From positions 1 to 64,000 of the forward strand of contig NZ_LMHZ01000011.1 of assembly GCF_001428545.1 (NCBI RefSeq): 64,000 nt of DNA, given 5' to 3'. Made by a program: the position numbers and the translations under genes. The DNA is from Noviherbaspirillum sp. Root189. Its GTDB lineage: Bacteria; Pseudomonadota; Gammaproteobacteria; Burkholderiales; Burkholderiaceae_D. Positions 1-64,000 of this stretch are shown piece by piece. Positions within the stretch are counted from its first letter, which is position 1. Each line of letters starts with the position of its first letter. The notes beneath the pieces are model-generated. The model searched no databases and had not been told where the DNA came from. It saw only the letters and a list, made by a program, of their open reading frames with translations.

Positions 1-2
1 AA

Positions 3-176
3 GATGCTCGTACTGACGCGGATCAAGGCAGTCTGAATCTGCAGCAAACAGCATTCTTTGAAGCCGCCCGAAAATCGCTTCGTTTTCGTGCAGCAAAGAG
101 GCGAGATTATGTAACGTTTAGCAGCCTTGGTCAAGGGTTACAGGAAAGATTTTTGGAAACATCAAAGGTGGCGTAA
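3..176 (+). CDS. possible 3' end of a gene cut by the window edge
   Basis: A frame stays open from the first bases to a TAA at 174-176, giving about 57 residues rich in Arg, Lys and Ala. No start is visible because the window begins inside it. I do not recognise a family. Another frame also closes early in this region, so this could be chance; 57 open codons is weak evidence on its own. Confidence 0.25.
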   Translation, partial: DARTDADQGSLNLQQTAFFEAARKSLRFRAAKRRDYVTFSSLGQGLQERFLETSKVA

Positions 177-477
177 AGTGCGTTGGCCGTTTATCGCAGG
201 ACGGGCGGTAGCACACTCTGCTTAATAAGTATGGACACTGAGCCGGAGAAGCATCTCCGTGGCGTCGGCAAAAGAACTATATGCCTTTAGGTGACTTGGC
301 ATCGGCGACACAAATTCAGCATTACGCAACGCAGATGCCAGGAAACGAGCCAACAGTGTGGCCGAATATTGTGCCCTTTAGATAGCATTGCCGCCTGAAG
401 TAATTGTCGCTCTGAAGCGACTATCTTTTGCCGCGCGACTCTATTGAGCAAATGTATTGTCCGGCCGACAAGGATCC
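177..477. other. intergenic stretch with one weak hairpin
   Basis: I see no convincing gene here. A short hairpin (GTCGCT at 406-411, AGCGAC at 416-421) is followed on the plus strand by a T-rich run, so it could be a weak terminator for a rightward gene ending near 176. It does not point the right way to terminate the leftward regulator that ends at 478. Confidence 0.3.
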
Positions 478-1419
478 CTAATTTGCGTTGCGTCGGCGCC
501 AGTCATCAAGCGCGTCACGTAGTTCGTCGAGGTCGAGCACTCTTACAGTTGGTGGTGGGCGACGTACGAGAACAGCACTGCGTCCACCGACCCAGATCTC
601 GGTCGAATCGGGAACCTCGGCGCGCAAATCGCCTAGCGACTCAAGTACATGCGCAGGCCGCACAGAAGCAGAAAAGGATAAAGCGATAATATCTGCCGAC
701 TGTACCTGCACAGCCTTCGCGATCTCCGTGATGGGAGTCTGCACGCCAAGGGAGACGCAGCTTGCGCCTTCAAGCGTTAATATCGCCTCTGACATTAGCA
801 GACCTAATCCATGGGGTTCATTAGGCACGGTAGTTAGCAGGATTCGCGGCCGCATCGGCATGCCTGCGTGGATGGACGCTGCAGGAACAGAGGAAATTGC
901 ATTTCGCATAACCATCTGCACGCACTCGGTATATAGATGTTCTTCAAATACAGCGAGGTCGCCCTTGGCCCAGTGATCACCTACCATTGTGGTGAGCGGA
1001 GCGACGACATCGGTGACAAATCGATACATACCCATCCTGAGAAGTGATTGCGACAAGTCTCGACGCATCTCGTCCAAACGATGCGCCTTGCATAGTTTAA
1101 TGAAATGCAGCAATTCTTCCGTTTCAGCATAGGCATCATCCGCAACGGCTTCAGCGCTGCCCTCCGGACGGACGATAGCCCGTAGCTCATCCATCTCGAC
1201 GCCGACGATCTTCCCTGGCCGATGCCCCCGGTCCATAAGGATTTTGATCAGCCTTAATTTTTCGACCTGCTCCGGTGGATAGATGCGCTCGCCAAACTCA
1301 TCACGCCCTGGGAAGGGGAAATCGTAGCGGCGCTCCCAAACGCGCAAGGTATCTTTGGACAGTCCAGTTTCCCGCTCGACTGCCGCGATGCTCAATCCAT
1401 TTGGGGCAACCATAGTCAT
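478..1419 (-). CDS. MerR-family regulator with cobalamin-binding domain (CarH/LitR-like)
   Basis: This 313-residue protein has an N-terminal MerR helix-turn-helix (residues 8-77, with the typical TLRVWERRY) and a C-terminal B12-binding module. Two hallmarks of adenosylcobalamin photoreceptors can be seen: the helical-bundle motif W-x9-EH (W150, E160, H161) and the B12 lower-ligand motif ExHxxG (E201-P-H203-G-L-G206). In CarH these bind AdoCbl, and light breaks the tetramer and frees the operator. The residue just after the Trp, a His in Thermus CarH, is Ala here. The start is placed at the ATG at 1419 (another at 1413) because the HTH begins right after it; the reading frame is open further upstream but has no homologous look. 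A palindrome at 1480-1492 in its upstream region suggests autoregulation. It could instead be an MlrA-type regulator that does not sense light. Confidence 0.85.
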   Translation of the reverse strand: MTMVAPNGLSIAAVERETGLSKDTLRVWERRYDFPFPGRDEFGERIYPPEQVEKLRLIKILMDRGHRPGKIVGVEMDELRAIVRPEGSAEAVADDAYAETEELLHFIKLCKAHRLDEMRRDLSQSLLRMGMYRFVTDVVAPLTTMVGDHWAKGDLAVFEEHLYTECVQMVMRNAISSVPAASIHAGMPMRPRILLTTVPNEPHGLGLLMSEAILTLEGASCVSLGVQTPITEIAKAVQVQSADIIALSFSASVRPAHVLESLGDLRAEVPDSTEIWVGGRSAVLVRRPPPTVRVLDLDELRDALDDWRRRNAN

Positions 1420-1479
1420 GTTTTTCAAAAAACTTCCTGAATACGCTGAACTTAAACAAAGATATTGCAAATTCAATTT

Positions 1480-1492
1480 TTGTCTAAGACAA
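1480..1492. promoter_or_regulatory. candidate MerR/CarH-type operator (TTGTCTAAGACAA), regulator side
   Basis: TTGTCTAAGACAA is a palindrome around a central base and is extended by T and A on both flanks to 17 bp. It lies in the divergent region between the B12-type regulator and the DUF378 gene. The same 13-mer recurs at 2051-2063, and a 10-of-13 match lies at 1526-1538. MerR-family regulators bind such short dyads between promoter elements. Binding by the neighbouring regulator is inference from proximity and recurrence. Confidence 0.6.
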
Positions 1493-1625
1493 AACGGAAA
1501 TAGTGCGAACCTCGCATTATGTATCTTGTCTAGGTCAGCATGAGTGGAAAAGATCACTCTGTATTTAACCTCGGCGTAGAAATACTTGCCTTGCTTTTTT
1601 TCAACTCACTATAAAGGAGTTCATC

Positions 1626-1907
1626 ATGGCTACAGCACAAGGTCATATTCAGGAAAGACGTCATATTTCAGATCGTCGCTCGGACGCTTCTCACACTCAT
1701 GCAAAGCGTATGGGTGCGGTAGATTGGCTCGCAATGATTCTTCTTATAGTTGGCGGCGTTAACTGGGGATTGGTGGGTTTGTTCAATTTTGATTTGGTTG
1801 CGACATTGTTTGGGGAAATGAGCGCACTCTCAAGAATTGTCTATATTGTTGTTGGTTTGTGCGCGCTGTACTCGATTTATACCAGTAACAAGCTGTCGCG
1901 CCGATAG
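1626..1907 (+). CDS. DUF378 family small membrane protein
   Basis: This 93-residue protein has a hydrophilic, charged N-terminus (about 30 residues) followed by two membrane segments. It contains the DUF378 signature around LIVGGVNWGLVGLFNFDLV, where the conserved GGxNWGLVG loop joins the helices. The family (YuzA-like) has no established biochemical function. A strong ribosome site (AAAGGAG, 1612-1618) supports the ATG at 1626. The gene stands alone, is followed by a clear terminator, and shares its upstream region with the divergent B12-type regulator, which makes it a candidate target of that regulator. Confidence 0.85.
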   Translation: MATAQGHIQERRHISDRRSDASHTHAKRMGAVDWLAMILLIVGGVNWGLVGLFNFDLVATLFGEMSALSRIVYIVVGLCALYSIYTSNKLSRR

Positions 1908-1940
1908 CCTTAGTAGATCGTACATTCTGTGTAGGCCCAG

Positions 1941-1966
1941 GCCGGTATGACCTTACCGGCTTTTTT
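1941..1966 (+). terminator. rho-independent terminator of the DUF378 gene
   Basis: The stem GCCGGTA (1941-1947) pairs with TACCGGC (1954-1960) and is followed by six T residues (1961-1966). It lies 33 bases after the DUF378 stop codon. Confidence 0.85.
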
Positions 1967-2050
1967 CTGTCACTCCCCGCAGGAATTAGTGCGACGTGAC
2001 CTTGGACAAATCAGTTCACAGAGCGTATTTAAGTAGAACGTTCTTTAGTA

Positions 2051-2063
2051 TTGTCTAAGACAA
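2051..2063. promoter_or_regulatory. second copy of the TTGTCTAAGACAA palindrome, before the fasciclin remnant
   Basis: The 13-base core is identical to the one at 1480-1492 and is extended to TATTGTCTAAGACAATA here. A separate perfect 10-bp palindrome, AGAACGTTCT, sits just upstream at 2035-2044. The operator-like site overlaps the first possible ATG of the downstream frame (2065), so the original start codon was probably further in. Confidence 0.6.
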
Positions 2064-2064
2064 T

Positions 2065-2520
2065 ATGGGATGTAACTTGCGCAATCTCAAAGTCGTAGAC
2101 GTCTGGCTTTCTATCATTTGTGTACACGTCGAATCTACTCCGCAACGTCACTCTGCTGCCTTTATTTGCGGCTGCGGAGGCAGTGACGACTCCGACGCAC
2201 CAGTAGCCGCAGCGACGATGGCAGAGCTTGTGCCAACCCTAGCGGACACCAGCTTAAGAGTAACCGTGTTTGCGCCGACCGATACGGCGTTTGCCACGGC
2301 ACCGGCCGGCCTGACTACGCCGCAGCTCGCGACCGTGCTGACATACCATGTTTTAGGGTCGCAAGTGCTTGCCTCACAAATCCCTTTTGGTACTGCAGTC
2401 AATACGCTGGCTAATCAGGCAATTACCTTCAATGTAGGAACACCGCCTGCTATCACCGATACGACCCAAGCTGCGGCCATTAAAGATGATATCGGCTTTG
2501 GGATATTATCGACTCGCTAG
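2065..2520 (+). pseudogene. decayed fasciclin-domain lipoprotein gene
   Basis: The frame keeps the fasciclin H1 box (TVFAPTDTAFA), the central YH region (LTYHVLGSQV) and the sequence that normally precedes the H2 box (TPPAITDTTQAA). It then runs into unrelated residues and stops, so the conserved H2 strand (GVIHVID type) is missing. The part between the lipoprotein-like CGGSDDSD segment and the H1 box is also much shorter than in family members, which suggests an internal deletion. The N-terminus does not read as a normal signal peptide: a CGCGG lipobox remnant is preceded by polar residues. Fasciclin proteins are exported adhesion-type proteins. The several lesions favour a pseudogene; a sequencing error could explain only some of them. 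Confidence 0.6.
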
Positions 2521-2753
2521 AATGCAATCCGGTGTGTGATCCACATGTAGTCTCAAACTCAAGGCAGCGTCACCTTTTCCGTAGTGCCGTACGTTGGACG
2601 CGCAATGTCAGAGAATATCCTACGTGCATCGGTAACGGAATCACTGCCGAGCCGGCACGAAAGAATCTTGTGTTGCGCGTCCTTGATTAAAGAGGGTAGC
2701 GTGCTGGCGATCTCACTGCTTGAAACGATCTCGCCGGTAAGCTGAGCCAGCTT

Positions 2754-3179
2754 TCAACGAATTAGCAAAACAGGCACTGAGGACCTTGCAATGACCTTCG
2801 TCGCAACTGAACCCATGATCAGGTTCTTCAGCGCACCATGGCCGTGAGCGCCCATTACGACCATGTCAATCTGGTGACGCTCCGTATAGGCATGGATTTG
2901 CTCTGCTACTTCCCCGACCACATAACCGGCCTTAAAAGAAATGCCCTTGGAGCGCAACAGATCCTGGTGCGGCAACAAAACGGCTTCCGCCACTTCTCTA
3001 TAGTAATTTTCCACTGCTGCGGTACCGAGTGCTGCTTTAGCACGTCCTTCGGGAATTGGCTCTTGCACATAAAGCACATGAAACTCAGGCAGCTCCTTGA
3101 ACCAGTTGAATCTCGCAATCAGAAAGTCAACAGCCTTGGCTGTATAGATGGAACCGTCTACCGCGCTCAGTATTTTCAT
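2754..3179 (-). CDS. universal stress protein, UspA family
   Basis: This 141-residue single-domain Usp starts with the characteristic beta strand MKILSAVDGS. It carries the ATP-binding motif G-2x-G-9x-GS near its end (G110, G113, G123-S124), so it belongs to the nucleotide-binding class. Usp proteins act as cytosolic dimers in stress tolerance, with targets mostly undefined. The gene stands alone, and no operon partner is evident. The length and both conserved regions are normal for the family. Confidence 0.92.
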   Translation of the reverse strand: MKILSAVDGSIYTAKAVDFLIARFNWFKELPEFHVLYVQEPIPEGRAKAALGTAAVENYYREVAEAVLLPHQDLLRSKGISFKAGYVVGEVAEQIHAYTERHQIDMVVMGAHGHGALKNLIMGSVATKVIARSSVPVLLIR

Positions 3180-3552
3180 GATGATACTTGTATGTTACTT
3201 GATGTCTTATGCGGCTGAAGACGGGTTTTAGTCGTATCGAGAGCCTTTGTTGGGCGCAGTGTGTTCGAATGAAAAACAAAAGAAATTGATTGAAGTCAAA
3301 TTTGCCCAAATCGTCCCGGATTCTCTGCAAGCGGCCCGTTAAGCGCTCAGAGCTTTCGGAATAAGTTGACTCTTCCAGTCGGGTTGACTTGCAAACCGTG
3401 ACTGCGCATCATGCGTGGGCGATCAACTTCAGGCTGACACGACCAAACTTGTGCACTCCTGCTTGAGATTTGATACAACGCTTCACAGATCGATGACGAA
3501 TACTTCGTAATATTCGATTGACGGCGGAATTTGTTTCCAAGAATATTGCGAC
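3180..3552. other. intergenic region between divergent usp and permease genes
   Basis: This is a 373-base divergent promoter region. Short frames occur on both strands, but none has a ribosome site or a recognisable protein. I see no repeat, RNA motif or terminator. Confidence 0.5.
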
Positions 3553-4623
3553 ATGCCATATCTTTCTCTGTTTCTTCCCGTTCTGTTTGTAGTAGCGCTG
3601 GCTTTTCTGCTCAAACATTTTTTGGCTTCGCTCGCTTGGGCTGGCCTGCTTGCTGTTATTACCTGGCCGGTCCATCAGATGCTGATCCGCCGTGGCGGGT
3701 CAAGGACAGGAAGTGCGGTGCTCATTCTCGCTGTGCTGATCATCAGCTTTGTGGCGCCCTCCGTCTTCCTGTTCAATACACTGAGCAATGAACTCTCGAC
3801 GGTAGAACGGCTGGTTGGCCAACTGAATCAAACGGGCGTACCGGTGCCTGAGTGGCTTATGCGTCTCCCGATGATCGCGAAACCGGCCGTAAAGTGGTGG
3901 CAGGAGAATCTTGAGGTGCCCGGCGGGCTAAATACCCTGATACAAACGACGGCAGGTGACCTTGTCCCCCACCTCAGCAGTGCGCTAAGTACTTTGGGGC
4001 CAAGTATCCTTGCCAACGCCCTGTATCTGTTTCTTGCACTATTGACATTATTTATTCTCTACATAGAGGGGCCGGCGGTAGTCCGTTATGTCGATCACGC
4101 CGGTGAACGAATCACCCCTAAGTATTATGCTGTGGTGCGCCGCCTGTTTCCGCTTTCGGTTCGGGGAACCGCGCTCGGCCTTTGCTCCGTTGCGATCCTT
4201 GAAGGCGTCGTCCTCGGGGTCGCTTATGCTGTTGCGGGTGCTCCGGCACCAGTGCTGCTAGGTGTGATCACTGGTTACATGGCATTGATCCCGGGCGGGG
4301 CGCCGTTGTCCTTTACGGCGGTATCCCTGCTTTTGCTGGGTCAGGGTAATGCAGGCGCGGCACTGGGGCTCTTTTGCTGGGGTGCGTTTGAACTGTTTAT
4401 GGTCGACAAATTTATTCGTCCCAAACTCATTGGGCAGCGCGTCGACCTGCCTTTCCTTGCTGTACTGTTCGGCTTGCTTGGCGGCGTCTCGACAATGGGT
4501 GTCCTCGGGCTGTTTATCGGTCCCTTCATGATGGCGGTTCTGTTCTGGTGGCTGCGTAACGGGAAGGATGACTCTGTGCAGGGTCCCTCCGTACCGTCGA
4601 AAAGCGATAAATTAGCCGCTTGA
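3553..4623 (+). CDS. AI-2E family transporter (PerM/YdiK type)
   Basis: This 356-residue polytopic membrane protein has a first helix pair at residues 4-42, a long soluble loop (about 75-150) and a cluster of five or so helices to about residue 340. It contains the family-typical GAPAPVLLGVITGYMALIPGG segment and FIRPKLIGQRVDLP, which resembles the conserved PxLxG signature of this family. Members were named for autoinducer-2 export, but most are generic exporters of unknown substrate. No partner gene is adjacent. The C-terminal tail is short and polar. Confidence 0.85.
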   Translation: MPYLSLFLPVLFVVALAFLLKHFLASLAWAGLLAVITWPVHQMLIRRGGSRTGSAVLILAVLIISFVAPSVFLFNTLSNELSTVERLVGQLNQTGVPVPEWLMRLPMIAKPAVKWWQENLEVPGGLNTLIQTTAGDLVPHLSSALSTLGPSILANALYLFLALLTLFILYIEGPAVVRYVDHAGERITPKYYAVVRRLFPLSVRGTALGLCSVAILEGVVLGVAYAVAGAPAPVLLGVITGYMALIPGGAPLSFTAVSLLLLGQGNAGAALGLFCWGAFELFMVDKFIRPKLIGQRVDLPFLAVLFGLLGGVSTMGVLGLFIGPFMMAVLFWWLRNGKDDSVQGPSVPSKSDKLAA

Positions 4624-4874
4624 TTTTTACTCTAGCACCCACAACCCGGCGTTAACAGTACCTTGGCTGCGTCGGGGCAGGAGCAATCAGCGCCAGGCTT
4701 TAAATCATGCTTGATGCGACCAAATTGGTTGCGAAAATTCAAACTTCCCTTCGAGTACGTATTTTCCTACGTTGAAAGACAGCGGATTCCGATGTTCCGC
4801 ATTCATGCCCTTGGATATATTGCCTTCATCGAAGCAGCAATCTGGATTAAACATATCTATTCAAGGGGCAGAAC

Positions 4875-5114
4875 ATGAGTGATGAAGCAGACGTTGCAAA
4901 CGACAAGATTGAGATGGACCGCATGGCAGCGATCGAAGCATGCCGTCGGCAACCGGGATTGCCGGCTAAAGGAGCTTGCTGGTTCTGCGACGAGGCATTA
5001 CCGCCCATGAAAAAATTCTGCGACAGCGACTGCGCGGCAGACTATGAACTCGAACAGGCAGCGTGGGCCCGTGCCGGCCGCCCTCGTGGGCCGAGCGAAA
5101 TGCACGCCGATTAA
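4875..5114 (+). CDS. small Cys-rich protein, probable zinc-binding
   Basis: This 79-residue protein has paired cysteines, CWFC (about residues 35-38) and CDSDC (about 49-53), arranged like a small zinc ribbon. Acidic flanks and an Arg/Gly-rich tail surround them. A ribosome site (AAGGGG) lies just before the ATG. Such proteins are common conserved hypotheticals in Betaproteobacteria, and no function is known to me. Zinc binding is inferred only from the four cysteines. Confidence 0.65.
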   Translation: MSDEADVANDKIEMDRMAAIEACRRQPGLPAKGACWFCDEALPPMKKFCDSDCAADYELEQAAWARAGRPRGPSEMHAD

Positions 5115-5169
5115 ACAGAGCGGGCTGAATCAACTACTCAAGCGCGGGCCGGCCAATGCACTCACCCCA

Positions 5170-5550
5170 TTAGCCGAGTGCCTGCGCAAAAGTCGGCGTA
5201 AATTGGTAGGCAAGCTGTGCATCTCTCACGCCGATAGACTGAAAGATATGGAAGCTGAGCCATTCGGTATCACCCGAGATGCATATTTCCGCTTCGAAAA
5301 TCTCGCGCATGAGCATTACCGTGGTATTCCAGTTATCGCTCTCTACCGGCAAATAGCATAGACCTGATTTGTCCTGCGGCGCAGACACAATCGCATGCGC
5401 GACTAGCGTATTGAGCAACTCGACCGCTGCCTCGCTTAGTACTTCTTCGACCGCCCTATTTATCTGCATGGGAGATAGTATGCCTCGAACCAATGGAGGC
5501 ATGCCAGTCCTTTTGCTCTTGAATGCGCAAGGAGTATCCGGCCACTTCAT
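5170..5550 (-). CDS. hypothetical protein, faintly like a replication-initiator domain
   Basis: The frame gives 126 residues from the ATG at 5550, which has an AGAGGAAG ribosome site. Another ATG at 5502 has AAAAGGA six bases upstream, so the start is uncertain. The C-terminal half (an acidic helix, then WLSFHIFQSIGVRD and a strand ending in YQFTPTFAQAL) resembles by eye the winged-helix part of Rep_3/RepB plasmid initiators. The protein is far shorter than those, so it could be a remnant or an unrelated small protein. No plasmid genes are nearby. Confidence 0.5.
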   Translation of the reverse strand: MKWPDTPCAFKSKRTGMPPLVRGILSPMQINRAVEEVLSEAAVELLNTLVAHAIVSAPQDKSGLCYLPVESDNWNTTVMLMREIFEAEICISGDTEWLSFHIFQSIGVRDAQLAYQFTPTFAQALG

Positions 5551-5660
5551 CGTTAGTTACTTCCTCTACAGATCAAAGCTTCCTGCTATCCGTCAAGACC
5601 CATGAATGCGCGCCGCGTAGACTTGAACTCATTTTTATTGGCCCCTCGTTTCCAGCATGA

Positions 5661-6848
<1,188 letters not shown>

Positions 6849-6890
6849 GCTGCGCTTGGCAGACGGTTGAGACAAGACCGATGCTGGCCC

Positions 6891-6926
6891 GCCAGACAAG
6901 CGACTTGTTCGCGCGGCTTGTCTGGC
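6891..6926. terminator. hairpin between convergent genes
   Basis: An 11-bp perfect stem (GCCAGACAAGC at 6891-6901, GCTTGTCTGGC at 6916-6926) encloses a 14-base loop. It lies between the ends of glf and the leftward small gene. It lacks a T-tract, so it may be a stabilising hairpin rather than a classic rho-independent terminator. Confidence 0.5.
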
Positions 6927-6944
6927 CGGTCTACTATTTGCGAT

Positions 6945-7187
6945 TCAAAGATCTTCCGGCGGCATCTCCGTCATGGTGACGGTACTGCGAATGCTGTTAC
7001 TGAACTCAGGTAATACCTGCGCCTCGCCTTGCAGTTCTGGCTTCCTGAAGGCATAGATGCGTGCATGCGTCTGCGCCGGCATGTCTCCGATGCCGTCGGA
7101 AAGCATGGCCGAAAGCGACGAAGGGTTCTCCAGACCGCTCTTTTGCCGTTGACGTCCCTGTAATGAAATCACCGGACACTTGTTCAT
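6945..7187 (-). CDS. small hypothetical protein
   Basis: This 80-residue protein begins MNKCPVISLQGRQRQ. The start at 7187 is chosen because AGGGGAGAG stands just before it; the frame runs further upstream without a better site. There is no membrane segment, signal peptide or recognised domain. The C-terminal tail is Ser/Thr/Glu rich. It is divergent from the next hypothetical gene, so the two probably share a promoter region (7188-7342). Confidence 0.55.
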   Translation of the reverse strand: MNKCPVISLQGRQRQKSGLENPSSLSAMLSDGIGDMPAQTHARIYAFRKPELQGEAQVLPEFSNSIRSTVTMTEMPPEDL

Positions 7188-7342
7188 GACTCTCTCCCCT
7201 TGTACAGAGATTGCAGTATAGAACCGGAGTGCTCCGGGGACTGTGACATTTTGTTTCGCACGCGATGTTGTTTCGTCCCTTAAGAAACAATCGATGCAGC
7301 GGTCTGTCATATCCATACAGAGACCTCTTGAGGATGCGATCG

Positions 7343-7708
7343 ATGATGCCCGTTGAAAAACTTGAAGCGATATCAGCCAGCCTGAATCAATTGAAAAGTG
7401 ACTTGAAGCGAGCGCTGAATGAAGGAGATCATCCCCTTGATGGCCACAGCGCGCTGGTTCGACAAGCAGAGGAATGCGAGTTCATGCTCCCCGAGAAGTT
7501 GACGACCGGGGCACTGGCCGAGGCAGTTGACCGCAAGCTTGCAAATGTCGCCGTCCTTCTTGAACGAGCACGGAGACACGAAAGTCTGCCAGAGGACGCA
7601 CAGGCTGCGGCTGAGCAAGAGTACATGCTGTCTGATGAAGACTATGCGGCAAATGCCGGTCACCCGCTAGAGCACGGTAAAGAGCCTGGAGTGCCGCCGC
7701 AAAATTAA
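7343..7708 (+). CDS. hypothetical helical protein
   Basis: This 121-residue protein begins MMPVEKLEAISASLNQLKSD and is predominantly helical and acidic, with a possible short coiled coil (residues 5-35). It ends in a polar tail. The start at 7343 has GAGG about nine bases upstream, while an earlier in-frame ATG at 7334 is too close to that site. There is no recognised domain and no link to its neighbours. Confidence 0.6.
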   Translation: MMPVEKLEAISASLNQLKSDLKRALNEGDHPLDGHSALVRQAEECEFMLPEKLTTGALAEAVDRKLANVAVLLERARRHESLPEDAQAAAEQEYMLSDEDYAANAGHPLEHGKEPGVPPQN

Positions 7709-7746
7709 GCGATTCACTGTGCCAGCGGGAGGCGGATCCTTAGAAT

Positions 7747-8760
7747 TCACTTCTGACTGGTCGCTCGAACCAGCATTTGTCGCTCTTCCGTTAATTGCAT
7801 TTCTTCGGACAGCCGCCTCGGCTGAATCCGCGTACCCCCCGTAATGTCGTACAGCATGTCACGGATCCACCGATGCGCTGGATCACGTGCATAACGTTCA
7901 TGCCACAGCATATCGACATGCACTGGCGGCAAATCAAAAGGCATCTCGCGGTCAATGACGAGATCGGTCAAGCCGATCGCTGCGATAAGGTGACGCGGTA
8001 CGACGGCAAGCAAATCAGAATAGGCAACGACTTTGCCTACCGTGAAAAACTGATTGACGGTCAGCGCGATGTGGCGCTCGCGGCCGAATTGGTTAAGCAC
8101 GTCATCCACTAGGCCATGTGCCTTGCCGGAAACGCTCATCAGGACATGCTCGGCACGACAATAGTCATCAATCGTAAAATCACTCTCTGCGAGAGGATGA
8201 CCGCACCGCATAATGCAGACGTACGAACCGCTATATAAGCGCTGATGCAAGATCGCAGAAAATGCCCCCTGCCCGCCCGAAATCTGCGCGGCAATGCCAG
8301 GGAAATAACCGATGGCAAGATCGATCTCTCCTTGCAACAGGAGCGGCTTAGGATCACGTGTCAAGAGAGGGATCAGACGGATACAGAGATGAGGCGCGAG
8401 GCGCTTTATCTCGCGCATCAGCGATGGCAGGACAAGCGCCGCCGTAGAGTCCGCCATGGCAAAGCGGAAAGTCGCATGCATTTCCGACAGATCGAATGTT
8501 TGCGGCGTAATTGCTTCTTCGAGCGCGGTCAGGGCAAGCCGCACCGCGGGCCACAACTCTTCAGCGCGTGAGGTGGGCGTAACCCCGTGCGCATTCCGGA
8601 CCAACAAGTCGTCACGCAGTGCTTCACGCAGCCGACGCAAGGCATTGGATACCGCCGGCTGTGTCATGGAGAGACGCATTGCGGCACGAGTGAGGTTCTG
8701 TTCACTCATGACAGCATCGAACACGCGAAGCAGGTTCAGATCCAGTGTCTGGAAGCTCAT
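7747..8760 (-). CDS. LysR-family transcriptional regulator
   Basis: This 337-residue protein has the N-terminal LysR winged HTH (residues 4-63; LNLLRVFDAVMSEQNLTRAA and MTQPAVSNALRRLRE) and a periplasmic-binding-protein-like effector domain (about 95-300). The opening FQTLDLNLLRVFDAV is of the NodD/NahR/LeuO subgroup type. The ATG at 8760 gives the standard LysR N-terminus, so the longer frame beginning at 8841 is rejected. No divergently transcribed metabolic gene lies in the 600 bases upstream, so its target is not evident. Confidence 0.92.
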   Translation of the reverse strand: MSFQTLDLNLLRVFDAVMSEQNLTRAAMRLSMTQPAVSNALRRLREALRDDLLVRNAHGVTPTSRAEELWPAVRLALTALEEAITPQTFDLSEMHATFRFAMADSTAALVLPSLMREIKRLAPHLCIRLIPLLTRDPKPLLLQGEIDLAIGYFPGIAAQISGGQGAFSAILHQRLYSGSYVCIMRCGHPLAESDFTIDDYCRAEHVLMSVSGKAHGLVDDVLNQFGRERHIALTVNQFFTVGKVVAYSDLLAVVPRHLIAAIGLTDLVIDREMPFDLPPVHVDMLWHERYARDPAHRWIRDMLYDITGGTRIQPRRLSEEMQLTEERQMLVRATSQK

Positions 8761-9403
8761 CGAAAGCTCGCTATAAGTTCGGATGTCGCGACGTTGCCCG
8801 GGAACGGATACGCCTGCCGGACAAAATAGCGTCGCTGTCATGAATATACTGCATCGACCGAGATGACGCGCAAGGCTCTACACGCTTGATGTGCGTAATA
8901 ACAAATGACGTTCCTTTTGGAAAGTGCAGGCGTTTATTTTTGAGATTTTTCGGTTGATGCTCTATACGAAAGTACGATCCATGTGCCGCTGCCTTTATTG
9001 CAACGACGAGTTTTCTTGACACCGACGTTTGCTCGTCGACCCATCATCGTCACGCTTAGTCCTGGCGCATTTCTTCCTTTTCAAAATTCCGTCCGAAGGA
9101 AACATGAAGGTTTGGGACTGTGATGGTGAGTTCGATTCTTGCATTATGTGCGCACGTTTCTGCGTCGATCAATCCGAACTAACCGGCGCTTTACCTCTGC
9201 CATCCCGATGGAGCAGTGCACATGTTCACATTGGTGACGCACTATTAAGCCGTCAAGGTGTTGATTTCAACCAGGTGCAAGTGTATATATTTTCCATCTT
9301 AAGTCTTAATACCAACGGCACGCGGTTAGTTCGGATCCCTTGCAACCGCCAGTGATCCACGCCACAATGTGACTTTGGCCATGCATACTCTGATTGCCTT
9401 ACG
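8761..9403. other. intergenic region, no gene recognised
   Basis: This stretch of 643 bases is more AT-rich than its neighbours. A plus-strand frame (9029-9355) exists but has no ribosome site or protein-like composition. I see no RNA gene, repeat or terminator. It must hold the LysR promoter and probably that of the recombinase gene. Confidence 0.45.
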
Positions 9404-10453
9404 ATGACACTGCCATTATTCCCTGCCGACGACCACGCGCTCCTCGAAGAGCGCCTGCGTGGACTGTTCAGGTCCTGGGTTGACTTTCGTGCTCTCTCTA
9501 ACTCACGTGTCCGGACTGAGCGTCCGTTGAAGGAAGAGTCCGCGACCGTGTATCAAGAGATGTGGCATGCGTTTGCTGCGTTCTGTGCAGCGCGAAATCT
9601 TGATACGTCGACGATCAGCGCTGCGGATATCCAGACCTTCCTCATGCTGCGCGGGAGTGGGAATGACGATGAAAAGCCGCGTGTCAGCATCAAAGGAGAA
9701 GAACTGTCTCCACGTTATGCATGGCGCATGCTGACACTCATTGATCGAATCACTCGCTTCCATGCAGAGCGTGAGGGCGTACCGCCTAATCGCGCGGCGA
9801 CCGAACTGCTGCAAAAAAATGAATACCGTTATGCCAACGCCAGCCATCGCGACCCACTGCCAGAATTCTGTACCGAGGCGCAGGCAAAACGCCTTATCGG
9901 TTATCTGACAGAGATCCGGCACACGGATTCCGCCGAAGGCCCACTACCGTGGAAAGAGGTACGGGATCGAACGGCGGTTGCACTGATGCTTGGCGCGGGA
10001 CTGACTCCGGGCGATGTCCGTGCCATAACGCTCGACGGTATTACCATTGATGGCGGACGCAAAGCCGGGATTCCCTGGAAGCTTGCCCTGCCCGGCAACG
10101 GCAACGCCCCCGCACGTGAGACGCCGGTCGCAGAATGGGCTGGACGACAACTGGCGTTATGGATGTCGATACGGACGAAACAACGGATTCAAGGCGATCT
10201 GGTCTTTCCCTCCACGCTGGCTGGCAAACCTTGGTCGCATACGGGTTGCTACGAATGCTGCAAAGCGGTGTTGGCTGGCGCCGGCATGGAAGGTGACTCC
10301 GGCGGCGTATTCAAATTGCGGCACACGTTTGCCTTGAGGCAGCTTTCCAAAGGGAAGAGCGAGGTGGAAGTTGCGCGCTGGCTTGGACTGCTGGACATGA
10401 ACGGCATGGCACGGTACCGCCGTGTCATGCCGCGTCCGGTAGACATTGTATAA
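9404..10453 (+). CDS. tyrosine recombinase-family protein with degenerate active site
   Basis: The 349-residue protein has a SAM-like N-terminal core-binding domain (about residues 15-140) and a C-terminal phage-integrase fold (about 155-349). By eye, box II is KLRHTFALRQL with R306, and the nucleophile candidate is Y338 (ARYRRV). Other catalytic positions are altered: the box I Arg expected after GAGL is Thr201, the box II His is Phe303 and the H/W position is Leu329. It may be an inactive or strongly divergent recombinase. No att repeats or cargo are visible, so it does not mark an integrated element here. No clear ribosome site precedes the ATG. Confidence 0.75.
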   Translation: MTLPLFPADDHALLEERLRGLFRSWVDFRALSNSRVRTERPLKEESATVYQEMWHAFAAFCAARNLDTSTISAADIQTFLMLRGSGNDDEKPRVSIKGEELSPRYAWRMLTLIDRITRFHAEREGVPPNRAATELLQKNEYRYANASHRDPLPEFCTEAQAKRLIGYLTEIRHTDSAEGPLPWKEVRDRTAVALMLGAGLTPGDVRAITLDGITIDGGRKAGIPWKLALPGNGNAPARETPVAEWAGRQLALWMSIRTKQRIQGDLVFPSTLAGKPWSHTGCYECCKAVLAGAGMEGDSGGVFKLRHTFALRQLSKGKSEVEVARWLGLLDMNGMARYRRVMPRPVDIV

Positions 10454-10557
10454 AGCGCGTTGCCCCGACTGCACCGTCAATGCCTGGCGCCTTTTGTGGC
10501 GCAGCCAAGGGGAAGCGCTCCGGCAAGCGTCAGCTAAGCTCTATACGTCAACACACG

Positions 10558-11664
10558 TCAACACGCTTCGCGGATAGAGAGGGCTGAATTGAAAGCAGTC
10601 CGGTATTGATTTTTGCCTGATCGTTTGGCCTGGTACATCAGGCGATCGGCATTTGCCATCAGTTCTTCGACACTTGTAGCTTCCGGATCGGGATGGATAC
10701 AGATGCCAATGCTGCTGCTGATGCGTAATTCAGCATGACCGGCAATACGCAGTGCCCCGATGGCTTGCAGGATTTTGTTGGCCAGCCATTCCGCATCTTC
10801 CGGGGCGACGAGATTATGTGCCAGGACAGCAAACTCATCGCCTCCTATGCGTCCGATATCGTCGGATGTGCGCAGCGACTGCCTCAAGCTGTGCGCGACC
10901 TGCTTCAGCACTTCATCGCCAGCATTATGTCCGGCGATATCATTGACCGCCTTGAAACCATCCAGGTCCAGCAACATGACTGCGCTGATCCTGCCGTCCG
11001 CATCGGTATTTTCCAGCATCTGGGCTAGCGATGCGTCGAAGCCGGCACGGTTTAGCACACCAGTGAGCGGGTCTGTCCTTGTTGCCGCTTCAAGTGCAAT
11101 CGCACGCTGGTGCAACTCCTTCCGGCCCCGGGTGATTTGTTCGGATACCAGGGCCACTTGCCATGGAATGATCAGCGTTGCCAGCACGACTCCGAGGGAA
11201 ACCAGGGGCACGCTGCTCCAGAATGGCGACAGCATGAAAGCCAGCGCCATCAATAGGCTGCCGAGCAACGATGCCACCTTCGCATAGTAAGTGCCGCCTA
11301 TCAAACCACACCCCACAGATACACTGATCGGTCCCCACAGCACCGGCGCGATCATATCGCCTCCCATCAGGGTGGCAGCGGCAAGCACACTCTGGTCAAC
11401 CAGGATAGAGATCGCCAGCCTGTGCTCGAGGCGCAACAGTGAGCGCTTTACCAGCCACACCCATACCAGCGAAAAGCACAGAAAGCCGAAGAACAGAATA
11501 AACAGTGCCGGCCTGACGTAGACATGCAAGGCGAAGTGCATGACTCCCAGGTAGAGCCCGAAGCCGGAAGCAATCGTCAGGCGAAAAAGTACCTGGCCGA
11601 CTTCGATATCGAGAGAAGGCCTGGTCATACGTAACTGATTCGTACGGAACAGGGCGTTTATCAC
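10558..11664 (-). CDS. membrane-bound diguanylate cyclase (GGDEF)
   Basis: The protein makes c-di-GMP from two GTP. About six membrane helices (residues 24-175) precede a short linker and a complete GGDEF domain. The signature GGDEF is at 274-278 and the product-inhibition I-site RTSD is at 265-268, exactly five residues upstream, so feedback inhibition is expected. The first codon at 11664 is GTG. An ATG at residue 13 (11628) could equally be the start, because neither has a clear ribosome site. A c-di-GMP riboswitch occurs about 9 kb away in this window. Confidence 0.92.
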   Translation of the reverse strand: MINALFRTNQLRMTRPSLDIEVGQVLFRLTIASGFGLYLGVMHFALHVYVRPALFILFFGFLCFSLVWVWLVKRSLLRLEHRLAISILVDQSVLAAATLMGGDMIAPVLWGPISVSVGCGLIGGTYYAKVASLLGSLLMALAFMLSPFWSSVPLVSLGVVLATLIIPWQVALVSEQITRGRKELHQRAIALEAATRTDPLTGVLNRAGFDASLAQMLENTDADGRISAVMLLDLDGFKAVNDIAGHNAGDEVLKQVAHSLRQSLRTSDDIGRIGGDEFAVLAHNLVAPEDAEWLANKILQAIGALRIAGHAELRISSSIGICIHPDPEATSVEELMANADRLMYQAKRSGKNQYRTAFNSALSIREAC

Positions 11665-12226
11665 AATAGATTAGAGCGAGTGCTTTCTGTAGGTCGACTT
11701 ACGGCTACCTCATGATAGACGCACTATGCAATTACTATATGGAAACAATTGTACGGATCTGTGTACGCTCCCGCTTCCCATAAACTAGGGGTGTTTGCGG
11801 TTTCTTTGAACATAGTTACATTCGCCAATGTGGTTATGTAAGGCAACATCGGACTTACCCGATATGCCTACCGCCCGTTGGGTTGCTTGAAGTTTGAATT
11901 TTGATGCTTCTTCCGCAGACGAGCCATGCGCCAGGAAAAAGGAGCCGCTTTCGCCTTGCATGGAGGTAAATACGCATTACCTTTAACAGCAGAGCACGAT
12001 GTTACCGCGCGGAAAATTAACGGATAGATTACCGTTTTGATAGGTTGATCTAGATCAATTATTCGAGAGTTGAATCGAAAACATAGGCTAAATAACTATT
12101 TTATGGGAGAAACAAGTTTGCCGTAAAAGCTATACTCCGTCTAAGCGGAGAGACGGCATAAGCCTGTAGCGTCTTAAAAACAGACAATTTAAAAAATAAG
12201 ATAGTCCGCTGCCCAGGGAGCTGCAA
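11665..12226. other. 562-base intergenic region
   Basis: No gene is recognised here. It contains the divergent promoters of the diguanylate cyclase and the NTF2-like gene, and an FNR-type box at 12045-12058. A ribosome site (AGGGAG, about 12214) precedes the next gene. Confidence 0.5.
12045..12058. promoter_or_regulatory. FNR/ANR-type box
   Basis: TTGATCTAGATCAA matches the FNR consensus TTGAT-N4-ATCAA at all ten specified positions. It sits about 170 bases before the NTF2-like gene at 12227. Oxygen-responsive control of that gene is inferred. Confidence 0.6.
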
Positions 12227-12676
12227 ATGGAATATCTGACGTTGTGCAAGCAATATCTCAAAGCGATTAACGCTGGAAGCCTCCCCTTGGTATTATCGCT
12301 TTTCGAGTCGCCGGAAGCCATTGTGCGCTCACCCATCTATGGCCAGATGACGGCGGGGACCTATTACCGCATTTTGTTCTCCGATACGCGCGATGCCATT
12401 ATCCGTATCAGGCATGTCTACGAAGCGCTTTCCGATACGCCTTCCATTGCTCTGCATTTCAGTTACACATGTATCACCGGCAATGGGCACACTGTTGAGT
12501 TTGACGGCGTTGATGTCTTTGAACTTACTGCGGATGAGACGCACTTTACAAAGTTGACCATCATCTACGATCCGACCCACATCGGGCTTACCCCGAGGCT
12601 GCCTCAACACCCTGGACGCATTGGTGCGGCGAATTTAGATTTGCCTGCCTACAATCTTGAACTGAAGTTCATTTAG
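12227..12676 (+). CDS. NTF2-like (SnoaL-type) protein
   Basis: This 149-residue protein begins with a helix (YLTLCKQYLKAINAGSLPLVLSLFE), followed by alternating strands with the SPIYGQMTAGTYYRILFSDT loop, as in the cone-shaped NTF2/SnoaL fold. The pattern (helix with N-A-G, then strand, then VEFDGVDVFELT) is typical. Members bind small hydrophobic ligands or act as isomerases or hydrolases; the substrate here is unknown. A perfect FNR-type box lies upstream, which suggests induction at low oxygen. Confidence 0.75.
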   Translation: MEYLTLCKQYLKAINAGSLPLVLSLFESPEAIVRSPIYGQMTAGTYYRILFSDTRDAIIRIRHVYEALSDTPSIALHFSYTCITGNGHTVEFDGVDVFELTADETHFTKLTIIYDPTHIGLTPRLPQHPGRIGAANLDLPAYNLELKFI

Positions 12677-13000
12677 TTGATGTAATGATCTCATCGGCGG
12701 GTCGGATCTCCGCCTGAACAGCCTTGCCCCTGAGTGCAATGAATATTGCATAGCGGCAGCGCCTTTGGACGAACCGCAAATGTGTCATCTTCCAGCAATG
12801 ACATACCTCGGTGGTTAAGAGGCTGACCACCTATTTTCCTTGCGGCCCAGCCCTGTATCAGGTACTGTCCCCCTCACCTGTATTAACGTTGTTTGCACCG
12901 ATGGAACCCCGGCGTAATATACAGGTCGACATCATTGCGCAATCCCAAGCCACACTGCTGGCCAATCAGGTAAAAAAGACAAAATCCACTTATTCGCGCC
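12677..13000. other. intergenic region, nothing recognised
   Basis: These 324 bases contain only one short unsupported frame (12811-13014) without a ribosome site. I see no RNA motif or repeat. Confidence 0.4.
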
Positions 13001-13510
13001 ATGCTCAAAGGTAAATTCAGCTCATTTATCCTGGCACTTCCCGCCTCGGACCATGACAAATCGGGTGGCTCGCCTTCCAAAGCGAGCCCATCTCCGGTAG
13101 ATCTGCCTGGTGCTGTCGGCGACCGCCTTGCGCAGGCCACAACACGTCGTGTGCTCGTTGTGGACGACAATGAAGATGCAGCGCAATCCACCGCAGAGTT
13201 GCTTCGACTGTTCGGGCATGAAGTTTTTATCGCCCACGAAGGCACCTCTGCGTTGGCCGAACGCGCGCGCCTGAAGCCGGACGTCGTACTGCTTGACATC
13301 AGTCTTCCTGACATCGATGGTTATGAAGTCGCACGGAGAATGCGCGGCGAAGCTGAACAGAACTCGATGGTACTGGTCGCTATGACTGGCTGGGGCAATG
13401 AAGAAGACAAGCAGCGGGCAAACGATGCGGGCTTTGACCAGCACTGGGTCAAACCGGTCAGCATCGACAAACTGAAAGATATTGCCGCACTCACGCACCA
13501 GCGTCCCTGA
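13001..13510 (+). CDS. stand-alone response-regulator receiver protein
   Basis: This 169-residue protein has a CheY-like receiver domain (about residues 49-165). The acidic pair is D55-D56, the phosphorylation site is D99 (VVLLDISLPDIDG), a switch Thr sits in AMTGWG and the conserved Lys in VKPV. No output domain follows. The first 48 residues are low-complexity Ser/Pro/Ala. The receiver sequence resembles those at the end of hybrid histidine kinases, so it could be a single-domain relay or a fragment of one. No kinase is adjacent. Confidence 0.85.
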   Translation: MLKGKFSSFILALPASDHDKSGGSPSKASPSPVDLPGAVGDRLAQATTRRVLVVDDNEDAAQSTAELLRLFGHEVFIAHEGTSALAERARLKPDVVLLDISLPDIDGYEVARRMRGEAEQNSMVLVAMTGWGNEEDKQRANDAGFDQHWVKPVSIDKLKDIAALTHQRP

Positions 13511-13649
13511 ATTCCAGAACATCGGTCAACACGACAGTCGCAAGGCGCAGTGGGGGAGAAAAGTACAGGCTGCGCCATGCCATGTACCGCTGCGAGTGGA
13601 TTAAAAAAGATTTCCAATTGATGCACTGGTAAAATCAGGCCACTTCTTC

Positions 13650-16600
13650 GTGTGCATCATGATCAAAATTTTTACTATCCGGCCACCATCATTTTCCCGA
13701 CTGATCGCATCGCGCCGTGTCCGTATCGGCGTTGGATCTGTTGTCGCGCTTGTGCTGCTCTATACAGCAATCGGTTTTCTTGCGCTCCCTGTGATTATTC
13801 AGTCCCAACTCACGAAGGCCATCCAGGAAAAGCTTGGTCGATCAGCGGTGGTGGAGACAGTCAAGGTCAATCCCTTTGCGCTGACCGTCGCCCTGTCGGG
13901 GCTCAGGGTGATGGAGGCAAATGGCAAAGATGTTTTTGCCAGCATCGATTCCATCAACCTCGATCTTTCGGCGGAATCCTTGATTCGTCTGGCGCCGGTC
14001 ATCGAATACCTGCAAGTTTCGACACCTTTGGTTCATGTAATACGTACCGAGGCAAATCACTATAATTTTGATGATATTGTCAGCGCGCTGGCACAGCAGC
14101 CCGCATCTGAAGAGCCCGCTCGCTTTTCCGTGAACAATATCCGTGTTGAACGAGGAGGGATTGTATTTATCGACCGCCCCGCCAAGGCAAAGCATGTCGT
14201 TGCAGACCTGGAATTGGGCGTACCGTTCATTTCATCGCTTCCGTCACAGGTCCAGATCTTTGTCGAACCGCTATTAAGCGCAAAAGTCAACGACACTCCT
14301 ATTCTTATCCAGGGAAAGGCGCGACCTTTCGCCAAACCACGCGACGCGATCGTCGAACTTACGCTCAATGACCTGGACTTGACGCGCTTTATCGATTACC
14401 TGCCGGCGAAGCTCCGGATCAAGGTACCGAGTGCCAGACTCGCCCTGAACATGAGCGCGAGCTTCGTGCAGCCGGAAGACAAACCGGCAGCGCTGGTACT
14501 GAATGGCAGCACCACGCTCAAATCCTTACAGCTCAACGAACTAAGCGGAAAACCCGTGCTGAAGCTGGCGGAAATGAAAGTGGATTTACGAGATGCGAGC
14601 GTACTGGGCAATCGGTTCGACATCGCTCGAATCGCTGTCCATGGCCTGCAGGCAGCAGCGGAACGCAGCGCAAACGGTCAGGCTAGCTGGGAGCGCTGGC
14701 TTCCCTCCGTTGCGCCCGTTGCCACCACGAGACCGTCCGGCGCCACCACATCGAACGCAAGCCCTTACATCGTTGTCGGAGAAGTCGACGTGCAGAATGC
14801 CTCGCTGCACTATGCAGATGCACTGCCGTCGCGACCCGTGCAGGCAGAGGTAGAAGAGTTTGGCCTGTCATTGCGCAAGGTGGCCGTCGATACCGGCAAA
14901 AAAACTGTTTCCATCGCGGAGGTTCGTTCGGACAGCGGTAACTTCCTTCTGCGACAAGACAAGCGAAGTGACAAGTCGGTAACCGCGACGGCACCGGCCG
15001 CGCAAGAAATGACTGCCTCGGCAAAGCCGCCTGTACCACCAGCAAAACAAACTGACAATGCAAACGATCAGTACGTCGTGACCGTTGGTCGCGTCGGCAT
15101 CGACAACTGGTCGGCTCGCCTGGAAGATCGGGACCATGCGGAGCCGGCGGTCACGACCATCGCGCCGCTCAGTGTCGCGATGCAGGACATATCGACTGCA
15201 GCGAACGCCGCACCGACGCAAATCAACGTCAAGGCGGGCGTCAACAAGAGCGGGCAATTGGCAGTGAACGGCAAGCTTGCACTGGCACCATTCAGCAGCG
15301 AGTTGTCCATCAATATGAAAGGTGTTGACATTCTGCCTGTGCAGCCTTACGTCACGGATAGCATTAACCTTCGCCTGACACGTGCGAGCCTGACAACGAC
15401 AGGGCAATTGCGCCTCGCCACAGGCAAGGACGGTGCGGTCGAAGGTGGTTATCAGGGAGATGTCACGATAGGTAACCTGGCAACCGTCGACAAACTTAGC
15501 GGAAACGATTTCCTGCGCTGGAAATCGCTTTTCGTCGGCGGCATGAATGTGCGGTTCGCACCGTTTGCATTGAAGGCAGACCAGGTTGCACTCAGTGACT
15601 TTTTTGCCCGCGTGATCATCGATCCGAGCGGCCGCATCAATTTACAGGACATTGCACGCGGCCCTGCCGATGCGCAGCGCAGTCTTACGGAATCTGGAAA
15701 GGAAACCACGTCCGTCGCCAAAAAATCGACACCTGTCCCGGACCAGAAGACGTCGCCTGCCGCCCCACTGCCCATAGAGGTTCGCAAGCTCACCCTGCAG
15801 GGTGGCCGCGTACGCTTTACGGACAACTTCATCAAGCCCAACTACACCGCCACGCTTGCCAGTCTTGGCGGCACCGTAACGGATCTGTCGGCTGCCAACG
15901 CTGCAGGCGCAAACATCGATTTGCATGGTGAAGTCAACAATGCACCTCTCGCAATCACTGGCCGCGTGAATCCCTTGCGCGGCGACTTGTTCCTGGATCT
16001 TCAAGCCAATGTGCGCGGCATGGAACTGGCTCCCTTATCCGCCTATGCGGGACGCTATGTCGGCTATGGCATAGAGAAGGGCAAACTGTCGTTTGATGTA
16101 GCGTATCGGGTGGAGGCACGCAAGCTCACGGCCCGGAATCGACTGGTCCTTGATCAGCTTACATTCGGTGACAAGGTGGATAGCCCTTCCGCAACCAAGC
16201 TGCCCGTGCAGTTTGCCGTTGCCTTGCTGCGTGACCGCAACGGTGTTATTGATGTCAATCTTCCGGTGGGAGGTTCGCTCGATGATCCACAGTTTTCCAT
16301 CGGCGCGCTGCTCGCCAGGGTGATCGGCAACGTGATTCTCAAGGCAGTGAGTCAGCCGTTTGCGCTACTCGGTGCAGCGTTTGGCGGCGGCGAGCAACTG
16401 TCTTCGATGGAATTTGAACCGGGACGGGCAAGCATCTCCGCGACCGCCGAAGAAAAACTCAAAGCCCTTGCCAAAGCGCTCACCGAACGCCCTGGCCTGA
16501 AGCTGGACATTGCGGGACGAGTCGATCCGGAATCCGACAAGGATGGTCTCAAGCGCGCCTACGTCGAGCGCAAGGTGCGTAGCGTGAAGACGCGCGACCT

Positions 16601-16943
16601 TGCTGCCCGTGGCGTAACGCCAGAACCTGGCAGGGCGACAGTCCAGCCAGACGAATACCGCGACTTGCTGACAAGGGCATATCGCGACGAAAAATTCCCC
16701 AAGCCGCGCAATGTCATCGGCTTACCCAAGTCACTTTCTGTTGAAGAAATGGAACAATTGATGATGGCGAATGCCGAAATCAATGAAGACGACTTCCTCG
16801 CATTGGGTAACCAGCGCGCGCAGGCTGCCAAGGCTTGGCTACAGCGCAATGGCAACATACCAGAAGAACGGCTGTTTATTCTTGCTTCCAGGATAGGGAA
16901 CAGCGACGGTAAGGGCGGGCGTGTTAGCTTTTCATTAAGATAA
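13650..16943 (+). CDS. large DUF748 (AsmA-like) inner-membrane-anchored protein
   Basis: This 1097-residue protein has one N-terminal membrane anchor (about residues 26-48) and a very long periplasmic part of repeated beta-rich AsmA/DUF748 segments. Examples are the start (LTKAIQEKLGRSAVVETVKV) and the region near 730-860 (GRVRFTDNFIKPNYTATLA onward). AsmA-like proteins span the periplasm and are implicated in lipid transport to the outer membrane. The C-terminal section (about 920-1097; EFEPGRASISATAEEKLKAL, LDIAGRVDPESD) resembles an OmpA-like peptidoglycan-binding fold, as often in this family. The linkers around 350-470 and 680-710 are Ala/Thr/Pro-rich. The start may be the ATG at 13659. 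Confidence 0.85.
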   Translation: MCIMIKIFTIRPPSFSRLIASRRVRIGVGSVVALVLLYTAIGFLALPVIIQSQLTKAIQEKLGRSAVVETVKVNPFALTVALSGLRVMEANGKDVFASIDSINLDLSAESLIRLAPVIEYLQVSTPLVHVIRTEANHYNFDDIVSALAQQPASEEPARFSVNNIRVERGGIVFIDRPAKAKHVVADLELGVPFISSLPSQVQIFVEPLLSAKVNDTPILIQGKARPFAKPRDAIVELTLNDLDLTRFIDYLPAKLRIKVPSARLALNMSASFVQPEDKPAALVLNGSTTLKSLQLNELSGKPVLKLAEMKVDLRDASVLGNRFDIARIAVHGLQAAAERSANGQASWERWLPSVAPVATTRPSGATTSNASPYIVVGEVDVQNASLHYADALPSRPVQAEVEEFGLSLRKVAVDTGKKTVSIAEVRSDSGNFLLRQDKRSDKSVTATAPAAQEMTASAKPPVPPAKQTDNANDQYVVTVGRVGIDNWSARLEDRDHAEPAVTTIAPLSVAMQDISTAANAAPTQINVKAGVNKSGQLAVNGKLALAPFSSELSINMKGVDILPVQPYVTDSINLRLTRASLTTTGQLRLATGKDGAVEGGYQGDVTIGNLATVDKLSGNDFLRWKSLFVGGMNVRFAPFALKADQVALSDFFARVIIDPSGRINLQDIARGPADAQRSLTESGKETTSVAKKSTPVPDQKTSPAAPLPIEVRKLTLQGGRVRFTDNFIKPNYTATLASLGGTVTDLSAANAAGANIDLHGEVNNAPLAITGRVNPLRGDLFLDLQANVRGMELAPLSAYAGRYVGYGIEKGKLSFDVAYRVEARKLTARNRLVLDQLTFGDKVDSPSATKLPVQFAVALLRDRNGVIDVNLPVGGSLDDPQFSIGALLARVIGNVILKAVSQPFALLGAAFGGGEQLSSMEFEPGRASISATAEEKLKALAKALTERPGLKLDIAGRVDPESDKDGLKRAYVERKVRSVKTRDLAARGVTPEPGRATVQPDEYRDLLTRAYRDEKFPKPRNVIGLPKSLSVEEMEQLMMANAEINEDDFLALGNQRAQAAKAWLQRNGNIPEERLFILASRIGNSDGKGGRVSFSLR

Positions 16944-17052
16944 AAAGTCACAGGGTGTTGCAAGAAACATTTTGTAACTATCTTTACCCGTTAACTATGG
17001 TTATGTACATGCCAATGCGATGTAATGAAGCCATCAACCAAGGAGATGGACC

Positions 17053-17418
17053 ATGAATAAAGCATTTGGCGTTACGGGATTGATCGCAGGCGTGGCCCTG
17101 TTGCTGTCTTCTGGCGCTGCGCTGGCGCGCGTCGATGTAGGCATCAATATCGACGTACCCGGTCCGTACGTGCGGCCGGCGCCGATCTATGTTGAACCCC
17201 AACCAGTCTACGTACAGCCGCGCCCGGTGTACGTACAACCGCGCCCGGTCTATGTACAGCCGCAGCCCGTGTACGTACAGCCGCGCCCGATCGTCATCGA
17301 GCAGCGCGGTTACCATCACGGCTGGCAACATCGGCACGGTCATGGGGGACATGACCGGGATCACGATGGCGTACCGAATCGCTACGATCGCCGCCCCAAT
17401 AACCCTTACCGTTACTGA
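17053..17418 (+). CDS. exported PVYVQPR-repeat protein
   Basis: This 121-residue protein has a clear signal peptide (MNKAFGVTGLIAGVALLLSS, cleavage near ALA-RV, residues 24-25). Four consecutive seven-residue PVYVQPR-type repeats follow (about residues 51-78), and then a His/Gly/Asp/Arg-rich tail whose DRDHDGVPNRYD looks like a possible calcium-binding type loop. A strong AAGGAGATGG ribosome site precedes the ATG. Similar YVQPxPVYV proteins are common in Betaproteobacteria and are annotated as hypothetical exported or PXPV-repeat proteins. The function is unknown; a cell-envelope location is inferred. Confidence 0.8.
   Translation: MNKAFGVTGLIAGVALLLSSGAALARVDVGINIDVPGPYVRPAPIYVEPQPVYVQPRPVYVQPRPVYVQPQPVYVQPRPIVIEQRGYHHGWQHRHGHGGHDRDHDGVPNRYDRRPNNPYRY
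17204..17290 (+). repeat. 21-bp tandem repeat encoding PVYVQPR
   Basis: Four near-identical 21-base units, each containing TACGTACA or TATGTACA, lie head to tail inside the exported-protein gene. The unit length is a multiple of three, so copy-number change would keep the reading frame. Confidence 0.75.
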
Positions 17419-17596
17419 AATTGCTGAAATCCGACGGCATGATGTAGAGGTCGATCGCATCGATCTCTGATATGGGTCACCATCTTCTGCAGTCGGCCGG
17501 CGCATCCTACTCCCTCGCTACTTAAAGCGGGGGTCGGGCTGTCACGCATCCAAGGTTTGCATTGGCAGGCATTCCCCTGCGCAAATGGAGGGAAGT

Positions 17597-18460
17597 GTGC
17601 CCGATTTGAAGCGCCGCATTTCGGTTGTTGTCCTCACGTACAACCGTAAAGTCGAAGTGTGCCATACCCTGCGCCGCATGCTTGCCTTGCCGCAAGCCAT
17701 CGACATCATCGTCGTCGACAACGCCTCCACCGACGGCACACGGGATCTGATCCATTCTGAATTTCCGCAGGTTCGCTTCGTTTGCTTGCCGCGTAATGTC
17801 GGTGCTGCCGCACGGAACGTCGGGGTCGAGATGGCAAACACGCCTTACATTGCCTTCTGCGATGACGATTCGTGGTGGGCTGCCGGGTCGCTTGAGCGCG
17901 CAGTCCATATCCTTGATGCCCATCCACGTGTTGCAGCCTTGTGCGCGCGTATCCTGCTCGGGCCGCAAGAAGCCGAGGACCCTGTTTGCCAAGTGCTGGC
18001 AAACAGCCCGTTACCTTCCGCCGGTTTGCCGGGACGCGCCCTGCTTGGCTTCATTGCCTGCGCGACGGTGGTGCGCCGTGCGGCGTATCTCCAGGCGGGT
18101 GGTTATGAGCAGCGCTTCTTTGTCGGTGGCGAAGAAGAACTGCTGAGCATCGATCTTGTGAGCAACGGCTGGAGCGTCGTGTATGCGCCAGAGCTGACCA
18201 TTCATCACTATCCCTCCCCACAACGCGACAACCCCGGCCGGCAGAAAATCGTCTTGCGCAATACGCTTTGGGTCAGTTGGTTGCGGCTGCCCTTCGCGAG
18301 CGCACTGAGGCAGACTTGGGCAACGTGCCGCTCGGCGCGCGACATTCGCACCCTGGCAGCCGCTCTTCTGGAAGCCTTGCGTGAGTTACCCTGGGTATGG
18401 CGGGAACGCCGGGTTATTTCTCCCCAGGTGCATCAGATGTACCGTGTCCTGCGGGATTGA
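17597..18460 (+). CDS. family 2 glycosyltransferase
   Basis: This protein of about 287 residues has a GT-A fold. The N-terminal strand is ISVVVLTYNRK, the nucleotide-binding segment is VVDNASTDGT, and the metal-binding DxD-type motif lies in AFCDDDSWW. A conserved acidic region, GGEEELLSIDLVSNGW, matches GT2 rhamnosyl/glucosyltransferase-like proteins. The start is set at GTG 17597 because GGAGGGA lies just before it; the in-frame ATG at 17585 overlaps that site and has none of its own. The acceptor is unknown and no polysaccharide cluster surrounds it. Confidence 0.85.
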   Translation: MPDLKRRISVVVLTYNRKVEVCHTLRRMLALPQAIDIIVVDNASTDGTRDLIHSEFPQVRFVCLPRNVGAAARNVGVEMANTPYIAFCDDDSWWAAGSLERAVHILDAHPRVAALCARILLGPQEAEDPVCQVLANSPLPSAGLPGRALLGFIACATVVRRAAYLQAGGYEQRFFVGGEEELLSIDLVSNGWSVVYAPELTIHHYPSPQRDNPGRQKIVLRNTLWVSWLRLPFASALRQTWATCRSARDIRTLAAALLEALRELPWVWRERRVISPQVHQMYRVLRD

Positions 18461-18649
18461 AGGAAGATACAAGGACCGACGCTTCTGCTCTGTATAAACG
18501 CACCTTTGAAACGCACCTTTGCCAAGTCCTGCGTCGGCTCAATGCGCGACGGCACGCTGCCGGAACAAAGTTACGCGGCGTCTACTCATAACGGGATCAA
18601 GGCATGTGAAATCGTCAACATGCGGCAAGCGTTAGCAGAGGAATCCTTC

Positions 18650-19891
18650 ATGCGCACCCCAGATCGTTTCAATAAAGAGCAGCTCCTCCATGGCGCGCTG
18701 CAGTTCGCGGTAGCTGCCTTCTCGCTGTGGCAAGCCCGGCGCCGCACGCAACAGCGCCAGCAGGCGCGACAGATACAACAACGGCAACCAGTGCAGCATG
18801 CGTTTACCGCTGCCACATTCGACGGTCGGCAGTTGCAGCCGCGGGTCGATGCGGACCGTGCACAGCAGGCGGATGCCCTTCAGCATGATGCGCAACAGCT
18901 AAAGGCTAAACAGAAAATGGATGAAGGCGAAAAGCTGCGGCATGAATCCAAGCCGAAAGCCTTGTTCCACATCGCAATATCTGCAGCCAAAGAGTGGTCC
19001 GCGCATCGCGCAGCCAGCAAAGGTGCTGCGCTTGCTCTCTATACCTTGTTCTCGCTGGCGCCGATGCTACTGCTGGTGGTAACCATTGCCGGCTTCTTCT
19101 TCGGCGAAGATACGGTGCGCGCGCTGCTGATCGAACAACTCTCCGGCTTGATGGGAGAACAGGGCGCCGATGCCGTAAAAACCATTCTGGGCGGTACCAA
19201 ACAGGATTCCGGCGGACTCATGGCCGGCATTATTTCCGTCGCCCTGGTGCTCATCAGTGCGACCAGTGCATTTGCCGAACTCAAGGATAGCCTAGACGAG
19301 TTGTGGGAAGTGCCGCCGTCAAAAGCGTCAGGACTGTGGGCATTTATTCGTGAACGCGTTCTTTCGTTTGGCTTGATCCTGGTGCTGGTCCTCATGCTGA
19401 TGACGACGCTGGCGGTCAGCACCGCACTGGCCGCCATGGAAGGCGTTTTTGGCGGCGGCAGTACCGGCACAGCATTGAAAGCCATCACGCTGGTCGTCAC
19501 GCACCTGGTATCGTTCGCCGTCGTGACTGGTCTGTTCGCAACGATTTTCAAATACCTGCCCGGCGTCAAGATCGCATGGAAGGACGTGTTCATCGGCTCG
19601 GTGATCACCGCCGCCCTGTTCACCCTCGGCAAATTTGCGATTGGCCTTTACGTGGCGAATGCCGACATCAGTTCATCCTATGGCGCGGCCGGCTCGGTGG
19701 TTGTGTTGATTACGTGGATCTACTACTCGGCCCAAATTTTTTTCTATGGTTCACTGTTCACGCACGAGTATGCGATGAAGCTCGGCAGCCGTGCGCAATT
19801 GCGCGACAGTGCAGCGCCGGCGGATCATGCGTCCACTGAACAACAACAAACGCAACAACAATCGCAAGCCGGCCTCATTCCTTCGAAGTGA
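18650..19891 (+). CDS. YihY/BrkB-family inner membrane protein
   Basis: This 413-residue protein has a Gln/Arg-rich hydrophilic N-terminus (residues 1-105) followed by the YihY domain (about 108-390). The domain opens with the family-typical AAKEWSAHRAASKGAALALYT and has about six membrane helices, including the conserved GAAGSVVVLITWIYYSAQIFFYGSLF region. Family members were once misnamed ribonuclease BN; their true role is unknown. The start at 18650 follows AGAGGA; the frame upstream to 18506 is probably not translated. The tail is Gln-rich. The last 17 bases overlap the convergent transglycosylase gene. Confidence 0.85.
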   Translation: MRTPDRFNKEQLLHGALQFAVAAFSLWQARRRTQQRQQARQIQQRQPVQHAFTAATFDGRQLQPRVDADRAQQADALQHDAQQLKAKQKMDEGEKLRHESKPKALFHIAISAAKEWSAHRAASKGAALALYTLFSLAPMLLLVVTIAGFFFGEDTVRALLIEQLSGLMGEQGADAVKTILGGTKQDSGGLMAGIISVALVLISATSAFAELKDSLDELWEVPPSKASGLWAFIRERVLSFGLILVLVLMLMTTLAVSTALAAMEGVFGGGSTGTALKAITLVVTHLVSFAVVTGLFATIFKYLPGVKIAWKDVFIGSVITAALFTLGKFAIGLYVANADISSSYGAAGSVVVLITWIYYSAQIFFYGSLFTHEYAMKLGSRAQLRDSAAPADHASTEQQQTQQQSQAGLIPSK

Positions 19892-20645
19892 CGAAGTAGA
19901 AGCGCTTGACGTCCTTCACATAGCGCTGCGTTTCCAGAAAGGGAGGTACGCCGTTGTACTTGCGCACATTGCCGGGGCCCGAATTGTAGGCTGCAAGCAC
20001 TTCGTCGAAGGTCGCATGGTTTTGCATCAGGTACTTGAGGTAGGCAGTGCCCGCATTGATGTTGGTTTGCGGGTCATACAGGTTGCTGCCGTCCGCAACA
20101 CCGACAAATCTCGCGGCACCCGACGTTACCTGCATCAGGCCGCGCGCCTGCCGATGCGAAGTGGCCAAAGGGTTGTAGCCGGATTCTTTTTGAATCACGG
20201 CATGGATCAATCCGGACGGCACGCCATGCCGGCTCGAGGCTGACAACACCAGGCGATGGTAAGGCTTGTCTTCGCACGCGCGGCAAACGGTATTCGCCAG
20301 AATCTCCTGGATCGTCGCGCTGTAATCGTGAAGTCCTCCAGACGGCGGCGGCACGCGTGCATTCTGGTGACCGCGTCCAGGTACATGGCGTTTATGATCC
20401 AGTCCGAAGGTGCTCCATTCGGCAAGAATATGCCGGACGGTGATCGTGTGGATCGGAGTCTTTGCCTGCTCTCCCTCGGCGGGCGCCGCCGCTTGATCAG
20501 GCGTCATCCCGGCGCACCCTGCAAGGAGGCCGCACACAACCATCGTCGCGTAAACACGACGACCCCCATCATGAAGCGGGCCACAAGGTGCCGGCGCAAC
20601 AGACGAGCCTGCTCCGCGTCGAAAACGCATTTGTACTGGAGACAT
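19875..20645 (-). CDS. lytic transglycosylase lipoprotein (SLT domain)
   Basis: This protein of about 256 residues cleaves peptidoglycan glycan strands to 1,6-anhydro products. A lipobox (LLAGC, Cys near residue 44) follows an unusually long Arg-rich N-terminus. The catalytic domain occupies about 125-256: the catalytic Glu is in IQKESGYNP, followed by GLMQVTSGAA, NINAGTAYL and AAYNSGPGNV, all classic SLT motifs. The start at ATG 20645 is favoured by GAGG upstream; the frame also opens four codons earlier at a TTG. The gene lies downstream of a c-di-GMP-I riboswitch, so its expression probably depends on c-di-GMP. Confidence 0.9.
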   Translation of the reverse strand: MSPVQMRFRRGAGSSVAPAPCGPLHDGGRRVYATMVVCGLLAGCAGMTPDQAAAPAEGEQAKTPIHTITVRHILAEWSTFGLDHKRHVPGRGHQNARVPPPSGGLHDYSATIQEILANTVCRACEDKPYHRLVLSASSRHGVPSGLIHAVIQKESGYNPLATSHRQARGLMQVTSGAARFVGVADGSNLYDPQTNINAGTAYLKYLMQNHATFDEVLAAYNSGPGNVRKYNGVPPFLETQRYVKDVKRFYFVTSKE

Positions 20646-20807
20646 GGTTCCTCGCAAGTCGAATCAATGCGTGTCGTCTATGCGACACAATGGTTAGCGC
20701 ATTGGCCAACGGCCGGGCAGCGGTGACAGCACGAGGCATACATCAGGCCGCGATGAACGAGCGTGCGGGAGAGATCACAGTTCGTGGCGAACTGCCATTC
20801 CCTACCG

Positions 20808-20895
20808 TTCAAGGCGTGCAGCCCTGCTGTCATGGGCGTTGCGCCGTTAGACCAGTAGCTTTGCGTCCCCGTCTTTCAACGGGTTTGCCGATATC
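20808..20895 (-). ncRNA. c-di-GMP-I (GEMM) riboswitch
   Basis: Read on the minus strand, the conserved GEMM core is present in order. GGCAAACC comes first, then a stem capped by a GAAA loop (CGTTGAAAGACG), GGGACGCAAAGC, a GGTC-TAA junction, and a second arm with ATGACAGCAGGGCTGC matching the tetraloop-receptor side. These elements form the c-di-GMP pocket in known GEMM-I aptamers. It lies about 165 bases before the lytic transglycosylase start on the same strand. No U-tract terminator follows. Hairpins at 20778-20794 and 20671-20688 are candidates for the expression platform, which suggests translational control. Confidence 0.85.
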
Positions 20896-20925
20896 GAATA
20901 AAACTGAATGACAAAAAATGAAACT

Positions 20926-20949
20926 GCCGAGCCAGCATAGCGGCTCGGC
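20926..20949. terminator. strong hairpin upstream of the riboswitch
   Basis: An 8-bp perfect stem (GCCGAGCC, 20926-20933; GGCTCGGC, 20942-20949) is followed by TTT on the plus strand and by a looser T-rich run on the minus strand. No gene obviously ends here. It may insulate the leftward riboswitch transcript from the rightward permease promoter. I see nothing else between 20950 and 21178. Confidence 0.45.
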
Positions 20950-21178
20950 TTTCCCATGGGAAATTAAAAATGGCTATTGGACATCGCCGCTGAATTCGGT
21001 ATTGGGTACATGGCCAGTGTCAGCCAGTGTCAAACAGGTGCATCATGGGCACACCGATGCCATGGCTCGTACCGACGCCCAGAACAGGATGCGAATCGCC
21101 TGCGATCAAGCTGCAACACGTCCGGCGTTGCCCGAAAACCATTAATATGTCGCCATTGTCAATTTGCCGAGAACATGA

Positions 21179-22627
21179 ATGACACAAAATAACAACGATA
21201 ATCCGCTGTGGAACGAAGACCTGGCGCCAACTACCGATGCGCAACGCACCTGGACCGCGACCCATTACGCGGCCCTATGGGTGTCGATGGCGGTTTCCGT
21301 TCCCGCCTACATGCTGGCATCGGGACTGATGAGCGAGGGTATGAACTGGTGGCAGGCGGTCCTGACCGTTTTTCTCGGTAACGTCATCGTGCTGATTCCC
21401 ATGGTGCTGGTTGGCCATGCCGGCGCAAAGCACGGGATTCCGTATCCGGTACTGGCAAGAACTTCATTTGGGGTACGTGGCGCACAATTGCCGGCGATCC
21501 TGCGCGCCGTCGTTGCCTGCGGCTGGTTCGGCATCCAGACCTGGCTGGGCGGCCAGGCGATCTACACCATCCTGAATCTGGTCATGAACAATGCATTGCA
21601 GGGAAGCGCGCTGCCGGGTCTGGGCATCAACGCAGGGCAGCTCGGGTGCTTCCTGCTGTTCTGGGCCTTGCATATCTATTTCATCGCCAAAGGTACCGAC
21701 TCGATCCGCTGGATGGAAACCGCGGCTGCGCCCTTGCTGCTGCTATCGGCACTGGGCCTGGTCTGGTGGGCCTATAGCAAGGCCGGCGGCTTTGGGCCGA
21801 TGGTGTCGACGCCATCGCAGTTCGTCGAAGGCGGCAAGAAGGCGGGGCAGTTCTGGACTGTGTTCTGGCCGTCACTGACCGCCATGGTCGGCTACTGGGC
21901 CACGCTTGCATTGAATATTCCCGACTTCACCCGCTTCGCACGCAGCCAGCGCGACCAGATGGTAGGACAGGCGATTGGCCTGCCGATTCCTATGGGCCTG
22001 CTTGCGCTGGTGGCGGTGCTGGTAACGTCGGCTACCGTGGCGATTTATGGTGAAGCGATCTGGGATCCGGTGGCGCTGACCGGCAAGATGGGCGGCATCT
22101 CCGTCGTGATTGCACTGATCGCCTTGATCATCGCCACCATCACGACCAACCTCGCCGCGAACGTGGTGTCGCCCGCCTACGATTTCTCGAACCTGGCACC
22201 GCGCCGTATTTCATTCAAGATGGGCGGCTACATCACAGCCGGTATTGGTCTGGCGATGTTCCCATGGAAAATCCTTGAAACCACGCAGGGCTACATTTTC
22301 ACCTGGCTGATCGGCTACGGCGCCTTGCTCGGCCCGATCGCAGGCATCATGCTGGTCGATTATTTCCTGATCCGCCGCACCCGCCTCAATCATGCGGACC
22401 TGTTCACGGAGCACGGCGAGTATGGTTATAGCAATGGCTGGAACCTGCGCGCCGTGGTTGCACTCGTACTTGGCGTATTGCCGAACCTGCCCGGATTCCT
22501 GAAGGCCGCCGGCTTCATTTCCTCCACCCTGCCGGTATTTGAAACGCTGTATACCTATGCGTGGTTTGTCGGGCTAGCGATCTCAGCGGTGGTCTATGCG
22601 TTGCTGATGCCACGTAAAACCACCTGA
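21179..22627 (+). CDS. NCS1-family nucleobase:cation symporter
   Basis: This 482-residue transporter has about twelve membrane helices. The NCS1 features are the N-terminal NPLWNEDLAPT segment before helix 1, the ARTSFGVRGAQLPA stretch and GWFGIQTWLGGQAIY in the substrate-binding helices 3. The family includes Mhp1, CodB and PucI, which take up hydantoins, cytosine, allantoin or uracil. The next gene downstream, 47 bases away, is uracil phosphoribosyltransferase. Uracil or a related pyrimidine is therefore the likely substrate (inferred). Confidence 0.88.
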   Translation: MTQNNNDNPLWNEDLAPTTDAQRTWTATHYAALWVSMAVSVPAYMLASGLMSEGMNWWQAVLTVFLGNVIVLIPMVLVGHAGAKHGIPYPVLARTSFGVRGAQLPAILRAVVACGWFGIQTWLGGQAIYTILNLVMNNALQGSALPGLGINAGQLGCFLLFWALHIYFIAKGTDSIRWMETAAAPLLLLSALGLVWWAYSKAGGFGPMVSTPSQFVEGGKKAGQFWTVFWPSLTAMVGYWATLALNIPDFTRFARSQRDQMVGQAIGLPIPMGLLALVAVLVTSATVAIYGEAIWDPVALTGKMGGISVVIALIALIIATITTNLAANVVSPAYDFSNLAPRRISFKMGGYITAGIGLAMFPWKILETTQGYIFTWLIGYGALLGPIAGIMLVDYFLIRRTRLNHADLFTEHGEYGYSNGWNLRAVVALVLGVLPNLPGFLKAAGFISSTLPVFETLYTYAWFVGLAISAVVYALLMPRKTT

Positions 22628-22674
22628 ACCATCATAAGCATAACGAACGCATCTAGCATCTACCTGGAAACGAC

Positions 22675-23325
22675 ATGAAACAAGATCCGCGCTTTCCCAA
22701 CCTGCACATCCTGAGTCATCCGCTGATCCAGCATAAGCTTACGCATATGCGCGACCGCGAGACCTCGACACGCACCTTCCGCGAATTGCTGCGTGAAATA
22801 ACGCTGCTGATGGGATATGAAATTACCCGCAACCTGCCGCTCACGACGATCCGGGTCGAGACACCGCTGCAGACCATTGATGCGCCTATCATCGCCGGCA
22901 AGAAGCTGGTCGTGGTGCCTGTACTGCGTGCCGGTATCGGCATGAGCGATGGCTTGCTGGAGCTGATTCCGTCGGCACGCGTCGGCCACATCGGCGTCTA
23001 CCGTGATCCCGACACGCACCGCCCGGTCGAGTACCTGGTTCGCTTGCCCGATCTGGCGGAGCGCACCTTCATCCTGTGCGATCCCATGCTTGCCACCGGC
23101 AATTCGGCGGTCCATGCGGTGGATGTGCTGAAGAAAAGAAACGTCACCGGCGAGCAGATCATTTTTGTGGCACTGGTGGCGGCTCCGGAAGGGATTGACG
23201 TATTCCAGAAAGCCCATCCGGATGTGAAAGTCTATGTTGCTTCACTCGATTCCCATCTCGATGATCATGCCTATATCGTGCCCGGACTCGGCGATGCCGG
23301 AGACCGTCTTTTCGGAACCAAATAA
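22675..23325 (+). CDS. upp: uracil phosphoribosyltransferase
   Basis: This 216-residue enzyme converts uracil and PRPP to UMP in pyrimidine salvage. It shows the opening [13 protein letters not shown], the PVLRAGIGM segment, the PRPP-binding loop [11 protein letters not shown] (residues 135-145) and the uracil-binding C-terminus [16 protein letters not shown]. It directly follows the NCS1 permease, forming an uptake-and-salvage pair with a terminator after upp. Confidence 0.97.
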
Positions 23326-23363
23326 CACGGGCAACGGACGCATTGGAGCGCACGATGAAAGCC

Positions 23364-23400
23364 TTCCCTGGCCATATTCATGTCAGGGAATATTATTTTT
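23364..23400 (+). terminator. rho-independent terminator after upp
   Basis: The stem TTCCCTG (23364-23370) pairs with CAGGGAA (23384-23390) and is followed by TATTATTTTT. Confidence 0.8.
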
Positions 23401-23510
23401 GCGTAACTGCAATTTTATTCATGCTGCTTATTGATAGGCGCTTGCCGCTCCACGGCAGTTAATCGGAACATTGTCCCTGTTGACGTGTCGCAGATATTTT
23501 GGAGGCAGTC

Positions 23511-23726
23511 ATGAACCGCAAACCTGTCGATAGCGCTAAAACCGGGCAAGGCAAGGATGAGGGCGCGCTGGAAAAGATGGCGCAGTTTATCAATCCGCCA
23601 AGCCGCGAAATTACCGACGACGAGCTTGCCGATCCCGGCAACAATATTCCTTCATCCAGTCACACGCTGAACGAGTCCAGCAAGGGGTTGGACCAGACCA
23701 GCCGGCGTCCCCCGCATTCGAAATAA
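23511..23726 (+). CDS. small hydrophilic hypothetical protein
   Basis: This 71-residue, strongly polar protein begins MNRKPVDSAKTGQGKDEG and has no hydrophobic segment. It is probably disordered apart from a short helix near NPPSREITDDEL. The ATG at 23511 follows GGAGG at a good distance; an ATG four codons earlier overlaps that site. No family is recognised. Confidence 0.6.
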   Translation: MNRKPVDSAKTGQGKDEGALEKMAQFINPPSREITDDELADPGNNIPSSSHTLNESSKGLDQTSRRPPHSK

Positions 23727-23765
23727 TCTTGTCACGACCGAGTCATGTGGCAGGTTCGCTTGCTG

Positions 23766-23843
23766 CTACATGACAAAAAAGATCAAGCCAAGTCCTGCCA
23801 GCATGGCGACAATCAACAGCATCACGATTACCGGTATTTTCAC
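23766..23843 (-). CDS. 25-residue single-helix membrane peptide
   Basis: On the minus strand, a GTG start preceded by AGGAAAGGA opens a 25-codon frame. After MKIPV it is almost wholly hydrophobic (VIVMLLIVAMLAGLGLIFF) and ends at TAG. One transmembrane helix is the only visible feature. Such micro-proteins are easily missed. The good ribosome site and helix-like composition argue that it is real, but the length makes chance possible. The rest of 23727-24043 holds nothing else recognised. Confidence 0.45.
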   Translation of the reverse strand: MKIPVIVMLLIVAMLAGLGLIFFVM

Positions 23844-24043
23844 AGTGCGTCCTTTCCTGTCAATTGAGCAATTTCCTTTTTGAGGCAGGTACGCCAAAAT
23901 CGTTCATCGCACGCTGCGGCCACGAACCCGTCATACATCCCGCAGACTGAGGCATGCAGACGGGTGCCGCGAGTGCGTCAAGGCAAGGTCGCCGACTTCC
24001 TCTACAATCTTCGGTGTTGACACTACATTGCAGAGGCGCCCAA

Positions 24044-25717
24044 ATGGCAGAACTGCCGCTTACCCCCCGTCCCGCCGCAACATTGGTACTTGCGCGTGAT
24101 ACGCCGGACGGTCTTGAAGTTTTCATGATGCAGCGCACTCACCAGGCCGTCTTCGTTCCGGGCGGCTATGTCTTTCCAGGCGGCGCGGTCGATACCGCCG
24201 ACGCCGATGCGTTTGCCGACCTGTCGCAATCCTGCCTGAGCGATGCGGAAGCGAGCCGGCGCTTAAGTATTGCGCAAGGTGGTCTTGCCTATTGGGTTGC
24301 CGCAATCCGCGAATGTTTTGAAGAGGCCGGGCTGCTGCTTGCCTATGACAGGGCTGGGAAACTGGTTGAGCTCAATGATCCGGGCATTGCGTCCGACTTC
24401 GCCGCGATGCGTCCCTTGGTGGCATCGGGCGAACTGGGCTTTGCCGACATGTGCGCCCGATTCGGGATACGCCCCGCCTTTGACCGACTCAGTTATTTTG
24501 CGCACTGGATTACGCCGGTCGGCGCACCGCGCCGCTTCGATACGCGTTTCTTTGTCGCCATCGCGCCGGCAAGCCAGACAGGTTCCCACGACAACGCTGA
24601 AACGATCGGTCACGCATGGATGCGGCCGTCGGACGCGCTTGCCCGCCAGCGTGCCGGCGAACTTGACATGATGTTTGCCACCATCCGGACGCTGGAAGAA
24701 CTGGCGCGCTTCGACAACACTGAAGCGCTAATGACTTACGCGGCGACCGAGCGCGCGATTCCGACTTACCTGCCCCGTGTATCGACCGGACCAAAGGGAC
24801 GTCGGGTGCTGATACAGGGCGACCACGCCTATGCCGAAGTCGGCAAACTCGACCCGAATGGCAAGGGCCATGTACTAAGTCACATCGTGCCCGGCACACT
24901 GACCGTGCTGTCACCGCGCCTGCGGCGGGTTACCGCTCCCAACCCGCACTTCATGACCGGACCGGGCACCAACAGTTACCTGATCGGCGCCAGCGAGGAC
25001 ATCGCCGTCATCGATCCCGGACCTGCCGACCCTACGCATATCGATCAGCTGCTCGCGCATGCAAACGGGCGCATACGCTGGATCCTGACCACCCATACGC
25101 ATATCGATCATTCACCGGGCGCGGCGCTGCTCAAGCAGAAGACCGGCGCCCAGGTGCTGGGTCTGCCCGCACCGGATGCCGGCAATCAGGACCGTGGGTT
25201 CAGGCCGGATGACACCCTGCATGATGGACAGCGCATCGAAGTCGGTGGCTGCACACTGCAAGTCATCCATACCCCGGGCCATGCATCGAATCATCTTTGT
25301 TATCTGCTGGAGGAAGACCATATCCTGCTGACCGGCGATCACATCATGCAAGGGTCGACCGTTGTCATTAATCCTCCTGACGGCGATATGCGCGCCTACC
25401 TTGCGTCGCTAGAGCGACTGAAGGAATTCGACATCAGTTATTTCGCACCGGGACATGGGTTTTTAATGGAGAAGCCGCACGCCGTCATCGACCGCATTGT
25501 GGCCCATCGGCTCGCGCGCGAACGCAAGGTGATGGCTGCCCTGCGGAGCCTGGACAGGGCGACAACGCAAGCGCTGTTGCCTATCGCGTATGACGATGTG
25601 CCCCCGCAACGCCACGCAATGGCGGAAAGGTCGCTGCTGGCCCACTTGCAAAAACTGGAAGCCGATGGCCTGGTGGCACAGCACGATGCACAATGGCAGA
25701 TGCAAACCCCGCTGTAG
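24044..25717 (+). CDS. NUDIX hydrolase / metallo-beta-lactamase fusion protein
   Basis: This 557-residue two-enzyme fusion has an N-terminal NUDIX domain (about residues 8-230). Its Nudix box is REcfEEaG (R89, E90, E93, E94, G96), separated from the upstream PGGAVD by a longer insert than usual, as in the NUDT19/RppH-unlike subgroup. A metallo-beta-lactamase fold follows (about 290-480) with the zinc motif THTHIDHSPG (about 347-356) and further metal ligands in HTPGHASNHLC and LLTGDHI. The last 80 residues form the helical LACTB2-type winged helix. The substrate is unknown. The start at 24044 is set by the NUDIX strand. Confidence 0.85.
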   Translation: MAELPLTPRPAATLVLARDTPDGLEVFMMQRTHQAVFVPGGYVFPGGAVDTADADAFADLSQSCLSDAEASRRLSIAQGGLAYWVAAIRECFEEAGLLLAYDRAGKLVELNDPGIASDFAAMRPLVASGELGFADMCARFGIRPAFDRLSYFAHWITPVGAPRRFDTRFFVAIAPASQTGSHDNAETIGHAWMRPSDALARQRAGELDMMFATIRTLEELARFDNTEALMTYAATERAIPTYLPRVSTGPKGRRVLIQGDHAYAEVGKLDPNGKGHVLSHIVPGTLTVLSPRLRRVTAPNPHFMTGPGTNSYLIGASEDIAVIDPGPADPTHIDQLLAHANGRIRWILTTHTHIDHSPGAALLKQKTGAQVLGLPAPDAGNQDRGFRPDDTLHDGQRIEVGGCTLQVIHTPGHASNHLCYLLEEDHILLTGDHIMQGSTVVINPPDGDMRAYLASLERLKEFDISYFAPGHGFLMEKPHAVIDRIVAHRLARERKVMAALRSLDRATTQALLPIAYDDVPPQRHAMAERSLLAHLQKLEADGLVAQHDAQWQMQTPL

Positions 25718-25841
25718 GACTTGTTTGACAGGCACAGCCTAAGCAGGTCTTCCAAGACCTTGGTGGGTTCTCAATGTCCTCGCATGGTCAGGCCGCAAAG
25801 CGCCGGAGACTGGCGCCCCGGCGCCCCGGCGCGCTTTTTCG

Positions 25842-26120
25842 TCAGTATGAATCGTAGACCGACTGGCGACGTTCAAACAGCGGACGGTTGCGCGAACGAT
25901 CGATTGCACGGCGGCGCGGATAAGTACCGGCAAGGAAGAAATGCATGGGATTACGCCGGTCCGCTCCACGGTCCGCATACCGGCGGTTTGGCTGCTGGGT
26001 ACGCCCCAATGTCAGCCACGCAATGGCAGCAATGCCGCCGGCAATACCAACCAGCAGTCCCTTGTTTGCCAACAGGCGGGACGTGCGCCCTGTTGTCGGC
26101 ACCCTCGTGTACAAATCCAT
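25842..26120 (-). CDS. small membrane protein, hypothetical
   Basis: This 92-residue protein has one membrane helix (GLLVGIAGGIAAIAWLTLG, about residues 20-38) and a long Arg-rich, probably cytosolic tail. The ATG at 26120 has a perfect GGAGGAG site; the frame extends upstream without one. Glycine-zipper-like small residues fill the helix. No family is recognised. Confidence 0.6.
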   Translation of the reverse strand: MDLYTRVPTTGRTSRLLANKGLLVGIAGGIAAIAWLTLGRTQQPNRRYADRGADRRNPMHFFLAGTYPRRRAIDRSRNRPLFERRQSVYDSY

Positions 26121-26596
26121 CTCGGCTCCTCCTTGAATATGGTTTTCGGCGATCACGGACACGCGCTACGGCTTGCTGATGCGCGCCGGTGCCCGTCTCG
26201 GTATGACTATCTTTATTGCCATTTTGTTCTTGACCAGACGCACGGCAAGCGCCTGTCGCCTCGCCGGACGACAACTTCCCGAACGGCATTCAAGATAACG
26301 CAAACCAGGGGTTGATTTCCCTATCAGAAGGATCTAAACGATAGGCTTTCAGAGCCTGGCACCGCATTCAATGGAGGGAGAGAGGGGAAAGGCATAGCCA
26401 TGGAGCAAGCGTGATTTTGTCGCAGCAACACTGTCGAGGAACCATACCGGTGTTCGTGTACTCGACGCATAGTAGGCGGTCTGTCTTTGTATCGCCCTAT
26501 AATGAATCCCTCAAGAGAGATGCATGAAGCGTCAAAGCTTCATGTGTTCCGCTTATTTCAAAGACAGCGTCATATGCCAGCCCAACGCGAACCCGA
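26121..26596. other. intergenic region, nothing recognised
   Basis: These 476 bases separate a leftward and a rightward small gene. Short overlapping frames exist on both strands without ribosome sites or recognisable products. No repeat or RNA motif was seen. Confidence 0.4.
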
Positions 26597-26878
26597 ATGC
26601 AAAAATTCCTGATCCAGAATGAATTTGGCCAAGCCCAGGAATTACTGGGCGAAGAAATCGTCGTCCCCGATTTTGAAGAACTGCAGTTCATTCTGCACGC
26701 CTGGCTCTACGACAATCGCGGAGGCTGGGCCATCACCGAGCGCTCGTCCGGCAAACGCATCACCAGCGGTCCGCAGGGAACCGAATATCTGGCCCGCGAA
26801 CAGCTGGAACGGCAGTTGCGGCTGCATGGCAAAGACGCGTTGATGCGCGTGCTTGGACAGGGACGCCTGTCCAGCTGA
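26597..26878 (+). CDS. hypothetical protein
   Basis: This 93-residue soluble protein begins MQKFLIQNEFGQAQELLGEE, with an acidic first half and a basic, helical second half (EQLERQLRLHGKDALMRVL). No domain is recognised. Its ribosome site is weak. It is convergent with the next hypothetical gene. Confidence 0.55.
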   Translation: MQKFLIQNEFGQAQELLGEEIVVPDFEELQFILHAWLYDNRGGWAITERSSGKRITSGPQGTEYLAREQLERQLRLHGKDALMRVLGQGRLSS

Positions 26879-26943
26879 CGATCAGCTGCGGACTGCAAAC
26901 CATACCGCGCATAGCGCGATGGAGGTACTGAACGTGCAGTTCC

Positions 26944-27495
26944 TTAATCCGATTCCCGACCCGGCTCTGCCTTCTCAAACGTCTCCATCGACTGTATCAG
27001 TGCAGCCACATCGGGATAGCGGGTCTGGTATTCGCTGACCTGTGCATCGTATTCTTCGCGGCCGATATGGTTGCCATGCTGGTAAGCGACGATTTCATTG
27101 AGCATCGCGCTCAGCTTGTGGGAGAGGCGCAGCCTGCGTGCCACACGCACAACGCGCGATTGACGGTCGATGAGCGTGAGCCATACGGTGTACCGGATAT
27201 CCTTGTTCAACACCTCGGGCGTTGGACGCGTCTCGGGCGGATAAAGAAAGACATGGAACTGCGCATCGCCTGCCATCGCATCGCCAATCTTCCAGAGCAC
27301 CACGCCCAGGTCCCGCATCTGCATCGCTCCGATATAACAGTCGCTTTGTTCCACCGCGCGAACAATGTCGTCGGGAATCGATGAAAAGCACAGGCGCAAC
27401 TCCGGGCCGGATTTCGAAAATTCAAAGACGGCGATATCACTGTCAGGCAACGAGCCGGAATAAGTCTTACCGACGACGAGATTCTCAGGTGTCAT
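26944..27495 (-). CDS. hypothetical protein
   Basis: This 183-residue cytosolic protein has a beta-rich first half (VGKTYSGSLPDSDIAVFEFS, DLGVVLWKIGDAM) and a helical C-terminal third (RLRLSHKLSAMLNEIVAYQ onward). It has no membrane segment or catalytic motif that I recognise. AGAGGA lies six bases before the ATG. It may be cotranscribed with the small gene at 27557-27781, which lies 61 bases upstream on the same strand. Confidence 0.65.
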   Translation of the reverse strand: MTPENLVVGKTYSGSLPDSDIAVFEFSKSGPELRLCFSSIPDDIVRAVEQSDCYIGAMQMRDLGVVLWKIGDAMAGDAQFHVFLYPPETRPTPEVLNKDIRYTVWLTLIDRQSRVVRVARRLRLSHKLSAMLNEIVAYQHGNHIGREEYDAQVSEYQTRYPDVAALIQSMETFEKAEPGRESD

Positions 27496-27556
27496 GCATC
27501 ATCCTCTATGAAACATCCGCAATTACGCGGTCCTGGTAAAAAATGCAGGTTGACGC

Positions 27557-27781
27557 TCAGCGTGGCAAGCTTGCCGGATTAAGCTTGACCTGTACTTGCC
27601 CGGCTCGGCCGTTCTGGCGGGCATACAGAAATTCCGCGTAGTCGCGAATCGCTGACATGCGCCCCTCTTCATCGAGCTCGCCCCATGCCGGTCCCTGGTG
27701 ATGCGCAATCACCTCGTCGATCGAGAATTCGACCAAACTTGCTTGATCGCCATCATCGATTTCTGCCTTGATCCTGCTCAT
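27557..27781 (-). CDS. small hypothetical protein
   Basis: This 74-residue acidic protein begins MSRIKAEIDDGDQASLVEFS. A strong AGGAAAGG site precedes the ATG. No recognised domain. It is probably the first gene of a two-gene leftward unit with the 183-residue hypothetical. Confidence 0.6.
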   Translation of the reverse strand: MSRIKAEIDDGDQASLVEFSIDEVIAHHQGPAWGELDEEGRMSAIRDYAEFLYARQNGRAGQVQVKLNPASLPR

Positions 27782-28168
27782 CGCCTTTCCTCTCGTTCTG
27801 TTTAGCCGAACAGACTGTCAAGCGAAAGGCGTGCCGACGGATGCTTGGCGGGAGTTCCGCAAAACAAGAGGCGACCATCCGCATTCCGTGAACGGAGCGA
27901 TGCCAACAGACTTAATTTCTCAGAAGAATGATGGAATAGCGCTGCTTGAAACCATAAATCGTGGTTAATTGATATCAGGCAAGTTCACATTGTTTGCTTT
28001 GATTCCTGTGGGTCAATAATTACGCTACGATAAGGTTTTGACGAGGAATGCTATTTTGCAACAGTGTGCCGTCTTGCCACAAAACGAAATTGCAATACAG
28101 TCAACACACCCGGAAGCATGTAAAGACGCACTTCCTGTTAAACCACTGCCGATAACGGAGCATGACGG
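27782..28168. other. intergenic region before the T6SS-like cassette
   Basis: This 387-base AT-rich divergent region presumably carries the promoter of the four-gene cassette that starts at 28169. No operator dyad or RNA motif stood out. Confidence 0.4.
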
Positions 28169-28861
28169 ATGGATGCCTTGCCTATTAGCGAAATAGCCGA
28201 AGTCGAAAAACTCTCAGCAAGCGGGCCGCAAGCCAATACGGAAAGCGCGACGGCAGGGATGGATGCCCTTACCGAAGCCTTCCTCAGAGGGGCAGGCCTG
28301 CCATCTTCCGCGCTACCTTCCGGCTTGACGCCGGAATCGATGGAGACCATTGGCAAGCTGCTTGCCGCTTCCATTAACGGCACGCTTGAGCTGAACAAAT
28401 TGCGTGCAACGGTAAAGCGGGAAGTGAAGGCCGATGTAACCATGGTAGTGGTACGCAATAACAATGCCCTGAAGTTTTTCTCCGATAGCGAAACGGTGCT
28501 GACGCAGATGCTGCGTAAAAAGATGCCCGGCTTCATGGGCCCGGTCGAGGCCATGACGGACGCCTACGACGATCTCAAGGCGCACCAGCTCGGCATCATC
28601 GCCGGCGTACGAGAACAGATGCGCCACCTCATCGCGCAGCTCGATCCGAACGCCATGGAGGCAGATGTCCCCGCCCGTCCGATTGCGGACGCCTTGTTTC
28701 CTTCCATCCGGAAAGCAGCCATGTGGGATAAATTCCATGTGCATTACCGCGCCATCAACCGCAATCCGAACGCGGATTTCCATGAATTATTCGGCCAGGT
28801 CTTTGTAGACGCCTATGAGCGTGAAACGGAGCGGGTCAAGAGCGCCGCCAGCGATGAATAG
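28169..28861 (+). CDS. T6SS TagH C-terminal-domain protein lacking the FHA domain
   Basis: The 230-residue protein matches by eye the C-terminal domain of type VI secretion FHA proteins (TagH/ImpI). Family landmarks in order are AFLRGAGLPSSAL, the NNALKFF-like NPLKF position, MLRKKMPGFMGPVEAMTDAYDDLKAHQ, AMWDKFHVHYRAI and DFHELFGQVFVDAYE. Full TagH proteins begin with an FHA phosphothreonine-binding domain of about 100 residues; here only about 30 variable residues precede the domain. The gene overlaps the following PP2C gene by 8 bases. In type VI systems TagH is the phosphorylated partner of kinase PpkA. Confidence 0.8.
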   Translation: MDALPISEIAEVEKLSASGPQANTESATAGMDALTEAFLRGAGLPSSALPSGLTPESMETIGKLLAASINGTLELNKLRATVKREVKADVTMVVVRNNNALKFFSDSETVLTQMLRKKMPGFMGPVEAMTDAYDDLKAHQLGIIAGVREQMRHLIAQLDPNAMEADVPARPIADALFPSIRKAAMWDKFHVHYRAINRNPNADFHELFGQVFVDAYERETERVKSAASDE

Positions 28862-29657
28862 CTTACTTTCCGCTGTCATGACCCTGGAAGTGGCCTCACT
28901 CAGCAGTCCGGGCGGGCGCCAGGCCAACGAAGACGCATTCAAATTGTCCGCACGAGGGCCACTGGCGTGCTTTGCCGTATCGGATGGCGTCGGTGGTGAA
29001 ATAGGCGGCGACCTTGCTGCGCGTGCCGTGGTGGAATCCATTGTTGCCGGATTTGATGCGGACCCGGCGGTCAACGAACATGCGCTGGCGCGATATCTGG
29101 ATTCCGCAAAAGCGGAAGTCGTCCACCAGCAACTGGCAGATCCCGTCCTCAAGAACATGAGCGCAACCGTTGCCGTCGCTCTTATCGACTGCGCCCATGC
29201 GCAGGTCCATTGGGGGCATCTCGGCGACACCCGTATCTATCAGTTTCGCGATGGCGGTGTCCATCGGATGACGAAGGATCACAGTGCGGTCCAGCAACTG
29301 GTCGACGCCGGTCTTTGCGCCGCTGAAAAAATTCGTTCCCATCCTTTGCGCAGCAGTCTGCTGGGGGCAATCGGTGTTACCGACGAAGGTGCCGCCGATA
29401 TTGCATACAGTAGCAAGCGCCTTGAAAAAGGCGATGCCTTGCTGCTTTGCACGGATGGGTTTTGGGAGTGGATCACCGAACCCGAGATGGAAGCCTCACT
29501 GCGGGAAGCCAGTTCGGTAGCCAACTGGCTCAGCGCCATGGACCACATCGCACAGCACAATGCCTCGTCATCGCGAGATCCTCGCCAACCTCGCGATAAC
29601 TACACCGCCATCGCCATCCGGGTCGCAGACCAGGAGCCGCTTCTTGAGCAGGCATAG
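28854..29657 (+). CDS. PP2C-family Ser/Thr phosphatase (PppA-like)
   Basis: This protein of about 267 residues is a Mn/Mg-dependent PPM phosphatase. The metal-binding motifs are SDGVGGEIGGD, WGHLGDTRIYQFRDG, LLLCTDGFWEW and the terminal DNYTAIAIR. In type VI secretion, PppA reverses PpkA phosphorylation of the FHA protein. The start at 28854 overlaps the end of the TagH-like gene; a second ATG at 28878 is possible. The kinase gene starts one base after its stop, so the genes are surely cotranscribed. Confidence 0.9.
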   Translation: MNSLLSAVMTLEVASLSSPGGRQANEDAFKLSARGPLACFAVSDGVGGEIGGDLAARAVVESIVAGFDADPAVNEHALARYLDSAKAEVVHQQLADPVLKNMSATVAVALIDCAHAQVHWGHLGDTRIYQFRDGGVHRMTKDHSAVQQLVDAGLCAAEKIRSHPLRSSLLGAIGVTDEGAADIAYSSKRLEKGDALLLCTDGFWEWITEPEMEASLREASSVANWLSAMDHIAQHNASSSRDPRQPRDNYTAIAIRVADQEPLLEQA

Positions 29658-29658
29658 T

Positions 29659-31302
29659 GTGAACCAGACCATCGCCCACCTCCCTCACCTGCCGGACGCT
29701 GCGCATCGCGACCTCGCTTCGGCATCGGAAAACTGCCTCGCGACCGGTACGCGGCTTGCCGAATTTGAAATCCGGGGCGTGATCGGCGAGGGCGGCTTTG
29801 GTATCGTCTATCTGGCATTCGACCATTCGCTGCAGCGCACCGTGGCGATCAAAGAATACATGCCGGCTGTACTTGCCGGCCGCGGACCGGACACGAGCGT
29901 GGCAGTCCGTTCAAGGCAAAACCAGGGAACCTTTGAAAAAGGTCTGAGAAGCTTTATCAACGAAGCAAGGCTGCTGGCCCAATTCGATCACCCCGCCCTG
30001 ATCAAGGTCTATCGCTTCTGGGAGCAGAACAATACCGCCTACATGGTCATGCGGCACTACGAAGGACATACGCTGAAGGCCATCGTCAGCGACAACCCGG
30101 AACTGGTCACCGAAGCCTGGCTGAAGGCTATGCTCGCCCCGCTTCTTGAAGCGCTGGAAACGCTTTACCGGGCCAAGGTGCTGCATCGTGATATATCCCC
30201 GGACAACATCATGATCCAACCCGATGGGCAGGCGGTGTTGCTCGATTTCGGCGCGGCGCGCCAGATCATCAGCGACATCACGCAGTCGCTGACCGTGATC
30301 CTGAAGCCCGGTTATGCGCCGGTCGAGCAATACGCGGATGACGACTTGATGGTGCAAGGCCCCTGGACCGACATTTATTCGCTGTCGGCAGTGCTCTATC
30401 TGCTGATCACCAGGAAACCCCCGCCCGCATCGGTCGGCCGGATGATCAAGGATCCGATCGAGATCCTGGAAAACAGCGAACGTCCAGGCTTTGACAAACC
30501 GTTTCTCGCCGCGATCGACAAGGGGCTGGCAATTCGGCCGGAAGACCGTCCGCAATCGGTTGAAGCGTTCAGGATTCTCCTCGGCTTGGTAACCCAGCCT
30601 GCCGCAGCAGGTAGTGCTCCGCCAATCCGCATGCCGACAATGCCGGAACCGGCGCAAGTACCGGCAGCACTTTCGGAACACACACCGCATGCCGCACCGA
30701 AGCTGAGCAAACCGGCAGTGGGGTCTAAATGGCTGGGAGCCGCAGGCGCGATACTGCTTGGCATGATCGCCATCGCCGTGGTTGCGATCAAGGACCGTCC
30801 GCAGACCGAGGCGCCCGCGACGGAAACATCGATACCGACATCATTGCCGCCGGCAGCAACTGCGGATGAAGAGGTAACCGCATGGGCCAGGATTGATAAC
30901 AATGCAAAGGCCACGCGTGAGGACGTCGAAGCCTTTTTGAGTAAATTCCCCGATGGGAAGTACACGGCACCCGCCAGGTTCAGGCTCGAAACCCTTCAGG
31001 ACCGGGTCATTTCTTCTCAGGCGGGGACCACTGCGGCGGTCACTGAAACAGAATCGAAGAAAGAATTAGCGGCAAGCCCCGCGCTTGGCACCGTCAAACT
31101 GATGATCAAGCCCTGGGGCAATATTTCTGTCGACGGTGTCGCCAGGGGACCCAGCCCACCGCTCAAGCGCCTCTCACTCCCTGAAGGCAAGCATCAGATC
31201 GTGATAGAGAACCCTGCCTTCCCTTCCCGTACCGTCGACATTGATGTCGTCGGCAAGAAACAGATAAGCATCGAGCATAGTTTTTCAGCACCTAAACCAT
31301 GA
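29659..31302 (+). CDS. membrane Ser/Thr protein kinase with PEGA domain (PpkA-like)
   Basis: A protein of about 547 residues from GTG 29659, set because that codon begins one base after the phosphatase stop; the frame is open further upstream. The Hanks-type kinase domain is at about 36-310: glycine loop GEGGFG (44-49), Lys65 in VAIK, the HRDISPDNIM catalytic loop (177-186) and DFGAA (197-201). A linker follows, then a single membrane helix (about 363-385), a periplasmic stretch and a C-terminal PEGA domain (ISVDGVARGPSPPLKRLSLP). In PpkA-type systems the external domain senses envelope cues. The stop overlaps the lipoprotein start by four bases. Confidence 0.9.
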   Translation: MNQTIAHLPHLPDAAHRDLASASENCLATGTRLAEFEIRGVIGEGGFGIVYLAFDHSLQRTVAIKEYMPAVLAGRGPDTSVAVRSRQNQGTFEKGLRSFINEARLLAQFDHPALIKVYRFWEQNNTAYMVMRHYEGHTLKAIVSDNPELVTEAWLKAMLAPLLEALETLYRAKVLHRDISPDNIMIQPDGQAVLLDFGAARQIISDITQSLTVILKPGYAPVEQYADDDLMVQGPWTDIYSLSAVLYLLITRKPPPASVGRMIKDPIEILENSERPGFDKPFLAAIDKGLAIRPEDRPQSVEAFRILLGLVTQPAAAGSAPPIRMPTMPEPAQVPAALSEHTPHAAPKLSKPAVGSKWLGAAGAILLGMIAIAVVAIKDRPQTEAPATETSIPTSLPPAATADEEVTAWARIDNNAKATREDVEAFLSKFPDGKYTAPARFRLETLQDRVISSQAGTTAAVTETESKKELAASPALGTVKLMIKPWGNISVDGVARGPSPPLKRLSLPEGKHQIVIENPAFPSRTVDIDVVGKKQISIEHSFSAPKP

Positions 31303-31766
31303 ATGTATTTCCGTTTTCCTTCAAGCAGTTGCCGTCCGCAGTTTGCATCGTTTTGTTATGTGGCTGTGCCACCCGGATGCCGGATGCTGTCAGCGACCCG
31401 GCGGTCACTGCTGCTGCCAGACCGGTTGCAGAAAAGCCTGCACCAACAGAGAAGCGCTCCCCGGCTGAAAGCTCACTGCCGCCCTCTGAAGCGGCATTAA
31501 AGGAAGGCATCGCACTGTACAACGACGGCAACTTCGCCGCCGCGATACGACGGCTGAACTCCATCAGCGGTGCCGACAAACCAATCCAGATCCAAGCCCA
31601 CAAATACGCTGCGTTCAGTTATTGCGTCAGCGACAAAAGAACACTTTGCCGACAGCAGTTTGAAAAGGCGCTGAAGCTCGATCCCGGCTTCGATCTCGAA
31701 CCAGGTGAAAAGGGTCATCCCTTGTGGGGACGTGTTTTCGAGCAAGTGAAGAAACGAAAAAAATAA
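31299..31766 (+). CDS. TssQ-like T6SS-associated lipoprotein
   Basis: The 155-residue protein has a signal peptide ending in a lipobox (LCGC, Cys23). A Pro/Ala-rich linker is followed by two TPR-like helical pairs (ALKEGIALYNDGNFAAAIRR, then AAFSYCVSDKRTLCRQQFEK) and ALKLDPGFDLEPGEKGHPLWG. This layout and ending resemble the TssQ-type lipoproteins of Burkholderiales type VI clusters. The ATG overlaps the kinase stop (ATGA), so it belongs to the same operon. The TssQ assignment is by recollection of the family pattern. Confidence 0.7.
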   Translation: MNVFPFSFKQLPSAVCIVLLCGCATRMPDAVSDPAVTAAARPVAEKPAPTEKRSPAESSLPPSEAALKEGIALYNDGNFAAAIRRLNSISGADKPIQIQAHKYAAFSYCVSDKRTLCRQQFEKALKLDPGFDLEPGEKGHPLWGRVFEQVKKRKK

Positions 31767-31787
31767 CCCTCCCGCTGTAGGCGTCGA

Positions 31788-32453
31788 TTAATCCCTGTAG
31801 CGCAGCTGCTCCGCGACAAAGCCATCGAAGGCTTGCAGTACCGGAGCGTAACGCGCGCTGTCTTGCTCCAGTTGGGCAAGCGCATGACAAGTCGCCTCCA
31901 GGGTCGAAAGCTGGTCGGGTAGATGCGCCTTGCGTATCCGGTATTGCGAAGGCGCCGCCGCTTGTAGTGCAAGCCGCGGCAACTCCTGAAGCATAGGATT
32001 CAGATACAGCATTTTTCGGCTTTTGCGCCAGGTACCGTCCAGTACGACGAGCCGCAGCCGTGCGGCGTTATCAGACACAACTTCTTTCCGATGCGAACTG
32101 CCGGATGCCTGCCCAGCCGTATCGGGGTAGAGCAACAGGGTTTGCCTGCGGCATGGATGGCAGGACGCCACATCCGTCCTCGCATCGGGGAACGGAGCGT
32201 AGAGCAGCGCATGCAGTTGTTCTTCTGAAAAACTTTCACCCACCACGAGCTGACTCCCCGGTAGGCTCAAGTGCAACAGGCGCGCGCTACCTTTTGCATG
32301 ACGCGTTTCCATCGGATGCTGGAGGATCAGCACTTCCGTGCGTGACTGCACCGGCACGATCCAGTGGCAAATGCATGCCGATTGGGCACGCAGGCAATGC
32401 GGGCATTCCGCGCGCCGGCCCGGGTCTGGCTGCTGGTCGGGGGATGGAGTCAT
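31788..32453 (-). CDS. DTW-domain tRNA aminocarboxypropyltransferase
   Basis: The 221-residue protein has an N-terminal Cys cluster (CPHCLRAQSACIC, residues 17-29) and the DTW/DxTW region read here as VVLDGTWRKSRKMLYLNP, followed by LSTLEATCHALAQLE. The family (YfiP/TapT) adds the acp group of SAM to uridine 47 in the tRNA variable loop. The length is normal. The gene is convergent with the T6SS-like cassette and unrelated to it. Confidence 0.85.
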   Translation of the reverse strand: MTPSPDQQPDPGRRAECPHCLRAQSACICHWIVPVQSRTEVLILQHPMETRHAKGSARLLHLSLPGSQLVVGESFSEEQLHALLYAPFPDARTDVASCHPCRRQTLLLYPDTAGQASGSSHRKEVVSDNAARLRLVVLDGTWRKSRKMLYLNPMLQELPRLALQAAAPSQYRIRKAHLPDQLSTLEATCHALAQLEQDSARYAPVLQAFDGFVAEQLRYRD

Positions 32454-32812
32454 TCACAGTCTCGGGTTGAAATTGATATGAATTACAGGTCAATGTAACG
32501 GCGAACTGATACATCCACGCGCGCAGAATCCTGATCTCTTACCAGAGTGCCATATCGCACGCTAAGTGATCAATTGAAATAAATCTTTCTGGCAAGCTTA
32601 TCCCAGCTCCACTCGTCGCGGAAAAGTAAGACGCGCACTGCAAATTTCCTGACATAAATGCAAATATGAAATTTAGTTTCCTCCAATGTCAGAAACACGT
32701 CGCGATTTAACTGCAATCGGTAATTTAATTGGTTTAATGTCACGCATCATACGGAAGTGACAGTAGCAAGGGCGCAAAATCAAATCACTTTCACACCTTT
32801 GATAACCATGCC
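32454..32812. other. AT-rich intergenic region
   Basis: These 359 bases are distinctly AT-rich in the second half and presumably contain promoters for the divergent genes. No gene, repeat or RNA motif was recognised. Confidence 0.4.
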
Positions 32813-33034
32813 ATGGACACTATGCTTGAACGTACATTGCATCCGCAGATAGTAGGAAGCTTTGCGGTATATACCCAAAATCCTGATCTTGCGAAGAAGG
32901 TACTGGAACAGGTGCGTGCAAGTCATTTGCAGACTGTTCCATTCGGAACAGTTACCCTGGAGACAGGCGAGCAAATTGATTGGGTCAACATCCGTTACGG
33001 AGTAAAGCCCCAACAAGCTGATCAGAATGAATAA
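32813..33034 (+). CDS. small hypothetical protein
   Basis: This 73-residue protein begins MDTMLERTLHPQIVGSFAVYT, with a helix (NPDLAKKVLEQVRA) and a strand pair (TVPFGTVTLETGEQIDWVNIRYG). No family is recognised. An ATG three codons in could be the real start. A terminator follows at 33119-33149. Confidence 0.55.
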   Translation: MDTMLERTLHPQIVGSFAVYTQNPDLAKKVLEQVRASHLQTVPFGTVTLETGEQIDWVNIRYGVKPQQADQNE

Positions 33035-33118
33035 TGGACTTGCCTCTGTATGACACAGTGAAAAATCTTTCCATGCCACGATTTCATCATGGGTACTCCT
33101 ATCCCGGTTATCGTGGTT

Positions 33119-33149
33119 GCCCGTCGATGGTGGGTCGGCGGGCTTTTTT
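33119..33149 (+). terminator. rho-independent terminator
   Basis: The stem GCCCGTCGA (33119-33127) pairs with TCGGCGGGC (33135-33143) with one G-T pair and is followed by six T residues. It ends the transcript of the small gene at 32813-33034. Confidence 0.8.
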
Positions 33150-33202
33150 ATTCAGCACCAGCTTAGTCGGTTTGCTTAACCTTAGTTATATGAAGCAGGA
33201 CT

Positions 33203-33490
33203 ATGAAGCAAAACTTAATTAAAACCAGCTACGATCCGAATCGCTTGCTCGACAGTGTCATGAACCGGCTTGGACTGAACAGCGACAGACAGTTGTCACG
33301 CAAGCTCCGTGTCACACTACAGGTCATTGCACGCATCCGCTCAGGCCGTCTGCCGGTTGGCGCTTCCATGCTTTTGTGGATATCGGAGTGCACTGGTGAC
33401 AGCATTCACGAACTTCGCCACATCCTCGGGGACCGGCGTGCAAAGGCACGCCTGAACTGCGCACTGGCCAGCACGAGGAGAGCGGGATGA
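33203..33490 (+). CDS. small helix-turn-helix-like DNA-binding protein
   Basis: The 95-residue protein has a compact helical region (LLDSVMNRLGLNSDRQLSRKL, then LQVIARIRSGRLPVGASMLL) of the Cro/CI type used by lambda-repressor-like folds. It is followed by a basic tail. AGCAGG lies ahead of the ATG. It overlaps the next gene by four bases, so the two are translationally coupled. Its target is unknown. Repressor-like proteins of this size are common chromosomal hypotheticals in Burkholderiales. Confidence 0.65.
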   Translation: MKQNLIKTSYDPNRLLDSVMNRLGLNSDRQLSRKLRVTLQVIARIRSGRLPVGASMLLWISECTGDSIHELRHILGDRRAKARLNCALASTRRAG

Positions 33491-33711
33491 AGGTCACGGA
33501 AGCCATGCTGGATGCCGCACTTCGCAAAGCCACCGAGGCCGGTCTATTTCCACGCCATTGCAGTTCTTATGAAATGCAGGTAAACCGCGACGTCATGTAC
33601 GGCATCCTATCCGCGGCGATGCGTGAAGCGGCGGTGGACTTCATCGAAGGCACACTAGTCGAATCCAAGGCCACACCCTTGCTCTCCCTGGTTCACTCCC
33701 ATTACAAGTAA
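33487..33711 (+). CDS. small hypothetical protein coupled to the HTH gene
   Basis: This 74-residue protein begins MKVTEAMLDAALRKATEAGLFPR and is helical, with one region of moderate hydrophobicity (MYGILSAAMREAAVDFIEG). GGAG precedes the ATG, which lies inside the stop of the previous gene. The tight coupling suggests a shared role with the HTH protein. No toxin or antitoxin motif is recognised. Confidence 0.6.
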   Translation: MKVTEAMLDAALRKATEAGLFPRHCSSYEMQVNRDVMYGILSAAMREAAVDFIEGTLVESKATPLLSLVHSHYK

Positions 33712-33768
33712 GGCATTAGTACAAGTCGGGTGCAGCCACGCCCTCCTGCCCCCCACGGGAAGACATGA

Positions 33769-34506
33769 ATGGAACAGTCACGCAGGACATTCCTGCAGTA
33801 TTCAGCAGCCGCGGTAGCGTCGACCGGAACTGCCGCCTCCAGAAACATGCATCTCGTCCTTCTAGGCGATTCGATTTTTGATAACGGCGCCTATACCGGC
33901 GGCAAGCCGGACGTTATTACGCAATTGCGCAATGTTATTCCACGGGGCTGGAAGGCGGACTTGCTGGCGCGCGATGGCGCGACGACAGAAGGGATCGCGG
34001 CACAGCTTGCACGCGTTCCGCCAGGCGCGACGCATCTCGTGCTGAGCGTCGGCGGCAACGACGCCCTCATGCAACAGCACCTGCTACGATCATCGGCGTC
34101 CTCTACCGCAGAAGCATTGACCGTGCTTGGCCATGCGGTCCGGCACTTCGAGACAGCCTATCGCAAGGTCATTGACGCCTGCGTTGCGCGCGGCCTGCCA
34201 CTGACCATCTGCACCATCTACAACGGCAATTTCGACGACAGGCAATATCAGCGAATAGTGCAGGTTGCGCTAGCACTATTTAACGACGCCATCATCCGTA
34301 CCGCAACGGAACACCACCTCAATGTAATCGAACTAAGGATGGTGTGCTCGCAGCCGGAAGACTATGCAAATGCCATCGAGCCCTCCAGTACCGGCGCCGC
34401 GAAAATCGCACGCGCGATCCTGATAGCCACCAAGAGTACGAGTAGCCAAAACACGAGTGGCATATCGGCGGTACGCGCCGCCCGGCTTTTTAGCGGACGA
34501 GGATAG
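33769..34506 (+). CDS. SGNH-fold (GDSL-like) protein, exported, atypical catalytic residues
   Basis: The 245-residue protein has a Tat-like signal (SRRTFLQYSAAAVAS). SGNH block I is LLGDSIFDN with Ser35 and block III is SVGGND (Gly96, Asn97). Block V, normally DxIHP with the catalytic Asp and His, reads NAIEP (residues 201-205), so both are replaced. Family enzymes are lipases or esterases of the periplasm or envelope. With Ser35 but no His, hydrolysis is doubtful, and a binding or different catalytic role is possible. An alternative His could act if my alignment is off. Confidence 0.75.
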   Translation: MEQSRRTFLQYSAAAVASTGTAASRNMHLVLLGDSIFDNGAYTGGKPDVITQLRNVIPRGWKADLLARDGATTEGIAAQLARVPPGATHLVLSVGGNDALMQQHLLRSSASSTAEALTVLGHAVRHFETAYRKVIDACVARGLPLTICTIYNGNFDDRQYQRIVQVALALFNDAIIRTATEHHLNVIELRMVCSQPEDYANAIEPSSTGAAKIARAILIATKSTSSQNTSGISAVRAARLFSGRG

Positions 34507-34511
34507 GGCTT

Positions 34512-34683
34512 ATACCAATCCCAACCTATATCGCACCATGAGATCGCGTCTTTTTCCGGGGGCGCCGAGCCGCCTGCCTACGTTGCACTCGTCGTCAATA
34601 GCCCGCTATTGACTCCTCCTGCGCCTTGCCAGTCAAAAAAAGCCATCGATCTCATTTGTCACGTTACAGGTTGGCATTGGTAT
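34512..34683 (-). mobile_element. fold-back MITE-like element, copy A (reverse orientation)
   Basis: The ends are TACCAATCCCAA (left) and TTGGCATTGGTA (right), the latter with one base changed. It matches the other three copies in reverse orientation and has about 14 extra bases near 34556-34571. The apex shows GTCAATAGC/GCTATTGAC around a CC dinucleotide. It is flanked by TTA on both sides, a 3-bp target duplication. It lies in the 391-base gap (34507-34897) between the SGNH gene and the aminotransferase; the rest of that gap is plain AT-rich sequence. Confidence 0.85.
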
Positions 34684-34897
34684 TACATCGCCTGCCCAAT
34701 TCATCAATGACGTCGTCCGTTTCCGCGAAACTGTCACGGTAAAATCGCCGTGCCGGCACATTAACTTATTTTGCAACTGTACAGGGACTAGGGCAGAATG
34801 GCCCATATAGGCTCATAGAAACATCGCAGGCAGAAAAACCCGTGCACTGCAGGTGTCTTGTCATGCCTTCCGATCCTTTACCATTGCGAGTCCTTTC

Positions 34898-36118
34898 ATG
34901 GAAATGTTTCAGCCGCCGTCCGTCGTCTCTCTCGACCATATCCTGCCGCAAGAGCCGTTGTTAATGATGGGCGCCGGCCCGGTCCCGATTCCCCACAAAG
35001 TGGCCTATGCCAATTCGATTGTGATCAATCACCTTGGCGAGACCATGAACAAGGTGATCGAGCAGGTCAAGGAAATGGGCGCCTATGTGTTCCAGACTTC
35101 CTCCAAACATGTGCTTGGCGTTGCCGGCCCCGGCTCGGCAGCGATGGAAATGGCGATCTGCAACCTGGTCGCGCCGGACAGTCGGGTACTGTCGATCTGT
35201 AACGGATATTTCAGCCGGCGCATGGCGGAAATGGCCACGCGTGTCGGTGGCAAGGTGACCGTTCTGGATATCGCTGACAATCTCGCGGCTGAGCCTGCGC
35301 AAGTCGAGCAGTTGCTGAAGGAAGGTAATTTCCAGACGCTGACGATCGTTCAGGGTGAGACTTCCAATACGGTTTTCAACCGCCATCTCGAAGCGATTGC
35401 GCGACTTGCACATTCCTATGGCTGCATGGTGATCGTCGACGCGGTGTGCACGCTGAGCACCATGCCACTTGAGATGGACCGCTGGAAAGTTGACGCCGTC
35501 ATCACGGGGGGTCAGAAGGGGCTGGCATCCATTCCGGGCGTGTCGCTACTGGCGTTTTCCGAACAAGCGTGGAAACGCATCGAAGCACGCAGCCACACCA
35601 TCGCACACTGGTGTCTCGATGCGCTGTTGGCCGATAAGTTCTGGAATCAGAAGTCGTATCATTACACTGCACCGGTGTCCGGCATTCTTGCCTTGCATGA
35701 GGCCTTGCGCCTGGTTTGCGAGGAAACATTGCCGCGCCGGTTTGCGCGTCATGCCCTGTGCTCCAAGGCCTTGCAGCGGGGCATAGAAGCAATGGGACTG
35801 CGCCTGCTGGTGTCTGAAGATGTCAGGCTTAACTCCGTGGTCGGCATTACGGTCCCGGAAGGGATTTCCGGCGATGCGGTGCGTACGCATATGTCGCGCG
35901 TGCATCGCGTCGAGATATCAGGATCCTTTGGGCCTAACATTGTTCGCATCGGGCAGATGGGCGAACAGAGCCGCGCGCACAATCTGTTCAGAACCTTGCA
36001 TGCATTCGGATCAAGCCTGCAATTTGCAGGCGCATCGCTTGACCTTCCAGCCGGGATCGCCGAACTGGAAAAAGGCTTGTCGAACCAGAGTGACGCGTCT
36101 GTGGCCGAATCGCGATAA
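34898..36118 (+). CDS. class V aminotransferase, alanine/serine-glyoxylate type
   Basis: This 406-residue PLP enzyme belongs to the fold-type I class V group. GVAGPGSAAMEMAI near residues 74-87 fits the substrate and phosphate loop. VIVDAVCTLSTMP (178-190) carries the Asp that contacts the PLP pyridine N. GGQKGLASIPG carries the Schiff-base Lys207. Members transfer the amino group of Ser, Ala or a related donor to glyoxylate or pyruvate; the exact donor is unknown. The start at 34898 is chosen by comparison with the usual N-terminus, and the frame extends 15 codons upstream. Confidence 0.88.
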   Translation: MEMFQPPSVVSLDHILPQEPLLMMGAGPVPIPHKVAYANSIVINHLGETMNKVIEQVKEMGAYVFQTSSKHVLGVAGPGSAAMEMAICNLVAPDSRVLSICNGYFSRRMAEMATRVGGKVTVLDIADNLAAEPAQVEQLLKEGNFQTLTIVQGETSNTVFNRHLEAIARLAHSYGCMVIVDAVCTLSTMPLEMDRWKVDAVITGGQKGLASIPGVSLLAFSEQAWKRIEARSHTIAHWCLDALLADKFWNQKSYHYTAPVSGILALHEALRLVCEETLPRRFARHALCSKALQRGIEAMGLRLLVSEDVRLNSVVGITVPEGISGDAVRTHMSRVHRVEISGSFGPNIVRIGQMGEQSRAHNLFRTLHAFGSSLQFAGASLDLPAGIAELEKGLSNQSDASVAESR

Positions 36119-36282
36119 AAATCTAGCTCCTGAGAACCGTCACGTTTTGATACAAAATTGACCATGAACTTCCGATAACGGATGCTTCTAACTTCATCCA
36201 GCAAGTGCTCGGTAAGTCATGTGAGTGATCCCTTGATCCTCCATGACCGATTCTCAATTTCTTCCAAGGATGGAGGCAGTGT

Positions 36283-36816
36283 ATGAACAAGCTTTTGATC
36301 GCGATTCTGGTCTCGGCACTCGGTACCGGTGTCGCTGTTGCACAAACTTCTTCGACCGGTGGCAGCTCCGGCTCATCGGGTAGCTCCGGCTCATCCGGGT
36401 CCAGCGCAACAGGCGCATCGGACGCTTCGGGCACATCGGGTTCCAGTTCTTCAGGCAAGAGCTCGACCAAGAAGAAATCGTCGGAGTCGAGTGGCAGCAG
36501 CAGTAGCCCTAGTTCCAGCAGCTCTGGTTCCTCGGGCTCCTCTGATACTTCCGGAACAAGCGGCTCGGGCTCGTCAGGGTCATCCGGTTCGTCCGGCATG
36601 AGCAGCGGCGGATCATCGGGTACATCCGGCTCTTCAGGCAGCTCAGGTTCTTCCGGTTCTTCGGGATCCTCTGGTCTAAGCGGCGGTTCATCCGGCTCCG
36701 CTTCTTCCGGTGGTTCCGGCTCTTCGGGTGGTTCAGGCACTTCTGGCTCTTCCGGTTCCTCCGGCATGAGCGGTGGCTCATCCGGTTCGGGCAGCTCCAG
36801 CGGCTCCAGCAAGTAA
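36283..36816 (+). CDS. Ser/Gly-rich low-complexity exported protein
   Basis: The 177-residue protein has a signal peptide (MNKLLIAILVSALGTGVAVA, cleavage near AVA-QT). Almost nothing but Ser, Gly and Thr follows, in SGSSGSSG-like repeats, with a short basic KSSTKKKSS island near residue 65. GGAGG precedes the ATG. Such proteins are often extracellular linkers or surface material; the function is unknown. The repeated codons open a long reverse-strand frame that is only a shadow. Confidence 0.8.
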   Translation: MNKLLIAILVSALGTGVAVAQTSSTGGSSGSSGSSGSSGSSATGASDASGTSGSSSSGKSSTKKKSSESSGSSSSPSSSSSGSSGSSDTSGTSGSGSSGSSGSSGMSSGGSSGTSGSSGSSGSSGSSGSSGLSGGSSGSASSGGSGSSGGSGTSGSSGSSGMSGGSSGSGSSSGSSK

Positions 36817-36962
36817 GCACCAGGAAATGCCTTCTCTGCCGGACAGTGCCAATACTGGCCGGCAGAGCCCTCGAACGCTATCCCGCTATGGCGGTATTTC
36901 AGGCTAAACAGTGTTCAGGTCTGCCCTGTAACACCAATATGGCTTGGGACCCGTATACGGCC

Positions 36963-37448
36963 TCAACGCATCGGCGAATACGCAGTGGGCGTCAGTATGC
37001 AATTCTCGATACGTTCAACAATGATCCGTTCCGCCTCTGTCTCCGCACGTTTTGCCAACCACTCCGGATCACTTGCAAAGGCGTTCCACTTTGTCTCCCG
37101 CTCCGCCAGACTTTCCCATTCCAGCATGTAAGTCAGCGTCTGGTTACTGGCGCCGATCAATGTTGTCCAAAACCCTAGCGGGCGAATGCCGTATTTCTTC
37201 CAGAAGCCTAATACCAATCCCAAGCTATAACGTGACAAATGAGATCGATGGATTTTTTTGACTGGCAAGGCGCAGGAGGAGTCAATAGCAAGCTATTGAC
37301 GACGAGTGCAACGCAGGCAGGCGAAAAAAGACGCGATCTCATGGTGCGTTATGGGTTGGGATTGGTATAAGGTAATCGTTTCGAAACGATTGTTCAGCGC
37401 GGGCAAACGGCCCGGTGCGCAGTGGTAAATCCTGAGTTCATGAATCAC
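36963..37448 (-). pseudogene. NIPSNAP-family gene interrupted by MITE copy B
   Basis: The gene starts at GTG 37448, with GGAG just before, and reads MIHELRIYHCAPGRLPALNN to FETIT, as in NIPSNAP/DUF1330-like ferredoxin-fold proteins. At 37371 it is broken by the fold-back element at 37211-37368. Beyond the element the frame resumes as LGFWKKYGIRPLGFWTTLIG to the end at 36963. Removing the element plus one copy of its TAA target duplication joins FETIT directly to LGFWKK in frame and restores a 108-residue protein. This strongly implies a recent insertion into a functional gene. Confidence 0.85.
37211..37368 (+). mobile_element. fold-back MITE-like element, copy B (inside NIPSNAP gene)
   Basis: This 158-base copy has TACCAATCCCAA and TTGGGATTGGTA ends. 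It folds on itself over most of its length: ATAACG, ATGAGATCG, a T6/A6 block and GTCAATAGC recur inverted in the two arms, with AA at the apex. It is flanked by TAA on both sides. It has no reading frame of its own, so it must be mobilised in trans. Confidence 0.88.
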
Positions 37449-37531
37449 GGTTTCTCCGAAATGACAAAGTGATTGAGATTAGAAGACATTCAGTACATAT
37501 TCCAAGCGCATCACGCATCGTCAACAGGTCA

Positions 37532-38455
37532 TCAACGCGTCATGCGCGCGGTCGCAACGCGAGCCGCGGCGAGGTCCCAGGCAGCTTGACCGACGGTCTT
37601 GAAGATTGGCAGCGCCGCAGTGCTTACGCTGCCGCCCGGCAGTACATCCGCCAGACTGCGTACACCGCTCCAGTCGACGCCGGCCTGCAGGAGGTCGCCA
37701 GCCTCATGCTTTGCCCCCTCCAGATCATCCACGACAACCGTACGGGCGTGCACCAGCTCCGGAGGAAACTCGGCCATGTTGGGTTTGAAGGCGCCCACGC
37801 CAATGGCGAGGGTATGCGGCGCGATATTGGCGGGAATGACCGGCACCGTCGACGTGGTCAGCGCGATCACCACGTCAAACGTGCCAAGCTGCTCCGGCGT
37901 CAGCTGTTCCAGTGTCACGGCGCGCGCTTCCATGCCGGCGTGGCTCTGATTCAGTCCGGCACAAAATTTTTCTGTGCTCTCGATGGAGCGGGCCGCGACA
38001 TGCAGTGAGGTAAGGCCGAAGTACTGATGCAGGGCTTCGGCATGCGCAGAAGACTGCACACCGGTTCCGATCAGGAGTGCCGACGCCGGTCGCTTTGGGA
38101 GAAGCGTCTGGATGCCAAGCAGCGTGACAGCCGCGGTCCTGCGTGCTGTCACTGTAGGACCGTCGAGCAAAGCGAGCCGACGGCCAGTTGCCGTATCAAA
38201 TACGATCACCTCGCCCTGGATGGCTGGCAAGCCATGCGACGCATTGCCGTTATGCACGGTAATCAGTTTGGTTACGCCGATATCGTCGGCTACAGCGGGC
38301 ATGCAGAGCAATACGCCACCTTCGACGGGGACGACCTGGCGCTCGGGTGCATGCAGGCTTCCCTCAGCGCGTTGCCGGGCCGCCAGAGCAATGGCGGGCA
38401 CCAGTTCTGTGTAAGGCAGGGCGTTGGCGGTGTCGGCGGCGTTAAAAATCTGCAT
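37532..38455 (-). CDS. ornithine cyclodeaminase-family imine reductase (LhpI-like)
   Basis: This 307-residue NAD(P)H-dependent enzyme belongs to the OCD/mu-crystallin family. It has the Rossmann motif ALLIGTGVQSSAHAEAL and the family-typical TVTARRTAAVTLLG and GAFKPNMAEFPPEL. The sequence looks closer to bifunctional pyrroline-2-carboxylate/piperideine-2-carboxylate reductases (LhpI) than to true ornithine cyclodeaminase; this call is by eye. Its divergent neighbour is a DapA-family enzyme, which fits an amino-acid or hydroxyproline-type catabolic locus. The start at 38455 follows AAGGA; the longer frame is not used. Confidence 0.82.
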   Translation of the reverse strand: MQIFNAADTANALPYTELVPAIALAARQRAEGSLHAPERQVVPVEGGVLLCMPAVADDIGVTKLITVHNGNASHGLPAIQGEVIVFDTATGRRLALLDGPTVTARRTAAVTLLGIQTLLPKRPASALLIGTGVQSSAHAEALHQYFGLTSLHVAARSIESTEKFCAGLNQSHAGMEARAVTLEQLTPEQLGTFDVVIALTTSTVPVIPANIAPHTLAIGVGAFKPNMAEFPPELVHARTVVVDDLEGAKHEAGDLLQAGVDWSGVRSLADVLPGGSVSTAALPIFKTVGQAAWDLAAARVATARMTR

Positions 38456-38523
38456 GGAAATCCTTGAATTACTAATGGTTATAAGCGGCGTGGGCAAACG
38501 GTCGATAAGTCACGGTTACGCGG

Positions 38524-38730
38524 TTAAGTGACGGCTGCCGATGCCACGCTCGAATATACCAGCCGACGTGAATTAACGTCGGCCGTTGAGGTTTGCTCCG
38601 CTGCGGCACCAGGCTTTACCTGTCTAAGCCAATTTGCAATCCGGCCTTGACCAGGCCCCAGGGAATTCAGATAATCGAAGCATTCGTATTCCGCATTCTC
38701 AGGCATTAACGTGCTTAATATGGTTGCCAT
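38524..38730 (-). CDS. possible small hypothetical protein
   Basis: This 68-residue frame begins MATILSTLMPENAEYECFDYL, with a plausible helical first half. The only purine-rich stretch (AAAAGGAA) abuts the ATG, which is too close for normal initiation; an internal ATG lacks a site. It is listed because the first half looks protein-like. It may be spurious. Confidence 0.3.
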   Translation of the reverse strand: MATILSTLMPENAEYECFDYLNSLGPGQGRIANWLRQVKPGAAAEQTSTADVNSRRLVYSSVASAAVT

Positions 38731-38834
38731 TTCCTTTTACTACGCAAACGCACAGGGCTTCATGTCCCAGGCCGCTGCATGTGTAACCGGCAATGGCAAA
38801 TCGAAGAAACAGTCGCTCACCTGACCGGGGCGCA

Positions 38835-38933
38835 CTGTCCTGTCAGGTGAGCTGACAGGACAGCACATGCGTTCTTCACCCTCTTTTCCTTGCATATGCC
38901 AGCCAGCAGCTCCTGACAGTGACCGGACGGTCA
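38835..38933. promoter_or_regulatory. inverted repeats before the DapA-family gene
   Basis: A perfect 12-bp inverted repeat (CTGTCCTGTCAG, 38835-38846; CTGACAGGACAG, 38852-38863) with a five-base spacer lies 89 bases before the DapA-like start. A second, 14-bp dyad TGACCGGACGGTCA spans 38920-38933. Both could be operators for a GntR- or LysR-type regulator in the divergent promoter region. The first could also fold in RNA. The rest of 38731-38951 shows nothing. Confidence 0.5.
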
Positions 38934-38951
38934 TTGCTTACAGGAGTCATC

Positions 38952-39842
38952 ATGAATGGATTTACAGGTATCTGGGTTGCGCTAGCGACGCCTTTCCAGG
39001 ATGGAGAAATCGACTTTGCTGCGCTTGCGCTGCTGGCGCGCAAGCTGTACGGCGAAGGAGCAACAGGGCTCGTCGTCTGCGGCTCCACGGGCGAAGCTTC
39101 CGCACTAAGTGACCACGAACAGCTCGCCGTGCTGGACAAGGTAATCGATGCCGTACCCGGGTGTCCGGTGATCATGGGGCTCGGCGGCAGTAGCCAGCGC
39201 GCTGTCATCGACCGACTGCGCGAGATACAGCAACGTCCGCTTGCCGGCGTGCTGATCCCGGCGCCATATTACGTCCGGCCTTCCCAGCACGGCATTGTTG
39301 CCTATTTCAACGCGATTGCCGATGCGTCGACAGTCCCTGTCATCCTCTACAACATCCCCTATCGTACCGGCGTCGCCATGGAGCTCGCCACCATACGCAG
39401 CATCGCCGAACACCCACATGTCGCCGCCATCAAGGATTGCGGCGGCGACTCCGCGCTGACCATGCAGTTGATCGCCGATCGGCGCCTTGCGGTATTGGCA
39501 GGAGAAGACAGCCAGATTTTCAGTACGCTATGCCTGGGAGGCGCCGGCGCCATCACCGCCGCCGCGCATATCCGCACCGACTTGTTCGTGAGGATGGCAA
39601 ATGCAGTTGCCGCATCCAGACTGGATGAAGCACGCCGCCTGCATTTTGCACTGCTGCCCTTGATCGATACCTTGTTTGCGGAGCCCAATCCGGGACCGCT
39701 GAAAGCCGCGCTTGCGCTGCTCGGACTGTCCAGCGACGAAGTGCGTGCACCCATATTGCAGGCCTCGGCGACATGCAGGAAGGAGATCGCCGGCCTACTC
39801 GCTCGGTTGCCTGCCTTTGATCATGAAGTATATAAATTGTGA
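38952..39842 (+). CDS. DapA/NAL-family lyase or synthase
   Basis: This 296-residue TIM-barrel aldolase belongs to the dihydrodipicolinate synthase family. The Schiff-base Lys161 (AAIKDCGGD), the catalytic Tyr133 (LYNIPYRTG) and the GSTGEAS loop sit at the same numbers as in E. coli DapA. It could be true DapA or a catabolic relative, such as a hydroxyproline-pathway or sugar-acid lyase. Its position beside an LhpI-like gene favours catabolism. The start at 38952 follows AGGAG. Confidence 0.85.
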   Translation: MNGFTGIWVALATPFQDGEIDFAALALLARKLYGEGATGLVVCGSTGEASALSDHEQLAVLDKVIDAVPGCPVIMGLGGSSQRAVIDRLREIQQRPLAGVLIPAPYYVRPSQHGIVAYFNAIADASTVPVILYNIPYRTGVAMELATIRSIAEHPHVAAIKDCGGDSALTMQLIADRRLAVLAGEDSQIFSTLCLGGAGAITAAAHIRTDLFVRMANAVAASRLDEARRLHFALLPLIDTLFAEPNPGPLKAALALLGLSSDEVRAPILQASATCRKEIAGLLARLPAFDHEVYKL

Positions 39843-39863
39843 CTTGATCCGACAGGATGTGTC

Positions 39864-40000
39864 ATACCAATCCCAAGCTATAAGGTGACAAATGAGATCG
39901 ATGGATTTTTTTGACTGGCAAGGCGCAGGAGGAGTCAATAGCGGGCTATTGACGACGAGTGCAACGCAGGCAGACGGAAAAAGACGCGATCTCATGGTGC
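39864..40000 (+). mobile_element. fold-back MITE-like element, copy C (right end missing)
   Basis: It begins ATACCAATCCCAAGC and follows the other copies closely up to CTCATGGTGC. It then changes abruptly into unrelated sequence, so the last ~20 bases including the right inverted end are lost. The left flank is TCA. The apex dinucleotide is GG. It lies between the convergent ends of the DapA-like and KtrA-like genes. Confidence 0.8.
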
Positions 40001-40091
40001 AACTTCCAAGTTCGACCCAAAGGCGTCTTTCATCCACTTTTTAGGCGCTGAAACGAGCCGGCATACCAGTAAATTTGCTGCAAAACCGGAC

Positions 40092-40790
40092 TTACTTTTT
40101 ATGCGTACCGGCTGCAAACGATTCAATTTTACGAGTCGAACCGGACACGATGAGTAAATCGGCCGGGAGAATACGCGTGTCTGGTGTCGCGTGTTGAAAA
40201 TCTTCATTCGCACGCTTTACACCGACCACCGTCACTCCGAATTTCTCTCTTACATGAGATTCTGACAACCTCAAATTGTGCGTGAGTGGCGGTGCATGAA
40301 TTTTTGCAATGGCAAAGCCGTCTTCAAACTCGATGAAATCCATTAGCCGGCCCGTGATGAGGTGTGCGACTCTGGCGCCCATGTCGGCCTCGGGATATAC
40401 GACATGATGGGCGCCGATGCGCTGGGCGATCTGGCCGTGTTCCGGGGTCATGGCCTTGACCCAGATGTCTTTGATCCCCAATTCAGTGAGCACCATGAGT
40501 GTCATGAGGCTTGACGCAAGGTCCGATCCTATTCCGACAATCGCATGCGCAAAGTCAGCAACGCCAAGTTGCAGCATGACGGCCTCGTTGGTCGAATCCG
40601 CCTGAACCGCGTGCGTCAACCTGTCCGCCCATACTTGTACGAGGTCCGGGTTTCTGTCGATTCCCATCACGTCATGACCCAGCCGCATGAGCGACTGTGA
40701 AACAGACCCGCCGAAGCGGCCCAACCCGATGACTACGACACTGTCACCTTTAGAAAAAGCGAACTGCTCCGTAAAAATTCTACCCAACAA
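40092..40790 (-). CDS. KtrA/TrkA-type potassium channel regulatory subunit
   Basis: The 232-residue cytosolic protein has an N-terminal RCK/Rossmann domain (VVVIGLGRFGGSVSQSL, residues 18-34) that binds nucleotides and a C-terminal TrkA_C-like domain. It gates the adjacent KtrB channel. The start is placed at TTG 40790: GAGGAG lies seven bases upstream, and this gives a four-base-class overlap with the end of ktrB; longer frames lack support. Single-RCK length (not the double TrkA) supports the Ktr type. Confidence 0.88.
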   Translation of the reverse strand: MLGRIFTEQFAFSKGDSVVVIGLGRFGGSVSQSLMRLGHDVMGIDRNPDLVQVWADRLTHAVQADSTNEAVMLQLGVADFAHAIVGIGSDLASSLMTLMVLTELGIKDIWVKAMTPEHGQIAQRIGAHHVVYPEADMGARVAHLITGRLMDFIEFEDGFAIAKIHAPPLTHNLRLSESHVREKFGVTVVGVKRANEDFQHATPDTRILPADLLIVSGSTRKIESFAAGTHKK

Positions 40791-42108
40791 TTGGATGCTC
40801 CTCAGGATAGCGATAGGGCATGCGCCGCTCGGCCAGGACCAGCGACGTTGCAAGTGTGATTGTTCCTACTCTGCCCAGATACATGAGTAGGGTCAGCATA
40901 AGCTGGCCGAGCGGCGGCAAGTCAGCAGTGATGCCGGTTGACAATCCAACTGTGCCGAATGCAGAGATGACCTCGAAGATGATTCGGTCTGTAGTGAAAT
41001 CGGAAATGCGCAACAGGACCATCGTGCCAAGTACAACCATCGCGCTGCCAAGCACAAGGACGGTGATGGCTTGCCGATGAGCCGAGGCGCCGACGCGACG
41101 GCCAAACGCTTCGCTGTCCGGGCGCCCCCGGATCTCCGCGACGACCAGCAATACAAGGATGACGGCTGTTCCAACCTTGACTCCTCCGGCCGTTCCGGCG
41201 CTTCCGCCGCCAATGAACATGAGAAGGTAATGCGCGGCCCAGGATTCTCGCGTCAGTGCTCCTATATCCAGGGCGTTGAAACCTGCCGTTCTTGCCGACA
41301 CCGACGCGAATGCCGCGTTGAGCAATTTTCCGGGCAAAGCCATAGCACCCAAGGTCTTTGGATTGTCCCATTCGAATGCCAGTACCGCAATGAAACCCAC
41401 CAGCAACAATACCCCCGTTCCGACAAGGGTAAGTTTGGTGTGCAGCGACCAATGGCGTGGGTCCCGGAATCGTACTCGCAGATCTTGCAAGACGGGGAAG
41501 CCGATTCCGCCGATGAAAATCGCCAGCATCACAGGCGTCAGGATCAGTGCATCGGCTGCATACCGGACCAAACCGTCCGGGTGGATAGAGAAACCAGCGT
41601 TATTGAACGCGGAAACGGCATGGAAAAGTCCGCTCCACGCCGACTCTCCCCACGTAAGACCGTACCCCATGCGAAACCTAAGCATCAGCAGGGCTGCGAT
41701 AATGAATTCGCAGGCGAACGTTACAACAAGCACTAGCCTGGTAATACTCGCAATGTCGCCCAAGGCCAATGAATGGGTCTCGGCCTGCGCAACCAGCTTG
41801 GTTCGAAGCCTCGGCGAGCGGTTTACCATCAACCCGAGCAACGTCGCGGCCGTCATCATGCCAAACCCGCCAACCTGAAACAGGGCCAGGATGACAATCT
41901 GCCCAAACGTCGACCAATACGTGCCGGTGTCCACCACGGACAAGCCGGTGACGCACACGGCCGAGACGGAGGTGAAGAATGCGGTCAGCCACGGCACCGC
42001 TGTTCCTTCTGCCCGAGATACTGGAAGCATTAGAAGCAGGGTTCCGAGCGCAATTGCCACTAGAAAGCTCAGTGCCACTGCGCGGGCCGGATGAACTACC
42101 GGTCTCAT
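40780..42108 (-). CDS. KtrB/TrkH-type potassium uptake channel
   Basis: This 442-residue membrane protein has about ten helices and four pore repeats. Selectivity-filter-like segments include SVSAVCVTGLSVVDTG, VSAFNNAGFS and ASVSARTAGFN, followed by SAFGTVGLSTGIT near the end, the four P-loops of the Trk/Ktr/HKT superfamily. It imports potassium together with KtrA, encoded directly downstream in overlap. The promoter is probably in 42109-42172, next to a fold-back element. Confidence 0.92.
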   Translation of the reverse strand: MRPVVHPARAVALSFLVAIALGTLLLMLPVSRAEGTAVPWLTAFFTSVSAVCVTGLSVVDTGTYWSTFGQIVILALFQVGGFGMMTAATLLGLMVNRSPRLRTKLVAQAETHSLALGDIASITRLVLVVTFACEFIIAALLMLRFRMGYGLTWGESAWSGLFHAVSAFNNAGFSIHPDGLVRYAADALILTPVMLAIFIGGIGFPVLQDLRVRFRDPRHWSLHTKLTLVGTGVLLLVGFIAVLAFEWDNPKTLGAMALPGKLLNAAFASVSARTAGFNALDIGALTRESWAAHYLLMFIGGGSAGTAGGVKVGTAVILVLLVVAEIRGRPDSEAFGRRVGASAHRQAITVLVLGSAMVVLGTMVLLRISDFTTDRIIFEVISAFGTVGLSTGITADLPPLGQLMLTLLMYLGRVGTITLATSLVLAERRMPYRYPEEHPIVG

Positions 42109-42172
42109 CTGGAGGAAATCTCTTTCACTTGGAAAAATAAGTGTTCGGAAGGAATCAAACGCGCATCGGGTT

Positions 42173-42330
42173 ATACCAATCCCAAGCTGTAACGTGACAA
42201 ATGAGATCGATGGATTTTTTTGACTGGCAAGACGCAGGAGGAGTCAATAGCGAGCTATTGACGACGAGTGCAACGCAGGCAGACGGAAAAAGACGCGATC
42301 TCATGGTGCGTTATAGGGTGGGATTGGTAT
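42173..42330 (+). mobile_element. fold-back MITE-like element, copy D
   Basis: This full-length 158-base copy has TACCAATCCCAA and GTGGGATTGGTA ends (one base changed on the right). TTA flanks both sides as a 3-bp target duplication. The apex is GTCAATAGC-GA-GCTATTGAC. It lies in the 389-base gap between ktrB and treY; the remaining sequence of that gap (42331-42497) shows no gene or recognised motif. Confidence 0.87.
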
Positions 42331-42497
42331 TATTGACGCGACAAAGTGAAAGCGGTTTATGGAATGGAATTGTAACCGGCAACAAGGGAGATTGCTTACG
42401 TAACAACTGCTGTAGCCTCAGGACGCGATGAAATTGGACAAAGGTTAGCAGATCGGGTCTGATTTACTACGCATTAAGACAACTACGCTAACGCATA

Positions 42498-45302
42498 CTA
42501 CGCCGGGACGAGCATCGCAACAGGCAAGTTTGCAAGTACTTCACTGAGCGTCAATTTTCCCGACTCGATTCTGATTGTGCGTCCGGTATAGATGTCCATC
42601 CACATCGAACTGGCGGCGGCAGGAAACAGAAGCACCGTATCCTGCCACGCGTCCACCGGGATAACCGGGCCGGCGCTGTCACCCATCAGCGTCGTCGGCA
42701 GGTGTGCAGCGATAACGATCGCTGTGCGCTCCTGCATCTGCCGCGCGAATCCGATGACATGTCGCGCAGCCGCGCCTTCTATCCGCAACGCCAGATACGT
42801 GCCGCGCGCAAAGAGATCCTGTTCTCGTGCACGCAATTGCAGAGTGTGCCGGATGACCGCTTGCTTGATCGCGCCGGACTGCCATCCCGCGGTATCGGTG
42901 ATGTTTTTTTCCGCACCGGACAAGGTCTGTGTGCGTGCGGCGTAATCCACCGGGCGCCGGTTATCCGGATCGACAAGACTAAAATCCCAGAAATCAGTTC
43001 CCTGGTACAAGTCCGGCATACCCGGCGAGGTCATTCGCAACACACTCTGCGCCAGACTCTTCGCAACGCCCGCCGGCGTAATGCGATTCACCCATGCCAC
43101 CAGTTGCGGAAGGAAGCTATTGCCCGGTCCGGCCTGGAGTACCGCATACAGAAAGCGCTTGCATGCCGCCTCATATTCTTCATTCGGCAGCACCCAGTCA
43201 CTGACCTGCTTCGCTTCGCGCAGTGCCTTGGTCTGCCAGCGTTCAATGCGTTCAGCGAATTGTGTGACACCGTCACTATCATTCGGATCAAGGCCGATGG
43301 GCCAGGCGCCGGCCAGCATCTGATACAGCATTAGTTCATCGGCGGGGTGCGGCGCAGTCGATGGATCGGCCCCGCTGTCAGACGTGACGCTGCTGCGCAG
43401 TGGGGCATTCATGTGCATCCATTCACGCACCCTCTTTGTCCACTCATCCGGCAGCTCGCTCAGCACCGAGAGCCGGGCACGTACATCCTCGCCTCGCTTG
43501 TGGTCGTGCGTCGCGGTCGCCAGCATGGAGGATGGAAACCGTGTTGCGCGAATTTTATTCCCTTCGTGGAATTCATTCAGATCGACGGAAAACTGCTCGG
43601 GGTCGGAGCCCACTTCATTACGTGACAACAGTCGTCCGTAGCGATAAAACGCCGTATCTTCCACCGACTTGGCGGCCAGCGGCGGCGTCAGTTGCTGGAA
43701 GCGGGTGATGGCGCGCTGGTGCAGGCTGCGCACACGCGGATTGGCCGAATCGCGCGGTGCATCGCCGCCAAGCCAGCGTGCAATCACATCGAGGAGCGGC
43801 CCTTCGGTGCGGTCGACACTGTGGCGTGCCTGCTCCAGCGCGCGGTCGATGACTTCCTGGTCGAGGTCGTCGCGGCCGTTACTGTCCGCATAGGTCCGAT
43901 AGACTGGAAAATGCACCAGCAATTCGTGAAACACGCGGCGGATCGCGCCAAGCGAAAAGTCACGCGTGCGCAGGTCGGTGCGGGCCACGGCATGCAAGGC
44001 GCGCGACGCGGCTTCAAATTCCCCTGCCAGATTATTAGCCAGCAATTGCCGCCGTGCTTCCCTTACTTCCGCATGAAAATCCTTGTCCTGCCCGGTAAGC
44101 TCCGTCCATAGTGCGGACAGTGGCGCCGCGCCCGTAGGGTCGTGCAGCAAGGCGCCAACGCGGTCCATGAAGTCGTAGCCGCTGGTGCCGTCGATCTCCC
44201 AGTTTTCCCTGAGGTGTTCGTTATTGGCGAGAATTTTCTCGACGATGATATAGGCAGGTGCCGGCGGCAGTTCGGGCGGACGCTGCGACGTCAGCGCCTG
44301 CAACCGCCGGCGCAGCTTGCGGCAATAGGCGCCGGGGTCGGCCAGGCCATCGACGTGGTCGATGCGCACGCCGTCGATCAGGCCTTCAGTGTAAAGACGG
44401 AAAATCAGGGCATGCGTCGCCTCGAACACGTCGTCCTGCTCGACCCTGACACCGGCAAGGTCGGTCACTTCAAAGAAGCGCCGCCAGTTAATGCCATCGG
44501 CAGCGCAACGCCACCACGCAAGCCGATAGTGCTGTTGTTCCAGCAAAGCGTGCAGCGCATTCAAGCCTTGCGGCGTGGTCGCATCGTGCGCGGCGATCGC
44601 AGCCTCAATCGCCGCAGCGCCTTCGGGCGTGCGTCCGGCCTCGCGCAGCTGGCCGAAGCCCATGTCGGCATTCTGCTGGCTGATGCCACCGTTTTCGTCC
44701 CTTCCTTCTTCAAATGCCGCAATCGCAGACACCAGGCTGTCCGATCCGGCCGAGCGCAGGACGCCGGCATAGCCGGCTGGTCCAATCGGAAAGCGGTGCG
44801 AATAATAAGCGGCGAAAAACTTGCCGCGCGTGGCATCGAATTGCAGCTTGATGTCGCCGGCGGCGAGTACATCGCCATAGGGTTGCCCCAGGAAGGGTGC
44901 CATCACCTTGCCTTGCAGCGTCTCATCGGCCGGGTGCCAGTCGATATCGAACCAGCGCGCATAGGGGCTGCCCTGCCCCCATTCGAGCACATGCTGCCAC
45001 CACGGATTTTCCGGACCGACCCCCATATGGTTGGGCACGATGTCAAGAATCAGCCCCATGCCGGCTGCACGGATGCGGGCGACAAAGCGACGAAAGCCTT
45101 CTTCGCCGCCGAGTTCGGGATTGATGCGCGTCGGATCGACGATATCGTAGCCGTGCGTCGAGCCGCTGCGCGCGGTAAGGATGGGCGATGCATAGATATG
45201 ACTGATGCCGAGCGATGCGTAGTACGGCAACACTTCGGCCGCCTGGTCGAATGTAAAGTCTTTATGCAACTGCAATCGGGCCGTGGCGCGCGGAATGGAC
45301 AT
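42498..45302 (-). CDS. treY: malto-oligosyltrehalose synthase
   Basis: This 934-residue GH13 enzyme converts the reducing end of maltodextrin to a terminal alpha,alpha-1,1 (trehalose) unit. The nucleophile Asp is in DGVRIDHVDGLADP (about residue 315), the acid/base Glu in IIVEKILANNEHL (about 352) and the third carboxylate in ATHDHKRGEDVRAR (about 599). The last motif, with its ARL/RSEDVR type ending, is specific to TreY. The length is typical. Its start overlaps the malQ stop by one base (TGATG). It is the last gene of the seven-gene unit. Confidence 0.95.
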   Translation of the reverse strand: MSIPRATARLQLHKDFTFDQAAEVLPYYASLGISHIYASPILTARSGSTHGYDIVDPTRINPELGGEEGFRRFVARIRAAGMGLILDIVPNHMGVGPENPWWQHVLEWGQGSPYARWFDIDWHPADETLQGKVMAPFLGQPYGDVLAAGDIKLQFDATRGKFFAAYYSHRFPIGPAGYAGVLRSAGSDSLVSAIAAFEEGRDENGGISQQNADMGFGQLREAGRTPEGAAAIEAAIAAHDATTPQGLNALHALLEQQHYRLAWWRCAADGINWRRFFEVTDLAGVRVEQDDVFEATHALIFRLYTEGLIDGVRIDHVDGLADPGAYCRKLRRRLQALTSQRPPELPPAPAYIIVEKILANNEHLRENWEIDGTSGYDFMDRVGALLHDPTGAAPLSALWTELTGQDKDFHAEVREARRQLLANNLAGEFEAASRALHAVARTDLRTRDFSLGAIRRVFHELLVHFPVYRTYADSNGRDDLDQEVIDRALEQARHSVDRTEGPLLDVIARWLGGDAPRDSANPRVRSLHQRAITRFQQLTPPLAAKSVEDTAFYRYGRLLSRNEVGSDPEQFSVDLNEFHEGNKIRATRFPSSMLATATHDHKRGEDVRARLSVLSELPDEWTKRVREWMHMNAPLRSSVTSDSGADPSTAPHPADELMLYQMLAGAWPIGLDPNDSDGVTQFAERIERWQTKALREAKQVSDWVLPNEEYEAACKRFLYAVLQAGPGNSFLPQLVAWVNRITPAGVAKSLAQSVLRMTSPGMPDLYQGTDFWDFSLVDPDNRRPVDYAARTQTLSGAEKNITDTAGWQSGAIKQAVIRHTLQLRAREQDLFARGTYLALRIEGAAARHVIGFARQMQERTAIVIAAHLPTTLMGDSAGPVIPVDAWQDTVLLFPAAASSMWMDIYTGRTIRIESGKLTLSEVLANLPVAMLVPA

Positions 45303-47407
45303 CAGGTTTGCCTCTTGAGTGAACGTGTCTGATTCAGGATGGAAAGCCGGGACGCGACCGCGGGATCGTCCAGCACTACATCAACCGGCTGCGGCAGGCG
45401 GCGGCGCCAGTTAGGATGGATATCGACGGTGCCGGGCAGGTTAGGTTGCTCCGGCAAACCAATCGCATCTTCCACCGGCAGCATGGCCAGCGGCGCGGGG
45501 GTTGCGGACATGAAGCCGACTGCGGCGTCCAGCGCAGCCAATGACTGCACATCGGGCACATTGCCATGCGCCTGTCCGGCTTCCTTCATCGCCTGCCACA
45601 GCAAGCTGCGTTCGTGTGCGCGCATCTGGCGTGCGTCCGCATCGCTTTGCCCCGGCTCATGCAGATCGAGTTTGGTGCGCCAGTCGATGTCGCGCTCCTG
45701 CCACCAGCCGGCGATGGTCGGCAAGTCGTGGGTGGTAGTGGTCGCGATCGCGTGACGCGGCCATTCGTCGGGACGCAGAAAACGGTCACCATGACGCTGG
45801 AACATCAGTACCCGGATACCAAGCAAACCGGCTTGCGCGAGCTGGGTATCGAAACCCTCCGGGACGGTACCCAGATCTTCGCCGATCACGATGGCGCGAT
45901 GCCGCCACGATTCGAGCGCGATCAGGCGCAGCAGGTCTTGCATCGGATATTGCAGGTAGGCGCCATGTTCAGCGTTTGCACCCTGCGGCACCAGCCACAG
46001 ACGGCCAAGCCCGAGCACATGGTCAATCCGTGCACCACCCGCATAGGCAAAGGTCGCACGCAACATTTCGATATACGCGCCGAATCCCCTGGCCTTCATC
46101 GCATGCGGTGAAAAGGCACCCAGTCCCCAGCTCTGGCCGCGCGTGTTGAGCAGGTCCGGCGGGGCGCCGACCGACAAGCCGTTGATGATTTCGGATTGAC
46201 GGCTCCATGCCTGGCTCCCTCCGGTATCGGCGCCAACGGCAAGATCGGCGATCAGCCCGATGGGCATGCCGGCGTCGCGACCTGCCCGTTGCGCGCCTTG
46301 CAATCCGCGTGCTGCCTGCCATTGCAGGAATTCGTGAAAACCGACTTCGCTGGCATGCTGTCGCGCAAAGGCGTCCACATCGGCGGCGCGTGGATTGCGC
46401 AAGCCTTCCGGCCAGTGTTGCCAGTAGCCGTCCTCGCCATGCGCCAGGCGCCACGCATGCAAGGCTTCAAAGCGCGCATGGTCCTGCAGGGCACCGCCGC
46501 CGGCGCGACGAAATTCCTCGAATCCCGTATCCGTTGCGCCCAACTGGAATTGCTCATACAGCTTGCGCAGGATGGACAATCGCAACTCCGCCGCAGCCGG
46601 CCAGTCGATCAATTTTTCCTGTTCGAGATGCGCGAGGCGCGCACGTGCATCATTACCCAATGCATCCAGCGCGGCGTTCATGGCGTTCTGTCCAAGCACA
46701 GATGCCGGATCGATATGCAGGGCATTCAGGAACAGTCGGCTCGACGGTCCGTAAGGGCTGAAGCGGTGAACATCCGCGCTGAACATTGCGTGTACGGGAC
46801 TGATGGCGACCGCTGCCGCGCCTTTCGCGGCAGCCGCGCGGACCAGCGTGGACAAGCCGGTGAAATCGCCAATCCCGCCGTCGCCTTGCCGACGCAGCGA
46901 ATACAGTTGCACACCGAGTCCCCACAAGCGCGGATCGGCAGTGGTGTCGGTACCGGCCAGCGCATCGGCGACACCGAAGCAACGCGGCGGAGCAATTGCC
47001 AGGGTGATCTCGGTATCGCCGGTCAGCAAGCGGTGATAGCCGTATCGATCAATCGGCGGCAGCTCGGCTCCCGATGACATATCGTCGGGAAAGCGTCCGT
47101 CGACCTGTCCGCCCTCTTCCATCTCAATGTGAAAATTGAGTCCGGCAAGCCGGTTCACCGGGCCAATGCGCAGTCCGTGCCCGACGGTGCCCGTCAACAG
47201 TGGCGGAATAATGTCGCCGCTGTTGAGTGCGGTGAGCGCTGCCATGCTTTCATGGCATTGCTGCTCCGTCGTGCATGGATAGCCAAGCGCGTCGAGGATG
47301 GTACGCAGTGCGTCCGGACTCACCTTCATCGGCTGGCCATTCGCGCTGGTCCAGTCCTGCGCGAGTCCGGCGGCCCGCGCCAGTTCAAGTATGTGCAGGT
47401 CACTCAT
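45302..47407 (-). CDS. malQ: 4-alpha-glucanotransferase (amylomaltase)
   Basis: This 701-residue GH77 enzyme transfers alpha-1,4-glucan segments and releases glucose. The E. coli-type N-terminal extension (about residues 1-140) precedes the barrel. Catalytic residues are in ARIDHVLGLGRLWLVP (about 460), VIGEDLGTVPEGF (about 507) and THDLPTIAGWW (about 560). It lies between treY and treZ and overlaps treZ by four bases (ATGA). It probably recycles short dextrins left by TreX/TreY/TreZ action. Confidence 0.95.
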   Translation of the reverse strand: MSDLHILELARAAGLAQDWTSANGQPMKVSPDALRTILDALGYPCTTEQQCHESMAALTALNSGDIIPPLLTGTVGHGLRIGPVNRLAGLNFHIEMEEGGQVDGRFPDDMSSGAELPPIDRYGYHRLLTGDTEITLAIAPPRCFGVADALAGTDTTADPRLWGLGVQLYSLRRQGDGGIGDFTGLSTLVRAAAAKGAAAVAISPVHAMFSADVHRFSPYGPSSRLFLNALHIDPASVLGQNAMNAALDALGNDARARLAHLEQEKLIDWPAAAELRLSILRKLYEQFQLGATDTGFEEFRRAGGGALQDHARFEALHAWRLAHGEDGYWQHWPEGLRNPRAADVDAFARQHASEVGFHEFLQWQAARGLQGAQRAGRDAGMPIGLIADLAVGADTGGSQAWSRQSEIINGLSVGAPPDLLNTRGQSWGLGAFSPHAMKARGFGAYIEMLRATFAYAGGARIDHVLGLGRLWLVPQGANAEHGAYLQYPMQDLLRLIALESWRHRAIVIGEDLGTVPEGFDTQLAQAGLLGIRVLMFQRHGDRFLRPDEWPRHAIATTTTHDLPTIAGWWQERDIDWRTKLDLHEPGQSDADARQMRAHERSLLWQAMKEAGQAHGNVPDVQSLAALDAAVGFMSATPAPLAMLPVEDAIGLPEQPNLPGTVDIHPNWRRRLPQPVDVVLDDPAVASRLSILNQTRSLKRQT

Positions 47408-49206
47408 GATTCCGCCCCTTGCTCTTTCTCCAGCACGACGATGCAGGCGTGGGCCGGTAACTGGTTGGCCGGAACGGCGTCTTCGACACCATCGCTGGCG
47501 TAAAGGATGGTTCCGCCCTGGCCGTCGGCCAGACGGTCATAGCTGACGGCGACCGGTTGGCCCGCGAGATTGACAGCGATCATCAGGATGGCGCCATCGC
47601 CCATGGTCCAGCGCGCCTTGACCGCCCGTGGGCCCATGATCTGTGTATCGAGCGACTTTGCGCCTTGCAGGCGCGGAACAATTTCCTCGCGTCGGATGGT
47701 GACCATGGCTTTCGTCCAGTCACGCCAGGACCCTGCGAGTTCGCTGTCGGCCACAGGTATCGAATCCAGAAAGGTTTGCTCGGCATTCGGATCGGGAATC
47801 CGCTCACGCAACTCCGGATTGCTGAAAGCGTTGAAGCGTGCAAATTCCTCGCGGCGACCTTTGCGCACCGCATCCGCCAGTTCCGGTGTCAGATGGCTGG
47901 TGAAATACAGGAAGGGCTGGGTGGCGCCAAATTCCTCACCCATGAACAGCATAGGAATTTGCGGCGCCAACAGCAACAAGGCGCTCGCCGCGCGCAGTGC
48001 ATGCGGATTGGCCAGCGTGGTCAAGCGCTCGCCAAATGCGCGATTGCCAATCTGATCGTGATTTTGCAGGAAGTTCACAAAGGAAGTCGGCGGCAAATGC
48101 GCGCTTGGTTCGCCACGCAGGGCACCACCCGGAAATAGCGACGTCTCGCCTTGATAAATGAAACCTTCGGCGAGTCCGCGCGCCAGCTTTTCTTCCGGCT
48201 GATTGATATAGCCCGCGTAGTAGCCTTCCTTTTCTCCGGTCAGCATCACATGCAGAGCGTGATGCATGTCGTCATTCCATTGCGCATCGAACAAACCGGT
48301 CGCGGTGCGCTCCAGCAGCATGGCGGAATTGTCGTCATTCTCAAGCACGAGGTGTACGTGCCTGCCTTGCGGCATCACCGCACTGACACGTTCGGACATC
48401 TCGATCAGCCAGTCCTTTTCACTGATCGCATGCACCGCGTCGAAGCGCAGTCCGTCGAAGCGATATTCCTGCAGCCAGTAGATCGCGTTCTCGGTGAAAA
48501 AGTCGCGCACCTGCTTGCGCCGGAAATCGATTGCCTGCCCCCATGGCGTCTTGACGTCATCACGGAAGAACGCTTCCGCGTAGGCACCAAGGTAATTCCC
48601 GTCCGGCCCGAAATGGTTGTACACCACGTCGAGGAATACCATGATGCCAAGGTCGTGGGCTTTATCGACCAGCGCCTTGAGTTGTTCAGGCGTGCCATAC
48701 GCCTTGTCCGGCGCATACGGCAGCACACCGTCGTAACCCCAGTTGCGCGGACCGGGGAAATCGGCGACCGGCATCAGTTCAATGGCCGTAATGCCGAGGT
48801 CGGCCAGTGCCGCCAGCTGGTTACTGACGCCTTCGAAGCCGCCAAGCGCCCCGACGTGCAATTCATACAACACGGTTTCATGCCACGGACGTCCCTTCCA
48901 ATCCTTGCACTGCCATTGGTAGAAGTGCGGATCGCACACGATACTGGCGTCATGCACATCACCAGCCTGCGCACGCGATGCAGGATCCGGCACCGCAAGG
49001 TCGTCACTGATCCGGTACTTGTAGAGCGCGCCCACGCCACATGCTGCCTCCGCTTCAAACCAGCCATCGTCCAGCTTGTTCATGGCGATCGGCGGCATGC
49101 CGTCGATCTCGATGCTGATTTTTTGCTTGCTTGGCGCCCAGAGGCGAAAATGGGTGCGGTTCGGCGCGATCAGTTGCGCGCCATAAGAATATTCAAATGT
49201 TGACAT
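47404..49206 (-). CDS. treZ: malto-oligosyltrehalose trehalohydrolase
   Basis: This 600-residue GH13 enzyme cleaves trehalose off the product of TreY. An N-terminal CBM48-like beta domain (residues 1-95) is followed by the barrel. Catalytic residues are in FDGLRFDAVHAI (about 255), LVLENDDNSA (about 287) and NHDQIGNRAFGERL (about 382). The Glu-Asn-Asp acid motif is characteristic of TreZ. It overlaps glgX by 14 bases. Confidence 0.95.
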   Translation of the reverse strand: MSTFEYSYGAQLIAPNRTHFRLWAPSKQKISIEIDGMPPIAMNKLDDGWFEAEAACGVGALYKYRISDDLAVPDPASRAQAGDVHDASIVCDPHFYQWQCKDWKGRPWHETVLYELHVGALGGFEGVSNQLAALADLGITAIELMPVADFPGPRNWGYDGVLPYAPDKAYGTPEQLKALVDKAHDLGIMVFLDVVYNHFGPDGNYLGAYAEAFFRDDVKTPWGQAIDFRRKQVRDFFTENAIYWLQEYRFDGLRFDAVHAISEKDWLIEMSERVSAVMPQGRHVHLVLENDDNSAMLLERTATGLFDAQWNDDMHHALHVMLTGEKEGYYAGYINQPEEKLARGLAEGFIYQGETSLFPGGALRGEPSAHLPPTSFVNFLQNHDQIGNRAFGERLTTLANPHALRAASALLLLAPQIPMLFMGEEFGATQPFLYFTSHLTPELADAVRKGRREEFARFNAFSNPELRERIPDPNAEQTFLDSIPVADSELAGSWRDWTKAMVTIRREEIVPRLQGAKSLDTQIMGPRAVKARWTMGDGAILMIAVNLAGQPVAVSYDRLADGQGGTILYASDGVEDAVPANQLPAHACIVVLEKEQGAES

Positions 49207-51316
49207 TGTCGGCCACCAGTAAAACCGCGCTGTGCGCGGCGACGTTGATCATGTTGCTTTCGGGTTTGCCGAGCGTTCCGTGGTGCCGCATATGTTCGGC
49301 GGCATCGATCAGCAGGCGCCACGGCATCGTGGGCTGCGGTAACGTGAATTCCCGGTCTTCCGAAAACGCGTTCAGCAACAGCAGGGATGCGGAGATTGAT
49401 CCGGATTGCACGTTGCTGGCAATGCGCCGTAGCGCAAGCAGGCGACCCTCGGCAAAATGCCATCGTTCCGGGGTCATCTCATTGCCGGTTTCATCGAACC
49501 AGCTGATATCGGGCAGGCCATGCAGCGTCTTCGATGTCGGTTTCAGAAACCGGCTATTGCGCAAGGTCGGCAGTGCGCGTCTGGCGGCGATGCAGCGCCG
49601 CGTGAAATCGAGCAGCGCCTTGCCCTGCAACGTGTCGGCCAGGCTCCAGTCGAACCAGGAGACCGCGTTATCCTGGCAATACGGATTGTTATTGCCCATC
49701 TGCGTGCGGCCGAATTCGTCACCGCCGAGCAGCATCGGCGTGCCGTTGGAAAGCAGCAGCGTCATCAGCATCGCGCGCTTGACCTTTTCCCGCGTGGCGA
49801 GCACCGCACGGTCATGGGTCGGCCCTTCCTTGCCCCAGTTGGCACTGCGGTTTTCGTTAGTGCCATCGCGATTGTCTTCGCCGTTGGCCTGGTTATATTT
49901 ATGCTGATAGCTCACCAGGTCTTGCAGCGTAAATCCGTCATGTGCTGTCACAAAGTTGACCGATGCCCAGGAGCGACGGCGATGATGATTGAACAAGTCC
50001 GCCGAGCCGAGCAGGCGCCCGGCCACTGCGCCGCGCATGCCGGCATCGCCGCGCCAGAAACTACGCACATCGTCGCGGAAACGGTCATTCCATTCGGCCA
50101 CGCCTGCCGGATGATTACCAACCTGATAACCACCCGGACCGATATCCCAGGGTTCGGAAATCAGCTTTACTCTCGCCAGCACCGGGTCCTGCAGCAAGGC
50201 GTCGAAAAATCCGGCTCCCGGATCGAAGCCGTGTTGTTCACGTCCGAGTGTCGCGCCCAGATCGAAGCGGAAGCCGTCGATATGGAATTCCTGTACCCAG
50301 TAGCGCAGCGAATCCATCACCATCTGGATCACACGCGGGTGCGACATGTTCAGCGTATTGCCGCAGCCGGTATCGTTGATATGGTGGCGACGGTTGTCCG
50401 CATGCAGGCGGTAATAGCTGGCATTGTCAAATCCGCGAAACGACATCGTCGGCCCCAGCTCGCCTTCTTCGCAGGTGTGGTTATAGACCACATCGAGAAT
50501 GACTTCGATGCCCGCTGCATGAAGCCGGCGCACCGCGTGCCGCAATTCGTTGAGCGCGCCGCTCGCGAGATAACGCGGCTCGGGCGCAAAGAACGACAGG
50601 GTGTTGTAGCCCCAGTAATTGCTCAGGCCGTTGCTGACCAGCCGTCGGTCCTGCAGGATCGCATGGATCGGCAACAGCTCGACCGCCGTGATGCCCAGCT
50701 TGACGAGATGATCGATGATGCAGGGATTCGCCAGTCCGGAAAACGTCCCGCGCTCACCAGCGGGAATCGCCTCGGCAAGCTGCGTCATGCCGCGCACATG
50801 GGTTTCATAGATCACCGTCTTTTCCCACGGCACGGCGGGCGGCTTGTCGCCATGCCAGTGAAAGCTGGCATCCGTGACGACCGCCTTCGGCATTGACAGT
50901 GCGCTATCGCGATGATCGAATGACAGGTCGGCGCGCGGTGAATGAAAACGATAGCCATATAAGCTATCGCTCCAGCGCACCTGGCCGCGCAGCATTCTGG
51001 CATAGGGGTCGAGCAGCAGTTTGTTCGGATTGAAGCGATGTCCCTGGTCGGGCTGGTACGGCCCATAGGCGCGGTAGCCATACAACACGCCCGCATGCAC
51101 GCCTGGCAGGTAGCCATGCCAGACTTCATCTGTGCATTCCGGCAGCGCGCAGCGCGCGACTTCGTGCCTGCCACTGGGATCGAAGAAGCAGAGCTCCATC
51201 TTGACCGCATGGGCGGAAAAGACGGCGAAGTTGGTTCCTTCGCCGTCGTAGGTGGCACCTAGTGGATACGATGCGCCCGGTTCGATTGCAGGCAAGGGAA
51301 GCGGGACACTGACCAT
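49193..51316 (-). CDS. glgX: glycogen debranching enzyme (GlgX/TreX)
   Basis: This 707-residue isoamylase-type GH13 enzyme hydrolyses alpha-1,6 branches. It has an N-terminal CBM48 (about 12-150). Catalytic residues lie in DGFRFDLGATLGR (about 350), ISEPWDIGPGGYQVG (about 386) and TAHDGFTLQDLVSY (about 458). In loci with treY and treZ this enzyme is often called TreX, because it feeds linear dextrins to TreY. It starts two bases after the glgB stop. Confidence 0.95.
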   Translation of the reverse strand: MVSVPLPLPAIEPGASYPLGATYDGEGTNFAVFSAHAVKMELCFFDPSGRHEVARCALPECTDEVWHGYLPGVHAGVLYGYRAYGPYQPDQGHRFNPNKLLLDPYARMLRGQVRWSDSLYGYRFHSPRADLSFDHRDSALSMPKAVVTDASFHWHGDKPPAVPWEKTVIYETHVRGMTQLAEAIPAGERGTFSGLANPCIIDHLVKLGITAVELLPIHAILQDRRLVSNGLSNYWGYNTLSFFAPEPRYLASGALNELRHAVRRLHAAGIEVILDVVYNHTCEEGELGPTMSFRGFDNASYYRLHADNRRHHINDTGCGNTLNMSHPRVIQMVMDSLRYWVQEFHIDGFRFDLGATLGREQHGFDPGAGFFDALLQDPVLARVKLISEPWDIGPGGYQVGNHPAGVAEWNDRFRDDVRSFWRGDAGMRGAVAGRLLGSADLFNHHRRRSWASVNFVTAHDGFTLQDLVSYQHKYNQANGEDNRDGTNENRSANWGKEGPTHDRAVLATREKVKRAMLMTLLLSNGTPMLLGGDEFGRTQMGNNNPYCQDNAVSWFDWSLADTLQGKALLDFTRRCIAARRALPTLRNSRFLKPTSKTLHGLPDISWFDETGNEMTPERWHFAEGRLLALRRIASNVQSGSISASLLLLNAFSEDREFTLPQPTMPWRLLIDAAEHMRHHGTLGKPESNMINVAAHSAVLLVADNVNI

Positions 51317-51318
51317 GT

Positions 51319-53583
51319 TCAGTGTGCAGGCTTGAGGACGATCGCGGACAGCGGCGGCAGCCGCAATACCAGGGATTGCGCCATGCCATGCGCCGGATGG
51401 TTGTCGACTTCGAAAGACTCGACCCGGTCGACGCCCGTGCCGCCATACACGTCCGCATCCGAATTGAGGACGACGCGCCAGCTCGCCACCTTGAATCCTG
51501 GTCCTTCCGGCACACCAATGCGATAGCCGTCGCGCATGACAGGAGTCATGTTCAGCACAATCAGCAAGGGGGCATCGCCTTCATTGCCCTTGCGCAGATA
51601 GGCAAAGACACTGTTGGAATTGTCGTCGCCGATCACCCATGCAAAGCCTTCGGATGCGTAGTCCGTCTTATGCAGTGCCGGCTCGGCCGCATACACGCGG
51701 TTCAGGTCGCGCACCAGCCGTTGCACGCCACGGTGGCGCGGATCGTCAAGCAGGTTCCACTCTGGCGAAGCGTCGTGGTTCCATTCCTTCTCCTGGGCAA
51801 ACTCGCAGCCCATGAACAGCAGTTTCTTGCCCGGATGGGTCCACATGAAGCCCAGATAAGCGCGCAGGTTCGCCAGCCGTTGCGTGACATCGGCGCCGGG
51901 CATCTTGTTGAGCAGCGAGCCCTTGCCATGCACCACCTCGTCATGCGATATCGGCAGCACGAATTTTTCCGAGAATGCGTAGATCAGGCCGAACGTCATG
52001 TCGTGATGATGGTGCTGGCGATACAGCGGGTCATAGGACATGTAGCGCAAGGTGTCGTGCATCCAGCCCATGTTCCACTTGTGCGTGAATCCGAGCCCAC
52101 CCTCTTCGACCGGGGCGGAGACGCCGGGCCAGGCGGTCGACTCTTCGGCGATCATCACCGCGCCCGGACAGCGCTGGCGTATCACCTGGTTGAGATTGCG
52201 CAGGAAAGCCACCGCTTCCAGGTTCTCCCGGCCACCATGGATATTGGGTATCCATTCACCGGCGTTGCGGCTGTAGTCGCGATACAGCATGGAGGCGACG
52301 GCGTCGACGCGGATGCCATCGACATGGTAGTGCTCCAGCCACTCCAGCGCGCTGGCGATCAGAAAGCCGCACACTTCATTGCGGCCGAGATTGTAGATCA
52401 GCGTATTCCAGTCCTGGTGAAAGCCTTCGCGCGGGTCCTGGTGTTCGTACAGCGCGGTGCCATCGAAACGCGCCAGTCCGTGTTCGTCCGAGGGAAAATG
52501 CGCGGGTACCCAGTCGAGGATCACGCCGATGCCTGCCGCATGGCAGCGGTCGACAAAGGAAGCAAAGCCGGCCGGCGAACCGAAACGTGCGCTGGGCGCA
52601 AACAGGCCGAGCGGCTGGTAACCCCAGGAGCCGCCGAACGGGTGCTCCATGATCGGCAAGAATTCGATATGCGTGAATCCCATGCCGGTAACGTAGGGAA
52701 TCAGGCGATCGCCCAGTTCGTGCCAGTTCAGGCTGCGGTTTTCTTCTTCCAGAATGCGCAGCCAGGAGCCGGCATGGACCTCATAGACCGACATCGGTGC
52801 AGTGATATCGTGACGACGGGCGCGCTCAGCCATCCAGGCATCGTCGGTCCAGCGGAACGGCACATCGGAGGCGACGACGGAAACGGTCGATGGCGGCGCT
52901 TCGGTGGCGCGTGCGACCGGATCGGCCTTCAGCGGCAGTACGTTGCCATCGGCGCCGACAATCTCATATTTGTAGCGGGCACCGCTGCGAACACGCGGAA
53001 TGAACAATTCCCAGACCCCGGCTTCGATGCGCCGGCGCATCGGATGGCGCCGTCCGTCCCAGGAATTGAAATCGCCGACCACCGATACGCGGCGCGCATT
53101 GGGCGCCCATACCGCAAAGCGGGTGCCTGCCATACCGTCGATCACCATCGGGTTGGCACCAAGGCACCGTCCGAGTTCGCGGTGATTGCCTTCGGCCAGC
53201 AAATGGATATCGAGGTCACCTAGCAGCAGACCGAAGCTGTAAGGATCTTCCGTGTACTGCACATGCTCGCCGCCGGATGTCGTAGGCCAGGTAATGCGTA
53301 ACAGATAATTGTCGCCGCTGATGGAGGCTGGCGCCGCGCTGATGAACAAACCTGTCTGGTTGACGTTATACAAGGATTCGATCAGCTCGCCGGCCGCGTC
53401 ATTGCCCGGCACGCGGGTAACGATGTCCACCGCGCGCGCGCCCGGCTGGAAGGTGCGTACCACCGTGCGATCCTCCATGCGATGCGGGCCGAACAAGGCA
53501 AAGGGGTCGGACAGGCGGCCTTGCAAAACGGCGTCAAGCGTCTTCTGGTGCACGTCGGTCAATTCTTCAATGCGGTCAGTCAT
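51319..53583 (-). CDS. glgB: 1,4-alpha-glucan branching enzyme
   Basis: This 754-residue enzyme introduces alpha-1,6 branches. It carries the full-length N-terminal N1 module (about 15-120) plus CBM48 (about 135-220). Catalytic residues are in [16 protein letters not shown] (about 426), [11 protein letters not shown] (about 478) and [12 protein letters not shown] (about 545). In the GlgE pathway this enzyme branches the linear glucan made by GlgE. Its ATG overlaps the end of treS by eight bases. Confidence 0.96.
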
Positions 53584-56500
53584 TCGACTGTTCTCCTTCT
53601 GTAGTGCCGGTAGTACTGGTGGTGCCGGTGGTGCCGGTGGTGCCCGGTGTATCCGCAGTGCCTAATAGCTGGTCAGCGATTTTCGCCAAGCCATTGACCG
53701 GTACCGGAATCCATGTCGGACGATTGGCGGCCTCATAGCACACCTCGTATGCGGCTTTTTCAAGAACGAACAACTGGGTCAGGCTGCGCTCGGCCGCTTC
53801 GGACATCTGCATCGGCCCGTTCGACACCGCGTCGTGATAACCGCGCAGGAAGGCGTTCTGGCAAATCGGACCGAACTCGCGCAGGATCTGCTGCTTGCGC
53901 AACTCCGCCGATTCGCTCAGATCGGCCGGTCCCGACGTGCCGGCAAACGCAGCGGCATAGTCGAACGAGCGCAACAGGCCGGCGACATCGCGCAGCGGGC
54001 TGGATTTTCCGCGACGCTGGTCAAGCGGTTTGGCGGGTTCGCCTTCGAAGTCGACGATGTAGACGTCGCCTTGCGCTACCAGCACCTGGCCAAGGTGGAA
54101 ATCACCATGGATACGGATACGCAATGTGCCGACACCGGCCGCCGCCAATGCATCGACACGTTCGAGGACGCGCTCGCGCTGAGCAATCAGGCGCTCAACA
54201 CGCTTGGCTTCCGCATCATTGCTCCACGCCTTCGTGCTTGCCATGACGGCAAACGCCGCCTCGATCTGACGGCGTGCGCCAACTGCCCATTCCTCTGCAT
54301 CATCGGCAGTCGCGGCCTCCGGTGCGAAATCCGGATTGTCGGTTGGTGTCGCCAGAGCGTTGTGCATTTCGCCGAGGCGACGGCCAAGCACCGCAGAAAT
54401 TTCGACCAGATCGTCACCCGGGTTGGACATCTCCGCCAGTTCGGTGGTCGTCTCGGTACCACTGATCGTTTCCGTGATCGTGGTCTGCTGGATCCAGCGT
54501 GTCAGCGTGTCGAGTATCCATTGCCATGCGTCGCCCTGATTGTGAATAAAGCGCTGCAGCATGATCATCGTGTACGGCGTGCCATCGGTGGCGATGCGCG
54601 TGACCTCGCCCAGCATGGGCGGTGCATTGGCGTAGCCGAGCGAGGTGAGATAACGGCCCATCTCCGCTTCCGGATGGACGCCGGGCTGGATGTGGCGGAT
54701 CACCTTGAGCACCATCGCATCTTCAAGGATGAGCGAACTGTTGGATTGTTCGGCCGACATGCGCCGCACCGTCGGTTCCTTGCCGATATCGATCCTGTCC
54801 AGCTCCCCGGTCGGGATGAAACAGATCTCGCCGTCTTCCGAGGCAAGCTTTGCTTGCGCCCGCAATAATTCGACGATGACGTAAGCAAAGGAGTCGAGCA
54901 CGAAGCCGTCGGTCAGCAATCCGACGTTGCGGCCGCGACGCACCCGCGCAAGCGCGAGCTGCTGCGGCAGTGCGGTGACAATGTCTTCTTCCCGGATAAA
55001 GCCGAGCGGCATCAGGTAGCGCTCGGTGCCATGCGCGGTTTTGGTTTCGATTTCCGCCAGCATGGTGGGCATGACGTTGGGACGGGCCTGCGAAGCAGGC
55101 AGACCGGTCGCCATTGCAATGCGCACCGAGCGCAGTTTTTCCTGCTTGCCCGCGTACCAGCGCCGTTTTGGCAGATAGGCAGGCAAGGCCTCGCTTTCCA
55201 GGATGGCGCGCCGTGGCGGGTCGAGGATTTCCATGATGTCTTGCCGCAGCACCAGCGTCGCCAGTTCCGGCAGCGGTTCGGGCGCGGGCGTATGCCATGC
55301 AGGCATGCGGGTCTTGGTCGCCAGCAGGAACCAGTAAAAGCCGTAAGGCGGCAACGTCAGCAGATAGGGCAGCTGGCCGATCGGCGGAAATGCCGAGCCA
55401 CCGATCATTTCCAGCGGCACTTGCCCGGCATAGCTCGACAGGTCGAGTTCGACCGCCTGCGCGGAGCGCGATACGTTCGCCACGCACAGGATGGTTTCGG
55501 TGGCGTCACCCTCTTCGGGACGGTATTCGCGCAGGTAGGCAAGAATACGGCGGTTGCTCGGATTCAGCAGGCTCAGCGATCCGCGGCTGAATGCGCAATG
55601 CTGCTTGCGCACCGCCAGCATGCGACGCATCCAATTCAGCAACGAATACGGATCACCCATCTGCGCTTCGACGTTGACCGCTTCATAGCCATACATCGGA
55701 TCCATGATCGGTGGCAGGACCAGCCGGGCAGGGTCGGCGCGCGAGAAGCCGCCGTTACGATCGGGTGTCCATTGCATTGGCGTACGCACGCCATCGCGGT
55801 CGCCCAGATGGATGTTGTCGCCCATGCCGATTTCGTCGCCATAGTAGAGGACCGGCGTGCCGGGCATCGACAGCAGGAAGCTATTGAGCAGTTCGGCGCG
55901 GCGGCGATCGCGTTCCAGCAGCGGCAGCAGCCGGCGGCGGATGCCGAGGTTGATCCGCGCGCGCTTCTCGGACGCGTAGTGGTTCCACAGGTAGTCGCGC
56001 TCGCGGTCGGTCACCATTTCCAGCGTCAGCTCGTCATGGTTGCGCAGGAAAATCGCCCACTGGCAGTCCTTCGGAATCTCCGGGGTCTGCCGCAGGATAT
56101 CCGCGATCGGAAAGCGGTCTTCCTGGGCGATTGCCATGTACATACGGGGCATCAGCGGGAAATGGAAGGCCATGTGGCATTCATCGTTATCGCCGAAATA
56201 CTGCTGCACGTCCTCGGGCCACATGTTGGCTTCGGCCAGCAACATCCTGCCCGGGAAGGTGCGGTCCAGTTCTTCGCGAATGCGCTTGAGAATGGCATGC
56301 GTCTCCGGCAGGTTTTCATTGCTGGTGCCTTCGCGCTCGATCAGGTAAGGCACGGCGTCCAGCCGCAGGCCATCGACGCCAAGATCGAGCCAGAACGACA
56401 TCACGCTCAGCACGGCTTTCAGCACTTGCGGATTGTCGAAGTTCAGGTCCGGCTGGTGCGAATAGAAACGGTGCCAGTAAAACGCGTTGGCAACCGGGTC

Positions 56501-57028
56501 CCAGGTCCAGTTGGATTTTTCGGTGTCGCAAAAAATGATGCGCGTGCCGCTGTACGCCTGGTCGTTATCGGACCAGACATAAAAATTGCGTGCCGCCGAG
56601 CCGGGCTTGGCCTTGCGCGCCCGCTGAAACCAGGGATGCTGGTCCGAGGTATGGTTGACGACCAGTTCGGTAATGACGCGCAGGCCGCGCCGGTGCGCTT
56701 CCGCGATAAAGCGGCGCGCATCGGCCATGGTGCCGTAATCGGGATGGACACCGCGGTACTCGGCAATATCATAGCCGTCGTCACGGCGCGGCGACGGATA
56801 GAACGGCAGCAGCCAGATCGTATTGACGCCAAGATCCGCAATATAGTCGAGCTTGTCGATTAGGCCGGCAAAATCGCCGATGCCGTCGTTGTTGGAATCG
56901 AAGTAAGACTTGACGTGCACCTGGTAAATGACCGCATCCTTATACCAGTGCAGATCATCGCTGAAACGCTTGGGCGATATGACGGTGGCCGTACCAGTAG
57001 TCGGACGGGCTGTCTTGCGGCGATCCAT
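53576..57028 (-). CDS. treS: trehalose synthase / maltokinase fusion
   Basis: The 1150-residue bifunctional protein has an N-terminal GH13_16 trehalose synthase (about 25-575), which isomerises trehalose and maltose. Its catalytic sites are [11 protein letters not shown] (about 220), [10 protein letters not shown] (about 263) and [11 protein letters not shown] (about 330). The C-terminal maltokinase (about 610-1125) has the kinase catalytic [15 protein letters not shown] and [11 protein letters not shown]. The second half phosphorylates maltose to maltose-1-phosphate for GlgE. The last residues are a Gly/Thr-Thr low-complexity tail encoded by a short 9-base repeat. Confidence 0.94.
53590..53660. 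repeat. 9-bp short tandem repeat in the 3' end of treS
   Basis: Units of the TGCCGGTGG type recur with small changes and encode the Gly/Thr-Thr tail of the fusion protein just before glgB. The unit keeps the reading frame, so copy-number change would only vary tail length. Confidence 0.65.
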
Positions 57029-57030
57029 GC

Positions 57031-60000
57031 TTATGCTCCCTTGTGTCTAACGCGCCAGATGGCATACGGACAAACAAACGGATCCAGCCGCAGTGGCTGG
57101 AACTTGCCATGCCAGGCGATGCGCGCGCCGGTCACGAGGTCATCGGCCTCCAGTGTTCCGTCGTCGGCAATGCCGAATTCCCATAGCGGCAGTTCCAGCG
57201 TCGCTTCATGCGCCGCGAACGGATCCAGGTTAATGGCTACCATTATCACGTTGTCACCGAAATGCTGACAGCTGTCAGCAGGGGGCGTGGACTTGACGAA
57301 GAACAAGATATTGTCATTCGACGCATTCAGGAAGCGTATCCCGAGGTGGGTCTGCAGTGCCGGGTTCTCGGAACGGATGCGATTGAGCTGCGTGATCTCA
57401 TGAATGATATTGCCGGGACGCTGCCAGTCCCAGGCACGAATCTCGTATTTTTCCGAATCCAGGTATTCTTCCTTGCCCGGTACCGGCGTCGCTTCGCACA
57501 ACTCGAAACCGCTATACATGCCCCACAAGCCGGACAAGGTGGTGGCCAGCGCGGTACGGATCAGGAAACCGGGCCGCCCCGACTTTTGCAGGAAGACCGG
57601 ATTAATGTCGGGGGTATTGACAAAGAAATGCGGCCGGAAGTATTCCTTCACATTGGTCGTCGACAGTTCGGTCATGTACTCGATGAACTCTTCCTTGGTA
57701 TTGCGCCAGGTGAAGTACGTGTACGACTGCGAATAGCCTACCTTGGCGAGACGGTACATCATCTTCGGTCGGGTGAAGGCTTCCGACAGGAAGATGGTAT
57801 CCGGATAGCGGCCGCGGATATCGCCGATCATCCACTCCCAGAACGGCAACGGCTTGGTGTGGGGATTATCGACGCGGAATACGCGCACGCCTTCCCTGAC
57901 CCAGAACAGCACCGCATCGCGCAGCGCGATCCACAGGCCGGGTATCGCGCCTTCCGCATAGAAATCGACGTTGACGATGTCCTGATATTTTTTCGGCGGA
58001 TTTTCCGCGTAGCGGATCGACCCGTCGGGACGCCATGCAAACCATTCCGGATGTTCCTTCAGCCAGGGATGGTCGGGTGAACACTGGATCGCAAAGTCGA
58101 GCGCAAGCTCCAGCCCATGACGCGCCGCTTCCTCCCGCAAATGCCGGAAATCGTCCAGCGTGCCAAGTTGCGGATGGATCGCATCATGGCCGCCTTCCTC
58201 GGAGCCGATTGCGTACGGGCTGCCCGGATCGTCCGGCCCCGGCGTCAGGCTGTTGTTGCGGCCTTTCCTGTGCTTCTTGCCGATCGGGTGGATGGGCGTG
58301 AAGTACAGCGTGTCGAAGCCCATCGCCTGGATCGCGGGCAGACGCTTTTCGACGTCGGCGAATGTGCCGTGCCGCACCGGGTCGCCGCTCTGTGAACGGG
58401 GAAACAGTTCATACCAGCTCGAAAAACGCGCCGCGCGGCGTTCCACGTCGATCCGCATCACCGGTTCGCTACGCACGACGAAGGGCCGCGCATCGGCCAG
58501 GCGCATTGCTTCGGCGGTCGGTTCGGACAGCAGCGCCGCGATCCTTTCCGCATCTTTCGATGCGGCCTTGGCCTGGTCGCGGGTCTGCGTCACCTTGAGC
58601 GACTTGGCGAGCGCCCTCAATGTCGGCAGCGCCGCGCCAATATCGGCTTGCTCCGCATGGGCCAGCGCGGATTCGACCAGCAGGCGTCCTTCTTCCAGTT
58701 CCAGCGAGACATTCAGGCCGGCGGTGGTTTTCTTTTCCAGCTCGTCGCGGTAGGTGGCAAAGGCATCGCGCCATGCCTCGATGGTGAATAGGTAACGGCC
58801 GATGCGGGTCAATGGCAGCGATGCGGCCCAGCGATCGTTTTCGGTCGGATGCATGCGAATCTCTCGCCACTCCGCCTCATCGGCCGGTCGCCACAATACG
58901 GCCACCGCCAGCTTGTCATGACCATCGACAAAGACGTCGGCTTCGATGGTCACCGAATCGCCGATCGTCCGCTTGACCGGAAACTTGCCGCCATCGACCG
59001 CCGGCTCAATCGCTTCAATGGCAATGCGCGGCGAACGCGCGGCGGCGGTGATGAACTGCTTGCCGCGCTGCACCGGCAGCAGGATGGGCGGAATGCGATG
59101 TGCGGCAAACAACTGGAACTCCGCACCGCCGATTTCCAGCGGATGCGTTTGTGTTTGCGGCTGCGGGTTGCCCTGCCCGGGCTCGCCGTGCGGCCACAGC
59201 CGTTGATAGCGAACATAACCGTCGGCGCGTTCCAGCAACTGGCTCTCATGAAGGACGCAACTGTGCAGTGCATCGGCATTCGCCACCATCATCAGCGCTC
59301 TGCCGGATGCGCTCTTCTCGGCTTCCTCACGCAGCAGGACCGCGATGTCGGCGTCGACGCTGCTCAGCAGACGTACCGGCTGTCCGTAACAGGCCGCGCC
59401 ATTGCCAGCGATGAACGCATTGACTTCGGCAATCTCCGCCGACAGATCGAAAGGCGCATTGGCCTGTACCTGCGGCAGCGCATCCGGCCGGTTGCCGGGG
59501 ATTGTCGCGGTGAGACCGGAGGCGCCGAACTCGAATCCCATGGGAATCAGGATGCCGTTGCCGGCGGCTGCGGCCAGCCGCAATGCGCGGCGATAGATTT
59601 GCTGTTGCACCGGGGCGTCTTCGTTGCCGGCAACGCGTCCGATGACAGGCTCATCGGGGCTGTCGGGAAACGCAATTGCCGGGCCGATGCGCGAAAGCCG
59701 CTGCTGTTCCTCGACCAGCCAGCGCGAACGGTAGTCCCACCATGCTCCTGATGAAAAGCTCGCATCGAAATCGCAACCGGCCAGCGCATCAATCTGTTCC
59801 GGCGTGCAGCCCGGTGTCCATGCGAGGAACCGCACAGGCTTGCCGCTTGCCTGCGCGCCGTCGCGCACCAGCTTGATCAAGCGGCACCAGAACGACACGT
59901 TGGGCCCCGCGATCTGGATGCAGCGAAAGCCCGCCACACCGGCTTCGAGCATTGCCTGCATGCGCGGATGCCAGTACGCCGCGACTTCCTGCATGACCGC

Positions 60001-60378
60001 CGGGTCCTCATAGCGAAGCCGGGGCGTCGTTCGCAAAGGTTGGGTACGTCGGGGGTCCGGCAAGTCATCGTCATGCCCGGCGGCGGAAAACCAGTTCGGA
60101 TGCGTTGCTGCCAGCGCTTCATCGGCGCCAAGGCTGCCGGCGTCAAAGTCGACCAGCAGGCGGAGTTGCCGTTGCGCGCAAGCCTGGGCCAGTTGTCGCA
60201 ACGATTCTTCCGATGCGGGTTGCGGTATGAGCACGTGATCGAAGCCCATCGCCACGCATCGCTGCAGGACGTTTTCAAATTCGGTCGACGGCCCCGCGAG
60301 GCGCGGGTCGACATAATAGATTCTGGGGAGAAAAGGCGTCGTAATCTGCGTAATTGGCGTCGTTGGCATTATTGGCAT
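57031..60378 (-). CDS. glgE: alpha-1,4-glucan:maltose-1-phosphate maltosyltransferase with extra N-terminal domain
   Basis: The 1115-residue protein adds maltose from maltose-1-phosphate to alpha-1,4-glucan. A canonical GlgE of about 665 residues begins near 451 ([20 protein letters not shown]). The N-terminal beta domain is followed by the barrel, with catalytic Asp837 (RVDNPHTKP), Glu866 ([11 protein letters not shown]) and the third carboxylate at Asp924 (NTPDINP). The first 450 residues look like a second, incomplete GH13 barrel ([20 protein letters not shown]). In this barrel the usual catalytic FRxD is FRCIQ, so it is probably inactive. It is the first gene of the unit, two bases before treS; no strong ribosome site is seen. 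Confidence 0.92.
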
Positions 60379-60846
60379 TGTTGTGAACTGGTCCCAGGTA
60401 TAAAAAGAGCCGACCAGCCGGACTCCGGCAGACGGCCTGCGATCTTTTCAGATAGAGCACTCAAAACGGCAATTTGTTCGCAAACAGGCATTCATAAATC
60501 GCAAGTTTGCCGACCCTTCCCGTGGCTGTCCGCATATCAGCTGCAGATGTACTGCAGCGAAAGTTGCGCACAGGGCACAAATCAGCATCTTCTTGCCTAT
60601 ACGACATTGCGAAATTCCTCGAAGCAACAGATAGTGTGGTTCATGGTCGCATCCATTCCGAAAGCACAGAAAGTACAAGGCGGGGAGTAATTTCCGGTCT
60701 TGTCCGACTTCGACGATGAGACAACCGCCTGTGACACGCCGGGCGGCAACAAAAGATTGAACGCGCCCTTTGTGCAAGCGGGCTTTCACTGCCTGCGGCG
60801 CAATGCCACACACACACTTGGGCGCACTTGTTTTGTGAGACAGCCA
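60379..60846. promoter_or_regulatory. divergent promoter region of the glucan locus
   Basis: This 468-base region separates glgE (leftward) from the alpha-glucosidase-like gene (rightward). A 7-bp inverted repeat, GCTGCAG-N5-CTGCAGC, is at 60540-60558, a candidate operator. No RNA motif was found. The promoter of the whole seven-gene operon must lie here unless one is internal. Confidence 0.5.
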
Positions 60847-62397
60847 ATGATTATTTATCAGGTATATCCGCGCAGCTTCTGCGACTCCAATAACGATGGC
60901 ATCGGCGACCTGGCCGGTATCGAACAAAAGCTTTCCTACATTAAAAGCCTTGGTGTCGACGCCATCTGGATCAGTCCCTTCTTCAAGTCGCCGATGAAGG
61001 ATTTCGGGTATGACGTAGCCGACTACCGCGCGGTCGATCCCATCTTCGGGACGATGGACGACTTCAAGAATCTGATGAAGCGCGCGAAGGCGCTGAAACT
61101 CGGCGTGATCGTCGACATGGTGATCTCGCATACGTCGGAAGAGCACAGCTGGTTCAAGCAAAGCCGTGCGAAGCAAAATGGCAAGTCGGACTGGTATCTG
61201 TGGGCCGATCCGAAACCGGACGGCAGCCCGCCCAACAATTGGGTATCGGTCTTCGGTGGTACGGCCTGGCGCTGGGATGCCGAGCGTCGCCAGTATTATT
61301 TCCATTCCTTCTTCTCCAGCCAGCCCGACCTCAACATGCACAATCCCGATGTGCAGAACGCTGTGCTCGCGGAAATGGACTTCTGGCTCGACATGGGTGT
61401 ATCGGGCTTTCGCTTTGATGCCTGCAACCACATCTTCCAGGACCTGCTGCTGCGCAATAACCCGCCGCGCGAAGATACCAGCGCGGCGCTGCATCCGTAT
61501 GGCTTTCAGCTGCACGTGTACGATCAGGCGCGGCCGGAGATGCTGCCCTTCCTGGAAAAGATCCGCAAGCTGCTCGATGCCTACGGCGCGTTCAGTCTTG
61601 CCGAAGTCGGCGGGCATGATGCACTGAAACTGATGGGGCAGTACACGCATCCGGGCCGCCTGCATTCCGCATACAGCTTTTCGATGATGGGACCGGACAG
61701 CAGCGCGACACATGTGCGCAATGTGATCACGACACTGGAAGACAGTATCAGGACGCCGGGTGCGGCCTGCTACGCATTGAGCAATCATGACAAGCCGCGC
61801 GTGGCGACGCGCTGGCAAAACGGTCGCGACCGCGATGAGACGGCGAAGGAAATGCTGGCCCTGTTGTTTGCGATGCGCGGCGACATCTGCCTGTACCAGG
61901 GCGAAGAATTGGGATTGCCGCAGGCGGACGTGCCGTTCGAACGTTTGCAGGATCCGTTCGGCATTACCTTCTGGCCAAAATTCAAGGGGCGTGACGGCTG
62001 CCGCACCCCCATGCCGTGGGCCAACGCGCGCCACGGTGGATTTACGGAAGCCGAACCGTGGCTGCCGGTCGATCCCGTGCATATCGACATGAACGTCGAA
62101 CGCCAGGAAGAACAGCCGGACTCGGTACTGAAGTTTGCGCGCGAAGTGCTGGCATTACGCAAAACGCATCCGGAACTGGACAAGGGGAGCATTCAACTCA
62201 TCGATGCCCCGGAAGGCGTGCTCGCGTTCTCGCGCAAGCAGGAGGATCGCGAGATGATTTGTTTTTTTAATATGGATGTGACCCCGAAGAAGGTAACGTC
62301 GATGCAGTTTGGCGAGATGGTATTCGGAAGGCATGCACGCATCGATAACCGCTCGGTGATGCTGGAGGTCAGCGGGTTTTGCTTTTTGCAGGCTTAG
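60847..62397 (+). CDS. GH13 alpha-glucosidase-like enzyme
   Basis: This protein of about 516 residues is a GH13 enzyme of the alpha-glucosidase/oligo-1,6-glucosidase type. It opens [20 protein letters not shown] and contains IWISPFFKSPMKDFGYDV. The nucleophile Asp is in GFRFDACNHIF (about residue 190), the acid/base Glu in FSLAEVGG (about 252) and the third Asp in LSNHDKPR (about 315). Substrate candidates are maltose, isomaltose or trehalose. The start at ATG 60847 is set by the N-terminal barrel strand; a GTG four codons upstream is possible. It is divergent from the glucan operon. Confidence 0.88.
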   Translation: MIIYQVYPRSFCDSNNDGIGDLAGIEQKLSYIKSLGVDAIWISPFFKSPMKDFGYDVADYRAVDPIFGTMDDFKNLMKRAKALKLGVIVDMVISHTSEEHSWFKQSRAKQNGKSDWYLWADPKPDGSPPNNWVSVFGGTAWRWDAERRQYYFHSFFSSQPDLNMHNPDVQNAVLAEMDFWLDMGVSGFRFDACNHIFQDLLLRNNPPREDTSAALHPYGFQLHVYDQARPEMLPFLEKIRKLLDAYGAFSLAEVGGHDALKLMGQYTHPGRLHSAYSFSMMGPDSSATHVRNVITTLEDSIRTPGAACYALSNHDKPRVATRWQNGRDRDETAKEMLALLFAMRGDICLYQGEELGLPQADVPFERLQDPFGITFWPKFKGRDGCRTPMPWANARHGGFTEAEPWLPVDPVHIDMNVERQEEQPDSVLKFAREVLALRKTHPELDKGSIQLIDAPEGVLAFSRKQEDREMICFFNMDVTPKKVTSMQFGEMVFGRHARIDNRSVMLEVSGFCFLQA

Positions 62398-62537
62398 GAC
62401 AGGTTCGGCAGCAAGTGAAGTGTGTTGTAGTCCCTTCCCCTTTCCGCGGACTGCCTTGAAGGGGAAGGAATATCATGCACCGCATTCACGCTGCCAGGAT
62501 TCGCGCGGCGCAACGGATGCGGCGCGAAACCCCGCAC

Positions 62538-63773
62538 TTACTGCGCATATGACAGCTTCGACTGCTCAGCCGATGCCGCCACGCCAAGCGGCGCTGCATC
62601 AACGTCAGCGTCAGCGTCCATTTCCACCTCGTCCGCGGCATCCGCCGAGTCCTTGGTCCGACGCGCATAGCGACGATCCCGCGCATTATTCAACCCGAGG
62701 TCTTCTTCCTCGGAAAACCGCGACATGTTGCCGTCGCGATCGACCGCATACTCGTTGCATACGATCAGTTCATGCAGGTTCGCCTCAGGCAGTACACGCG
62801 TGTATTCAAACAGAATGCTGCGTGTCACCGTCGCGCCTGCGCAGATATGGCTGCCATGGCCGATCCAGGTCGGGCCGAGAATCTTGCTGCCGGCTTCGAT
62901 ATGGCAACCCGCGCCGATGTACACCGGGCCAGTGATGATCGTGTCCTCCCAGTCGATGCGCGTGTTGAGTCCCACCCACACGCCCGGACGTACCTGTTCG
63001 CCCGGCACCTGCATCTTCGGAATCTCTCCGGTCATCAGGCTTTGCAAGACACCCCAATAATCGGTAACGCTGCCGATGTCCAGCCACTGGAAGTCGTGGT
63101 TCAACGCATAGAAGGCCATACCCTTTTCTGCCAGCAACGGGAATAGCTGCGAGCCGATATCGAAGACTTCGCCCGACGGGATCATGTCGATCGCTTCCGG
63201 CTCGAAAATATAGATACCTGTACTGACCTGGTTCGACAAGGCGTCTTCGCGCTTGGGCTTTTCCTGAAACTTCTGGATACGGCCATCTGCGTCGCTGACA
63301 ACGACGCCATAATCGGAAACCTTGTCCCAGGGAACTTCACGTGTAATCACGCTGGCGATCGCACCTTTACGCTTGTGTTCGGCGATGGCCGCATTGATGT
63401 CGAGGTCGATAATTGCATCGCCGCACAGCACGATCGTGGTTTCATCGAAAAACCTACCAAACTCTTGAATCTTTTTCATTCCGCCGGCAGAGCCAAGTGC
63501 TTCCGGAATAACCTCGCCACTTTCCGTCATGTAACCTTCGAACGAGTAGCCAATGCGTACGCCAAACTGGCTGCCTTCACCGAAATAGCTCTCAATCTTT
63601 TCATGCAGGTAGCTGACATTGACCATGATGTCCTGCACCCCGCACTTTGCAAGATGCTCGACGATATAGGCCATGACGGGTTTGCCGAGTACTGGAATCA
63701 TGGGTTTCGGCAGGTCATAAGTCAGCGGACGTACACGAGTGCCTTTACCGGCAGCGAGAATCATTGCTTTCAT
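62538..63773 (-). CDS. sugar-1-phosphate nucleotidyltransferase
   Basis: The 411-residue protein has the pyrophosphorylase signature LAAGKGTRVRPLTYDLPKP (residues 6-24) and GDAIIDLD, followed by FQEKPKRED. The C-terminal half is a left-handed beta helix of hexapeptide repeats (VWVGLNTRIDWEDTIITGPV onward). This matches mannose-1-phosphate guanylyltransferase-like and glucose-1-phosphate-like enzymes; the nucleotide and sugar cannot be fixed from sequence alone. An acidic tail (about residues 375-395) is unusual. It is transcribed towards the GH13 gene. Confidence 0.85.
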   Translation of the reverse strand: MKAMILAAGKGTRVRPLTYDLPKPMIPVLGKPVMAYIVEHLAKCGVQDIMVNVSYLHEKIESYFGEGSQFGVRIGYSFEGYMTESGEVIPEALGSAGGMKKIQEFGRFFDETTIVLCGDAIIDLDINAAIAEHKRKGAIASVITREVPWDKVSDYGVVVSDADGRIQKFQEKPKREDALSNQVSTGIYIFEPEAIDMIPSGEVFDIGSQLFPLLAEKGMAFYALNHDFQWLDIGSVTDYWGVLQSLMTGEIPKMQVPGEQVRPGVWVGLNTRIDWEDTIITGPVYIGAGCHIEAGSKILGPTWIGHGSHICAGATVTRSILFEYTRVLPEANLHELIVCNEYAVDRDGNMSRFSEEEDLGLNNARDRRYARRTKDSADAADEVEMDADADVDAAPLGVAASAEQSKLSYAQ

Positions 63774-64000
63774 ATTTATTTAACCTTGAAGAATTGTTCG
63801 ATTACACAGGTAATGTGTATGACCTAAAGGAGAACACGTGTTTCCGTAGAAGAGCTTGAACAAAGTCAAAGGAAGATACGGCAAGGAAACATATGTTCCG
63901 GTTGCAAGCACATTACATATCGAATGGCCGAGGGGTAATTTGCCTCGGCACGTTTGATACGCAAGATCGATGCCCGTTGCAATTGATTTTGCGCAAGGCC
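63774..64000. other. upstream region of the nucleotidyltransferase
   Basis: These 227 AT-rich bases to the window end contain no recognised gene or motif. They presumably hold the promoter of the leftward nucleotidyltransferase gene. Confidence 0.4.

Follow-up and report, generated by a model that had tools for sequence, protein, structure and literature searches.

A fold-back element separates two pieces of a NIPSNAP gene

The 64,000-nucleotide stretch of Noviherbaspirillum sp. Root189 DNA analysed here (hereafter the window) holds a NIPSNAP gene in two pieces, which raises the question of what lies between them, how it came to be there and which transposase could have moved it. Both pieces lie on the minus strand, an N-terminal one of 26 codons with a GTG start (37371–37448) and a C-terminal one of 82 codons plus the stop (36963–37211), a partition proposed in the initial annotation and borne out by both direct reading and the profile register. 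In the Pfam NIPSNAP profile (PF07978), the C-terminal piece covers positions 28–102 (E = 4.4e-19) and the N-terminal piece positions 2–22 with an E value of 0.14, weak by itself; the pieces are in register, with five residues available for the five missing profile positions.

Between them sits a fold-back MITE at 37212–37367 on the plus strand (ends TACCAATCCCAA / TTGGGATTGGTA), for which direct reading gives 156 bp where 158 had been annotated. The element begins with TACCAATCCC and ends with GGGATTGGTA, and the flanking TAA that had been reported on both sides is indeed present as a 3-bp target duplication, one copy at 37209–37211 (TAA on the plus strand, and on the gene strand the TTA that forms the first codon of the C-terminal piece) and the other at 37368–37370 (TAA on the plus strand). 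On the minus strand the sequence across the insertion reads GAAACGATTACC, TTA and TACCAATCCCAA at one border, and TTGGGATTGGTA, TTA and GGCTTCTGG at the other. The element plus one copy of the duplication amounts to 159 bp, a multiple of three, and once these are removed in silico FETIT joins LGFWKK in frame. Compared with intact orthologues the split locus has exactly 159 bp extra, so the terminal TA is part of the element and not of the target; an insertion within a gene thus gives exact element borders, which alignments of copies alone cannot set because the element ends themselves begin or end with TA.

Intact orthologues carry no element

A protein search of 40 genomes, including that of Root189 itself (G000), gave NIPSNAP matches in 12. 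Good homologues outside the Root189 genome occur in two genomes of the same genus (G011 at 79% and G003 at 78%) and in two more distant ones (G038 at 65%, G025 at 62%), whereas weak matches of 32–43% in four other same-genus genomes were excluded as orthologues. All four good homologues run ungapped across the position of the junction (FETITLGFWEK, FESITLKFWEK, FADHTLGFWQR and FANVTLKMWKK, respectively), and the G011 and G003 orthologues are intact genes of 108 codons that align without gaps to the joined pieces and lack the element. The in-frame junction predicted upon element removal is therefore matched by real genes, FETIT-LGFW in G011 and FESIT-LKFW in G003. As DNA, the C-terminal piece finds the gene in Root189, G011 and G003 only among 15 genomes of the genus, so that two of the 14 other same-genus genomes provide the comparison with relatives that had been called for, both with an intact and element-free gene.

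Within the Root189 genome we found no second match to the C-terminal piece at E values up to 0.001. The joined pieces differ from the G011 protein at 22 of 108 residues, with a dN of 0.15 and a dS of about 2.8, which is saturated; the window carries 12 unique residue changes, G011 6 and G003 7. Although the window branch is thus the longest, the comparison points to no strong decay of the split pieces, and the insertion most likely postdates the divergence from these two intact relatives. The annotated view that the element had moved recently stands to that extent, namely that the insertion would be later than the split from intact relatives and that the pieces are not visibly decayed.

The element belongs to a multicopy family with TNA target duplications

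Three further copies lie in the window, all on the plus strand: one of the 170-bp form flanked by TAA/TAA (34513–34682), one aligned over 136 bp with one end not found (39865–40000) and one of 156 bp flanked by TTA/TTA (42174–42329). The four copies thus fall within 8 kb (34513–42329), and the three besides the NIPSNAP copy sit between longer ORFs. In the same region, positions 36283–36816 encode a 177-residue ORF that consists almost wholly of Ser/Gly repeats after a start resembling, by eye, a signal peptide and has no match in a Pfam scan.

Across the Root189 genome, the element occupies at least 40 places (40 of 120 candidates scored; most of the remaining matches listed repeat these places on the other strand), and the 13-base end with at most one mismatch has 133 matches compared with 3 for a reversed control. 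Among the genome stretches examined, a loose definition of two-ended copies gave at least 44 distinct ones in Root189, of which 39 have matching 3-mer flanks (18 TAA, 15 TTA, 3 TGA and 3 TCA) and five do not. TNA stands on both sides of 41 copies and its middle base agrees in 39 of them, where 5000 shuffles gave a mean of 14.8 and a maximum of 26. Copies from other genomes have matching duplications in 23 of 34 cases and unmatched flanks in the other 11. Ahead of the TNA, C or G predominates and A is almost absent, and after it G/C is preferred (47 copies, both strands). Lengths in Root189 range from 81 to 171 bp, clustering at 156–157 and 170–171 with shorter forms besides. The family is therefore short, multicopy and without a transposase gene, and has the terminal inverted repeats and target duplication of a MITE. 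A search for other split genes took the three longest spanning frames among 62 copies with matched duplications and scanned their flanks separately in Pfam; five of the six flanks had no match and the remaining one, a flank of L184, corresponds to leucine-rich repeats.

Element matches were found in eight of 40 genomes, Root189 included. They are strong in G000, G008, G009 and G010, and in G001, G005, G007 and G016 they extend over 35–40 bases only (E = 1.6e-4 to 7.7e-4). A scan of named genomes for the end pattern, from which records of the Root189 genome were possibly left out, returned 36 stretches; Noviherbaspirillum malthae, soli, suwonense and aerium account for 31, and MAGs of other groups for the remaining five. 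Identical ends, flanks and lengths equate G008 with N. malthae (L118/L178, L123/L192), G106 with N. soli (L266/L174) and G084 with N. suwonense (L252/L184). Among the MAGs, one from Desulfobacteraceae holds a 92-bp element (L175:187–278), counted with the 34 copies from other genomes, that is flanked by TAA/TAA and shares its ten terminal bases with the MITE, which suggests that the family may be wider. Two pattern matches, one from a Legionella MAG and one from a KSB1 MAG, fall within coding ORFs and appear fortuitous, while those in Granulosicoccaceae and Methylococcaceae MAGs were inspected for nearby ORFs only. Collections of plasmids and phages gave no match to the element.

Pairing of the arms and a possible role as an RNA hairpin

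As single-stranded DNA, the 156-bp element folds on itself over its full length (−40.5 kcal/mol, z = −8.9, equalled by none of 200 shuffles), and the RNA of its other strand folds with a z score of −7.0. Standard pairs, G-T included, occupy 97% of pair cells in 62 aligned copies (3270 of 3375), and cell counts over 68 paired positions give 284 G-T against 41 A-C, with 606 other mismatches. Such maintenance could mean that the element is now a domesticated RNA or DNA hairpin, acting as a regulator or mRNA stabiliser, with selection preserving the copies and transposition having been only the origin. In its favour, 15 of 56 stem pairs have changed on both sides in the 62 aligned copies, and of the changes inferred on the tree away from Watson-Crick pairs, 61 lead to G-T and 30 to A-C (P = 0.0015); with a strand-neutral pairing, blind to wobble, the counts are 56 and 33 (P = 0.019), and 28 returns to Watson-Crick start from G-T against 4 from A-C. 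The excess of G-T over A-C hints at selection on an RNA hairpin made from one strand, or else at mutation with a strand bias, a signal weakened by the possible recombination among copies and by the reliance on a single tree. Indeed, all these counts come from one alignment and one tree of possibly recombining repeats, and the NIPSNAP copy destroys the gene it entered. The element furthermore lacks an Rfam match (none at E values up to 1 in positions 34000–43000), and its orientation relative to neighbouring ORFs shows no clear preference: with crude ORF calling, 40 copies divide into 16 convergent, 18 tandem and 6 divergent contexts, the tandem cases splitting 11 to 7. We regard such domestication as unlikely, though it retains some weight.

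An IS630-family insertion sequence shares the element ends

A mobile MITE calls for a transposase, and an insertion sequence (IS) of about 1160 bp with an IS630-type DDE transposase shares up to 25 terminal bases with it. In the Root189 genome (L073, contig 31), a two-frame transposase with DDE_3 and winged-helix matches lies between TACCAATCCC and GGGATTGGTA, 1163 bp apart. In N. malthae (L118), the C-terminal ORF scores 147.1 bits against NF033545 (transpos_IS630), above the cut-off of 100, whereas the N-terminal ORF stays below it at 81 bits. In the same species an IS end TACCAATCCCAAGTCATAACATGCCG agrees with a MITE end TACCAATCCCAAGTCATAACATGCCA at 25 of 26 bases; the two MITE copies whose end is nearest to the IS (L168:1239 and L193, N. 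malthae) are among the 11 with unmatched flanks. In both L118:885–1968 and L073:416–1500 the transposase is encoded in two overlapping frames, with no internal stop seen in L118 and a run of A near the frame change in L073, and the arrangement possibly reflects programmed frameshifting.

In place of the 2-bp TA duplication of IS630, six of eight two-ended IS copies carry a matching TNA, namely TAA in L118, L233 and L234, TTA in L123 and L236 (whose ends were accepted with up to two mismatches) and TGA in L235; the flanks of the other two are unmatched (L117, CTA/TTA; L237, CAA/TTA). A query with the N-terminal part of the IS protein matched three of 30 genomes (G000, G008 and G009), all of which carry the MITE, and a search of 392 genomes in the family with the C-terminal half (E values up to 1e-30) matched eight, of which four belong to a second GTDB genus. 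Counting against the pairing, G010 is rich in MITE copies yet has only a partial close relative of this IS: the N-terminal query finds no match there and the C-terminal query aligns over 80 residues at 69%.

On these shared ends and duplications, the IS would be the likely mobiliser of the MITE, acting in trans. Beyond about 12 bp the MITE arms resemble one IS end only, and since both arms resemble that same end, the MITE seems to consist of one IS end present twice in inverted orientation and not to be a simple internal deletion. In the Root189 genome, the IS copy on contig 31 is interrupted by a TGA and that on contig 30 by a TAG, the other copies found being partial. Current mobility of the MITE in this strain is accordingly doubtful, barring an intact IS copy missing from the assembly, and the earlier suggestion of recent movement does not extend to present activity, since every partner IS copy found in the genome is interrupted or partial.

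IS5/IS1031-like elements target TNA, as do eukaryotic PIF/Harbinger elements. The mobiliser could accordingly be an IS5/IS1031-like or other DDE_Tnp_1 element, with the ends shared with IS630 being secondary: the 3-bp TNA resembles the target of that class and differs from the TA that characterised IS630 elements duplicate, and the Root189 genome has 19 DDE_Tnp_1 places. We examined all 19 as partners, about 1.5 kb to each side or less at contig ends, and none is bracketed by TACCAATCCC and GGGATTGGTA at up to one mismatch; the IS630 copies, in contrast, are bracketed by those ends and have a matching TNA in the proportion given above, which makes a DDE_Tnp_1 mobiliser decidedly improbable.

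Another IS, with ends that adjoin MITE ends at the edges of contigs (L077, L060 and L070), was considered as a parent and rejected, as it sits inside MITEs instead. We take the transposase of its relatives (G004, G005) to be of IS110/IS1111 type. The left end of this IS lies within a MITE in three of seven Root189 places by BLAST (L105, L109 and L113), inspection by eye adds a fourth (L116), and two of its right ends, in L060 and L070, directly adjoin MITE ends; this IS seems to insert preferentially into the MITE.

Consequences of the insertion for the NIPSNAP gene

We consider it highly probable that an IS630-linked MITE inserted with a 3-nt stagger, splitting the NIPSNAP gene and abolishing the intact protein. 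The IS630 transposase of the partner IS would move the MITE by cut-and-paste transposition, the staggered insertion would duplicate TTA/TAA and split the gene, and NIPSNAP function would presumably be lost. Directly supported parts of this reading are the element and its borders, the TNA duplications, the empty orthologous sites, the ends common to MITE and IS, and the matching IS duplications.

The insert might instead be translated in frame and tolerated, in the manner of Rickettsia palindromic elements, given that insert and duplication together span 159 nt and keep the frame. Read in the N-terminal frame, the insert does preserve the register but contains one TAG stop, by which the intact protein would be lost and a continuous product would need read-through, so that tolerance by translation has very little to recommend it. 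Least credible is a repeat misplaced by the assembly between two gene pieces, for although the assembly has 90 contigs, several of which end at or near element copies or the IS beside the element, the two flanks are parts of a single gene that lacks precisely the expected codons, and the TNA duplication is of the kind found throughout the two-ended Root189 copies (39 of 44). The locus is an ordinary gene disruption by a MITE, which the initial annotation read correctly except for the element length and for speaking of "excision": the exact restoration of the frame is that of a removal in silico.

Relation to known elements and implications

The most unusual point is the 3-bp TNA target of what appears to be a common IS630/MITE lineage, because characterised IS630 elements duplicate a 2-bp TA. 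Published texts listed for the element end sequences look unrelated by title, as does the literature listed for IS630 together with TNA, and in other literature searches the family is absent from the listed titles. Nor is it named in the available portions of a Thiomargarita genome paper (PMC4853749) or of a review of prokaryotic MITEs (PMC10969869).

In the accessible sections of two reports, RUP of Streptococcus pneumoniae is a non-coding repeat of ~107 bp with about 110 copies and ends similar to those of IS630-Spn1, for which mobilisation in trans was proposed and occasional gene knock-outs were noted (PMC2229807, PMC3049150). As described there, RUP and IS630-Spn1 form the nearest known pair of a small repeat and an IS630-family IS with similar ends. 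The likeness is one of description only, and RUP differs in its host and in targets that contain a TA dinucleotide, where the Noviherbaspirillum MITE duplicates a 3-bp TNA and has arms that pair over their full length. The ends of the Correia/NEMIS elements of Neisseria are presumably unrelated to those of our MITE. The available text on Correia/NEMIS describes MITE-like elements with inverted repeats, TA at the termini and target duplications (PMC2229807), features shared with our MITE, again by description only.

Of the same transposase family as the partner IS are ISY100, for which the excerpted source gives TA duplications in 34 of 39 products and AA/TT in two more (PMC2170065), and IS630, which prefers TA in CTAG according to a title in the reference list of the same paper. 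Going by these excerpts, the CTAG preference is echoed by C-TNA-G, whereas ISY100 and IS630 duplicate TA and the partner IS duplicates TNA. A 3-bp duplication, the sole such case in the Tc1/mariner group among the texts consulted, is described in the accessible part of a report on the TBE transposons of Oxytricha, relatives of Tc1/mariner (PMC12242761); the resemblance to the partner IS is by description only, and there the host is a ciliate and the duplicated motif is ANT, not TNA.

With moderate confidence, we propose that a 3-bp target is new for IS630. We lean towards a scenario, somewhat better than evenly balanced, in which the stagger of an IS630 lineage in the Noviherbaspirillum group changed from 2 bp (TA) to 3 bp (TNA, within C-TNA-G), leaving this signature in both the IS and its MITEs, and in which the hairpin may also be kept as one-strand RNA. 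For the organism, insertion of the MITE explains one broken NIPSNAP gene, the sole match to the C-terminal piece in the genome at the E-value limit applied. For the family, the results suggest that a bacterial lineage of IS630/Tc1-mariner type is able to duplicate 3 bp, and the determinants of the stagger could be tested by comparing related transposases.
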